46,018 nt of DNA from assembly GCA_020846875.1 (NCBI GenBank), contig JADLDB010000018.1:1-46018 (forward strand), read 5' to 3'. A model generated the notes under the pieces. The model was not told the origin of the DNA and did no database searches. It saw nothing but the letters and a program-made list of their open reading frames with translations. The translations under genes were made by a program, and so were the position numbers. Positions 1 to 46,018 of the stretch are shown in pieces (positions within the stretch are counted from its first letter, which is position 1; each line of letters opens with the position of its first letter). This DNA comes from Myxococcales bacterium (GTDB lineage: Bacteria > Myxococcota > Myxococcia > Myxococcales > Myxococcaceae).

Positions 1-1062
1 ATGCGCCTGGGCACCGGCATCCTGCTGTTCCTCGCGGTGTCGCTGCCCTGGTACTACGAGATGTTCACCTTCTGGCGGGTGGACGACGAGTCGAAGCTGT
101 TCTGGTTCCGCTTCATCATCCACGATCACTTCGCGCGCCTGGGCTCCGGCGTGCACACCACCACCCCCGGCGGGGACTTCACCTACTTCATCCAGCAGGG
201 CGGCTACGCGATGTTCCCGTGGGTGGTGCTCATCCCCGGCGCCTTCGCGGTGGTGGCGCGGCTCAAGGTGCGCGGGGGTGGCGCGGTCCATGGCGTGGGG
301 CTGATCGCGGTGCTGTGGTTCGCCTTCTCCTGGGGCCTCATCGGCGCGTCGGCCACCAAGTTCCACCACTACGTCTTTCCCATGCTGCCGCCGATGGCGA
401 TCCTGATGGGCTTGTTCCTCGACAAGCTGTGGAAGGAGGGCCCGGCCGAGCACGGCATGGCTCTGCTGCTGGGCGCGCCCATCCTCCTGCTCGTGGGGAA
501 GGACCTGTCCGGTGACTTCAAGCACTTCACGGACATGTTCGTGTACAACTACGACCGTCCGTACCCCGCGTTCCTCTCGGAGCGGCCGGCGATCGGCAGC
601 TACACGCTCAAGCAGCTGCTGCTGGCCGGCACGGTGGGCTTCGGGCTGTTGGCGGGCAGCTTCGCGATGATGAAGCGGAAGGTTGGGCTCTTCTCCACGG
701 GCCTCGCCGGCGCGCTCGTCTTCGCCCTCTGGTTCAGTTGGAGCCACTGGGTGGATCTGTCCCACCACTGGACCCAGCGCGACCAGTTCTGGCGCTACTT
801 CACGCAGAGAAAGCAGGGCGAGCCGATCGCCGCCTTCCTGATGAACTGGCGCGGTGAGACGTTCTACTCGCGGAACACGGTGAAGCAGATCAAGGACAAC
901 CCCAACGTGGGCATGCAGAACTACGCCGCCCAGCCGGGCCGGAAGTGGAGCCTGGTCGAGCACGCCCGCCTGGGGATCCTCAAGAGCGCCGTGGGCAACC
1001 GGAACGTCACGCTCGTGGACAAGGACCTGAACAACAAGTTCGTCCTCGTCACCATCGAGTGA
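1..1062 (+). CDS. GT39/ArnT-like glycosyltransferase, C-terminal part (5' end outside window)
   Basis: The 353 visible codons begin at the window edge, so the true start is probably upstream. The protein is a polytopic membrane protein. Hydrophobic segments lie near residues 5-20, 67-85, 95-145, 150-165 and 205-245. The stretch with HDHFARLG, a His/Thr/Gly-rich loop and a PWVVLIPG segment resembles the middle of GT39 (ArnT/PMT-like) glycosyltransferases. These transfer sugars from polyprenyl-phosphate donors at the outer face of the inner membrane. The catalytic acidic residues of this family sit in the first periplasmic loop, which would be upstream and cannot be checked. The acceptor cannot be told from this part. 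The family call is moderately sure; the 5' truncation is likely rather than proven. Confidence 0.65.
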   Translation: MRLGTGILLFLAVSLPWYYEMFTFWRVDDESKLFWFRFIIHDHFARLGSGVHTTTPGGDFTYFIQQGGYAMFPWVVLIPGAFAVVARLKVRGGGAVHGVGLIAVLWFAFSWGLIGASATKFHHYVFPMLPPMAILMGLFLDKLWKEGPAEHGMALLLGAPILLLVGKDLSGDFKHFTDMFVYNYDRPYPAFLSERPAIGSYTLKQLLLAGTVGFGLLAGSFAMMKRKVGLFSTGLAGALVFALWFSWSHWVDLSHHWTQRDQFWRYFTQRKQGEPIAAFLMNWRGETFYSRNTVKQIKDNPNVGMQNYAAQPGRKWSLVEHARLGILKSAVGNRNVTLVDKDLNNKFVLVTIE

Positions 1063-1104
1063 CGTGACGTCTTGGCCGGTACGTCGCGTGCACGACGCAC
1101 GCGC

Positions 1105-2115
1105 ATGACCGAAGCTTCTTCGTCGCTTGCCGCCGCGCCGCGCGACAGAATGTCACCCGCGCATGCGTCCCGCCCGCCGGAGCGTCAGGTGAACGGCCTC
1201 GTCGTCGAGGGCCTCGCCAAGCGCTTTGGAGAGCGCGCCGCCGTGTCCGGCCTGTCCTTCGAGGTGAAGCAGGGCGAGGTCTTCGGGCTGCTCGGCCCCA
1301 ACGGCGCGGGGAAGACGACGACCGTGCGCATGCTGACCGGTCTGCTCAACCCCAGCGAGGGGAAGGCCAATGTGTGCGGGGTGGAGCTCCCGCTGAACGG
1401 CGACGGGACAGCGCTGCGCAAGCGGGTGGGGCTGCTCACCGAGCAACCGGGCCTGTACGATCGACTCACCGCGCACGAGAACCTGCGCTTCTTCATCCGC
1501 CTGCACGAGCTGGACGAGGCGCGGGCCTGGGCGCGGGCCAGGAGGTACCTGGAGCGCTTCGGGCTGGCCGGGCGCGAGGAGGAGCCGGTGGGGGGATTCT
1601 CCAAGGGGATGCGGCAGAAGCTGGCCATCGTCCGCACCCTGGTGCACGAGCCCGACGTCATCTTCCTCGACGAGCCGACCTCCGGCCTCGATCCCCAGTC
1701 CGCGCGCACGGTGCGCGACGCGGTGGCCGAGCTGGCGGCGGAGGGGCGCACCCTGGTGCTGTGCAGCCACAACCTGGCCGAGGTGGAGCGGCTGTGCACG
1801 CGGGTGGCGGTGATCAAGAACACCCTGCGCACGGTGGCGTCGCTCACGGAGCTGCGGCGGGAAGGTCTGGCGCTGGACGTGCAAGTGGAAGGCGAGGCGT
1901 CGCGCTTCGCGCCGGCGCTGGCTGCCCTGCCTCAGGCGCCCGGCTCCCAGGTGGAAGGCAGCCGGCTCAAGGTGCTCCTCTCCGCCGAAGCCCAGGCCCC
2001 CGAGGTGGTGGCGGTGCTGGTGGCGGCGGGGGCGCGGATCCACTCCGTCACCCGCGCGGCCCGTCCGCTGGAGGAGGCGTACCTGGAGCTGGTGCGCGAG
2101 GAGGACGCGCCGTGA
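1105..2115 (+). CDS. ABC transporter ATP-binding protein
   Basis: ATPase subunit of an ABC-2 type exporter, expected to work as a cytoplasmic dimer on the permease encoded next. Visible motifs are Walker A (GPNGAGKT, residues 64-71 from this start), a modified signature (FSKGMRQK) and Walker B with D-loop (IFLDEPTSGLD), followed by the switch His in CSHN. The ~100-residue C-terminal tail is typical of NatA/CcmA-like exporters. I chose ATG 1105. TTG 1072 and ATG 1150 are in frame, and the conserved domain only begins near codon 30. The stop overlaps the permease start by four bases (GTGA), so the two are translationally coupled. The substrate is unknown; neighbours do not define it. Confidence 0.9.
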   Translation: MTEASSSLAAAPRDRMSPAHASRPPERQVNGLVVEGLAKRFGERAAVSGLSFEVKQGEVFGLLGPNGAGKTTTVRMLTGLLNPSEGKANVCGVELPLNGDGTALRKRVGLLTEQPGLYDRLTAHENLRFFIRLHELDEARAWARARRYLERFGLAGREEEPVGGFSKGMRQKLAIVRTLVHEPDVIFLDEPTSGLDPQSARTVRDAVAELAAEGRTLVLCSHNLAEVERLCTRVAVIKNTLRTVASLTELRREGLALDVQVEGEASRFAPALAALPQAPGSQVEGSRLKVLLSAEAQAPEVVAVLVAAGARIHSVTRAARPLEEAYLELVREEDAP

Positions 2116-2912
2116 GCACCTTCTCGGTGCGCCGGGTGCTGGCGGTGGTGTGGAAGGACCTGCTCGACCTCAAGAAGAACCGCGGCATGTTGTGGTCGAT
2201 GCTGGCGCTGCCGATGGTGGTGGTGATCATGCCCATCGGCGTGGTGACCGCGTACGTGCAGCGGCCCGACGACGTCAGCCTGGCCGTCATGGCGCAGTAC
2301 TACGAGCCCACGGTGAAGGCCGCCCAGGCCGCGCGCTACCTGGTGGACAAGGTGCTGGCCGACTGGTTCGTCATCTACCTGGTGATGCCCGTCTTCGTGC
2401 CCATCCTCATCTCGTCGCACGCGGTGGCGGGGGAGAAGGAGAAGCGCACCCTGGAGCCCCTGCTGGCCTCGCCCATCACGCCGCTGGAGCTGGTGGTGGG
2501 CAAGTCGCTGGCCTCGCTCATCCCGGCGGTGAGCGTCTGCCTCCTGGCCTTCGCGGTGCTGTGCGTGGGAGTGGACGTCGCCGCCTGGCCGCTGGCGCAG
2601 GAGCTGGTGCTGCCCAACGGCATGTGGGCCTTCGGCGTCCTCGTCATCGCGCCCCTGTTCGCCTTCTTCGGCAACGGCATCGCGGTGTTGATCAGCGCGC
2701 GGGTGGGGGACTCGCGGCTGGCGCAGCAACTGTCGGGCCTCTTCGTCTTGCCGCTGGTGGGCCTGGCGGCGGGGCAGTTCGGCGGGTGGCTGAAAGCCGG
2801 CACGACGTACTACGCGCTCATCGGCGCGCTGGTGCTGGTGCTGGACGTGGCGATCCTCGTCGCGGCGCGGCGGCTGTTCGACCGCGAGCGGCTCATGTCG
2901 CGGTGGGGCTGA
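2112..2912 (+). CDS. ABC-2 type transporter permease
   Basis: Membrane subunit (266 aa) partnering the preceding ATPase. It begins at GTG 2112, overlapping the ATPase stop. It has an N-terminal cytoplasmic helix with a KDLLDLKKNRG segment, then about six membrane spans (roughly residues 28-48, 88-110, 140-165, 175-200, 208-228 and 232-252). The cytoplasmic motif GEKEKRTLEPLLASP after the second span is the hallmark of NatB/ABC-2 permeases. Family members export sodium, drugs or polysaccharide, or influence gliding; the cargo here cannot be told. The gene converges on the methyltransferase at 2915 with two bases between them. Confidence 0.88.
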   Translation: MSTFSVRRVLAVVWKDLLDLKKNRGMLWSMLALPMVVVIMPIGVVTAYVQRPDDVSLAVMAQYYEPTVKAAQAARYLVDKVLADWFVIYLVMPVFVPILISSHAVAGEKEKRTLEPLLASPITPLELVVGKSLASLIPAVSVCLLAFAVLCVGVDVAAWPLAQELVLPNGMWAFGVLVIAPLFAFFGNGIAVLISARVGDSRLAQQLSGLFVLPLVGLAAGQFGGWLKAGTTYYALIGALVLVLDVAILVAARRLFDRERLMSRWG

Positions 2913-2914
2913 CG

Positions 2915-3565
2915 TCAGGCCGTCGCCTCCACGAAGACCTCCGCCCACGCCACCGGCTGCCACGCCGGCCCCACGTCCACCCTCGCGCTCGCGAAGCCCG
3001 CTTCGCCCAGCATGCGGTGCCACTGCGGTACGGAGAAGATGCGCACTTCCTCCAGGCCGAAGACGGCGTTCTCGATCAGGTCGATCGCCGCCCAGCCGAA
3101 GAGGTGGTCCTTCCGGGGATCCACCAGCACCAGCAGGCCGCCGGGCCTGAGCACCCGCCGCATCTCCTTGAGCGCCGCGAGGTGGTGCGGGTAGTGGTGG
3201 AAGGAGTTGGTGCAGATCACCTTGTCGAAGGCGCCGTCCTTGAATGGCAGCCGGCCGGCGTCCCCGCGGGTCAGCCGCCCTCCCAGCCCCGCCACCTCGC
3301 GCGCCGCCTCCAGCATGCCCTGGGAGTAGTCGAGCCCCACCGCCACCGCCCCGTGCCCGGCGATCCACTGCGCCCCGTCCCCCGGCCCGCAGCCCAGGTC
3401 CAGCACCCGCTGCCCGGGCACCAGCTTCAGCCGGTCGATGGCGAGGCGCTGGATGCGGCGCAGCTCCAGCCCGAAGAGGGTGCGCCGGTAGAACCGGCTC
3501 CAGACGTCGAAGAAGCGGCCGTGCTTGTGCTTGGGGTCATCCACAGGAATGCCGTCATGGATCAT
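2915..3565 (-). CDS. class I SAM-dependent methyltransferase (UbiE/Methyltransf_11-like)
   Basis: A 216-residue Rossmann-fold methyltransferase. Motif I (VLDLGCGPGDG) binds SAM near residues 54-64. An acidic residue after the second strand (GLDYSQGM) would hold the ribose. Motif IV is in the FDKVICTNSFHHY region, followed by the post-motif RVLRPGGLLVLVDP. A short N-terminal segment (FFDVWSRFYRR) is common in quinone- and lipid-type methyltransferases, but the substrate cannot be assigned. It is transcribed away from the SPFH gene, with about 108 bp between the start codons. I see no clear Shine-Dalgarno sequence. Confidence 0.85.
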   Translation of the reverse strand: MIHDGIPVDDPKHKHGRFFDVWSRFYRRTLFGLELRRIQRLAIDRLKLVPGQRVLDLGCGPGDGAQWIAGHGAVAVGLDYSQGMLEAAREVAGLGGRLTRGDAGRLPFKDGAFDKVICTNSFHHYPHHLAALKEMRRVLRPGGLLVLVDPRKDHLFGWAAIDLIENAVFGLEEVRIFSVPQWHRMLGEAGFASARVDVGPAWQPVAWAEVFVEATA

Positions 3566-3673
3566 CGGGTTCGCTCATGCAATCGTGCAGCGCGCTGACC
3601 GTAAGGCGCTTTGCAGTCTGACCAGAACCGGGCCGCCCACAGCGGCACCGACTTGAACGCGAGGGAAGATCAG

Positions 3674-4738
3674 ATGGGAATCTTCGACACGTTGAAGTCC
3701 GAGGCGCAGCGCAACTTCATCGCGCGCGCGGACGACGCCAAGGACCACATCATCTACAAGTACCCGGAACGCAACATCCGGATGCTGACGCAGCTCACCG
3801 TCCAGGCGGATGAGATCTGCCTGTTCGTCAAGGACGGCGTGATGGTGGGCAAGCTGGGGCCCGGCCGGCACAACCTGGACTCCAACAACGTCCCCTTCCT
3901 CTCGCGCCTGCTGGAGAAGGTGACCGGCGGCAACCTCTTCGTGGCCGAGGTCTACTTCGTCTCGCTGCGGGAGTTCTCGCAGATCAAGTTCGGCGGTCCG
4001 ATCGGCGACGTGCGCGATCCCGAGACGGGCCTGGGCATCGGCACCATGGTGTACGGCGACTTCTCCATCAAGGTGACCGATCCAGAGAAGCTGATCGTCG
4101 GCCTGGTGGGCCTGCGCAAGGCCGACAACGAGGACTTCATCGGCTGGTTCAAGAGCCAGGTGCTGAAGGTGACGCGCGACCGCATCGCCGAGCTGTTGGT
4201 GAAGAAGAAGTGGCCGCTGCTCGACGTGACGAGCGGCGCGTACACCGAGGAGATCGAGGAAGAGGTGATCGCCGGCACCGCCAAACACACCGACTCCTAC
4301 GGCATCAACGTGGTGCGCTTCGGCAACTTCACCATCAGCATCAAGCCGGAAGACGAGGCGACGCTGAAGAAGCTGTCCAAGGACGTGGCCTACTCGCGGC
4401 TGGCGGGCGGCTTCCAGCAGTACGCGCAAGGCCAGGCGATGCTGGGCGCCGCGGAAGGCATGGCCAAGGGCGGCGGGGAGGGCGGCGGCGGGGCGGGCAA
4501 CGCGCTGGGCGGCATGGGCATGGGCATGGGCTTCGGCATGGCCCAGATGTTCATGAACCAGAACCAGCAGCAGCAGCAGCACGGCCAGCAGCAGCAGGCC
4601 CAGGGCCAGGCCCAGGCCGGGGGCGGCGGACGCTCGGTGATGGACCGGCTCAAGGAGCTCAACGAGCTCAAGAGCGCCGGCCTGCTCTCCGAGGACGAGT
4701 ACGGCGCCAAGAAGGCCGAGCTGATGAAGCAGCTCTGA
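3674..4738 (+). CDS. SPFH domain protein with C-terminal SHOCT module
   Basis: 354 aa from ATG 3674, which has a Shine-Dalgarno-like GGGAAG seven bases upstream; the frame is open to 3611 but without support. Residues 1-260 resemble the SPFH (prohibitin/flotillin-like) family often annotated virion-core or YdjI-like: an N-terminal LKSEAQRNFIARADDAKD segment, then the beta-rich SPFH fold. Next comes a low-complexity Gly/Met/Gln stretch (about 265-320). The last ~30 residues (DRLKELNELKSAGLLSEDEY) are a SHOCT module, a short oligomerisation or membrane-associated helix pair. There is no signal peptide, so a cytoplasmic or membrane-peripheral scaffold role is inferred. The zinc-ribbon gene follows 16 bp downstream and is probably cotranscribed. 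Confidence 0.85.
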   Translation: MGIFDTLKSEAQRNFIARADDAKDHIIYKYPERNIRMLTQLTVQADEICLFVKDGVMVGKLGPGRHNLDSNNVPFLSRLLEKVTGGNLFVAEVYFVSLREFSQIKFGGPIGDVRDPETGLGIGTMVYGDFSIKVTDPEKLIVGLVGLRKADNEDFIGWFKSQVLKVTRDRIAELLVKKKWPLLDVTSGAYTEEIEEEVIAGTAKHTDSYGINVVRFGNFTISIKPEDEATLKKLSKDVAYSRLAGGFQQYAQGQAMLGAAEGMAKGGGEGGGGAGNALGGMGMGMGFGMAQMFMNQNQQQQQHGQQQQAQGQAQAGGGGRSVMDRLKELNELKSAGLLSEDEYGAKKAELMKQL

Positions 4739-4754
4739 GCGGCCTGCACCCGAC

Positions 4755-5144
4755 GTGCTCTGTCCGCGCTGCGCCGCCGCGTTGACCCCGGTCGTCGTCG
4801 ACGAGGCCCTCGACGACCTCGAGGCCCTGCGCTGCCCGCGCTGCTCCGGCCACTGGCTGGAGAGGGACGACTTGAAGCGCCTCGAGCAGGTGGTGGAGGT
4901 CCACTGGGTAGAGGTCCGCCACATCCCTCCGCCGCGCGAGCAGGACGTGCCGCTGCTCTGCCCGCGGTGCGCTCCGGCGCGACACCTGGTGAAGCTGCAG
5001 AGCGAGCGCGATCGCAAGGTGGTGATGGACGGCTGCCTCCACTGTCAGGGCGTGTGGCTCGACGGCGGCGAGCTGACCGCGATCCGCAACAAGTCGGTGT
5101 GGGCCGCGCTGGTGGACGCGGTGCGCTTCCTCGTCAGGGGCTGA
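4755..5144 (+). CDS. TFIIB-type zinc-ribbon protein
   Basis: 129 aa from GTG 4755. It has two tandem zf-TFIIB modules: the first CPRC pair lies near residues 3-6 and 27-30 (the latter followed by GHWLERDDL), and the second CPRC/CLHC pair precedes GVWLDGGEL. That ending is the hallmark of the bacterial zf-TFIIB family. These proteins bind zinc; their molecular role is poorly defined, and similarity to a transcription factor ribbon does not make this one. It probably shares a transcript with the SPFH-SHOCT gene, so the two may form a functional pair. There is no signal peptide or membrane segment. Confidence 0.85.
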   Translation: MLCPRCAAALTPVVVDEALDDLEALRCPRCSGHWLERDDLKRLEQVVEVHWVEVRHIPPPREQDVPLLCPRCAPARHLVKLQSERDRKVVMDGCLHCQGVWLDGGELTAIRNKSVWAALVDAVRFLVRG

Positions 5145-5151
5145 AAGCACG

Positions 5152-5165
5152 CTGACGCGCGTCAG
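5152..5165. promoter_or_regulatory. 14-bp perfect palindrome upstream of the cyclase gene
   Basis: CTGACGCGCGTCAG is a perfect inverted repeat centred about 67 bp before the cyclase start and about 18 bp upstream of the candidate -35 box at 5184. The position suits an operator or activator site. It lies immediately after the zinc-ribbon stop. The binding protein is unknown. Confidence 0.35.
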
Positions 5166-5183
5166 GCAGTGGAGCGCCTGGCG

Positions 5184-5212
5184 CTGACTGTCCCGGGCCC
5201 TTTGGTGCTACT
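5184..5212 (+). promoter_or_regulatory. candidate sigma-70-type promoter of the oxidosqualene cyclase
   Basis: CTGACT (5184-5189) and GCTACT (5207-5212) are separated by exactly 17 bases. The -10-like box ends 12 bases before the ATG at 5225, so transcription would start only a few bases upstream of the start codon. No strong Shine-Dalgarno is seen there. The same arrangement occurs before the S9 peptidase at 25771. Confidence 0.45.
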
Positions 5213-5224
5213 TGAGCGCTCGCC

Positions 5225-7222
5225 ATGACGACCGCCCGCAAGCTGGACACCGCGCACGCCCTCCTCGACTCCGTCGACGCCACGCTGAACCGGGCGATCC
5301 CCAACCTGGGCCGCCTGCAGCTCGAGCGCGGAAGCTGGCCGGGCGACTACGGCGGGCCGATGTTCCTGTTGCCGATGTTCGTCGCGCTGGCCTGGGTGAC
5401 GAAGCGCCTGCCGCCGCCCCCGCGCGTCGCGCGCATGCTGATCTACTTCACCAGCGTGCAGCGCCCCGACGGCAGCATCGGGCTCCACGCCGAGGCCACC
5501 GAGGGCAGCATGTTCACCACCACGCTGTCCTACGTGGCGATGCGCTTGCTGGGCGTGGGCCGGGACGACGCGCGGCTGGTGCGCATGCGCGCGTGGATCC
5601 ACGCCAACGGCTCGCCGCTGGGCGCCGCCTCGTGGGGGAAGTTCACCCTGTGCCTGCTGGGCCTCTACGACTGGAAGGGCATTCACCCGGTGCTGCCCGA
5701 GCTGTGGCTGTTGCCGAAGGACGCGCCGCTGCACCCGGGCCGCCTGTGGTGCCACTGCCGCCAGGTGTACCTGCCGATGGCGTGGCTGTACGGCATGAAG
5801 TCCACCGCGCCCGACGCGCCGTTGCTGCGCGAGCTGCGCGACGAGCTGTACCAGGGGACGTACGGCTCCATCACCTGGGAGCAGCACCGCGACACGGTGG
5901 CGAAGGCCGACGACTACCGACCGTCGAAGCTGGCCTTGAAGGGTGTCAACACCGGGCAGGGCCTCTTCGAGAAGCTGCCGCTCAAGCCGCTGCGCCAGAA
6001 GGCCGTCGACGAGTGCCTGCACCACATCCGCTACGAGGACAGCGTCACCAACGACATCGACATCGGCCCGGTGAACGCGGTGCTGAACATGTTCGTCCAC
6101 CACTTCCGCGGGGCGCAGGGCGCGGCCGATCTCGAGCGCGGGTGGTACAAGTTCGACCGCTACTACCTCTGGGACGGCCACGACGGCCTGAAGATGCAGG
6201 GGTACAACAACAGCGAGCTGTGGGACACGGCGTTCGCGGTGCAGGCGATCGAGGCCGCGGTGGACTCGGGGGCGGTGCAGGCTTCGGCCGCAGAGCCGGT
6301 GCTGGCGAAGGCGTACACCTTCATTCGCGACAACCAGATTCTCTCGGACGTTCCCGAGCCCGAGAAGCACTACCGGCACCCGTGCAAGGGCGGCTGGCCC
6401 TTCAGCGATCGCGCGCACGGCTGGCCGATCACCGACTGCACCTCCGAAGGCTTCAAGTGCGCGGTGGACCTCGAAGGCCGCTTCAGCCCCGAGGTGCCGG
6501 TGGACCTGCTGCGCGACTCGGTGCGGCTGCTGTTGTCCTGGCAGAACGAGGACGGCGGCTGGGCCACCTACGAGAAGCAGCGCGGCGGCGCGTGGCTCGA
6601 GCAGTTCAACCCGTCGCAGGTGTTCGGCGACATCATGGTGGACTACTCCTACGTGGAGTGCACCAGCGCGGCCCTGCAGGCGCTGGTCAAGGCGAAGCAG
6701 CGCTTCCCCGGAGAATTCGAGCTGGACGCCGCCATCGCCCGCGGGGCCGCCTTCATCCGCGGCCAGCAGCGGCCCGACGGCAGCTTCGAGGGGAGCTGGG
6801 CCGTGTGCTTCACCTACGGCACCTGGTTCGCGGTGGCGGGCCTCAAGGCCGCCGGCGCCAGCAATGACGATCCCGCCATCCGCCGCGCGGTCGCCTTCCT
6901 GCTCTCCAAGCAGCGCCCGGACGGGAGCTGGTCCGAGCACGGCAACTCCTGCCGCGATCGCCGCTGGGTGGAAGGCGAGGCCGGTCACGTGGCGCAGACG
7001 TCCTGGGCGCTGTCGACGCTGGTGCGCGGCGGCTGCGACGTGCGCCAGGCGATGGACCGCGCCGCCGAGTGGCTCTGCCGCCGGCAAGAGAGCGACGGGA
7101 GCTGGGCCCGCGAGCCGCTGGTGGGCGTCTTCAACCGCACCTGCCTCATCGCCTACGACAACTACCGCCACTACTTCCCGGTGTGGGCGCTGGGCGAGTG
7201 GCGGGCGCTGGCGAGCCGCTGA
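5225..7222 (+). CDS. oxidosqualene cyclase (lanosterol/cycloartenol synthase type)
   Basis: 665-aa terpene cyclase expected to fold oxidosqualene into a sterol skeleton at the membrane. The acid motif reads ITDCTSE (residues 402-408, catalytic Asp404 with Cys405). This matches the DCTAE form of oxidosqualene cyclases, not the DXDDTA form of squalene-hopene cyclases. Other oxidosqualene-cyclase signatures are WCHCRQVYLPM, KGGWPFSD with HGWP, and YVECTSA. At least five QW-type repeats are visible (such as QRPDGS, QNEDGGW and QQRPDGSF). It is somewhat shorter than eukaryotic enzymes (about 730-760 aa). No squalene epoxidase or sterol-modifying gene is in the window. Product specificity cannot be read here. 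Horizontal origin is plausible for bacterial sterol cyclases but not tested. Confidence 0.85.
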   Translation: MTTARKLDTAHALLDSVDATLNRAIPNLGRLQLERGSWPGDYGGPMFLLPMFVALAWVTKRLPPPPRVARMLIYFTSVQRPDGSIGLHAEATEGSMFTTTLSYVAMRLLGVGRDDARLVRMRAWIHANGSPLGAASWGKFTLCLLGLYDWKGIHPVLPELWLLPKDAPLHPGRLWCHCRQVYLPMAWLYGMKSTAPDAPLLRELRDELYQGTYGSITWEQHRDTVAKADDYRPSKLALKGVNTGQGLFEKLPLKPLRQKAVDECLHHIRYEDSVTNDIDIGPVNAVLNMFVHHFRGAQGAADLERGWYKFDRYYLWDGHDGLKMQGYNNSELWDTAFAVQAIEAAVDSGAVQASAAEPVLAKAYTFIRDNQILSDVPEPEKHYRHPCKGGWPFSDRAHGWPITDCTSEGFKCAVDLEGRFSPEVPVDLLRDSVRLLLSWQNEDGGWATYEKQRGGAWLEQFNPSQVFGDIMVDYSYVECTSAALQALVKAKQRFPGEFELDAAIARGAAFIRGQQRPDGSFEGSWAVCFTYGTWFAVAGLKAAGASNDDPAIRRAVAFLLSKQRPDGSWSEHGNSCRDRRWVEGEAGHVAQTSWALSTLVRGGCDVRQAMDRAAEWLCRRQESDGSWAREPLVGVFNRTCLIAYDNYRHYFPVWALGEWRALASR

Positions 7223-7264
7223 CGCTCCGCCTCTCTGCTCGCCACGGCGTTACGCTGGGTGCCC

Positions 7265-8245
7265 GTGGCCGCCCGGAAGAAGCAGGATCTCGAAGCCGCG
7301 CTGAACGACGTGCGCGACGCCGCCGCCGCAGTGGACGAGCCCGAGTCGAGGCAGAAGCTCGCCGCCGCCCTCGCCAGCAAGCGCGCGATGGTGGTGGAGC
7401 GCGCCGCCAAGGTGGTGAAGGAGCACTCCCTGTCCGACTTCTCCGCCGCGCTGCGCGACGCGTACCAGCGGCTCCTCGACGGCGGCCCGAAGGCCGATCC
7501 CGGCTGCCGCGCCAAGGTGGCCGTGCTGGAGGCCCTCGACGTGCTCGAGTGGACGGACCACGAGCCCTTCCTCTCGGCGAGCCGCTACGTGCAGGAAGAG
7601 GCAGCGTGGGGCCCGCCGGTGGACACCGCCGCGGGTGTGCGGGTGCGCGGGGTGCTGGCCCTGGCGCGCCTCGGCTACGCGGACCTGCCGATCCTCGCCG
7701 GCGAGCGCTTCGAAGACTCCCAGCCGCCGGTGCGCGCCGCCGTGGCCGACGCGCTGGCCGCCTTCGGAGAGCGCTCCTCCGCCGGTTTGTTGCTGCACAA
7801 GCTGCGCGTGGGCGACGACGATCCCCTGGTGAAGCTGGCGTGCATGAGCGCGCTGATGGCACTCGCGCCCGACTGGGGGCTGCCGTACCTCTCTCCGCTG
7901 GTCGCCTCCGGCCACGGCGAGGCGCGCGAGCTGGCCGCGCTGGCCCTGGGCCAGTCCCATCGCCCCGACGCGGCCGACGCCCTCATCGCGGCGCTCGAGT
8001 CGGCCGTCCGTTCCACAGAGCGCGAGGCAGTGCTGCGGGGGCTCGGCCTCCACCGCAGCGATCGCGCGGCGGACGTGCTGCTCAAATTGATCGAAACCGG
8101 AGCGGCGGCGGACGCGAGGGCGGCGGTGAAGGCCCTCGCGCCGCGCCGCTTCGAGCCGGGGCTGCGCGAGAAGATCGTCGCGCACGCGGCACGCAACGCC
8201 CGGGTCGATCTCAACGACACCCTGGCGAAGGCGCTCGCGGACTGA
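7265..8245 (+). CDS. HEAT-repeat protein
   Basis: About 326 aa of helical repeats. An N-terminal AARKKQDLEAALNDVRDAA segment is followed by HEAT-like units with recurrent Asp-Pro/Arg-Ala-Ala patterns (VRAAVADALAAFGERS, ARELAALALGQSHRPDAADA). This is a solenoid scaffold for protein or nucleic-acid binding without recognisable catalysis. GTG 7265 is my start; GTG 7259 is in frame and also possible. No signal peptide is seen, so it is likely cytoplasmic. It starts 42 bp after the cyclase and could be cotranscribed. It ends at a strong hairpin shared with the convergent gene. Specific function not recognised. Confidence 0.75.
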   Translation: MAARKKQDLEAALNDVRDAAAAVDEPESRQKLAAALASKRAMVVERAAKVVKEHSLSDFSAALRDAYQRLLDGGPKADPGCRAKVAVLEALDVLEWTDHEPFLSASRYVQEEAAWGPPVDTAAGVRVRGVLALARLGYADLPILAGERFEDSQPPVRAAVADALAAFGERSSAGLLLHKLRVGDDDPLVKLACMSALMALAPDWGLPYLSPLVASGHGEARELAALALGQSHRPDAADALIAALESAVRSTEREAVLRGLGLHRSDRAADVLLKLIETGAAADARAAVKALAPRRFEPGLREKIVAHAARNARVDLNDTLAKALAD

Positions 8246-8264
8246 AGGGACGGCGGAGTCCCTT
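8245..8264. terminator. bidirectional hairpin terminator between convergent genes
   Basis: AAGGGAC, a six-base loop (GGCGGA) and GTCCCTT form a perfect 7-bp stem beginning at the last base of the HEAT gene stop and ending four bases before the opposing stop. A short T run follows on the plus strand and the equivalent A's precede it, so it can serve both directions. Confidence 0.6.
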
Positions 8265-8267
8265 TCG

Positions 8268-9467
8268 TCAGCTGCCCGGCTGCACCAACACCCCTTTCTC
8301 CACCAACGGCTTCCCGTCGATGGTGACGGTCGCGTCGGGCAAATAGCCCCCTCCGCCGAACGGACAGTCGTTGCTGCCGCCGGCCCACAAGTCCCCCCCG
8401 AAGAAGACGGACACCATGCCCTGCGGCACCCAGTTGAGCAGGGGCTTGCCGCTGCGGGGCTTCACGTCGGCGTTGAGGCCAATGTCCACCACCGCCAGCG
8501 CGTCGCGGCACGAAGGGCTCTTGTTGAAGGTGGCGCGCCACTCGTCGAAGGTGGGGCTGGGCTTCGCGGTGACTGACGTCACCTTCCCGTTGGTGAAGAG
8601 CGCGGTGAGGCCTTCCACCACGTTGCCTCGGAAGTCCACCCGATCCCACACCACCCGCCCCGATGCCGTCCCCGGCACCGGGCTCACGTACGCCTCCCCC
8701 GCGGGCAGCCACACCATGGCCGCCGCGCCACCCTGCTGCGCTTCCTCGGCGGTGATGAGGCCGTCGCTCACCAGCACCTTCCGGCCGTCCACCCGCATGC
8801 GGAGGTCGGTCCCGTTGGGCGCCGTGACGCGCAGCTCGGTGCCCACCGCCACCAGGTCACGCACCGTGTTTCCCGCGGCCGCGAGCTTCGCCGGATCGGC
8901 CGCCACGCCGGCCCGGAAGATCGCCTCCAGCTCCGGACGGCTCACGCCCAGACGCTTGGCGTTGGCGTCCGAAGGGAACAGACCGTTCCCCAATTCCACC
9001 TGCCGGACGTTGCGCTTGAGCATCCGCGCGTTGCCCCGCGCGTAGGACCGGTTCACCACCGTCAGCCGATCCGGCGGCACGCCCAGCCACACCTCGGGCG
9101 CGTCGCTGCCCCCGACATCGATGAGCACCTGCGGCAGCTCCGCCAGCTTGAGCCAGAGATCTCCTCGCGCCGCGTCGAACTTCGCCGGCGCCTCGTCGAA
9201 GTAGCGGCGGGCGCGCTCCGTGCGCGCGTACAGCTCCAGCGGCAGGCCTCCGCGCCGCTGGACCGCTACGCCCAGCTCCTCGAGAAGGGCCAGGTCGTTC
9301 CCCGAGATGAAGACGATCTCTCCCGTCTGCACCCGCGCCACGTCCGCCACCACTCGCTCCGCCATCGCCCGCGGCTCGACTCCAGTGGCTGGTTTGGCCG
9401 GCGGCCCCGCCCACGCCGACAGTAAGAGACAGCAGGCTGAACCGACTCCCAAGGCACGCGGATCCAT
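8268..9467 (-). CDS. secreted M29-aminopeptidase-like protein, metal ligands mostly missing
   Basis: 399 aa from ATG 9467, preceded by a good Shine-Dalgarno (GGGGGAG). A signal peptide occupies about residues 1-21. The body resembles the M29 (thermophilic aminopeptidase) family: NGTDLRMRVDG, LPAGEAYVSPV, a Gly-rich C-terminal half and a final IDGKPLVEKG. M29 enzymes bind two metals through Glu, Glu, His, His and Asp. Here the first Glu is kept (E258), but by eye the second is Asp (D328), the first His is Ser (S353) and the HXD segment reads LPDA (P377). The enzyme is therefore probably inactive or uses a different site. M29 enzymes are normally cytoplasmic, so export is also unusual. A structural alignment is needed to settle ligand equivalence. 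Confidence 0.65.
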   Translation of the reverse strand: MDPRALGVGSACCLLLSAWAGPPAKPATGVEPRAMAERVVADVARVQTGEIVFISGNDLALLEELGVAVQRRGGLPLELYARTERARRYFDEAPAKFDAARGDLWLKLAELPQVLIDVGGSDAPEVWLGVPPDRLTVVNRSYARGNARMLKRNVRQVELGNGLFPSDANAKRLGVSRPELEAIFRAGVAADPAKLAAAGNTVRDLVAVGTELRVTAPNGTDLRMRVDGRKVLVSDGLITAEEAQQGGAAAMVWLPAGEAYVSPVPGTASGRVVWDRVDFRGNVVEGLTALFTNGKVTSVTAKPSPTFDEWRATFNKSPSCRDALAVVDIGLNADVKPRSGKPLLNWVPQGMVSVFFGGDLWAGGSNDCPFGGGGYLPDATVTIDGKPLVEKGVLVQPGS

Positions 9468-9926
9468 GGCTCCCCCCGGGGAATTGGAGCGTCGCTCGGT
9501 GTGGCCTTGCCCTAACGGCGGACGCGAAGCCGTGCGCAGAAATCGACTGGTGCACCGCGTCGACTCCGTTTGGACCGGCTGAGAGAGGACTCGGGGATAG
9601 GTGAGAATTCGGCCCTGCCTCCTCCCGCCAGCCCCTCCTCCCACGGCCTCGTGACCAGGGCACCAGGGCTTCGCGCTCGCGCCGAAGGGACCACCGCCCT
9701 GCCGACCGGCGGCCCGCCCCGCCTCCTCGCCTCGCTGCCCTCCGGACGCCGGAGATCGCTCACCCGCTCAGCCGCCCGGCCGTGAGCTCTCGATCAGCTC
9801 AGCCCCACCCACCCGGCTCCAGACTCTGTAGGGGTGGCCGAGGCTGGTCGGCAACTGACCGAGGAGCAACGACGGGATGCGACGCAAATCGCTGATGTCA
9901 CGACGGGAGCTAACCTGTTCGGCGCT
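9468..9926. other. 459-bp intergenic region, no supported gene
   Basis: Lies between the M29-like start and the stop of the M3-like lipoprotein. The short open frames here have neither a sensible composition nor a recognised motif. It should hold the promoter of the M29-like gene, whose Shine-Dalgarno is visible at about 9470-9480, and the 3' end of the lipoprotein transcript. I found no tRNA, repeat array or strong hairpin. Confidence 0.5.
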
Positions 9927-11786
9927 CTAGCCGCCGTCGACCGCGGCACGCGCCGGCGCTGGCCATCCGCCAGGCTGAAGTCCACCGCCGCCGTCGGAGC
10001 GCCCGGAACCTGCGTCGACTGCCACCTGCGCTGCTGCAGGCCAGGGGCCCGGCTTCAGTCCACCGTCAACGGAAGGTGCGAGCCCTGCGTCCGTCGCCAC
10101 CTGCGCCGGTGCACGCCACGGGCCGGGCTTCAGCCCACCGTCTCGTGAGGGCGCGGAGCCCGCGTCGGTCGCCAGTTGCGCCGGAGCAGGCCAGGCCCCG
10201 GGCCGGAGTCCTCCGTCCGGCGCCCCACCGCCCGAGAGCGCCACGCTCAACGCCTCCGTCGCGACGCCCAGCGTGGCCAGCCGCGCTTCCAGCGGCCCCT
10301 CCGTCCCCCCCTTCCACAGGCGCGCCAGCGTCGCCCAGGCGCCCTTCGAGGCGAACCAGTCAGGGGGCAGGCGCGCCCGCAGGAGCCGAGCCATCGCCGC
10401 GGCCTTCAATGTGGTCGCCGAGCGCAGGAAGTCGTCGGTGTCGATCCGCCACCGCACGCCGTCCTCCGCCGACGGGGGCAGCCCGAGCGCTCGAGACATG
10501 ATCTGCACGTAGCGCGCGCGGGCCTCGGGCTCCGCCAGCCCCTGCGTCTCCAGCCGCGCCAGGACGACCCCTGCCGCTCGCCGGACGAGGAAGAGCCGCT
10601 GCGCTGCCCACGCGTCGACTACGGCCTGCTGCGTCGCCCCGGTGATGCCCACCGACTCGAGCCACGCCGGCGCCCCCACCAGCCCCGCGAAGAGCTCGGC
10701 CAGCACCTGCGCCGACGCTGGATCTCCCAGCCGCTCCGTGGCGAGGTGGCCCGTCTGCGCCTCCCGCAGCGCCAGCGCCGCCCCCACCTCCGAGAAGAGC
10801 GCCGCCTGATCTCGAAGGCCCCCAACCGGCCGGAAGCTGACCCGCACGTCCGATGACGCCGGCGCTACCACCAGCGGGAGCGGGTGCTTCGTGGTGCGTT
10901 CGGACAACTCCAGCGTCAGGCCGGGACGCCCGTACACACCCAGGCCGCCCAACAGCTCGATGGCGCGCGTCGGTACCTTCTCCTTCGGAAAGGCCGCGTC
11001 AGCCACCGGCGCAACCTTCAGCAGCCGCGGCAACTCGGCGCGGGTGAGGTTGGCCAGCGGCAACCGCACCTCCGCGTCGGACTGGCGCTGCAGCGTGGTG
11101 CGCCACGCGTCCTCGGTGCTGGAGAGCACGGCCTCCGCGGCGCGCGCCAGCTCGTCCAGCTCCAACTCGCGGGCCTCGGCCGCCAGCTCCAGCGTCGAGG
11201 GCGAGTCGAGTGCCGCGGCAGCTTCGGCGGCCTTCCCGTCGCGGCGCGCCAGCGCGGCGTCGAGGCGCTCCGCAGCCGGCAACGACGCCTTCCACAGCGC
11301 GCGCCGCTTGACCGCGCTCTTCTCGGCGAGCAACAGCCGCGGCAGCTCCCTCCAGGCCACCTCCTTGCCCTCCAGCGGGAAGCTGAGGCCTGCCTCCAGG
11401 CTGGCCACCGCGTCGTTCTCCGCGGACAGCGCCCGGGCGAGCAGCTCGCCGCTGAGCCAGCGCTCGAGGTGTGCCGCTCTGCGCGCGTCTGCTGGGCCGA
11501 GCCGCGTCCGCGCCCCGCGCAGCTCCAGCAGCGTGCCTCGCGAGAAGAGCCCCTCGTGGCCCGCCGCCGCCCGCGAGACGTCCAACCTCCCGCCAGTCGT
11601 CCAGTGCTGCCAGAGGGCCTCGTCCTGCGCGCGCACCACCGTGGCCGCCTCGGCTTCGATGGCGCTCAGCCGCACGAGGAGCGGATCCACTCCGGCGTCC
11701 GCCGCGGACTGGTGCACCACCTCCGGCACGGACCTCGGGCAGCCGAGCGCCAGCGTGAAGAACAGGCTCGAGACGACGAGACGCAT
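9927..11786 (-). CDS. lipoprotein related to M3-type oligopeptidases, HEXXH motif lost, C-terminal tandem repeats
   Basis: 619 aa from ATG 11786 (TTG 11795 is in frame). An N-terminal hydrophobic segment ends in ALGC16, a probable lipobox. The architecture resembles M3/PepF-like peptidases: a long helical domain, then a region matching the zinc-site neighbourhood (ERLGDPAS, then an AELFAGL helix) and a C-terminal DDFLRSATTLKAAAMARLL/WKGGTE region. Where family members have HEXXH, this protein has SEVGA (332-336), and the third-ligand Glu position also looks lost. It is thus probably a pseudo-peptidase. Residues from about 523 are four ~25-residue repeats rich in DGGLKPGPW and APAQVATDAG. The gene runs in the same direction as the M29-like gene. 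Confidence 0.65.
   Translation of the reverse strand: MRLVVSSLFFTLALGCPRSVPEVVHQSAADAGVDPLLVRLSAIEAEAATVVRAQDEALWQHWTTGGRLDVSRAAAGHEGLFSRGTLLELRGARTRLGPADARRAAHLERWLSGELLARALSAENDAVASLEAGLSFPLEGKEVAWRELPRLLLAEKSAVKRRALWKASLPAAERLDAALARRDGKAAEAAAALDSPSTLELAAEARELELDELARAAEAVLSSTEDAWRTTLQRQSDAEVRLPLANLTRAELPRLLKVAPVADAAFPKEKVPTRAIELLGGLGVYGRPGLTLELSERTTKHPLPLVVAPASSDVRVSFRPVGGLRDQAALFSEVGAALALREAQTGHLATERLGDPASAQVLAELFAGLVGAPAWLESVGITGATQQAVVDAWAAQRLFLVRRAAGVVLARLETQGLAEPEARARYVQIMSRALGLPPSAEDGVRWRIDTDDFLRSATTLKAAAMARLLRARLPPDWFASKGAWATLARLWKGGTEGPLEARLATLGVATEALSVALSGGGAPDGGLRPGAWPAPAQLATDAGSAPSRDGGLKPGPWRAPAQVATDAGLAPSVDGGLKPGPWPAAAQVAVDAGSGRSDGGGGLQPGGWPAPARAAVDGG
9930..10225 (-). repeat. 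~75-bp tandem repeat coding the lipoprotein C-terminus
   Basis: Four imperfect in-frame copies, with equivalent points near 9973, 10051, 10126 and 10201. Unit spacings are 78, 75 and 75 bp (26, 25 and 25 codons). The encoded unit begins DGGL-pro-Gly-x-Trp and ends in DAG. The low divergence between the middle copies suggests recent expansion. Confidence 0.75.
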
Positions 11787-11811
11787 GCGAAGCAAGCGGG
11801 CGAGTCGAAGC

Positions 11812-12801
11812 TCAGGGCGCGGTGTAGCGGCCGGTCACCTTCACGCGCTCGCTGCTGCGCTTGCCCGCGCAGATCTCCGCCTCACCCGAGAGTAGGCCGT
11901 CCTTCGCGTTGGTGTCGATGCGGCGGCAGCCAAATGGGGGCGAGGACTTGATCTCCAGCCTCGCCATCAACTCCTCGCGCTGCTTGCTCAGCGCTTCGAT
12001 CTCCTTCTGCGGACCGGCGAAGCAGGCCTGCATCTTGTCCGGGGGCAGCTTCCCGCACTCGCCCATCTTCTTCGACGCGGCCTCGCTCTTCGCGTCGATG
12101 GACTTCATCTCCGGCGACTTCATCATGTCCATCATGGCCTTCGCCTGCGCCATCTGATCCGCCTGGCTCACCTCCTGGTCGAGGCGGACGTTCCCGTTGC
12201 CAGCCCACATCCGGAACGACGCCTGGCCCAGCACCTTGTCGCCGCGCTTCCACTCGCCGGTCACCTTGGCCTCCTCCATCACGCCGTACTTGCTCTTCAC
12301 CACCAGCGTGTCCCCCCCGCTCACCTCGAAGATCCAGGTGTGGTCGCAGCCGATCGCCAGCCCGCCGAGGTACTTGGACGCGGCGGAGACCGGAGAGAAG
12401 ACCTGCACGTCGATGCGCGTGGGGGTGGCGGTCTTCTTCGCGTGCAGCGTGGCCTCCCAGCCCTTCGCGGTGAAGGCCTCCTTCACCACCTCCAGCTCGT
12501 CGCTGTTGACCGACACGAAGCTGCCGGGCGCCAGCTTGCCGGCGAGCGTCACCTGCTTCGTCTCGTCGGGACAGATGATCAAGCCCACGGCCGCGGGGCC
12601 GCTGCCGGAGCCGCCCACGGCGAACTTCACCTCCGGCGTGGGGTACTTCGCGTAGAGCGCCTTCTGGTCCTTGTCGAGGCCCAGCTTCTTTCGCTCCGCG
12701 TACGCGGCCGACCTCCACGCGTCGAGCTTCTTGTTCCACGACGCCGCGGCGGCCGGCAGGGACACCACGAGGCACAGCGACAGCGCGAGCGAACGGTTCA
12801 T
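11812..12801 (-). CDS. secreted protein of unknown function
   Basis: 329 aa from ATG 12801, with a strong Shine-Dalgarno (GGAGGA) five bases upstream. A signal peptide covers about residues 1-20 (ends PAAAAS). The mature part has a short charged N-terminus, a beta-rich middle (about 60-200), and a helical, Met/Lys-rich segment (about 215-285) that looks coiled-coil. Several Cys residues (GCD, ECGKLPPDKMQACF, FGCRR, ICAG) could form disulfides in the periplasm. No family recognised. Its start overlaps the stop of the upstream membrane-protein gene by four bases (ATGA), so the two are coupled. Confidence 0.75.
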   Translation of the reverse strand: MNRSLALSLCLVVSLPAAAASWNKKLDAWRSAAYAERKKLGLDKDQKALYAKYPTPEVKFAVGGSGSGPAAVGLIICPDETKQVTLAGKLAPGSFVSVNSDELEVVKEAFTAKGWEATLHAKKTATPTRIDVQVFSPVSAASKYLGGLAIGCDHTWIFEVSGGDTLVVKSKYGVMEEAKVTGEWKRGDKVLGQASFRMWAGNGNVRLDQEVSQADQMAQAKAMMDMMKSPEMKSIDAKSEAASKKMGECGKLPPDKMQACFAGPQKEIEALSKQREELMARLEIKSSPPFGCRRIDTNAKDGLLSGEAEICAGKRSSERVKVTGRYTAP

Positions 12802-14033
12802 TCGTCCTCCAGGGAGACGACGAGTCCGACGACAGCGGCAAGAAGGCACAGGTCTGCGGGCCGCGCGAGTGGAAAATCGACGGTGGCGCGCACGGCGACC
12901 GCCACCACCGTGGCGAAGAGCGCGGGGGCGCGGGGTGCGCTCGACTTCCAGGCGCGCTGGAGCGCGAGGGCGAGGACGAGCAGGGAGGCGATCAGTCCTG
13001 CCAGGCCGCGCTCGACGAGCAGCTCCAGCCAGTCGTTGTGCACGTGATCCTGCAGGCCGGCGAAGCGCGACCAGGCGTCGGCCGCGACGCAGGAGGCATC
13101 CGCTCCGCAGCGGGCCTTCCACCAGCTCAGCTCCCACTCGGGCCACAACGCCTCCACCGCCCCGGGGCCGTGGCCCAGCACTGGCGCCTCGAGGCCGGCC
13201 GAGACGACGACGCGCGCGAGGTACAGGCGGCCCAACATCGCCTCCGAGGGGGAGCGGCCCGCGAGCAGCGCGGTGAGCAGGCCCAGCGCGCCCAGGACGA
13301 CAGCGACCGTCACTCCGACGTGGCGCCGCCGGAGGTTGGAAGGCACGGTGGCGGGCAGAGCGGCCCGGCGACGGAGCCCATGCAGGCCGGCAGCGGCCGC
13401 GGCGGCGGAGATGGCCGCGAGGGTGGCGAAGGAGCGGGTGACCGCCAGCGCCGCCAGCATGAGACCCATCGCCGCCAACCACCACACGGACTTCCCAGGC
13501 GCACCGCCCAGGGAGCGCGCCGTGCTCCACTCCCCGGCCGCCAGGCAGAGGGCCACCGTGAGGGCAGACGCCACGAAGTCCGGGTTCCCCAGCGTGGAGT
13601 AGACCCGCAGCCGTCCGCTGACCTCCGGCCCGAACGCTGCGAAGGGGTCGACCCCCGCCGCCTGCAGCACGGCCACCAGGCCCACCACCGCCCCGCAGCC
13701 CGCCGCCGCCGGCGTCACCCAGCGCGCCTCGACGCCGGAAGACGCCCAGGCGAAGACGAGGACGCCGAACGCGAGCTGCGCCCACACCACCTCGGTGGCG
13801 GCGAAGTCTCCCCGCCACGCCGAGAGCCCGGTGGACAGCAGGGGCAACAGAAACGGCCAGGCCAGGCGGCGGCGGCTCATCGGCAGGAGCAGGGCCGCCA
13901 GCGCCGCGGCGCCCGTGAGCACCAGCCGCTTGGGAGTGGAGAAGGGCGCCTCCAGCCACGGCGCCACCGCCAGCAGCGCCAACCCGATGGTGAGGGCGGG
14001 CAGGACTCCCCGGGCGAGGCGGGTGGTGAGCAC
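12798..14033 (-). CDS. O-antigen ligase family (WaaL/Wzy_C-like) membrane protein
   Basis: 411 aa from GTG 14033, with about ten to twelve membrane spans. The large periplasmic loop carries LGHGPGAVEALWPEW and later HVHNDWLELLVERG, which matches the G-x-G-x-F ... H-x-HN-x-x-L-E pattern of the ligase/polymerase superfamily. Members join O-antigen to lipid A core, polymerise O-units, or glycosylate pilins from undecaprenyl-linked donors. The glycan substrate cannot be assigned. It is translationally coupled to the following secreted unknown and diverges from the MaoC-like gene. Confidence 0.78.
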   Translation of the reverse strand: MLTTRLARGVLPALTIGLALLAVAPWLEAPFSTPKRLVLTGAAALAALLLPMSRRRLAWPFLLPLLSTGLSAWRGDFAATEVVWAQLAFGVLVFAWASSGVEARWVTPAAAGCGAVVGLVAVLQAAGVDPFAAFGPEVSGRLRVYSTLGNPDFVASALTVALCLAAGEWSTARSLGGAPGKSVWWLAAMGLMLAALAVTRSFATLAAISAAAAAAGLHGLRRRAALPATVPSNLRRRHVGVTVAVVLGALGLLTALLAGRSPSEAMLGRLYLARVVVSAGLEAPVLGHGPGAVEALWPEWELSWWKARCGADASCVAADAWSRFAGLQDHVHNDWLELLVERGLAGLIASLLVLALALQRAWKSSAPRAPALFATVVAVAVRATVDFPLARPADLCLLAAVVGLVVSLEDE

Positions 14034-14075
14034 GGGCGCTCAGGATGATGCCACGGGCGCGCCAAGCGCCTCCCT

Positions 14076-14081
14076 GCTAAT
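14076..14081 (+). promoter_or_regulatory. -10-like element before the MaoC-like gene
   Basis: GCTAAT ends 11 bases upstream of ATG 14093. No convincing -35 box at 16-18 bases. AAGGG five bases before the ATG could act as a ribosome site, so a leaderless transcript is not required here. Confidence 0.3.
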
Positions 14082-14092
14082 CAAGGGCGCGC

Positions 14093-14542
14093 ATGCCGCG
14101 CTGGTACTTCGAGGACTTCACCCCGGGGATGACGTTCGAAGCGAAAGGCCCCACGTTGACGCGCGAGGCGATCATCGACTTCGCCCGGCAGTTCGACCCG
14201 CAGCCCTTCCACCTCGACGAGGAGGCCGGGAAGAAGTCACTCTTCGGCGCGCTCGCCGCGTCCGGCTGGCACACCGCGGCGCTGGCCATGCGGATGATGG
14301 TGGACGGCTGGCTCAACGACACCGCGTCGCTGGGCTCCCCGGGCGTGGACGAGCTGCGCTGGGTGAGGCCGGTGCTGGCGGGCGACACGCTGTCCATGAA
14401 GGCGACGGTGCTGGCGGTGAAGCCGTCGAAGAGCAAGCCGTTCCTGGGGGCGGTGCAGGTGAAGTGCGAAGTCTTCAACCAGCGGGCCGAGCCCGTGATG
14501 CTCGTCACCAACTGGGGTCTCATCAAGAAGCGGGGAGCCTGA
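14093..14542 (+). CDS. MaoC-like hot-dog dehydratase
   Basis: 149 aa single hot-dog domain. The hydratase-2 motif is visible (FARQFDPQPFHLDEEAGKK, with Asp and His around residues 34-40), followed by FGALAASGWHTAALAMRMM, typical of MaoC/R-specific enoyl-CoA hydratases. Expected to hydrate or dehydrate an acyl-CoA-type substrate as a dimer in the cytoplasm. The substrate is not known. The epmA start lies four bases after its stop, so they are probably cotranscribed although functionally unrelated. Confidence 0.85.
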   Translation: MPRWYFEDFTPGMTFEAKGPTLTREAIIDFARQFDPQPFHLDEEAGKKSLFGALAASGWHTAALAMRMMVDGWLNDTASLGSPGVDELRWVRPVLAGDTLSMKATVLAVKPSKSKPFLGAVQVKCEVFNQRAEPVMLVTNWGLIKKRGA

Positions 14543-14546
14543 GGGC

Positions 14547-15536
14547 GTGCCCTCGGAGCGGCAATGGCAGGCGGCCCGCGCGCGGCGCTCGATGTACGGG
14601 GCCCTGCGCGGCTACTTCGAGCTCCAGGGTTACCTGGAGGTGGAGACGCCGTGCCTGGTCCCGGCGCCGGGCCTCGAGCTCCACATCGACCCCTTCGAGG
14701 TGCCCTTCATTCCTCAGACGGACGTGGGCACGCGCCGCGCGCTGTACCTGCACACCAGCCCCGAGTACTCCATGAAGCGGCTGCTCGCCGACGGCAGCCC
14801 GCCCCTCTTTCAGGTGTGCAAGACGTTCCGCAACGGCGAGGTGTCCAGCGCGCACAACCCCGAGTTCTCCCTGCTGGAGTTCTACCGGCCGCGCGCGGAC
14901 TACCACGACATCATGCGCGACCTGGAGCAGGCGCTGGCGGCGGTGGAGGCAGCGGTCGCCCCAGAGAGGCGCTTGTTCGCCACCACGCCGTACGAGCGCC
15001 TCACGGTGCGCGACGCGCTGGTGCGCTACGCGGGCATCGACCTGCGGCAACACCCGGACGGGCCCAGCCTCAAGCGCGCCGCCGAGGCGCAGGGCGTGCA
15101 CGTGGGCGCGTCCAGCGCCTTCGACGACGTCTTCTTCCATCTCTTCCTGGCGAAGGTAGAGCCCCACCTGGGGCACGCCCGGCCCACCTTCCTCACCGAG
15201 TACCCCGCGTCGATGGCGTCGCTGGCCCGGCTCAAGCCGTCGGACCCGTCGGTGGCCGAGCGCGTCGAGCTGTACGTCCACGGCGTGGAGCTGGCCAACG
15301 GCTTCTCCGAGCTGACCGACGCGGTGGAGCAGCGCCAGCGCCTGGTGGAGGAGCAGGACCTGCGGCGCGCGGCGGGCCGTCCCGTCTTCGCGCTCGATGA
15401 GAAGTTCCTCGAGGCGGTGGGGCGCCTGCCCCCGTCGGCGGGCATCGCCGTGGGCCTCGACCGCGTGCTCATGCTGCTGCTCGGCGCGAAGGACATCTCC
15501 GACGTGCTGCTCTTCCCCGCGCGCGACTTCTTCTGA
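14547..15536 (+). CDS. epmA: elongation factor P lysine ligase (EpmA/GenX/PoxA)
   Basis: 329 aa from GTG 14547, the usual length of EpmA. It is a class II lysyl-tRNA-synthetase-like catalytic core without the anticodon-binding domain. Visible class II features are TSPEYSMKRLL, CKTFRNGE with HNPEFSLLEFYR (motif 2) and GIAVGLDRVLMLLLG (motif 3). In known systems EpmA adds (R)-beta-lysine to a conserved Lys of EF-P, helping ribosomes at polyproline. Neither EF-P nor the aminomutase EpmB is in the window. Confident on family. Confidence 0.92.
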   Translation: MPSERQWQAARARRSMYGALRGYFELQGYLEVETPCLVPAPGLELHIDPFEVPFIPQTDVGTRRALYLHTSPEYSMKRLLADGSPPLFQVCKTFRNGEVSSAHNPEFSLLEFYRPRADYHDIMRDLEQALAAVEAAVAPERRLFATTPYERLTVRDALVRYAGIDLRQHPDGPSLKRAAEAQGVHVGASSAFDDVFFHLFLAKVEPHLGHARPTFLTEYPASMASLARLKPSDPSVAERVELYVHGVELANGFSELTDAVEQRQRLVEEQDLRRAAGRPVFALDEKFLEAVGRLPPSAGIAVGLDRVLMLLLGAKDISDVLLFPARDFF

Positions 15537-15577
15537 AGGGCCGCGCCAGGCACTTGGCGGGTGATAGGCTGGCAGTC

Positions 15578-16324
15578 GTGGTGCCCAAGCCGCTCGAGCT
15601 CCTCAGGACCGCCTACGCCGGCGCCACCGCCGTGGGCCTGACCGGCCTCGTGTCGTCGGTGGTCCCCGCGCTGACGTTGATTGACGAGCGCGCGCCGGAT
15701 CCCGCCATCCGCTGGTGGGCGGATCGGGTGCTGAAGGCCTCGCAGGTGCGCTCGACGGCGTTGGGGCTGGAGAACCTGCCGGCGGGCAACTTCGTGCTGT
15801 GCGTCAACCACCAGTCGAACTTCGACGCGCTGGTGCTGTTCCGTCACATCGAGCGGCACATGCGCTTCGTGGCCAAGGCGCAGCTCCGCAGCGTGCCCAT
15901 CTTCGGCTACGCGCTGGAGCGGGCCGGGAACATCTTCGTGGACCGCACCGGCACCAGCGGGGACCGCGAGAAGCTGCAGGCGGCGGTGAAGGCGGTGCGC
16001 GAGCGGGTGTCGGTGGTCTTCTTCGCCGAAGGCACGCGCAGCGACGACGGCGTGCTGAAGCCCTTCAAGAAGGGCGCGGCGATCATGGCGCTCGAGGCCC
16101 AGGTGCCTCTGGTGCCCGCGGCGGTGGCGGGGACGCACCTCATCCTCCAGAAGGGCAGCGTGGCCATTCACCCCCGGCCGGCGGCGCTGTGCCTCGGGCC
16201 GCCGATCGAGACGTCCGGGCTGTCGGTCGACGCGCGCGAGGTGATCACCCAGCGGGCGCACGCGGCCGTCGCGCAACTGCTCGCCGAAGGCAACCGGATC
16301 GTCGCCGAGATGGAGCGCGGCTAG
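15578..16324 (+). CDS. PlsC-type 1-acylglycerol-3-phosphate acyltransferase family
   Basis: About 248 aa from GTG 15578 (GTG 15581 and TTG 15554 are alternatives). Acyltransferase motifs are NHQSNFD (catalytic His78 with Asp83), FVDR, and FAEGTRS, all typical of the PlsC superfamily that acylates lysophospholipids or related acceptors at the inner face of the cytoplasmic membrane. A hydrophobic N-terminal segment is present. A GATAGG -10-like sequence ends nine bases before the start. The stop shares the bases CTAG with the stop of the opposing LpxL-type gene. Confidence 0.85.
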   Translation: MVPKPLELLRTAYAGATAVGLTGLVSSVVPALTLIDERAPDPAIRWWADRVLKASQVRSTALGLENLPAGNFVLCVNHQSNFDALVLFRHIERHMRFVAKAQLRSVPIFGYALERAGNIFVDRTGTSGDREKLQAAVKAVRERVSVVFFAEGTRSDDGVLKPFKKGAAIMALEAQVPLVPAAVAGTHLILQKGSVAIHPRPAALCLGPPIETSGLSVDAREVITQRAHAAVAQLLAEGNRIVAEMERG

Positions 16325-17235
16325 CCGGGCGGGGACTTCCAGCGCTCGTGCATCCACACCCACTGCTCCGGGTGCTCGCGTATGGCGTCCTCGATGCCCC
16401 TGGTCAGCTTCGCGGTGAGCGCGGTGACGAGCGCGTCGCCGTCGCCCTCGGGCACCTGCACCTCGCGCATGACGATGCGGTAGCGGTGCTTGCCGACGCG
16501 GTGGCAGAAGCCCGTCATCACCGCGGCGCCGGTGCGCAGCGCGAGATCGGCGGCCGCGCGCGGCGTCTTCGCCAGGTGCCCGAAGAAGGGCACCCACACC
16601 GACTGCACCCTGGTGTCCTGGTCGATGAGCAGGCCCAGGAAGGAGCCCCGCTTGAGCGCCCGCAGCATCTCCTTCGCGGCGCTGGCGCGGCCACGCCAGA
16701 TGGGCTTGACGCCGCCCGTGGACCGGAAGGACTCGATGAGCGCGGTGGTGCGCTCGTCCGACGCCTCCCGCGCGATGGTGAAGACAGGGTAGCCGGCCAG
16801 CCCGGCGCGGCGGGCGAGCAGCTCCCAGTTGCCCACGTGGCCGGTGACGAAGACGACGCCCTTCTTGCGGCCCAGGCACTCGTCGAAGGCGGCGCGCGAC
16901 TCGCTCGTCCAGTCCACCCACTCGTCGATGCGCGCGTCGAGCTGACGAACGCACACCAACTCCAGCGCCATCCGCCCCAGGTGGCGGAAGCAGGCCCGCA
17001 TCAGCGCCACCCGCTCGGCCTCGGGCTTCTCGGGGAAGGCGCGCGCCAGCGACGCCAGGGCCTTGCGCCGCTCTCCCCGGGCCAGCACCGAGCCCACCGC
17101 CCCCACGAAGGCCCCCAGGCCCGACGCCCACCTCACCGGCAGCAGCGACAAGACGCCCACCAGGGCCCGCACCAGCCCGTAGCGCACCGCCCGCCTGGCG
17201 CGCTTCCACGGCGGCGGGAGAGGGGTGTCGGCCAC
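16321..17235 (-). CDS. LpxL/HtrB-type lipid A acyltransferase family
   Basis: 304 aa from GTG 17235. Typical lysophospholipid acyltransferase-like fold of the Kdo2-lipid A secondary acyltransferases: an N-terminal hydrophobic helix (about 22-50), the HX4E catalytic pair in TGHVGNWELL (His133, Glu138), QDTRVQSVWVPFFG, and a C-terminal PEQWVWMHERW. Expected to add a secondary acyl chain to lipid A precursor at the inner membrane; the exact acyl position is not readable. It converges on the PlsC-type gene and diverges from the arginase-family gene with only 26 bp between start codons. Confidence 0.88.
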   Translation of the reverse strand: MADTPLPPPWKRARRAVRYGLVRALVGVLSLLPVRWASGLGAFVGAVGSVLARGERRKALASLARAFPEKPEAERVALMRACFRHLGRMALELVCVRQLDARIDEWVDWTSESRAAFDECLGRKKGVVFVTGHVGNWELLARRAGLAGYPVFTIAREASDERTTALIESFRSTGGVKPIWRGRASAAKEMLRALKRGSFLGLLIDQDTRVQSVWVPFFGHLAKTPRAAADLALRTGAAVMTGFCHRVGKHRYRIVMREVQVPEGDGDALVTALTAKLTRGIEDAIREHPEQWVWMHERWKSPPG

Positions 17236-17243
17236 GGGGCCGC

Positions 17244-17251
17244 GCTATACA
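17244..17251. promoter_or_regulatory. shared bidirectional -10-like element
   Basis: The eight bases GCTATACA sit in the middle of a 26-bp gap between divergent start codons. Read forward, TATACA ends ten bases before ATG 17262. Read in reverse, TATAGC ends eight bases before GTG 17235. The palindromic TATA core (17246-17249) is common to both. No good -35 hexamer is seen on either side, and upstream promoter elements would have to lie within the opposite gene. Confidence 0.45.
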
Positions 17252-17261
17252 CCCGAAGGCG

Positions 17262-18371
17262 ATGCGTGCACTTGAAGAGCTGGCGGCCCTGCTCCGGCCC
17301 GCGGGCGGCGGCCTGTACCTGGTCTCCACCGGCAAGGCCGAGCAGGAGCGCCTGCAAGAGCGGCTGTACGGCGTCTCCTCCGAGGCCCAGGTGCGCGCGG
17401 CCTTCGAGGCGTCCTTGCAGAAGCTCGCTGACGCCAAGGGCGTCTTGCTCGGCATACCGTCGGACGTGGGCGCGGGCTTCCGGCGCGGGGCCAACCTGGG
17501 GCCCCAGGCCATTCGAACGCGGCTGCTCGATGAAGGCGTCGATCTCTCCGCCCGCGGGGTGGTGGATGTCGGCGACGTCTTCGCGGTCCCGCAGTTGCTC
17601 CATGACTCCATGCTGTCCCCGCCACAGCTCGAGGCCAGCCGGAAGGCCCTCTACCCGGGTGTCGCCGCCGCCGAGCGGGAAGGCTTGCCCGTCTCGCCGC
17701 TGTCCATCGCCCAGCGCGTGTGGACGCTGGTGCTGGAGCTCAACCCATCCGCGAAGCTGTTCGCACTGGGAGGCGATCACTCCTGCGCCTGGCCGGTGGT
17801 GCCGGCGCTCCAGGCCGCGCGCGCGACGAAGGGACCGTGGGGGATCGTCCAGGCCGACGCCCACACCGATCTCCTCGAGACGCGCCTGGGGGTGACGTAC
17901 TGCTTCGGCACCTGGAGCTACCACGCCAACGACGCGCTCGGCCGGCAGGGGCGCCTCACCCAGGTGGGCATTCGCGCCTCGCGCAAGCCCAGAGAACACT
18001 GGGAGTCCACGCTGGGCGTCCGGCAGTTCTGGGCCGAGGCGGTGCGCGCGCGGCCGAAGGAGTCGCTGGACGAGGTGGTGGCGCACGTGAAGGCGAGCGG
18101 CGTGTCTCAGGTCTTCTTCTCCAACGACATCGACGGTACGGACGCGGCGTGGGCTGACGCCACCGGCACGCCGGAGCCGATGGGCCTCGAGCCGGACTGG
18201 CTGGTGGAGCTGATCCGCCGGCTGGGTCGCGAGGTGGGCATGCTGGGCGGCGACGTGATGGAGGTGGCGCCGGACTTGGGCCGCACGCCCGAGAGCCGCG
18301 CCCGCACCCTGGGCCTCTCCGTGCGCTACCTGGACGAAACCGTTGACGCCGCGCTGGGCAGGCCGCGCTGA
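17262..18371 (+). CDS. arginase/agmatinase family (ureohydrolase)
   Basis: 369 aa. Manganese ligands of the family are all visible: GGDHS (His173), DAHTD (Asp199, His201, Asp203) and SNDIDGTD (Asp289, Asp291), followed by the loop TGTPEP. Family members hydrolyse arginine, agmatine, formiminoglutamate or other guanidino compounds. The protein is longer than agmatinase (~300 aa) by about 60 N-terminal residues. Substrate loops do not allow assignment, and neighbours are no help. Cytoplasmic. The start codon is only ten bases from the -10-like TATACA. Confidence 0.85.
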   Translation: MRALEELAALLRPAGGGLYLVSTGKAEQERLQERLYGVSSEAQVRAAFEASLQKLADAKGVLLGIPSDVGAGFRRGANLGPQAIRTRLLDEGVDLSARGVVDVGDVFAVPQLLHDSMLSPPQLEASRKALYPGVAAAEREGLPVSPLSIAQRVWTLVLELNPSAKLFALGGDHSCAWPVVPALQAARATKGPWGIVQADAHTDLLETRLGVTYCFGTWSYHANDALGRQGRLTQVGIRASRKPREHWESTLGVRQFWAEAVRARPKESLDEVVAHVKASGVSQVFFSNDIDGTDAAWADATGTPEPMGLEPDWLVELIRRLGREVGMLGGDVMEVAPDLGRTPESRARTLGLSVRYLDETVDAALGRPR

Positions 18372-18394
18372 CTGTGGCAGGAAGGCCGCCGTCC

Positions 18395-18688
18395 ATGCGC
18401 TGGTGGTTCGCCGTCCTCGTCGCCCTCACGTTGCTGTCCGGCTGCAAGAGCAGGTGCCGCCAGCTCTCCGAGAAGCTGTGCGACTGCACGCTCAACTCGA
18501 ACGAGAAGACTTCGTGCCTGCAGCGCGCCGGTAACGCCGAGACGAACAGCCCCCCCACCGAGGCCGACGAGGCCGTGTGCGACCGGCTCTACGAGGGCTG
18601 TGACTGCCGGCTCGTCGACACGCCGACGGGGAAGATCCGCTGCGGGCTGGCGCGCGAGCTGGACGGCGCCGACGCCGGGATGAACTGA
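18395..18688 (+). CDS. small Cys-rich lipoprotein
   Basis: 97 aa from ATG 18395. The signal peptide ends in a clear lipobox (LLSGC17). The mature 80 residues contain about ten cysteines in paired patterns (CKSRC, CDC, CDCR), suggesting a disulfide-knotted periplasmic or outer-membrane-anchored domain. No family recognised. It follows the arginase-family gene by 23 bp and may share its transcript. Confidence 0.7.
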   Translation: MRWWFAVLVALTLLSGCKSRCRQLSEKLCDCTLNSNEKTSCLQRAGNAETNSPPTEADEAVCDRLYEGCDCRLVDTPTGKIRCGLARELDGADAGMN

Positions 18689-18719
18689 GCGCCCGCGTCC
18701 TCCTTTGGCGCGGCGCTCA
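18686..18719. terminator. possible bidirectional terminator hairpin
   Basis: TGAGCGCC (18686-18693) and GGCGCTCA (18712-18719) are perfectly complementary across an 18-base loop. They include the two convergent stop codons. There is no U run, so termination is only suggested. Confidence 0.35.
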
Positions 18720-20312
18720 CCCCTGCCAGCCGCGCTTCACCTTCGCGTACAGCCGGCGCAGGTCCTCGTTCACCTTCACGAACTCCGTCTTGCCCTTCTC
18801 CTCGGCGAGCTGCTTCTCCAGCGCGGGCAGCGACTTCTGCGCCTCGGCCATCGCCGGCTTGGAGTCGTGCACCAGCCAGTCCGCGCCCTGGATGAAGGCC
18901 AGCCGGGTGTCGAGGTTCTTCTCGGTCAGCCGCTTCATCAGCTCACCCACCAGCTCAGCCTTGCCGCTGCGGCCCACCTCGTACGCCGCGCGCTCCCGCA
19001 CGCCCTCGTCCTTGTCGTCCAGCTTCCTGGCCCAGCACGCGCCGTCCCCCTTGCACTCCGCCGCCGCCGTGACGCGCAGCTTGAGCGCGTTGATCTTCTC
19101 CACGTGCTGCTTCACCGAGGCCGCCACGTCCTTGCACTCCGAGTAGTCCGGATCGTCCTTGCACTCGGCCCCCAGCAGCTGCGCCTCGTCCTTGGCGAAC
19201 TTGTCGAAGACGGCCGGATCGTCGCCCACCATCGCCACGCCCTTCATCGACTGCTCGCGCGCGTCCCAGCTGCCCTTGCCCGACGACTCCACCAGCTTGC
19301 CGTAGGCCTCCTTGCCGCCGATGCGCGCGAGCGCCCACACGTACTCGTGGCGCGCGTTGGCCTCGTCCTCGAGCAGCATGGGGGCGATCACCTTCGCCGC
19401 CTCCTTCGAGCGCATCCGGCCCAGCGCGTCGGCCGCCTTCATCCGCATGATCAACTTGATGTCGTCGAACTCGCTCTTGAAGTTGAGAAAGCCGATCAGC
19501 GTCTTCTCGGCCCGCATCTCGTGGAGGTCGCCCAGCACCTGCGCCGCCTTCGCGTACAGCGCCACGTCCTTGATGTTGTTCTTCTCGGCCCAGGAGAAGA
19601 GCTCCTTGTCCTTCCCGTCCACCACCGGCACCAGCGCGTCCGCCGCCGGCTTACCGAGCTGGTACAGCGCGAAGGACGACTCCATGTAGAAGCTGATCCC
19701 CTTGCGCTCCTTGAACATCGCCTTCACCACGCCGGGCACCGCCCGCGGATCGCCGATGTCCCCCAGCGCCATGATCGCCTTCTTGGTCATGAAGGGCTCG
19801 ATCGCGTCGTCGGTCGCCAGCTCGTAGAGGGGCTCGAAGGCCTCCTTGGCGCCGAGCTGCCCCAGCCCCTCGATGGCGGCGATCACCGTGTAGTTGTCGC
19901 CCTTCACCTTGAGCAGCTTGCCCAGCGTGGGCACCGCCTTCGGATCGCCGAGGTTGCCAAGGGCCAGGGCGATCTCCTTGTTCATGGTGCGCGCGTCGCT
20001 GTCGCTGGCGCTCAGGTCCACCGCGTTGAGCAGCGGCTCCACCGACGAGGTGTCCTTCGCCTCACCCAGCAGCCGCGCCAGCACGGCCTTCACCTCGGGT
20101 GACTTCTCCGCGTCCATCCGCTTGTTCAGCATGGGCACCATCGCCGGTCCCATGTGCTTGGAGCTACGCAGATCCTCCACCGCCTTCTTCCGGTCCTTCT
20201 TCGTCTTGGCGTCGCCGATGCGCCCTTCCCAGTACGCCGGCGTCGACGGGTCCTTGCTGCAGCCGGCCAGCAACGCGAGTGAGAGACCAACTCCCAGGAC
20301 GATTCGACGCAT
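18717..20312 (-). CDS. HEAT-repeat lipoprotein
   Basis: 531 aa from ATG 20312, with GGAGG seven bases upstream. Lipobox LLAGC18. The body is a solenoid of HEAT/Armadillo-like units in which patterns such as DPRAVPGVVKAM, DPKAVPTLGKLL and AKEAFEPLYELA recur about every 35-40 residues over residues 35-360. A more irregular Cys-containing region follows (CKDDPDYSECKD, CKGDGACWARK), then a helical end. It probably acts as a periplasmic or outer-membrane-associated binding scaffold. A second, cytoplasmic HEAT protein is at 7265, but the two do not look like close copies. Specific partner unknown. Confidence 0.8.
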   Translation of the reverse strand: MRRIVLGVGLSLALLAGCSKDPSTPAYWEGRIGDAKTKKDRKKAVEDLRSSKHMGPAMVPMLNKRMDAEKSPEVKAVLARLLGEAKDTSSVEPLLNAVDLSASDSDARTMNKEIALALGNLGDPKAVPTLGKLLKVKGDNYTVIAAIEGLGQLGAKEAFEPLYELATDDAIEPFMTKKAIMALGDIGDPRAVPGVVKAMFKERKGISFYMESSFALYQLGKPAADALVPVVDGKDKELFSWAEKNNIKDVALYAKAAQVLGDLHEMRAEKTLIGFLNFKSEFDDIKLIMRMKAADALGRMRSKEAAKVIAPMLLEDEANARHEYVWALARIGGKEAYGKLVESSGKGSWDAREQSMKGVAMVGDDPAVFDKFAKDEAQLLGAECKDDPDYSECKDVAASVKQHVEKINALKLRVTAAAECKGDGACWARKLDDKDEGVRERAAYEVGRSGKAELVGELMKRLTEKNLDTRLAFIQGADWLVHDSKPAMAEAQKSLPALEKQLAEEKGKTEFVKVNEDLRRLYAKVKRGWQG

Positions 20313-20453
20313 GGTGCCTCCGGTGTCCGAGCCCCCCGACGACAGGCCCGTGAGAATGTGGTGCGTCGTAGACCCACCCGGAGGGAGGGTCAACGACTCG
20401 CTTGGAGCGCGTCGCTGCTCCGTGAACTTGGCTGTCAGCGCGTCCTCCCCTCG

Positions 20454-20459
20454 TGTAGA
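20454..20459 (+). promoter_or_regulatory. -10-like element before fmt
   Basis: TGTAGA ends eight bases before ATG 20468. TTGGCT lies at 20428-20433, but its 20-base spacing is too long for a standard promoter. No Shine-Dalgarno is seen, which fits a near-leaderless start. Confidence 0.3.
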
Positions 20460-20467
20460 GCGCGGGC

Positions 20468-21424
20468 ATGCCGCGCATCGTCTTCATGGGGACTCCGGAC
20501 TTCGCGGTGAAGTCCCTGGAGGCCTGCCTCGAGCTGGGCGAGGTGGTGGCCGTCGTCACCCAGCCGGACAAGCCGCGCGGGCGGGGGCAGGAGCTGTCCT
20601 TCTCCCCGGTGAAGCAGCTCGCGGTGGCGAAGGGGCTCACCGTGCTGCAGCCCCAGAAGGTCCGCGGGGTGGGCTTCGCCGACGAGCTGCGCGCCCTCGC
20701 TGCGGACGTGGCGGTGGTGACGGCGTACGGGAAGCTCCTCCCCAGGGACGTGCTGGACGTGCCCCGCCACGGCTGCGTCAACGTGCACGCCTCGCTGCTC
20801 CCGCGCTTCCGCGGCGCCGCGCCCATCCAGTGGGCGATCGCCTCGGGCGACGAGAAGACCGGCGTGTGCCTGATGAAGATGGACGAAGGCATGGACACCG
20901 GGCCCGTCATCGACCGCGCGGAGCTGCCCATCCTCCCCACCGACACGTCGGCCACGCTGCACGACAAGCTGGCGGCGCTGGGGGGCGAGGTGCTCAGGCG
21001 CGCGCTCCCCAGGTACCTCGCCGGCGAGCTCCGGCCGGTGGCTCAGGCTTCCGAGGGCGTGGTGCTGGCGCCGATGATCCAGAAGGAAGACGGGCAGCTC
21101 GACTTCACCCGGCCGGCGGTCGAGCTGGAGCGCCGGCTGCGGGCCTTCACCCCCTGGCCGGGCGCCTTCACCCGGCTGCAGGGAGCGCTGCTGAAGATCC
21201 ACCAGGCGAAAGTGCGCGAGGGGAAGGGCGAGGCCGGCACCGTGCTGGCGGTAGGGCCCTCTGGTCTCGAGGTGGCCTGCGGGCAGGGCAGCCTGTTACT
21301 CGAAGGCCTGCAGCCGGAAGGCAAGCGGGTGATGAGCGCTCGTGATTTTCTCGCTGGGCGCAGCGTCGCGGTGGGCGCGAAGCTCGGTCCGGTGAGGGCC
21401 ACGTATCGCGGCCCGGAGGCTTGA
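20468..21424 (+). CDS. fmt: methionyl-tRNA formyltransferase
   Basis: 318 aa, full length. Formylates initiator Met-tRNA using 10-formyl-tetrahydrofolate. Visible are the N-terminal VFMGTPDFAV, the folate-site signature SLLPRFRGAAPIQWAI, and the MDEGMDTGP loop. The C-terminal OB-like domain with LRAFTPWPGAF is present. def, often beside fmt, is not here. rsmB, another common partner, lies two genes downstream in the same direction, so this is an altered fmt-rsmB cluster. Confidence 0.95.
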   Translation: MPRIVFMGTPDFAVKSLEACLELGEVVAVVTQPDKPRGRGQELSFSPVKQLAVAKGLTVLQPQKVRGVGFADELRALAADVAVVTAYGKLLPRDVLDVPRHGCVNVHASLLPRFRGAAPIQWAIASGDEKTGVCLMKMDEGMDTGPVIDRAELPILPTDTSATLHDKLAALGGEVLRRALPRYLAGELRPVAQASEGVVLAPMIQKEDGQLDFTRPAVELERRLRAFTPWPGAFTRLQGALLKIHQAKVREGKGEAGTVLAVGPSGLEVACGQGSLLLEGLQPEGKRVMSARDFLAGRSVAVGAKLGPVRATYRGPEA

Positions 21425-21429
21425 AAGGT

Positions 21430-22338
21430 ATGTCCTTCACCATCCTCGTGCTCCACGGCCCCAACCTCCACTGGCTGGGCAGCGACGACGTCGACGAGCG
21501 GCTGGAGGCGCGCGCGTCCGAGCTGGGGGTCGACCTGTCCATCGTCCAGTCCAACGGCGAGGGCGCGCTGATCGACGAGCTGCACGAGCAGGAAGACGAG
21601 TACGACGCGGTGATCGTCAACCCCGGCGCGCTGGCCCCGGCGGCGTGGGCGCTGGCCGAGGCGCTGCAGTTGGTGGGCGTGCCCGCGGTGGAGGTGCTGC
21701 TCAAGGCCCTGCCGGCCGAGCGCGGCCCCAGCGCCCTGTCCCCGGTGGTGCAGCAGCAGATCCACGGCAAGGGGCATGACGGCTACCTGCACGCGCTGGA
21801 GGCCCTGGCCGGGATCCGCGGCCCGGGGCTGACGCCGGTGCGCTCTCCGGAGCGGCTGGAGGAGTCGGCCGCCGAAGAAGAGGAAGAAGAGGAGGCCGGG
21901 CCGGCGCGGCACGTGTCGCGCGGGGGCAAGTCGATCGGCCGCAGAGCGCCCCAGCAGGAAGCGCCAGCGGGCAAGAGCATCGGCCGGGGCACGAAGCGCG
22001 GCGAGGAGGCTCCAGCGCAGTCGGCGAAGAGCATCGGCAAGCGCTCCGACGCGGCTCCCGGCAAGGGGCCGGGAAGGAGTAACGGCCCGGGAAAACCAGC
22101 CGGTGACGGCAACGGGCTGTCGCGCGCCCTGGTGCGCGCGAAGCTGGCCGACCGCCTGGCGCGGAAGGTGCCGCCGGACACGCTGGCGGCGTGGGCCCGC
22201 GCGGAGTGGTCGGCGCTGCAGCAGGGCGGGCCGTGCGAGGCCGGACAGCGGGAGCTGCTCGACGGCGTGCTGCTCACGCTGATGGCCGGGGCGAAGGTGT
22301 CCGAGGACGTGCTGCTGGCGCAGATGGCGAAGCTGTAG
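21430..22338 (+). CDS. type II dehydroquinase-like (AroQ) pseudoenzyme with basic linker and extra C-terminal domain
   Basis: 302 aa from ATG 21430; TTG 21421 would overlap fmt. Residues 4-130 resemble type II 3-dehydroquinate dehydratase (ILVLHGPNL, QSNGEGALID, VNPGAL, GYLHALEAL). The usual catalytic set is mostly gone. The loop bearing the essential Arg and Tyr is deleted after GPNL. The His of NPGALTH is Pro70, the His of EVHxSN is Leu90, and the later Arg is absent; Asn12 and Asn64 remain. An acidic run and a basic linker follow, with KSIGR/K three times (K167, K182, K200), then a ~70-residue helical domain. Shikimate-pathway activity is unlikely; a binding or regulatory role, possibly linked to translation, is inferred. 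Confidence 0.72.
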   Translation: MSFTILVLHGPNLHWLGSDDVDERLEARASELGVDLSIVQSNGEGALIDELHEQEDEYDAVIVNPGALAPAAWALAEALQLVGVPAVEVLLKALPAERGPSALSPVVQQQIHGKGHDGYLHALEALAGIRGPGLTPVRSPERLEESAAEEEEEEEAGPARHVSRGGKSIGRRAPQQEAPAGKSIGRGTKRGEEAPAQSAKSIGKRSDAAPGKGPGRSNGPGKPAGDGNGLSRALVRAKLADRLARKVPPDTLAAWARAEWSALQQGGPCEAGQRELLDGVLLTLMAGAKVSEDVLLAQMAKL

Positions 22339-22365
22339 CAACCAACGCGACACGGGGAGGATCGC

Positions 22366-22827
22366 ATGACACCGCAGGGTGAAGCTGGAGCACCGGGGCA
22401 GCAACCGGGGTGGTTCTCACGCAACGGGAAGTGGCTGGTGGGGGGCGGGTGCGTCCTGCTGCTGGGGTGCTGTGGCGTGATGTCGCTGGGCGCGTGGCTC
22501 ACTGGCCAGGAGGTCGCCACGGTCAGGACCGCGGTCGAGGCGCTCGACGCGGACGCCGCGCGGGTGGACTGCGGAACGCCCGGTCCGGGTGGCGTGGACT
22601 GCAAGCTCAAGCGCACCGCGGGGGCGGGGAAGCTCGAGGCCTGCTGGGACCTGGAGATCACCTGCACCAACGGCGGGAAGATGCTCGGCCACGCCTGCGG
22701 GCAGCTCGGGGCAGGGCAGGCGGACGGCACGGCGAACATGCCGGTGTCGGCCTTCTCCAACCAGGACGGGTGCGACAGCCCGGTGTTGGGCGCGGTGAAG
22801 AACCTGCTCGTCACCACGGTGGAGTGA
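22366..22827 (+). CDS. small single-span membrane protein, unknown function
   Basis: 153 aa, with GGGGAGG seven bases before the ATG. A short Gly/Pro/Gln-rich N-terminus is followed by one membrane span (about residues 23-46, containing CCG), then a ~105-residue exported domain with several Cys (VDCG, VDCKL, ACWDLEITC, HAC, DGCDS) that could pair as disulfides. No family recognised. It sits between the AroQ-like gene and rsmB, with 27 bp and 10 bp gaps, so is probably cotranscribed. Confidence 0.7.
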   Translation: MTPQGEAGAPGQQPGWFSRNGKWLVGGGCVLLLGCCGVMSLGAWLTGQEVATVRTAVEALDADAARVDCGTPGPGGVDCKLKRTAGAGKLEACWDLEITCTNGGKMLGHACGQLGAGQADGTANMPVSAFSNQDGCDSPVLGAVKNLLVTTVE

Positions 22828-22837
22828 GGCCGCGGCG

Positions 22838-24226
22838 ATGACGCAAGCCAGGCGTGGCGGGCGGGGCGGTGTGGCGAAGCCGGGCGCTCCGGCGCTCCCG
22901 AAGGCCGCTCTGCCCACGGCGCGCACCATTGCCATCCAGGTGCTGGCGCGCGTCGCCGCCACCGACGCGTACCTGAACGTGGTGCTCGACTCGGTGCTGG
23001 ACGAGCTTCCCCCGAAGGATCCCCGCGACGCGGCCCTGGCCACCGAGCTGGCGTACGGCGCCACCCGCCGGCAGTTGACGCTCGACTTCGCCATCTCGAC
23101 CCACGCGGACCGCAAGCTGGACGCGATGGAGGACCGCGTGCTGGCCGCGCTGCGCATCGGCGCGTACCAGCTCTTCTTCACCCGCATCCCGAAGCACGCC
23201 GCGGTGGCGGACACGGTGGAGGCCCTGCGCCAGGTGGGCCTGGGCCGCGCGTCGGGCTTCGTCAACGCCATCCTGCGCAAGCTCTCGCCGCTTGAGTCGG
23301 CGCCCCTGCCGCCCTCGTCCGACGAGGCGGCGTTGCTCGCGGTGAAGGAGAGCCACCCCGAGTGGCTGGTGCGCCGCTGGCTACGCCAGTTCGGTCCCGA
23401 GAGAGCGCGCGCCATGCTGGCCGCCGACAACGAGGCGCCGGCCCTGGCCATTCGCGCCAACACCGCGAAGGTGACGCGCGACGAGCTGCTGAGCCAGCTC
23501 ACCGAGGTCGGCGTGATGGCGCGCGCCGCGTCGCGCTCTCCGGTCGGCCTCATCCTCGAGTCGCCGGGGCGGGTCGAGGATCTCTACGGCTACGCCGAGG
23601 GCCTGTGGCAGGTGCAGGACGAGGCCGCGCAGTTGGTGGGCGTGTTCGCGCAGGTGCCGGCGAGCGCCCGCGTGCTGGACGCCTGCGCCGCGCCCGGAGG
23701 GAAGGCCTGCCACCTCGCCCAGTCGAACGAGGTGTTGGCCATCGATCTCCACGGGCACAAGCTGCGGAAGATCGACGCCGAGGCGAGGCGGCTGGGCGTG
23801 CGAGCGCGGCTGCGGCTGGAAGCCTGCGACGCGTCGAAGCCCTTGCCCGACTCCTTCGGCGAATTCGACGCGGTGCTGATCGACGCGCCGTGCAGCGGCC
23901 TGGGCACCCTGCGCCGCCACCCGGAGCTGCGCTACCGGCGACAGGAGAAGGACCTCGCGTCGCTCACCCACCTGCAGCGGGAGATCCTCGAGCACTGCCA
24001 GCGAGTGGTGAAGCCCGGCGGGCTGCTCGTCTACGCGGTGTGCAGCACCGATCCGGTGGAGGGCGCGGATCAGATCGAGATGTTCCTGCGCAGCCACCCG
24101 GACTTCACCAGCGAGCCGCCGGTGGGCCTGGGGCACCTCCCCACCTGGCAGGGGCACCTGCGCACGCTGCCGGGGCCGGAAGGCTTCGACGGCTTCTTCG
24201 CCGCGCGGCTGCGCAAGCTGTACTGA
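22838..24226 (+). CDS. rsmB: 16S rRNA m5C967 methyltransferase RsmB
   Basis: 462 aa. N-terminal NusB-like RNA-binding domain (about 25-170, with ELAYGATRRQLTLD), then a Rossmann methyltransferase domain. SAM-binding motif CAAPGGKACHLAQ; catalytic cysteines lie in DAPCSGLGT (motif IV) and in VYAVCSTDP (motif VI), the order expected for m5C RNA methyltransferases. Expected to methylate C967 of 16S rRNA. It belongs to the fmt cluster. RsmB rather than another Nol1/Nop2 protein is supported by the NusB-like domain and fmt linkage. Confidence 0.9.
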   Translation: MTQARRGGRGGVAKPGAPALPKAALPTARTIAIQVLARVAATDAYLNVVLDSVLDELPPKDPRDAALATELAYGATRRQLTLDFAISTHADRKLDAMEDRVLAALRIGAYQLFFTRIPKHAAVADTVEALRQVGLGRASGFVNAILRKLSPLESAPLPPSSDEAALLAVKESHPEWLVRRWLRQFGPERARAMLAADNEAPALAIRANTAKVTRDELLSQLTEVGVMARAASRSPVGLILESPGRVEDLYGYAEGLWQVQDEAAQLVGVFAQVPASARVLDACAAPGGKACHLAQSNEVLAIDLHGHKLRKIDAEARRLGVRARLRLEACDASKPLPDSFGEFDAVLIDAPCSGLGTLRRHPELRYRRQEKDLASLTHLQREILEHCQRVVKPGGLLVYAVCSTDPVEGADQIEMFLRSHPDFTSEPPVGLGHLPTWQGHLRTLPGPEGFDGFFAARLRKLY

Positions 24227-24301
24227 AGCGCCTCCGCTCAAAAGGCAACGCGCGGGCGACGCTGCCGGACGCGCGCGGAAGTACTGCCGCGTCCACGCGG
24301 G

Positions 24302-24307
24302 TATGCT
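24302..24307 (+). promoter_or_regulatory. -10-like element before the pectin-acetylesterase-like gene
   Basis: TATGCT ends eight bases before ATG 24316 and matches the -10 consensus at four of six bases. No clear -35 at 16-18 bases. No Shine-Dalgarno. Confidence 0.3.
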
Positions 24308-24315
24308 CCTGGGCA

Positions 24316-25719
24316 ATGAAGTCTCGACTCCTGCTGGCGGGCCTTGCCCTCGCCGTGGCCTGCGGAGCGCCTCCCGTCGGTACGGGCGAGGGGGGCCACC
24401 CCGACTCTGGCGTCGGAGGAGGGGGCGGCGGCGGTGCGTCGGACGCGGGCGCAGGCGGCGGCGGTGGCCAGCCCGACGGCGGCAGCGTGGACGACGCAGG
24501 CACCAGCGAGGACGCAGGCCGCGGCGACGCGGGGGAAGACGCGGGCCTCTCTGCCGACGGTGGCGCCGCCTCGGACGCGGGGACCTTCGACGCCGGGCCC
24601 CCCATCATCGCGCCGGTGGGCGTGTGGACGTGGATTCCCGTCCCCGGGAGCGAGTGCGCCAGCGGGGCGATGGCCGGCATCGGCATCAACCGCGCGTCGG
24701 CTGATGACGACCTCTTCATCTTCCTCCAGGGCGGCGGCGCCTGCTGGAACCAGGGCACCTGCGTCCCTTCGCTGCTGCAGTTCGGCCCGGTCTGCGACTA
24801 TGGGACGGCGTGCCTCTGGAACGTGCCCGGCGGCCAGCAGCCGACCTCGGTGTTCGTCACCCACCCCGATCCCTTTCCAGCCGACGGCGGCGGCGCGTTT
24901 CCTTCGGAGCTGCGGGCCATCGCTTCTTCCTCCGCGCTGGACCGCTCGCGGCCCGACAACCCCTTCCGCGCCGCGACGTTCGTCTTCGTGCCGTACTGCA
25001 CCGGGGACCTGCACGGCGGCCGCGCCGAGAAGACGTACCAGTACAAGTACGGCCTGTTCGATCCCGTCTCCACCTACCGCGTGCGCTTCTCCGGCGCGAA
25101 GAACATGGACGCGTACCTCGCCCGGCTGCGCGCCACGCTGCCCAACGCCAGGCGCGTGTGGCTCACCGGCTCCAGCGCCGGGGGTTACGGCGCCACGCTG
25201 AACTACGAGCGCGTCGCCGCCGCCTTCCCGCAGGCCGAGGTGCACCTGCTGGCGGACTCGGCGCCGTTCGTCCCCTCGGTGCACTGGCCTGAGTGGCGCG
25301 ACACCTGGGGGCTTGAGTTCCCCGCCGGCTGCGCGGACTGTGACGCAGGGCTGCCTGGCTGGCCGCCGTACCTCGCGGCCGCGCACCCGCAGCGCAGGTT
25401 GGGCTTGCTCAGCTATGACCGCGACCAGGTGATCGCCTGGTTCTTCTACGCCCCGCCCGGCGCGGGGAACGTGCTCAACCCGCCGTTCTCCACCTTCACC
25501 AACAACCTGCTCACGCTCGAGGGCGTGTACGACGGCACGCAGAACGCGAAGTACTTCGTCGTGCCCGGGGAAGCTCACGTGCTGTGGGGCGACTACGGCC
25601 AGGTGCTGTCCGACGGCGGCGTCGCGGCCTCGAGGCGCTCGCGCGACGGAGGCACCACCGTGAAGGCGTTCATCGACGGCTGGGCCCTGGGCGACGCGGG
25701 CTGGCAGAGCACCAGGTAG
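24316..25719 (+). CDS. pectin-acetylesterase-family lipoprotein
   Basis: 467 aa from ATG 24316. Signal peptide with lipobox (AVAC15), then a ~75-residue Gly/Asp/Ala linker (GGGGG and DAG repeats) typical of myxobacterial surface lipoproteins. The catalytic domain resembles the pectin acetylesterase/Notum family: LFIFLQGGGACWN oxyanion region, FVPYCTGDLHGG, and the nucleophile elbow GSSAG (Ser287). Candidate Asp in LADSAPF and His in GEAHVLWG complete a triad. Members deacylate polysaccharides or lipids; the real substrate is unknown. Probably displayed on the cell surface. Confidence 0.82.
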   Translation: MKSRLLLAGLALAVACGAPPVGTGEGGHPDSGVGGGGGGGASDAGAGGGGGQPDGGSVDDAGTSEDAGRGDAGEDAGLSADGGAASDAGTFDAGPPIIAPVGVWTWIPVPGSECASGAMAGIGINRASADDDLFIFLQGGGACWNQGTCVPSLLQFGPVCDYGTACLWNVPGGQQPTSVFVTHPDPFPADGGGAFPSELRAIASSSALDRSRPDNPFRAATFVFVPYCTGDLHGGRAEKTYQYKYGLFDPVSTYRVRFSGAKNMDAYLARLRATLPNARRVWLTGSSAGGYGATLNYERVAAAFPQAEVHLLADSAPFVPSVHWPEWRDTWGLEFPAGCADCDAGLPGWPPYLAAAHPQRRLGLLSYDRDQVIAWFFYAPPGAGNVLNPPFSTFTNNLLTLEGVYDGTQNAKYFVVPGEAHVLWGDYGQVLSDGGVAASRRSRDGGTTVKAFIDGWALGDAGWQSTR

Positions 25720-25732
25720 CGGGCGTTTTTCG

Positions 25733-25761
25733 CTGACCAGGCGCGGGCCCTCCGCGCTAAG
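25733..25761 (+). promoter_or_regulatory. candidate promoter of the S9 peptidase gene, with a hairpin-capable spacer
   Basis: CTGACC (25733-25738), 17 bases, GCTAAG (25756-25761); the -10-like box ends nine bases before ATG 25771. The spacer contains GCGCGG-GCCCT-CCGCGC (25741-25757), a 6-bp inverted repeat that could be an operator. Confidence 0.45.
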
Positions 25762-25770
25762 GCCGTCGGC

Positions 25771-27837
<2,067 letters not shown>

Positions 27838-27847
27838 GGCCGGGTCG

Positions 27848-27876
27848 TTGACAATCTGCCGGCGCTCTGCAAATTA
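27848..27876 (+). promoter_or_regulatory. candidate promoter before the MYXO-CTERM gene
   Basis: A perfect TTGACA (27848-27853) is followed after 17 bases by AAATTA (27871-27876), a poor -10 but the only AT-rich hexamer nearby. The ATG is 40 bases downstream, so this gene has a leader, unlike the short-leader genes in the window. Confidence 0.45.
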
Positions 27877-27915
27877 GTGCGACGCGACAGGCAAGGGGGC
27901 AGTGAGGCTTTCTCG

Positions 27916-29496
27916 ATGCGATCTCTCCTCCTCTTCGCGGCGCTGTGGGCGCTGCCGGGCTTCGCGCAGCAGACGTACGTGGACGATCCGCTGACCCAGG
28001 CCAGCTTCGGGGGGCGGGGCAGCCAGGGCGGCAGCTTCTCGGGCTCCGGCTTCACGGTGACGGGGGACACGGACGCGATCTGGTACGAGATCGCCGACGC
28101 GCTGCCGAGCGCACGCATCGAGTACACGGTGACGGGGCTGTCGCTGGCGACGTCACTGTCCGGGGCGGATCACGATTTGCTGACCGCGTACCAGGCCCCC
28201 ACCGGGCAGGCCGAGCCGGTGGCGTACTCACCGTACTTCCGGAACAACGACTTCAAGGCCTTTACCCGCATCTTCGGGGTGCAGGAGGCGGGGCGCGGCG
28301 GCGCGATGAAGCTGGAGCTGGCGGCGTGCCCGCGCGGCGCTCCCTGGCACCACGACACGGCCTGCCCGGCCGGCTGCGAGGTGAGCGGGATCGCCTACGC
28401 CAACGGCGCGCAGGCGGACGTGGGGTGGGACGCGGCGACGAGCTACCGGATGGCGCTGGAATGGAGCCCCGGGCAGATGCGCTTCTTCCGCGACGGCGCC
28501 CTGCTGGGGACTGTCACCTTCGCGGGCACCTATGCGCCGCAGCCGCTGCGGGTGCGCCTGGGCAGCCCGCGCCACGGCCTGTACCCGGGCCTCACCGGCA
28601 TGCCGCTGGGCATCACCCTCAAGGACGTGTTGATCACCGGAACGCCGGGCACCTCCACGCCCGTCTGCGGCTCGACGGGCGGAGGGGCAGGCGGCGGCGG
28701 AGGCGCGGGCGGCGGCGCGGGTGGCGGCTCAAGTGGTGGAGGGGCAGGCGGCGGCGGGGCCACCGACACCGTGCTGGCCGACGTGACGGCGGCGAGCTGG
28801 GAAGCGGGCGTCTTCCCCGACGTCGGCGACTTGAACATCGAAGGCGACGCGTCGGGCAATCCGGCGGCGGTGGTGTACCTGCGCTTTCCTCCGCCGGGCG
28901 GGGCGGTGCGCCGCGCGGTGCTGACGCTGCACACGCAGAGCGCCTCCTCGGCGGCGGGCGGCTCGGGCCGGCCCTGCGCGGTGGCGGACGCGACCTGGCG
29001 CGAGAGCACCATGACGTGGGCGACGCGGCCGGCGGTGGGGGCGTGCACGGGCGCGGCGCGGGGCGTCGACACGGATGAAGAGGTCTCCTGGGACGTGACG
29101 CCGCTCTTCCAGGCAGGAGGGGTAGGCAGCATCGCCCTCGTCTCGGGGGACGGGAACGGCGCCCACTACCTGTCGAAGGAGTCGGGCGGGGCGCTGGCGC
29201 CGCGGCTCTCGGTGGAGCTGGTCCCCGCTGACGGCGGCGCGCTGGTGGACGCGGGCGCCCCGGAGCTGGACGGCGGCAGCGGCGGGGGGACAGGCGGAGG
29301 CGGCGGCGCGGGTGGAAGCGGTGGCGGTGCGACCGGCGGCGGAGGTGGAGGCGGAGCGTCGGGCGGCGGCACGGGCGGGGGCGGGAGCGGCGGCGGAGGC
29401 ACCCTCTCGGGCGGCTGCGGCTGCACCGGTCTGCCGGGTGGGGCGCTGCTGGCGCTGGCGGCGGGGGTGCTGCTGGGGCGCCGGCGGCGTCGCTGA
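27916..29496 (+). CDS. surface protein with DNRLRE-type domain and MYXO-CTERM sorting tail
   Basis: 526 aa from ATG 27916. Signal peptide (ends GFAQ). Residues ~20-255 form a beta-sandwich-like lectin or glycosidase-accessory domain (RMALEWSPGQMRFFRDG resembles concanavalin/LamG-like domains). A Gly/Ala-rich linker follows. Residues ~290-440 resemble a DNRLRE domain (VYLRFPPPG, ATWRESTMTWATRP, VSWDVTPLF, APRLSVEL). A second Gly-rich linker leads to the end: CGCTG, a hydrophobic span and RRRRR. This is the MYXO-CTERM pattern, known to direct surface anchoring in myxobacteria after cleavage and lipid modification. Binding target unknown. Confidence 0.82.
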   Translation: MRSLLLFAALWALPGFAQQTYVDDPLTQASFGGRGSQGGSFSGSGFTVTGDTDAIWYEIADALPSARIEYTVTGLSLATSLSGADHDLLTAYQAPTGQAEPVAYSPYFRNNDFKAFTRIFGVQEAGRGGAMKLELAACPRGAPWHHDTACPAGCEVSGIAYANGAQADVGWDAATSYRMALEWSPGQMRFFRDGALLGTVTFAGTYAPQPLRVRLGSPRHGLYPGLTGMPLGITLKDVLITGTPGTSTPVCGSTGGGAGGGGGAGGGAGGGSSGGGAGGGGATDTVLADVTAASWEAGVFPDVGDLNIEGDASGNPAAVVYLRFPPPGGAVRRAVLTLHTQSASSAAGGSGRPCAVADATWRESTMTWATRPAVGACTGAARGVDTDEEVSWDVTPLFQAGGVGSIALVSGDGNGAHYLSKESGGALAPRLSVELVPADGGALVDAGAPELDGGSGGGTGGGGGAGGSGGGATGGGGGGGASGGGTGGGGSGGGGTLSGGCGCTGLPGGALLALAAGVLLGRRRRR

Positions 29497-29741
29497 AAGG
29501 CCGCGGGGCGCAGCAGCGCTGCTCTGCGACGAGGCGACGAAGGAGACTCGAGGACCGCCTCGAGTGGCTGAACCGACTTCGGCCCCGGGGCGAGGGCGGC
29601 GCCGTCTGCGCTCCCACGCACCTCTTCGGCGCTCGAGCAGCGTGCTGGCACTCCCGTCGCCAGACCTTGAAATACCCCTGCGGGCCTCTTCCTTGCGCGG
29701 CTCGCGGCTCTCTCGGTCCGGCCTTCCTCGGCAGCCCGCTA
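29497..29741. other. intergenic stretch with palindrome and hairpin
   Basis: Part of a 386-bp gap between the MYXO-CTERM gene and the RNase Z gene. It has a 12-bp palindrome AGCAGCGCTGCT (29512-29523) and a perfect hairpin (29546-29565). Otherwise I see no convincing gene on either strand; the rest of the gap is the coding-like fragment at 29742. Confidence 0.4.
29546..29565. terminator. possible terminator hairpin after the MYXO-CTERM gene
   Basis: ACTCGAGG-ACCG-CCTCGAGT: a perfect 8-bp stem with a four-base loop, 50 bases after the stop. No T run follows, so it may instead stabilise the mRNA end. Confidence 0.4.
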
Positions 29742-29879
29742 GTGGACGGCGACGGCGGCTACCCGCGGATCACCCTGGTGGCCGTGTTGGCGCATGACGG
29801 CGCCCAGCTGGCCCTGGTGCGGGAGATGGCCAGCCAGCAGCAGCACCGCTTCTACGCGGTGGCGCTGACGGGAAAGTGA
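29742..29879 (+). pseudogene. coding-like fragment, possible gene remnant
   Basis: In this frame about 45 codons from GTG 29742 end at TGA 29879. They show very strong G/C third-position bias and a protein-like sequence (YPRITLVAVLAHDG, LALVREMASQQQHRFYAV). Upstream the same frame degrades into Cys/Pro/Arg-rich text typical of noncoding GC-rich DNA. This looks like the C-terminal end of a gene whose 5' part is lost, or a very short protein. I do not recognise the family. It ends three bases before the opposing RNase Z stop. Confidence 0.35.
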
Positions 29880-29882
29880 CGG

Positions 29883-30806
29883 CTACCCGCGCAGCGGCAG
29901 GTCCAGCGAGAAGCCGTCCCACACCACGTCCACCTGGCCGCCGTACTCCTGCTTCGCCTGCTCGACGAGGGGCCGGGGATCGACGTCGTGTCGGGAGGAC
30001 AGGTGGGTGAGGAGCAGCCGCTTCACGCCCGCCTCCCGCGCCACCCGGCCCGCCTCTCGCGCGGTGGAGTGCCGCGTCTCCTCGGCGCGCGACTGCTCGT
30101 CGTCGGAGAAGGTGGCCTCGTGGATCAGCACGTCCGCGTCCCTCGCCGCCTGGATGACGGACGGGCAGGGGCGCGTGTCGCCGGACAGCACCAGCTTGCG
30201 GCCCGGGCGCGCGCCGCCCAGCACCTGCTCCGGCTTCACCGTGCGCCCGTCGGCCAGCGTCACCGCCTGGCCCTTCTGCAGCCGCCCGAAGTCGGGCCCG
30301 GGCGTCACGCCCAGCTTGCAGGCCTCCGCGGGATCGAAGCGCCCCGGCCGGGTGTGCTCTTCGATGGAGTAGCCCAGCGCGTTGACGCGGTGGTCCACCT
30401 TCACCGCCCGCACCGTGTACGAGCCCCGGTTGAGCGCGTCGCCGTCGCGCAGCTCGACGATGTCCACGGGGAAGGCCAGCCGCTCCACGCCGAGGTGGAT
30501 GGCGGCGTCCAGCACCCGCTTCGCGGACGGCGGCCCGTAGAGGGTCAGCCTCTGCTCTCGCCCGCCCATCCCCAGGGTGCGCAGGAAGCCGATGATGCCC
30601 AGGTAGTGATCGGCGTGGAAGTGGGTGAAGAAGACCGCGTCCACCGCGAAGCCGGTGCCGAAGCGGATCATCTGCCGCTGGCTGCCCTCGCCGCAGTCGA
30701 ACAGCAGCAGGTCCGTGTCCGCCTTCACCGCCAGCCCGGAGACGTTCCGGTGCAGCGTCGGCATGGCGGCCGACGTGCCGAGGAAGGTGAGGCGGAGGAT
30801 GGACAT
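29883..30806 (-). CDS. rnz: ribonuclease Z
   Basis: 307 aa from ATG 30806 (the frame is open to 30869 but without conservation). Metallo-beta-lactamase fold: N-terminal FLGTSAAMPT, the zinc motif HFHADH followed by YLG, DHRV, SGDTRPC (metal-bridging Asp), and TLLLTHLSSR-like C-terminal His. The loop with GVTPGPDFG is typical of RNase Z, which cuts tRNA precursors after the discriminator base. Aryl-sulfatase-like relatives exist, but this motif set and length fit RNase Z well. A GCTAGG -10-like sequence lies about 28 bases upstream of the start. Confidence 0.9.
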   Translation of the reverse strand: MSILRLTFLGTSAAMPTLHRNVSGLAVKADTDLLLFDCGEGSQRQMIRFGTGFAVDAVFFTHFHADHYLGIIGFLRTLGMGGREQRLTLYGPPSAKRVLDAAIHLGVERLAFPVDIVELRDGDALNRGSYTVRAVKVDHRVNALGYSIEEHTRPGRFDPAEACKLGVTPGPDFGRLQKGQAVTLADGRTVKPEQVLGGARPGRKLVLSGDTRPCPSVIQAARDADVLIHEATFSDDEQSRAEETRHSTAREAGRVAREAGVKRLLLTHLSSRHDVDPRPLVEQAKQEYGGQVDVVWDGFSLDLPLRG

Positions 30807-30904
30807 GCCACTGGAACTCACGGCGGCGAAGGCACCTAGCAGATCCGAAGGCGGCTTTGACCCCTTCAAAGAAACCGGCGGAGCCCGGGCGGTGTCTCAC
30901 CCCC

Positions 30905-32224
30905 ATGCTCCTCGCCCTGCTGTCGTGCGCGCTCCTCTCTGCGGCTCCGCCCCCGCTGGGACGGTGCGCCCCCGGGCCGGCTGACACCGAGGCGAGGGCC
31001 CGGTGGAAGGCGCTCCAGGGCGCCCTCGAGGCCCGCGACGCGGCCGGGGTGAAGGCAGCGTGGGCTGCCCTCGAGGAGCACCCCTGCTACCGGCTGCCCT
31101 TCGCCGAGACGTGGCGGCACCCCGAGCCCGGCGACGTGGAGCTGCTGGCCGAGTGGTGGGAGCACGGAGGGCGGGACTGGCTCACGACGGGCTGGGCCGA
31201 GCCGCCCAACCCGGACTTCGCGGTGGTGCCTCCCGACGTGCCGAAGCACCTCACTCGCGAGAGCGCCGGCGGGCTGGCGCGGCTCTTGTGCTCCGCCGAG
31301 GGCGCTGCCGACTGCGGGCGCGACGCCGCGGGTTGGCTGTTGCGCGCGCGGGACCGGCTGGAGCCGCAGGAGGATCACGCCGGCGACGTGCGCCGCAGGC
31401 AGGCCGAGGAGGAGTGCGCGTCGCGAGCGAAGAAGACGAAGAAGGGCGAGCAGTACCGCGCGTGGCGCCGCTGCCTCGACGAGAAGCGGCCGCTGGGCGT
31501 GTTGATGCCGCTGGGCCGGGTGGGGGCGCCGAAGGACGGCTGGCTGGTGCTGCGCGGCCGGCGCGGGCACTACCAGTTCTGCGACGAGGTGCGCGTGTAC
31601 GACCTGGCGACGGGCGCGGCGTGGGTGGCGCAGAGCTGCGCGGGGCTGGTGCTGGAGCAGGGTGGATCCGTCAACCATGACGCGACGGACGCGAAGCGGG
31701 GCGTCACGGTGAAGGTGGGGCGGCTGCCGGTGGACGCGCTGCGGGAAGCGGCGTGGATGACGCTGCTGGTGCCCCACCTCACGCTGAACGCGCAGCCGTA
31801 CGCGTGGTTCGTCCGCCGCCCGCCCGGGGTGGCGCCGCGCTGGCCGGACGAGCTGTCCGGTGAAGGGCTGGGCCTGGGCAGCTTCTGGGTCACCAGCGCG
31901 CAGACGCAGCTCGGCTGGTCCTGGCAGGGCCACGACGGGCTGAGAGAGAGCGGCTCGCTCACCTGGCCCGACTCCTCCAACGCCGGGGAGGATCACGCCG
32001 ACGACCTGTGGCGCATCGCCGAGGCGGCCTTCGCGCCCGGGTGTGCGCCGGCGCGCCCTCCGTCCCAGTTGGTGGTGGGCGGCCGCCCGGGCGTCTGGGG
32101 CCTCGACGCGAAGCCCGAGTCGCTCGCGGCAGCCGAGCGGACCCTCCTCGAGGCGCTCTTCGCGCACGACGACGGCTGCGGGAAGGCGCCTGCCGCGGCG
32201 CCAGGCCAGGGGGCCAGGAAGTGA
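30905..32224 (+). CDS. secreted protein of unknown function
   Basis: 439 aa from ATG 30905. A signal peptide (about 1-20; LLSC8 is too early to be a good lipobox) precedes a Cys-containing mature protein. Residues ~30-190 are charged and helical with Trp-rich spots (AEWWEHGGRDW); the rest alternates beta-like stretches (GWLVLRGRRGHYQF, EVRVYDLATGAAWVAQ). No catalytic motif is recognised. It diverges from RNase Z (98 bp apart) and converges on hppA. Likely periplasmic; function not assigned. Confidence 0.7.
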   Translation: MLLALLSCALLSAAPPPLGRCAPGPADTEARARWKALQGALEARDAAGVKAAWAALEEHPCYRLPFAETWRHPEPGDVELLAEWWEHGGRDWLTTGWAEPPNPDFAVVPPDVPKHLTRESAGGLARLLCSAEGAADCGRDAAGWLLRARDRLEPQEDHAGDVRRRQAEEECASRAKKTKKGEQYRAWRRCLDEKRPLGVLMPLGRVGAPKDGWLVLRGRRGHYQFCDEVRVYDLATGAAWVAQSCAGLVLEQGGSVNHDATDAKRGVTVKVGRLPVDALREAAWMTLLVPHLTLNAQPYAWFVRRPPGVAPRWPDELSGEGLGLGSFWVTSAQTQLGWSWQGHDGLRESGSLTWPDSSNAGEDHADDLWRIAEAAFAPGCAPARPPSQLVVGGRPGVWGLDAKPESLAAAERTLLEALFAHDDGCGKAPAAAPGQGARK

Positions 32225-32227
32225 CGA

Positions 32228-32274
32228 CGGCCGCCCCGGTTGCCCGGAGCGGCCGCTGGTGAGGCACGTGCCTC
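32228..32274. terminator. inverted repeats between convergent genes
   Basis: CGGCCGC (32228-32234) pairs with GCGGCCG (32249-32255), and a 14-bp palindrome GAGGCACGTGCCTC lies at 32261-32274, just before the hppA stop. Either could end transcription from one or both sides. No T runs. Confidence 0.4.
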
Positions 32275-32281
32275 GAAGGCC

Positions 32282-34810
<2,529 letters not shown>

Positions 34811-34970
34811 CGGTTTTGATTCCTTTACGGGAGGTTGACGCGCGGCGCGCATAGCACACCTGCCTGCCCCTGCAACCACTGGCCGAAGGCTTTTTCCAGC
34901 CAGCTGGAGCGTCGTCCGCACAGTGGCGGGCCCCCCCGCGCGGGGCTACCGTCCGCAGCGGAATCCTTCA

Positions 34971-36791
34971 ATGGCCGCGCCCCGGATCCTCGTCGTCGAC
35001 GCCGACTCGTCTCTCGCCCAGAAGGTGGGGCTCGCGCTGAACGGCTCGGGCTTCGACGTGGCCTTCTGCAGCTTCAGCCCCAGCGAGGTGACGGCCACCG
35101 TCCGCGAGCTGCCGCCGCAGCTGGTGCTGGTGCACGCGGAGCTGGGATCTCCGCAGATGTCCGCGCTGGTGGCGCGGCTGGAGAGCGCGGGCCAGGGCGC
35201 GCTGCCCATCGTGCTCCTGTGCAAGGACACCAGCGACGAGGTGTACGTCAAGACGATGCGCACCGGGGTGGTGGAGATGCTGCAGGAGCCCTTCAGCCCC
35301 CGCCTGCACATCGGGCGGATCCGCGTGCTGCTGGGCGAGCTGGCGGAGCGCTCGGGGCAGCTTCGCGGGCGCGGCGGGCCCACCGAGCTGGCTTCATTCC
35401 TTCACCACGTGATGCGGACGCGCCGCACCGGCGGGGTGGAGGTGGGCTTGAGCGCCGAAGGGCGGGCCTTCTTCGTGCGCGGGGTGCTGAAGAGCGCGCG
35501 GCTGGGCCAGCACGTCGATCAACCGGCGCTGGCGGCGATGACGCGGCTGACCGCGGCGTGGCTCTTCACCGAGGGCGCGGAGGGCACCGCGGGCGTGGTG
35601 GACCTCGGCGGCCCCAAGGACGAAGACGAGCCGTTCCACGCCACCTTCCAGGGAGGCAGCGCCGCCGCGCTGCTGTCTTCGCCCTCGGAGCCGGCGATCG
35701 AAGGCGTGGTGGTGGGCAACAGCCCCACGCCCATAGCGGCGCCCGTGCCCGGTCCCTTCGCGCCGTCCTCGGTGTCAGGGGCGCAGGCCACGTACATCTC
35801 CCAGCAGAACCTCCCGGCCGCCGATCCCCAGGCGGGCAGCACGCCCATCCTCTTCGTCGACGACGAGCCGGCGGTGGTGCAGATGCTGGCCAGCTACTTC
35901 TCCAAGAAGGGCCACCCGGTGGACACCGCCTCGGACGGCGTGGAGGCGATGGGCAAGCTGGTGGCCCAGCCCTTCGATGTGGTGATCGCCGACTTGAACA
36001 TGCCGCGGCTGGACGGCTGGGGCTTGTTGCGCCTCATCCGCGAGGACGTGCGTACCCGGGAGGTGCCGGTGGCGCTCTTCTCGGCCCAGGAGAACTACCG
36101 CGAGGCGCTGCGGCTGCTGCAGGCGGGCGCGCAGGCCTACTTCCCCAAGTCCCTGCGGCTGTCGGCGCTCGAGGTGCAGGTGAAGGAGTTGATGGAGCCC
36201 CGCCGCCGCTTCGTGCGGCTCGTCAGCGCCGAGGGGGGGATCGCCTTCGACCTGGGCGCGCTGGGGCCGCAGTGGGTCTTGAAGGCGCTCTCGCGCGAGG
36301 GCTACACCGGGCAGTTGGACGCGCGCGACAACTGGGCCACCTGGCGGCTGTGGTTCGACGCGGGGCGGCTGGCGCAGGTCCAGGCCCGGGTGGGCACCTC
36401 CACGCTGACGGGCGATCGCGCGCTGGCGGCCTTCCTCATGTCGAAGAAGGCCGAAGGCACGCTGGCCCGGGGCGCCCCGGCCGCCGACGAAGGCTTCGCG
36501 CGGCACCCCACCGAGTCGACGCTGGCTCGCCTGGTGCCGTGGCTCAACGACGAGCAGCACAGAGCGCGCGAAGGCGAGCTGGCGCGGGCGCGGGCGCTCA
36601 ACGTCAACGACGATCTCTACCGGCTCTACGTCAGCGTGGGCCCGCCGGCGTGGCTGCCGATCGCCCGCATGCTGTGCGAGCTCAAGCTGACCCCGGCCGA
36701 CGTCATCACCCGGCTGCAAGTCACGCCGATGGAGGTCGCGGCGGTGGTAAAGGATCTGCTGAGCCGCGGCGTGGTGTCGCTGCAGGGTTGA
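34971..36791 (+). CDS. double-receiver response regulator with DUF4388 (PATAN)-like domains
   Basis: 606 aa from ATG 34971. Order: receiver 1 (about 4-120), DUF4388/PATAN-like (about 135-240), a Ser/Pro linker, receiver 2 (about 292-410), then a second DUF4388-like and helical tail. Receiver 2 is canonical: DDE (297-299), phospho-acceptor Asp341 in IADLNMP, Lys393. Receiver 1 has His55 where the Asp should be (LVLVHAELG), so it probably cannot be phosphorylated and may serve dimerisation. No DNA-binding or enzyme output domain; output is likely protein-protein, as for many myxobacterial motility and signalling regulators. It diverges from hppA. Confidence 0.85.
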   Translation: MAAPRILVVDADSSLAQKVGLALNGSGFDVAFCSFSPSEVTATVRELPPQLVLVHAELGSPQMSALVARLESAGQGALPIVLLCKDTSDEVYVKTMRTGVVEMLQEPFSPRLHIGRIRVLLGELAERSGQLRGRGGPTELASFLHHVMRTRRTGGVEVGLSAEGRAFFVRGVLKSARLGQHVDQPALAAMTRLTAAWLFTEGAEGTAGVVDLGGPKDEDEPFHATFQGGSAAALLSSPSEPAIEGVVVGNSPTPIAAPVPGPFAPSSVSGAQATYISQQNLPAADPQAGSTPILFVDDEPAVVQMLASYFSKKGHPVDTASDGVEAMGKLVAQPFDVVIADLNMPRLDGWGLLRLIREDVRTREVPVALFSAQENYREALRLLQAGAQAYFPKSLRLSALEVQVKELMEPRRRFVRLVSAEGGIAFDLGALGPQWVLKALSREGYTGQLDARDNWATWRLWFDAGRLAQVQARVGTSTLTGDRALAAFLMSKKAEGTLARGAPAADEGFARHPTESTLARLVPWLNDEQHRAREGELARARALNVNDDLYRLYVSVGPPAWLPIARMLCELKLTPADVITRLQVTPMEVAAVVKDLLSRGVVSLQG

Positions 36792-36803
36792 CGAAAAAAG
36801 GCG

Positions 36804-38108
36804 ATGGCGAAGGAAGACAAGCTCTCAACCGGGCGGCTGGCGCGGCTCGCGAAGCTGGCGAAGCTGTCGGCGAAGCTGTCGACGGACGTCGTCTCGCGCG
36901 GGGTGAAGCGGCTCGCCAGCAAGGACAGCGCGGAGTCGATCCTCGGGGCGGGCGCGGCCGAGAAGCTGGTGGCCACGCTGGGGGACCTGAAAGGGCTGGC
37001 GATGAAGATCGGCCAGCAGGTGTCGATGGATCCGGAGCTGCTCTCGCCCGAGGTGCGCGCGGTGGTGGCGCGGCTGCAGAACCAGGCCCCGCCCATGCCG
37101 TGGCCGCGGGTGTACGAGGTGCTGAAGAGCCAGCTCGGCCGGCCGCCCGAGGAGGCGTACGCCGAGTTCGAAGAGACGCCGCTCGCCTCCGCCTCGCTGG
37201 GGCAGGTGCACCGCGCGGTGACGAAGGACGGCACGGCGGTGGCGGTGAAGGTGCAGTACCCGGACATCGCGCGGGCGCTGATGGCCGACCTCGACAACCT
37301 GGGCACCATGGTGGGCGTGCTGGCCACCACCACCCGGCTCTCGCAGGGCAAGGCGTACTTCGCCGAGCTGCGCGAGTCGATGATGGACGAATTGGACTAC
37401 CGGCAGGAGGCCGCGCGCTGCGTGCAGTTCGCCCAGGCGGCGGCGTGCGCTCCCGACCTCCGCGTCCCCCGCGTCTTTGACGAGCTGACCAGCGAGAAGG
37501 TGCTGACGCTGGAATTGCTCCACGGGCCCACGCTGAAGGATCTGCTGCACCACTCCACGCAGCTCACGCCCGAAGAGCGCTTCCGGGTGTCGCGGCTCCT
37601 GATCCGTGCCATCTGGGCGCCGTTCCTCCACTCAGGGCTCATCCACTCCGATCCGCACCCGGGGAACTTCATCCTGCTGACCGACGGCACCATCGGGGTG
37701 CTGGACTTCGGGGCGATCAAGAAGCTCTCGCCGGCGTGGGTGGACGTGAACCGGCGGCTGTTCCGCTACACGATGAGCGGCGAGCCGTGGGACTGCATTC
37801 AACTGTCGCTGGACTGTGGCTTCGCCTTCGACGAGCCGGACACCGCCCGGGACTTCGTGGCCACGGTGGTGGACATCGCCACTCGGCCGCCGCGCTCGCG
37901 GGACCTGGACTTCAAGACGGCGGGGATCAGCCGCGATCTGCGCAGCCACTTCCTGAAGAACGCCACCCGGCTGGGGACGATCCGCCCGCCGCGGGAGTCG
38001 GTGCAGTTCTACCGGGCAGTGGGAGGCATGACGCAGAACCTGGAGAACCTGGGCGCGCGGGGCGACTTCCGCCGCGTCTACGAGGAGCTGCTGGGCTTCG
38101 TGCCCTGA
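36804..38108 (+). CDS. ABC1/UbiB-family atypical kinase
   Basis: 434 aa. Family features: the KxGQ motif (MKIGQQVSMD), the Ala-rich loop replacing the Gly-rich loop (ASASLGQVH), the VAVKVQYPDI lysine, the catalytic HSDPHPGNF, and the metal-binding DFG in LDFGAIK. The N-terminal 40 residues are Lys/Leu/Ser-rich and probably helical. UbiB/ADCK proteins support quinone or lipid metabolism through ATPase activity; the target here is unknown. It starts 12 bases after the response regulator and is followed by the zinc-ribbon membrane gene, so all three may form one operon. Confidence 0.9.
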   Translation: MAKEDKLSTGRLARLAKLAKLSAKLSTDVVSRGVKRLASKDSAESILGAGAAEKLVATLGDLKGLAMKIGQQVSMDPELLSPEVRAVVARLQNQAPPMPWPRVYEVLKSQLGRPPEEAYAEFEETPLASASLGQVHRAVTKDGTAVAVKVQYPDIARALMADLDNLGTMVGVLATTTRLSQGKAYFAELRESMMDELDYRQEAARCVQFAQAAACAPDLRVPRVFDELTSEKVLTLELLHGPTLKDLLHHSTQLTPEERFRVSRLLIRAIWAPFLHSGLIHSDPHPGNFILLTDGTIGVLDFGAIKKLSPAWVDVNRRLFRYTMSGEPWDCIQLSLDCGFAFDEPDTARDFVATVVDIATRPPRSRDLDFKTAGISRDLRSHFLKNATRLGTIRPPRESVQFYRAVGGMTQNLENLGARGDFRRVYEELLGFVP

Positions 38109-38119
38109 GGGGAGCGCGC

Positions 38120-38980
38120 GTGTACTGCCAGGCCTGCGGCGCCTACAACCCGGAAGGGACGAGCGCGTGCCTGAACTGCGGGGTGTTGCTGGCGGCGGCG
38201 GTCGATCCAGGCGGGGCGAAGTGCCGCAAGCACTCCGAGACGCCGGCGGTGGGCACGTGCAGCCGGTGCGGCTCGTTCGGGTGTGGCGTGTGCCTGTCGC
38301 AGCGGGGCGCGGCGTGGTGGTGCGACGACTGCGTCGAGCGGGCGGGCACGCTGCCCTGGGACGAGCGGGCGGCGCTCGGCACCTGGCGCGCGTGGTGGCG
38401 CACCTGCGTGCTGCTCATCTCCAGCCCGGTGCAGACGCTGGAGGCGGCGAGGCCGGAAGGCGGGCTGGGCGGCTCGGTCCTGTTCTCGGTGCTGGCCACC
38501 ATCGCCGGCTACGCCACCACGCTGGGGATGATGGCCCTCGTCATGGTGCCGTCGGCGTTGATGGGCGCCCAGCGGAGCTCCGGTGATGGGAAGGCCTTCG
38601 CGGTGATCATGCCGCTGGTGGTGGTGGTGTACGCGGTGATGATCTTCGGCTTTCAGCTCGCGTCGGTGCTGGTGTTGGCCGGGCTCGATCACCTGATGCT
38701 GATGCTCTTCGGCGCTCAGCCGCGGGGCTACGAGGTGTCGGTGCGGGCCAACGCGCTGGCGATGGCGCCGGCGCTCATCGGGCTGGTGCCGATCTGCGGG
38801 ATCTACGTGTGGCCGCTCTGGGCGCTGGTGCTGCGGATCATCGCGCTGGCGTACCTGCACAAGACGACGGGCGGGAAGGCGGCGGCCGCGGTGCTGGTGC
38901 CGGCGGCGGTGCTGTGCGGCCTGTGCGGCGGCGCGTACGCGCTCCTCTTCGCGGCGGGGATGAGCCAGTCCTTCAGGTGA
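38120..38980 (+). CDS. zinc-ribbon plus Yip1-like membrane protein
   Basis: 286 aa from GTG 38120, preceded by GGGGAG. An N-terminal zinc ribbon (C3, C6, C17, C20) is followed by a second Cys/His cluster resembling a B-box (CRKHSETPAVGTCSRCGS, then CLSQ and CDDC). About five membrane spans follow (residues ~115-280), in the arrangement of YIP1-family proteins. Its 3' end overlaps the opposing small membrane-protein gene by eight bases. The role is not known; such proteins may place cytoplasmic zinc ribbons at the membrane. Confidence 0.78.
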   Translation: MYCQACGAYNPEGTSACLNCGVLLAAAVDPGGAKCRKHSETPAVGTCSRCGSFGCGVCLSQRGAAWWCDDCVERAGTLPWDERAALGTWRAWWRTCVLLISSPVQTLEAARPEGGLGGSVLFSVLATIAGYATTLGMMALVMVPSALMGAQRSSGDGKAFAVIMPLVVVVYAVMIFGFQLASVLVLAGLDHLMLMLFGAQPRGYEVSVRANALAMAPALIGLVPICGIYVWPLWALVLRIIALAYLHKTTGGKAAAAVLVPAAVLCGLCGGAYALLFAAGMSQSFR

Positions 38981-39302
38981 CGCTGCCGTGAGCCGGCGCG
39001 AGGACGCGCGGCGGCGTCGCCGCGGGCGAGGTGGGCAGCGCGACGCTCCCGCGGTGCCAGACGAACGCCACCAGGCCCAGGTGCACGGCGGTGACGGCCA
39101 CCTGCAGGCCCAGCACCTCGACGTGCCCCCCGATGACGGCGACGGCCACGTCCATCGCGTGGATCGAGAGGAAGGGGTAGGCGAGACCCACCCACGGCCG
39201 GCGCTCGAACCACCAGCGGCCGAGCAGCAGGAACGCGCTGCCCAACCCGAGAGTGAGCGTCCACCCCGGGAAGTTGAAGACCCGTACACGGAAGAGCTTC
39301 AC
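38973..39302 (-). CDS. small membrane protein, third gene of the vapBC operon
   Basis: 109 aa from GTG 39302, overlapping the vapC stop by four bases (GTGA). About three membrane spans (roughly 13-30, 38-62 and 65-84), a short N-terminus (KLFRVRVFNFPGW) and a C-terminal Pro/Thr/Ala tail. No recognised family. The start overlap makes translation coupled to vapC. It could simply be a passenger gene. Confidence 0.6.
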   Translation of the reverse strand: MKLFRVRVFNFPGWTLTLGLGSAFLLLGRWWFERRPWVGLAYPFLSIHAMDVAVAVIGGHVEVLGLQVAVTAVHLGLVAFVWHRGSVALPTSPAATPPRVLAPAHGSVT

Positions 39303-39712
39303 AGATCGACCAACTGGATCACCCGGCTCTTGCGCGCCCGGTAGATGCGGAAGTCGCTGTCGAGGGTGAGCACCGACGCATCGGGCATGAGCTCCACCAT
39401 CCGCACCAGGCAGGCGTCGGCGAGCGACATCGGGACGTCAGCGTACCGGGTCATCAGCGCGAGGACGGCGGCAACCTCGGTCTCGATGGCGAAGGGGAGG
39501 CGGATCAGGCCATCGCGCACCAGGTGGAGCACGCGCTCCGGACCGCCGGGGACGGCACGGAGCAGGAACATCGCCTCGGCGAGCACGGGCTCGGCGGTGA
39601 AGAGCGGGGAGGGGAGCTGCTCGAGCGCGGCCTTCACTTGCGCGTGCGTCCGCTCGCGGCGATTCAGCAGGGCCACCAGTGGGCCCGTATCGAGGAGGAC
39701 CGGGCCCTTCAC
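39299..39712 (-). CDS. vapC: PIN-domain toxin, VapC type
   Basis: 137 aa from GTG 39712. PIN acidic residues are visible: Asp8 (LLDTGPL), Glu46 (LAEAMF), Asp99 (LADAC), and Asp118/Asp120 (LDSDFRIYR). VapC toxins are Mg2+-dependent RNases that cut tRNA or rRNA. Its start overlaps the antitoxin stop by four bases (GTGA), and its stop overlaps the next start the same way, so all three are coupled. The set of acidic residues is complete, so it is probably active. Confidence 0.85.
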   Translation of the reverse strand: MKGPVLLDTGPLVALLNRRERTHAQVKAALEQLPSPLFTAEPVLAEAMFLLRAVPGGPERVLHLVRDGLIRLPFAIETEVAAVLALMTRYADVPMSLADACLVRMVELMPDASVLTLDSDFRIYRARKSRVIQLVDL

Positions 39713-39969
39713 TTCCCGAAGCCGGCGAGGTGCTTCGGGTTGGTGGAGAGATCGCCCGGACCTCCCGCGACGCTGCCGATGTACGCGCGTGCCGCCGTGG
39801 CGAACGAGGTGCCTTCGCTGGGGGCGTATTGCTCGAGTGCCTCGCGGACGATCGCCGAGACCGTCGAACCGCGCGCGCGTGCCAACCGGGAAACCCGGGC
39901 GCTCAAGGAGCTTGGGACCTTGATCGACAGGGTCTTCAGGTGCGTGGAGCGCTGGGTATGACGCGACAT
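39709..39969 (-). CDS. vapB: VapB/CopG-type ribbon-helix-helix antitoxin
   Basis: 86 aa from ATG 39969. N-terminal ribbon-helix-helix fold ([20 protein letters not shown], then [13 protein letters not shown]); the C-terminal ~35 residues are flexible and probably wrap the toxin. RHH antitoxins repress their own promoter; a perfect inverted repeat lies 22-42 bases upstream of the start. The first gene of a three-gene minus-strand operon, divergent from deoC. Confidence 0.85.
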
Positions 39970-39975
39970 GCCCGA

Positions 39976-39981
39976 AGTATG
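39976..39981 (-). promoter_or_regulatory. -10-like element before vapB
   Basis: On the minus strand CATACT ends six bases before the vapB ATG, so the transcript would begin near the start codon. No Shine-Dalgarno. The 17-base-upstream hexamer is TTCCGG, a weak -35, inside the inverted repeat at 39991-40011. Confidence 0.3.
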
Positions 39982-39990
39982 ACGGGAATT

Positions 39991-40011
39991 CCGGCTCGCC
40001 GGAAGAGCCGG
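39991..40011. promoter_or_regulatory. 21-bp inverted repeat, candidate vapBC operator
   Basis: CCGGCTC-GCCGGAA-GAGCCGG: perfect 7-bp arms. It lies upstream of vapB over the position of a -35 box, where an autoregulating RHH antitoxin would bind, and about 60 bp upstream of deoC. Confidence 0.45.
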
Positions 40012-40054
40012 AAGCCGGTGGCGTGCTTGGCGCTCGCTCCGCGCCGCCCCGTGC

Positions 40055-40060
40055 GCTACA
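40055..40060 (+). promoter_or_regulatory. -10-like element before deoC
   Basis: GCTACA ends ten bases before ATG 40071; no Shine-Dalgarno is present between them. No good -35 at normal spacing. Confidence 0.3.
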
Positions 40061-40070
40061 CCTCCGCCCC

Positions 40071-40991
<921 letters not shown>

Positions 40992-40999
40992 GAGCGCGC

Positions 41000-41116
41000 T
41001 CAGGGCGGCGTGAGGCCCAGGTGCAGCTCCAGCGCCCGGTCGAGGCGCGCCATCGCGTCGCGGTGCACCCGGGCTTCCTTCGACACCACGCGGGAACGGT
41101 CGTACGTCGTCACCAT
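41000..41116 (-). CDS. possible 38-aa protein
   Basis: Minus-strand frame from ATG 41116 to a stop at 41000, 38 codons, almost all ending in G or C as in real genes here. It encodes a basic, helical peptide (MVTTYDRSRVVSKEARV at the N-terminus, then RLDRALELHLGL). It starts 36 bp from the dksA-type gene in the divergent direction and ends nine bases past the deoC stop. No recognised family and no Shine-Dalgarno, so it could be a small protein, a remnant or chance. Confidence 0.4.
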   Translation of the reverse strand: MVTTYDRSRVVSKEARVHRDAMARLDRALELHLGLTPP

Positions 41117-41133
41117 CGACGCGTTGGCGCTTT

Positions 41134-41139
41134 GCTAGC
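41134..41139 (+). promoter_or_regulatory. -10-like element before the DksA-type gene
   Basis: GCTAGC, preceded by TTT, ends 13 bases before ATG 41153. No clear -35 and no Shine-Dalgarno. Confidence 0.28.
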
Positions 41140-41152
41140 CTGCCGCCGGCCG

Positions 41153-41542
41153 ATGACGCCCCCGCAACGCACCCAGCTGAAGGCCGAGCTCGAGCGCCTG
41201 GCGAAGGCGCTGTCCGCGAAGGGCGGCCGCCGGCTCGAGCCCAACAAGACCGACGCCGTCGAGCGCCCCGACGAGGACGACGACCAGCCCTTGAACGAGA
41301 TGAACCAGTCCATCGCCTCCAACCGCAACGCCCACGACGCGCTGGTGCTGGGGAAGGTGCGCGCGGCCCTGAAGCGCCTCGCCGACGAGCCCGACGACTT
41401 CGGCGCCTGCCTGGACTGCGGCGATGACGTACCGTTCGCCCGGTTGAAGGCCATGCCCTACGCGGAGTACTGCATCGAGTGCCAGGGCAAGCGCGACCCG
41501 TCCGGCCGCGCCACGCGCACCAAGCTGACCGATTACCGGTAG
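41153..41542 (+). CDS. DksA/TraR-type zinc-finger protein
   Basis: 129 aa from ATG 41153. An N-terminal helical segment (about 1-85) leads to a four-Cys zinc finger, CLDCGDDV ... YCIECQ (two CX2C pairs), the DksA/TraR hallmark. DksA binds the RNA polymerase secondary channel and tunes rRNA and stringent-response promoters. The coiled-coil tip normally carries Asp residues; the acidic PDEDDDQP stretch here is suggestive but lies in a different-looking context. It is shorter than E. coli DksA (151 aa). Might be a DksA paralogue rather than the main one. Confidence 0.85.
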   Translation: MTPPQRTQLKAELERLAKALSAKGGRRLEPNKTDAVERPDEDDDQPLNEMNQSIASNRNAHDALVLGKVRAALKRLADEPDDFGACLDCGDDVPFARLKAMPYAEYCIECQGKRDPSGRATRTKLTDYR

Positions 41543-41564
41543 GACACCCGCAGGAGGGCACACC

Positions 41565-43307
41565 ATGGATCCGAAGGCGCTCGCCACCCTTGCCCGAGCC
41601 TGGGCTGACGGAGATCCCGACCCGCACACCGCCCAGGAGGTCAACGCGCTGCTGGCGAAGGAGGACTGGAAGGAGCTCGACGATCGCTTCGGCACGTCGC
41701 TCGAGTTCGGCACGGCGGGCCTGCGCGGCACGCTCGGCGGCGGCACCAACCGGATGAACCGCGCCGTGGTCCGCCGCACCACCGCGGGGCTGGCGCGCTA
41801 CCTGAAAGGCACCGTGCCGGACGTGGCGAAGCGCGGCGTGGTGGTGGGCCGCGACGGCCGGGTGTTGAGCCCCGAGTTCGCCGCCGACGCCGCCGGAGTG
41901 CTGGCCGCCGAAGGCATCCCCGCGCACGTGCTGCCCGGCGTCTCTCCCACGCCCGTCACCGCGTTCGCCACCACGCGCCTGAACGCCGCCGGCGCGGTGA
42001 TGGTGACCGCCAGCCACAACCCGCCCGAGTACAACGGCTACAAGGTGTACTGGGGGAACGGCGCGCAGATCATCCCTCCGCACGACTCCGGCATCGCCAA
42101 GGCCATCGACGCCGTGGAGCCCGCCAAGGACGTGAAGGTGCTGTCCGAGGCGGACGCCCGCGCGAAGGGCCTGTGGCAGGACGTCTCTCCCGCGGTGGAG
42201 CGCGCCTACTTCGACGCAATCCTCGCGCTGCGGCCCACGAAGCTGTCGGGCGACCTGGCCACCGTCTACACCGCGATGCACGGCGTGGGCGGCCGCTGGG
42301 TGGAGCAGGTCTTCAAAGAGGCCGGCTTCACCAGGCTCTTCCCGGTGCCCGAGCAGCAGCAGCCCGACGGCCGCTTCCCCACGGTGCGCTTCCCCAACCC
42401 GGAAGAGAAGGGCGCGATGGATCTGTCCACCGCGCTGGCCGAGAAGGTGAAGGCTGACCTGGTGCTGGCGAACGATCCCGACGCCGATCGCCTCGCGGTG
42501 ATGGCGCGCGACGAGTCGGGGGCCTTGAAGATGTTCACCGGCAACGAGGTGGGCGTGCTGCTCGGCCACTTCCTCCTCACCCAGGCGCCGGTGAAGGACG
42601 CGCTGGTCGTCACCACCATCGTCTCCTCGGCGCAGCTCAAGGCCATCGCCCAGGCGAAGGGGGCGCGCTACGGCGAGACGCTCACCGGCTTCAAGTGGAT
42701 CGCCAACCTCGCCCTGGCGGAGCAGCCCAGGGGCGCGCGCTTCGTGATGGGGTACGAGGAGGCGCTCGGCTACACGGTGGGCGAAGTCGTCCGCGACAAG
42801 GACGGCGTGGGCGCGGCGCTGGTGGTGGCGGACATGGCCGCCTGGTGCCGCTCGCGGGGCAAGTCGCTGTGGGGCTACCTGGAGGAGGTGCAGCGCGAGC
42901 ACGGCCTCTTCGTGGCCAGGCAGTACAACGCCACCCTGCCGGGCGCGTCGGGGGCGGCGGCGATCAAGGCGGTGATGGAGGCCTTCCGCGCGAAGGGGCC
43001 GGATCGCATCGGCGACTTCGCCGTCACCGCCACCAACGACTACCAGGCGCAGGCGCGCGCCGAGGGCGGGAAGACGACGCCGCTCACCCTGCCGAGGTCC
43101 AACGTCGTCGCGTACGAGCTGGAAGGCGGCAGCCGCGTCACCCTGCGGCCCTCGGGCACCGAGCCGAAGATCAAGTTCTACTTCGAGCTCAAGGAGTCGC
43201 CGGGGAAGGGCGAGCCGATGGCCGAGGCGAAGGCGCGCGCGACGAAGCGGCTCGACGCGCTGGAAGGCGCCTTCCTGGTGCTGGCGAAGGCCCGCGGCCT
43301 GCCGTGA
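41565..43307 (+). CDS. phosphohexomutase (phosphoglucomutase/phosphomannomutase, PGM2-like)
   Basis: 580 aa, with GGAGG nine bases before the ATG. Alpha-D-phosphohexomutase features: the phosphoserine loop TASHNPPEYNG, the metal loop DPDADR, the sugar loop GYEEALGY, and the phosphate-binding RPSGTEPKIKF. The length and sequence of the N-terminus (FGTAGLRGTLGGGTNRMN) fit the PGM2-like clade, which also acts on phosphopentoses and glucose-1,6-bisphosphate. If it acts on phosphopentoses, it would connect to the nearby deoC (ribose-5-P/deoxyribose-5-P interconversion), a pairing seen in nucleoside catabolism. Confidence 0.9.
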   Translation: MDPKALATLARAWADGDPDPHTAQEVNALLAKEDWKELDDRFGTSLEFGTAGLRGTLGGGTNRMNRAVVRRTTAGLARYLKGTVPDVAKRGVVVGRDGRVLSPEFAADAAGVLAAEGIPAHVLPGVSPTPVTAFATTRLNAAGAVMVTASHNPPEYNGYKVYWGNGAQIIPPHDSGIAKAIDAVEPAKDVKVLSEADARAKGLWQDVSPAVERAYFDAILALRPTKLSGDLATVYTAMHGVGGRWVEQVFKEAGFTRLFPVPEQQQPDGRFPTVRFPNPEEKGAMDLSTALAEKVKADLVLANDPDADRLAVMARDESGALKMFTGNEVGVLLGHFLLTQAPVKDALVVTTIVSSAQLKAIAQAKGARYGETLTGFKWIANLALAEQPRGARFVMGYEEALGYTVGEVVRDKDGVGAALVVADMAAWCRSRGKSLWGYLEEVQREHGLFVARQYNATLPGASGAAAIKAVMEAFRAKGPDRIGDFAVTATNDYQAQARAEGGKTTPLTLPRSNVVAYELEGGSRVTLRPSGTEPKIKFYFELKESPGKGEPMAEAKARATKRLDALEGAFLVLAKARGLP

Positions 43308-43367
43308 GCTTTTTTCCCCACTCGCGGCACGAGTCCCGTAGATGAACTCCGGACCAGGAGGCTCGAC

Positions 43368-44009
43368 ATGCGGTGGCTGGTGATCGCGGCGGTGCTGTTG
43401 TCCGGAGTGGCGCAGGCGCAGGACGCGGTGGCGGTGGGCCAGTCCTGGTCCGCGGTGGGGCCCAAGACGATCCCCGCGGGGGCCAGCGCGCTGGAGGGGA
43501 CGATGGGCTGGCCGGGGCTCTCGGTGGGCTACCTCTACGGCATCGCGAGCCGCTTCAACCTGGGGGCGCGCTTCTCCTTCAACTACGGCGTGGAGGGGCT
43601 GGTCCGCTACCAGGTGACGCCCGGCCTCAAGCTGCAGGTGCTGACCAAGTTCTCGCTCGTCGAGCGCGGCCGCGTCTCCTTCGGCGTCACCTTCGAGCCC
43701 GGGCCGCTCTTTCATTTCTCCACCGGCAGCACCTTGATCGGGTTCGCCTTGCCGGTGGGCTTTCGTCTGGGCATCGCTCCGTCCAGCGCGCTGCAGTTGG
43801 CGATCCTCTTCGAGCTGCCCTGCTGGATCTCCTTCGGGAACCTGGCCAGCTTCAACCTGCCCATCCTCACCGGGGTGGGCTTGGAGTACTTCCTCCAGTC
43901 CAGCGTGGCGCTCTTCTTCCGGCTGCGCATGGGCCCCACCATCTTCTTCCGCGGGCTGCCCGCCGAGTTCACCATGGAAGGCGTGGTGGGCGTGGGCTGG
44001 CGCTTCTGA
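43368..44009 (+). CDS. outer-membrane beta-barrel-like protein, unknown function
   Basis: 213 aa, with AGGAGG seven bases before ATG 43368. Signal peptide about 1-18 (VAQAQD). The mature protein alternates hydrophobic and polar residues in strands (LGARFSFNYG, LKLQVLTKFSLV, LPVGFRLGI, VALFFRLRMG) and ends in WRF, an aromatic C-terminus typical of outer-membrane barrels. Probably an eight- to ten-strand barrel. No family identified. Confidence 0.72.
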   Translation: MRWLVIAAVLLSGVAQAQDAVAVGQSWSAVGPKTIPAGASALEGTMGWPGLSVGYLYGIASRFNLGARFSFNYGVEGLVRYQVTPGLKLQVLTKFSLVERGRVSFGVTFEPGPLFHFSTGSTLIGFALPVGFRLGIAPSSALQLAILFELPCWISFGNLASFNLPILTGVGLEYFLQSSVALFFRLRMGPTIFFRGLPAEFTMEGVVGVGWRF

Positions 44010-44021
44010 GAGAGTCCGCCC

Positions 44022-44777
44022 GTGGGCTTCAAGGATCACTTCTCCCACGGCTCGCAGGCCTACGCGCAGAGCCGGCCGCGCTACCCGCGCGCGCTGGTGG
44101 ACTTCCTGGCCGACTCGTCGCCTTCCGTGGGCCTCGCCTGGGACGTGGGCTGCGGCTCGGGGCAACTGTCCACCCTGCTGCCCGAGCGCTTCGAGCGAGT
44201 CGTCGCTACCGACGCCAGCGCGCAGCAGCTCGAGCACGCCGAGGCGCACCCGAAGGTGGAGTACCGCCAGGCGCCCGCGGAGGCCTCGGGGCTCTCCCCG
44301 CGGTGCGTCGATCTCGTCACCGTGGCGCAGGCGGCGCACTGGTTCGACCTGCCGCGCTTCTACGCGGAGGTGCGGCGGGTGGCGGGCGTGCCCGAGACGG
44401 TGCTGGCGCTCATCACCTACTCGTTCCACTCCGTCGCGCCGGCGGTGGACGAGGTGGTGGGGCGCTTCGCGCTCGGCACCCTGGCGGACTGGTGGCCGAA
44501 GGAGCGCGTCCTCGTCGACTCCGGCTACTCGACGCTGGACTTCCCCTTCGAGCGCCTCGCCGTGCCACCGCTGGAGCTGGTGGCGGATTGGGACGTCGAC
44601 GCGGTGCTCGGCTACATCCGCACCTGGTCGGCGGTGGGAAAGTTCGTCCAGGCCGGCCACGTGGCCCAGGTGGCCGCGTTCGAGCAGGAGGCCCGCGCGG
44701 CGTGGGGAGACATCGGGCCCAGGCGCGTGACGTGGCCGCTCACCGTCGTGGCCGGCCGGGTGGGCGCGCTGAGCTGA
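44022..44777 (+). CDS. class I SAM-dependent methyltransferase
   Basis: 251 aa from GTG 44022. SAM-binding motif I is WDVGCGSGQLS (about 41-51), with the ribose-binding Asp in VVATDAS and motif IV in VDLVTVAQAAHWFD. Methyltransferases with an HWFD-type motif are common small-molecule or lipid enzymes of the Methyltransf_11 group (YdaC/TAM-like). The substrate is unknown. It follows the barrel gene by 12 bases and is probably in one transcript with it. Confidence 0.85.
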   Translation: MGFKDHFSHGSQAYAQSRPRYPRALVDFLADSSPSVGLAWDVGCGSGQLSTLLPERFERVVATDASAQQLEHAEAHPKVEYRQAPAEASGLSPRCVDLVTVAQAAHWFDLPRFYAEVRRVAGVPETVLALITYSFHSVAPAVDEVVGRFALGTLADWWPKERVLVDSGYSTLDFPFERLAVPPLELVADWDVDAVLGYIRTWSAVGKFVQAGHVAQVAAFEQEARAAWGDIGPRRVTWPLTVVAGRVGALS

Positions 44778-44855
44778 AGCGAGCGCGTCGCCGTCGACGC
44801 GGGAGCTCCGTCCGTTCAGCAGCGCCTCGGCGCGACGAGAGGGTGCGCAGGGGGC

Positions 44856-44874
44856 GTGGGGGGGCGCTCCCCAC
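44856..44874. terminator. possible hairpin terminator
   Basis: GTGGGG and CCCCAC form a 6-bp stem around a seven-base loop in a very G/C-run-rich stretch between the methyltransferase and the thioredoxin gene. No T run follows. The rest of this 160-bp gap shows no gene. Confidence 0.3.
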
Positions 44875-44937
44875 CCCCGCACCCCCGAGGCTGGCACCTT
44901 CCTTCGCGGGCCGTTCTCCCCGAGACTCCGCCAACTC

Positions 44938-45435
44938 ATGCACCCTGCCGTGAAGTGGTCATCCGTCGCCGTCGTCCTCGCCGTCGCGGGCTGCAGCAGG
45001 AGTTCCGCTGCGCCGGCCGCCCCGAAGCCCGCCGAGGGAAAGCCGAAAGGCCACGTGCGCCTCGTGCACGCGCCGGCCACTGCGCCCGATCAGCTCGCGC
45101 CCCTCGTCGCGCAGGAGCGCGCCGCGTCCGCTGCCAACGGCCGCACCCTGGTCGTCTACGTCGGCGCGCCGTGGTGCGAGCCCTGCAAGCGCTTCCACGC
45201 CGCCGCCGAGCAGGGCCAACTGGACCAGGACTTCGGCGATCTCGATCTGCTGGAGTTCGACGCCGAGGCCGACGCCGAGCGGCTCCTCCTGGCCGGCTAC
45301 GAGTCGAAGCTGATCCCCCTGCTCGTCGTCCCCGGCCCCGACGGGCGCGGCACCGGCCAGCGCCTGGAGGGCTCGGTGAAAGGCGACGCCCTGGCGGACC
45401 TGACGCCCCGCCTCAAGCAGGTGCTGGGCCGGTAG
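44938..45435 (+). CDS. thioredoxin-like lipoprotein
   Basis: 165 aa from ATG 44938. A signal sequence with lipobox AVAGC19 is followed by a Pro/Ala/Lys-rich linker, then a thioredoxin fold with the active site WCEPC (about residues 79-83) in VVYVGAPWCEPCK. The C-terminal part ends KGDALADLTPRLKQVLGR. The cis-Pro that follows the redox site lies in LIPLLVV. Probably a periplasmic disulfide reductase or isomerase; partners unknown. The HD gene starts directly at its stop. Confidence 0.85.
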   Translation: MHPAVKWSSVAVVLAVAGCSRSSAAPAAPKPAEGKPKGHVRLVHAPATAPDQLAPLVAQERAASAANGRTLVVYVGAPWCEPCKRFHAAAEQGQLDQDFGDLDLLEFDAEADAERLLLAGYESKLIPLLVVPGPDGRGTGQRLEGSVKGDALADLTPRLKQVLGR

Positions 45436-45969
45436 ATGTCGCCCAAGATCCAGACCGCCTCGGGACGGTGGGTCGATCCGCTGGCGCCGGAGCCGGCCGC
45501 GCTCGTCATCGAAGACGTCGCGTACGCGCTCTCGCAGTTGGCCCGCTTCGGCGGCCACGCGCGGCTGTCTGAAGACGGCTTCAGTTGGACGGTGGCGCTG
45601 CACAGCGTGGAGGTGGCGCGCCGCCTGGAGCGGGCCGGACAGCCTCGCGAGGTGGTGCGCTGCGGGCTGATGCACGACGCGACCGAGGCGTACCTCGTCG
45701 ACGTGCCCCGGCCGGTGAAGCGGCGCCTCTCGGACTACGCCGCCCTGGAGGACGCGCTCTGGCGCGTGCTGGCGCAGCGCTTCGCGCTCCCCGAGGTGAT
45801 GCCCGCTGCGGTGCACCAGGCCGACACCGACCAGCTCTACGTAGAGGCCTTCCACTTCATGAGCGGCTGGGACGTGCCCGTGGCGCTCCACGCCGAGCCC
45901 CGCCCGCGGGTGTTGCCTGCGGCCGAGGCGCGCGCGCTGTTCCTCGCGGAGTTCGCCCGGCTGTCCTGA
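45436..45969 (+). CDS. HD-domain hydrolase (YfbR-like)
   Basis: 177 aa, starting directly after the thioredoxin stop. HD-superfamily motifs: His in LHSVEVARRL, the HD pair in GLMHDATEAY, and a later Asp in VHQADTDQLY. The family (YfbR-type) are metal-dependent 5'-nucleotidases or phosphohydrolases. The LVDVPRPVKR segment after HDATEAY is common in YfbR-like proteins. A substrate such as a deoxynucleotide is plausible but untested. Full length, cytoplasmic. Confidence 0.82.
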   Translation: MSPKIQTASGRWVDPLAPEPAALVIEDVAYALSQLARFGGHARLSEDGFSWTVALHSVEVARRLERAGQPREVVRCGLMHDATEAYLVDVPRPVKRRLSDYAALEDALWRVLAQRFALPEVMPAAVHQADTDQLYVEAFHFMSGWDVPVALHAEPRPRVLPAAEARALFLAEFARLS

Positions 45970-46018
45970 CGCCCCCTGCGCTGCCGGACGAAGACGACGG
46001 CTCTGGCGTCAGCGACAG

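Follow-up and report, generated by a model that had tools for sequence, protein, structure and literature searches.

A putative AroQ-derived pseudoenzyme encoded beside rsmB throughout the Myxococcaceae

The window analyzed here, a stretch of 46,018 nucleotides from a Myxococcales bacterium (contig JADLDB010000018.1), contains between fmt and rsmB a gene for a protein with the fold of type II 3-dehydroquinate dehydratase (AroQ), in which several active-site residues are missing. This raises the question of whether the product, referred to here as pseudo-AroQ, still dehydrates dehydroquinate and, if not, which protein performs this step and for what purpose the gene is kept. The features of the locus are as follows (window positions).

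20468..21424, + strand: fmt, upstream neighbour at a distance of 5 nt (TIGR00460 over cut-off)
21430..22338, + strand: pseudo-AroQ gene, ATG start, 302 aa plus stop
21430..21813, + strand: AroQ-fold domain, residues 1-128 (Pfam PF01220, E 3e-25; Foldseek)
21478..21489, + strand: site of the deleted Arg19/Tyr24 lid, after G17 (alignment with intact AroQ)
21637..21639, + strand: Pro70, at the His81 position (alignment with intact AroQ)
21697..21699, + strand: Leu90, at the His101 position (alignment with intact AroQ)
21874..21894, + strand: acidic run E149-E155 (sequence; not conserved in the family)
21928..21942, + strand: KSIGR motif 1 (sequence; family motif count)
21973..21987, + strand: KSIGR motif 2 (sequence; family motif count)
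22027..22041, + strand: KSIGK motif 3 (sequence; family motif count)
22117..22335, + strand: C-terminal four-helix domain, residues 230-302 (AF2 pLDDT 92-97; conserved family-wide)
22838..24226, + strand: rsmB, conserved downstream neighbour (TIGR00563 over cut-off; synteny)

Protein layout and gene neighbourhood

The pseudo-AroQ gene begins 5 nt past the fmt stop codon and encodes a type II dehydroquinase fold, a disordered linker and a four-helix C-terminal domain, which AF2 modelled as two confident domains joined by the linker. The dehydroquinase fold markers reported in the first-pass annotation were borne out, as residues 1-128 match Pfam DHquinase_II (PF01220, E 3e-25) and the best solved relatives in a PDB sequence search are type II dehydroquinases with about 35% identity. 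Foldseek likewise placed the predicted core close to type II dehydroquinases, with TM scores (target) of about 0.8-0.88. It had been expected that automatic annotation would name the protein 3-dehydroquinate dehydratase. This applies to naming at the Pfam level, but not to the curated NCBI aroQ cut-off, which is not reached (80.9 bits against the equivalog TIGR01088, cut-off 169.85). A plasmid nucleotide search returned only short or weakly similar matches.

In the genomes compared, rsmB lies directly downstream of the divergent gene wherever the contig allows, except in three genomes with short forms of the gene, and the spacing is 5-19 nt in most genomes and longer in G047. The gene directly 5' is fmt in most genomes and an unrelated gene in several lineages; the linkage to rsmB is stronger than that to fmt. 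A translation- or RNA-related role, previously proposed from the position between the two genes, is suggested by the conserved rsmB side of the locus and less so by the fmt side. Outside the family, fmt adjoins rsmB with nothing between in two outgroup genomes (G077 and G086). In two others (G072 and G078) an intact aroQ is found about 1 kb from rsmB, and part of the linkage could accordingly be ancestral. In the window, a 153-aa membrane-anchored ORF (22366-22827, + strand) is located between the pseudo-AroQ gene and rsmB; it has no Pfam or PHROGs match and is absent at that place in the relatives examined.

Active-site residues and the dehydroquinate step

For the active site, pseudo-AroQ was aligned to intact AroQ sequences of its own order. 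In Corynebacterium glutamicum AroQ, Ala at N12, R19, Y24, N75, E99, H81, H101, R108 or R112 abolishes or almost abolishes activity (PMC10772564). Five of these nine essential residues are missing from pseudo-AroQ: the lid residues R19 and Y24 are deleted, H81 and H101 are replaced by Pro70 and Leu90, and the position of R108 is gone through a three-residue deletion. The alignment thereby agrees with the first-pass reading of the lid and of both His positions, while the later Arg that it reported missing is R108 and not R112, which aligns with R98 and is probably kept. The GPN motif, N12, N75 and E99 are retained, and the positions of these last three are conserved in most divergent family members. 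Since N12, N75, E99 and perhaps R112 remain, pseudo-AroQ could still bind some ligand. Tyr24 is missing in all 57 divergent copies examined, but AroQ from Bacillus subtilis has Phe at position 24 and is active (PMC4314829), so that the missing Tyr24 alone is insufficient for inactivity. His81 is kept in five basal members (G009, G023, G024, G069, and G088) and His101 in four of these, and the lost active-site positions differ among clades. Judged from the aligned residues, pseudo-AroQ has probably lost its catalytic activity.

A search for a second dehydratase had been suggested in the first-pass annotation. In profile searches of the window's own genome, no second AroQ (PF01220) and no AroD at the Pfam level (PF01487) were found, but a divergent AroD-like domain was identified in a fusion protein. 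The genome contains AroB and a weak AroE match, both on one contig, and the locus in question (L098) contains aroA, aroB and aroC together with the following gene.

L098:5275-7104 (contig C61, same genome), - strand: AroK-AroD-AroE (AroKDE) fusion, 610 aa, beside aroC, aroB and aroA

The fusion consists of a shikimate kinase at residues 42-170, a shikimate dehydrogenase from residue 393 and a conserved domain between them, which also occurs in other Myxococcaceae, there often as an AroD-AroE protein without the kinase. The order kinase-dehydratase-dehydrogenase resembles that of AROM-type fusions and of the plant DHQ dehydratase/shikimate dehydrogenase; it differs from AROM-type fusions in that AroA and AroB are encoded by separate genes, and in that the dehydratase domain has diverged beyond what Pfam recognizes (the best of the aligned domains reaches E 0.031 against PF01487, under the gathering cut-off). 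Because hmmsearch with the AroD-like profile against PDB sequences gave nothing significant, profile-profile comparison was used. With hhalign, the domain matched an alignment of Pfam-positive AroD with a probability of 95 and a score of 58, compared to at most 20.5 for 100 column shuffles and 15 for unrelated alignments. ExRTD, SxH, KHVEP, R and GQ are invariant in the domain alignment, and the catalytic Glu, His, Lys, Arg and Gln align with those of Pfam-positive AroD. On the strength of this match and of the aligned catalytic residues, the middle domain is taken as a divergent type I dehydroquinase, presumably active as a dehydratase, and the dehydroquinate step of the shikimate pathway is most likely performed by this domain of AroKDE.

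The divergent AroQ gene accompanies several types of shikimate enzyme. In three genomes (G006, G020, and G026) the aro cluster is ordinary and includes an intact AroQ, and the divergent gene is additionally present next to fmt; in G069 it accompanies a classical AroD, and in most others an AroDE fusion. Retention of pseudo-AroQ thus does not follow the kind of shikimate enzyme present, which speaks for a different function.

Family distribution, linker and C-terminal domain

Orthologs of pseudo-AroQ occur throughout the Myxococcaceae, M. xanthus included, and the scan with the C-terminal domain named Myxococcus xanthus, Corallococcus, Pyxidicoccus, Hyalangium and Citreicoccus as hosts. The tail, which had been described as unique, is thus common to the Myxococcaceae. 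A PF01220 match was found in 59 of the 68 genomes of the same family; with copies not read individually being classed by score, 50 have the divergent gene only, eight have an intact AroQ in addition, and in one assembly, which is fragmented, an intact AroQ is the sole match. Intact and divergent copies are separated by one branch of the tree (93/98), which fits a single old paralog. For 14 close pairs, dN/dS (NG86) ranged over 0.09-0.39 for the AroQ domain and 0-0.29 for the C-terminal domain, with 0.24-1.1 for the linker. The low values in both folded domains indicate that the gene is under selection, and pseudo-AroQ is a conserved family rather than a decaying gene.

Several genomes deviate from the common pattern. 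In G081, G076 and G085 (L071, L076, and L077, respectively), short forms of 177-193 aa end in KTLGR motifs, do not contain the C-terminal domain and are located away from rsmB and fmt. Relatives with large genomes (G028, G027, G051, G044, and G036; L005, L008, L011, L013, and L020) also contain an intact AroQ that forms a long branch of its own and beside which no aro genes were found; it was perhaps acquired for another pathway. G010, a member of the same family that is 98% complete, has neither pseudo-AroQ nor any AroQ, AroD, AroB or AroE family match and apparently lacks a detectable shikimate pathway. A record with the title Comamonas sp. KCTC 72670 (BNCN01000002.1, L130) contains the myxobacterial gene and locus and is probably a mislabelled genome.

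The acidic run, the KSIGR/KSIGR/KSIGK series and the separately folded C-terminal domain of the tail are all present as first described. Linker residues 150-226 are predicted by AF2 to be disordered (pLDDT under 50). Conservation of KSIGR in relatives, proposed earlier as a check, was confirmed by 131 occurrences of K[ST][IL]G[RK] in 57 family proteins, compared to a mean of 0.19 and a maximum of 3 in shuffled linkers. Family members have one to four K[ST][IL]GR motifs, and the motif is present in the three short forms despite the missing C-terminal domain. In a DNA-level search of six genomes for KTLGR plus a short basic/polar residue, 11 matches fell within the pseudo-AroQ gene and three isolated ones elsewhere. 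A run comparable to E149-E155 was observed in 10 of 56 relatives. Of 195 genomes sampled from the phylum, 91 contain the C-terminal domain, comprising the window's own family together with G068, G069 and G088, and in this sample it is single-copy per genome and confined to the pseudo-AroQ gene. The domain has no match in Pfam, NCBIfam, PDB sequences or PHROGs, and Foldseek and VIA-align searches with its model gave weak helical rows only (best Z 5.1), too little to identify a relative or to establish a new fold.

Proposed role and rival explanations

The pseudoenzyme status proposed in the first-pass annotation is, at the level of sequence, well supported by the family-wide loss of catalytic residues, by purifying selection and by another dehydratase candidate in the genome. 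As the active site has been lost and the gene has yet been kept by rsmB with an added motif and helical domain, pseudo-AroQ probably has a non-catalytic job. The fold, the lost residues and the selection point to a platform role of the core, and we consider it reasonably probable that this dead AroQ paralog serves as a platform across the Myxococcaceae, with a suggested function alongside RsmB, 16S rRNA or a ribosomal particle at an early stage. In genuine AroQ, the fold assembles into trimers and dodecamers. The pseudo-AroQ core would accordingly be a stable, probably oligomeric platform displaying the flexible linker with its one to four K[ST][IL]GR motifs and the helical C-terminal domain, and an assembled particle would, by analogy, be multivalent. 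Binding to RsmB, 16S rRNA or an early ribosomal (30S) particle would be mediated by the helical domain and the basic motifs. This partnership is suggested by the tight, conserved linkage to rsmB; RsmB or the ribosome as the actual partner is a speculative and tentative assignment. The most specific form of the proposal, a multivalent RsmB-associated or ribosome-biogenesis factor of the Myxococcaceae and near relatives that binds via K[ST][IL]GR and the new helical domain, is possible but doubtful.

The same conservation could be read differently. An adaptor or scaffold for a process other than translation, with the linkage to rsmB arising from operon hitchhiking, would accommodate the inconstant fmt adjacency, the short forms away from both genes and the intact aroQ near rsmB in two outgroups; we regard it as unlikely, given that the rsmB linkage is family-wide and mostly 5-19 nt. 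The retained N12, N75 and E99 positions and the purifying selection on the AroQ domain would also suit a metabolite sensor, in which the altered pocket still recognizes a small ligand, from the shikimate pathway or elsewhere, and the tail passes the signal on to a partner. Such a sensor is improbable, as the substrate-binding lid and both His are gone, the lost positions vary by clade and the gene is retained whichever shikimate enzyme is present.

The view that pseudo-AroQ is still a dehydroquinate dehydratase, or some related lyase, whose chemistry has been rebuilt is considerably harder to maintain. Pseudo-AroQ is the sole PF01220 protein in the genome, in which no PF01487 protein was found, and the B. 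subtilis enzyme works without Tyr24 (PMC4314829). Against this stand the loss of five of the nine essential residues, the type I-like AroD domain in the aro cluster, the catalytic residues of which align, and the presence of the divergent gene also in genomes with an intact AroQ or AroD, and we consider activity very unlikely. A decaying, non-functional aroQ relic would explain the lost active-site residues; it is hardly credible for a gene that is intact in dozens of genomes, with dN/dS well below 1 in both domains, a conserved motif and a confident predicted fold.

Pseudo-AroQ shares with AroQ the PF01220 fold, the GPN motif and the N75 and E99 positions, but lacks the lid Arg/Tyr, the catalytic His and R108, has acquired the motif linker and the C-terminal domain, and is encoded beside fmt and rsmB, outside the aro cluster. 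A parallel is offered by Aro1 of Candida albicans, in which the type I dehydroquinase domain is inactive and the type II enzyme Dqd1 compensates for it (PMC9074039). In both cases a dehydroquinase is dead by active-site substitution and the other type carries the step; here, however, the type II protein is the presumably dead one, the type I-like domain is presumed active, and the dead protein forms a separate conserved family with new domains. A search of the open literature for dehydroquinase pseudoenzymes and for the myxobacterial enzyme gave no relevant result, and no precedent was found for a conserved family of AroQ-derived pseudoenzymes.

The family provides a graded natural series, from basal members that keep His81, and mostly also His101, to derived ones that have lost the whole active site. 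Pfam-based reconstruction of myxobacterial metabolism would assign the dehydroquinate step to this probably dead protein and miss the actual candidate, the divergent AroD of AroKDE. For the Myxococcaceae, pseudo-AroQ is a specific candidate for a new partner of RsmB or 16S rRNA.
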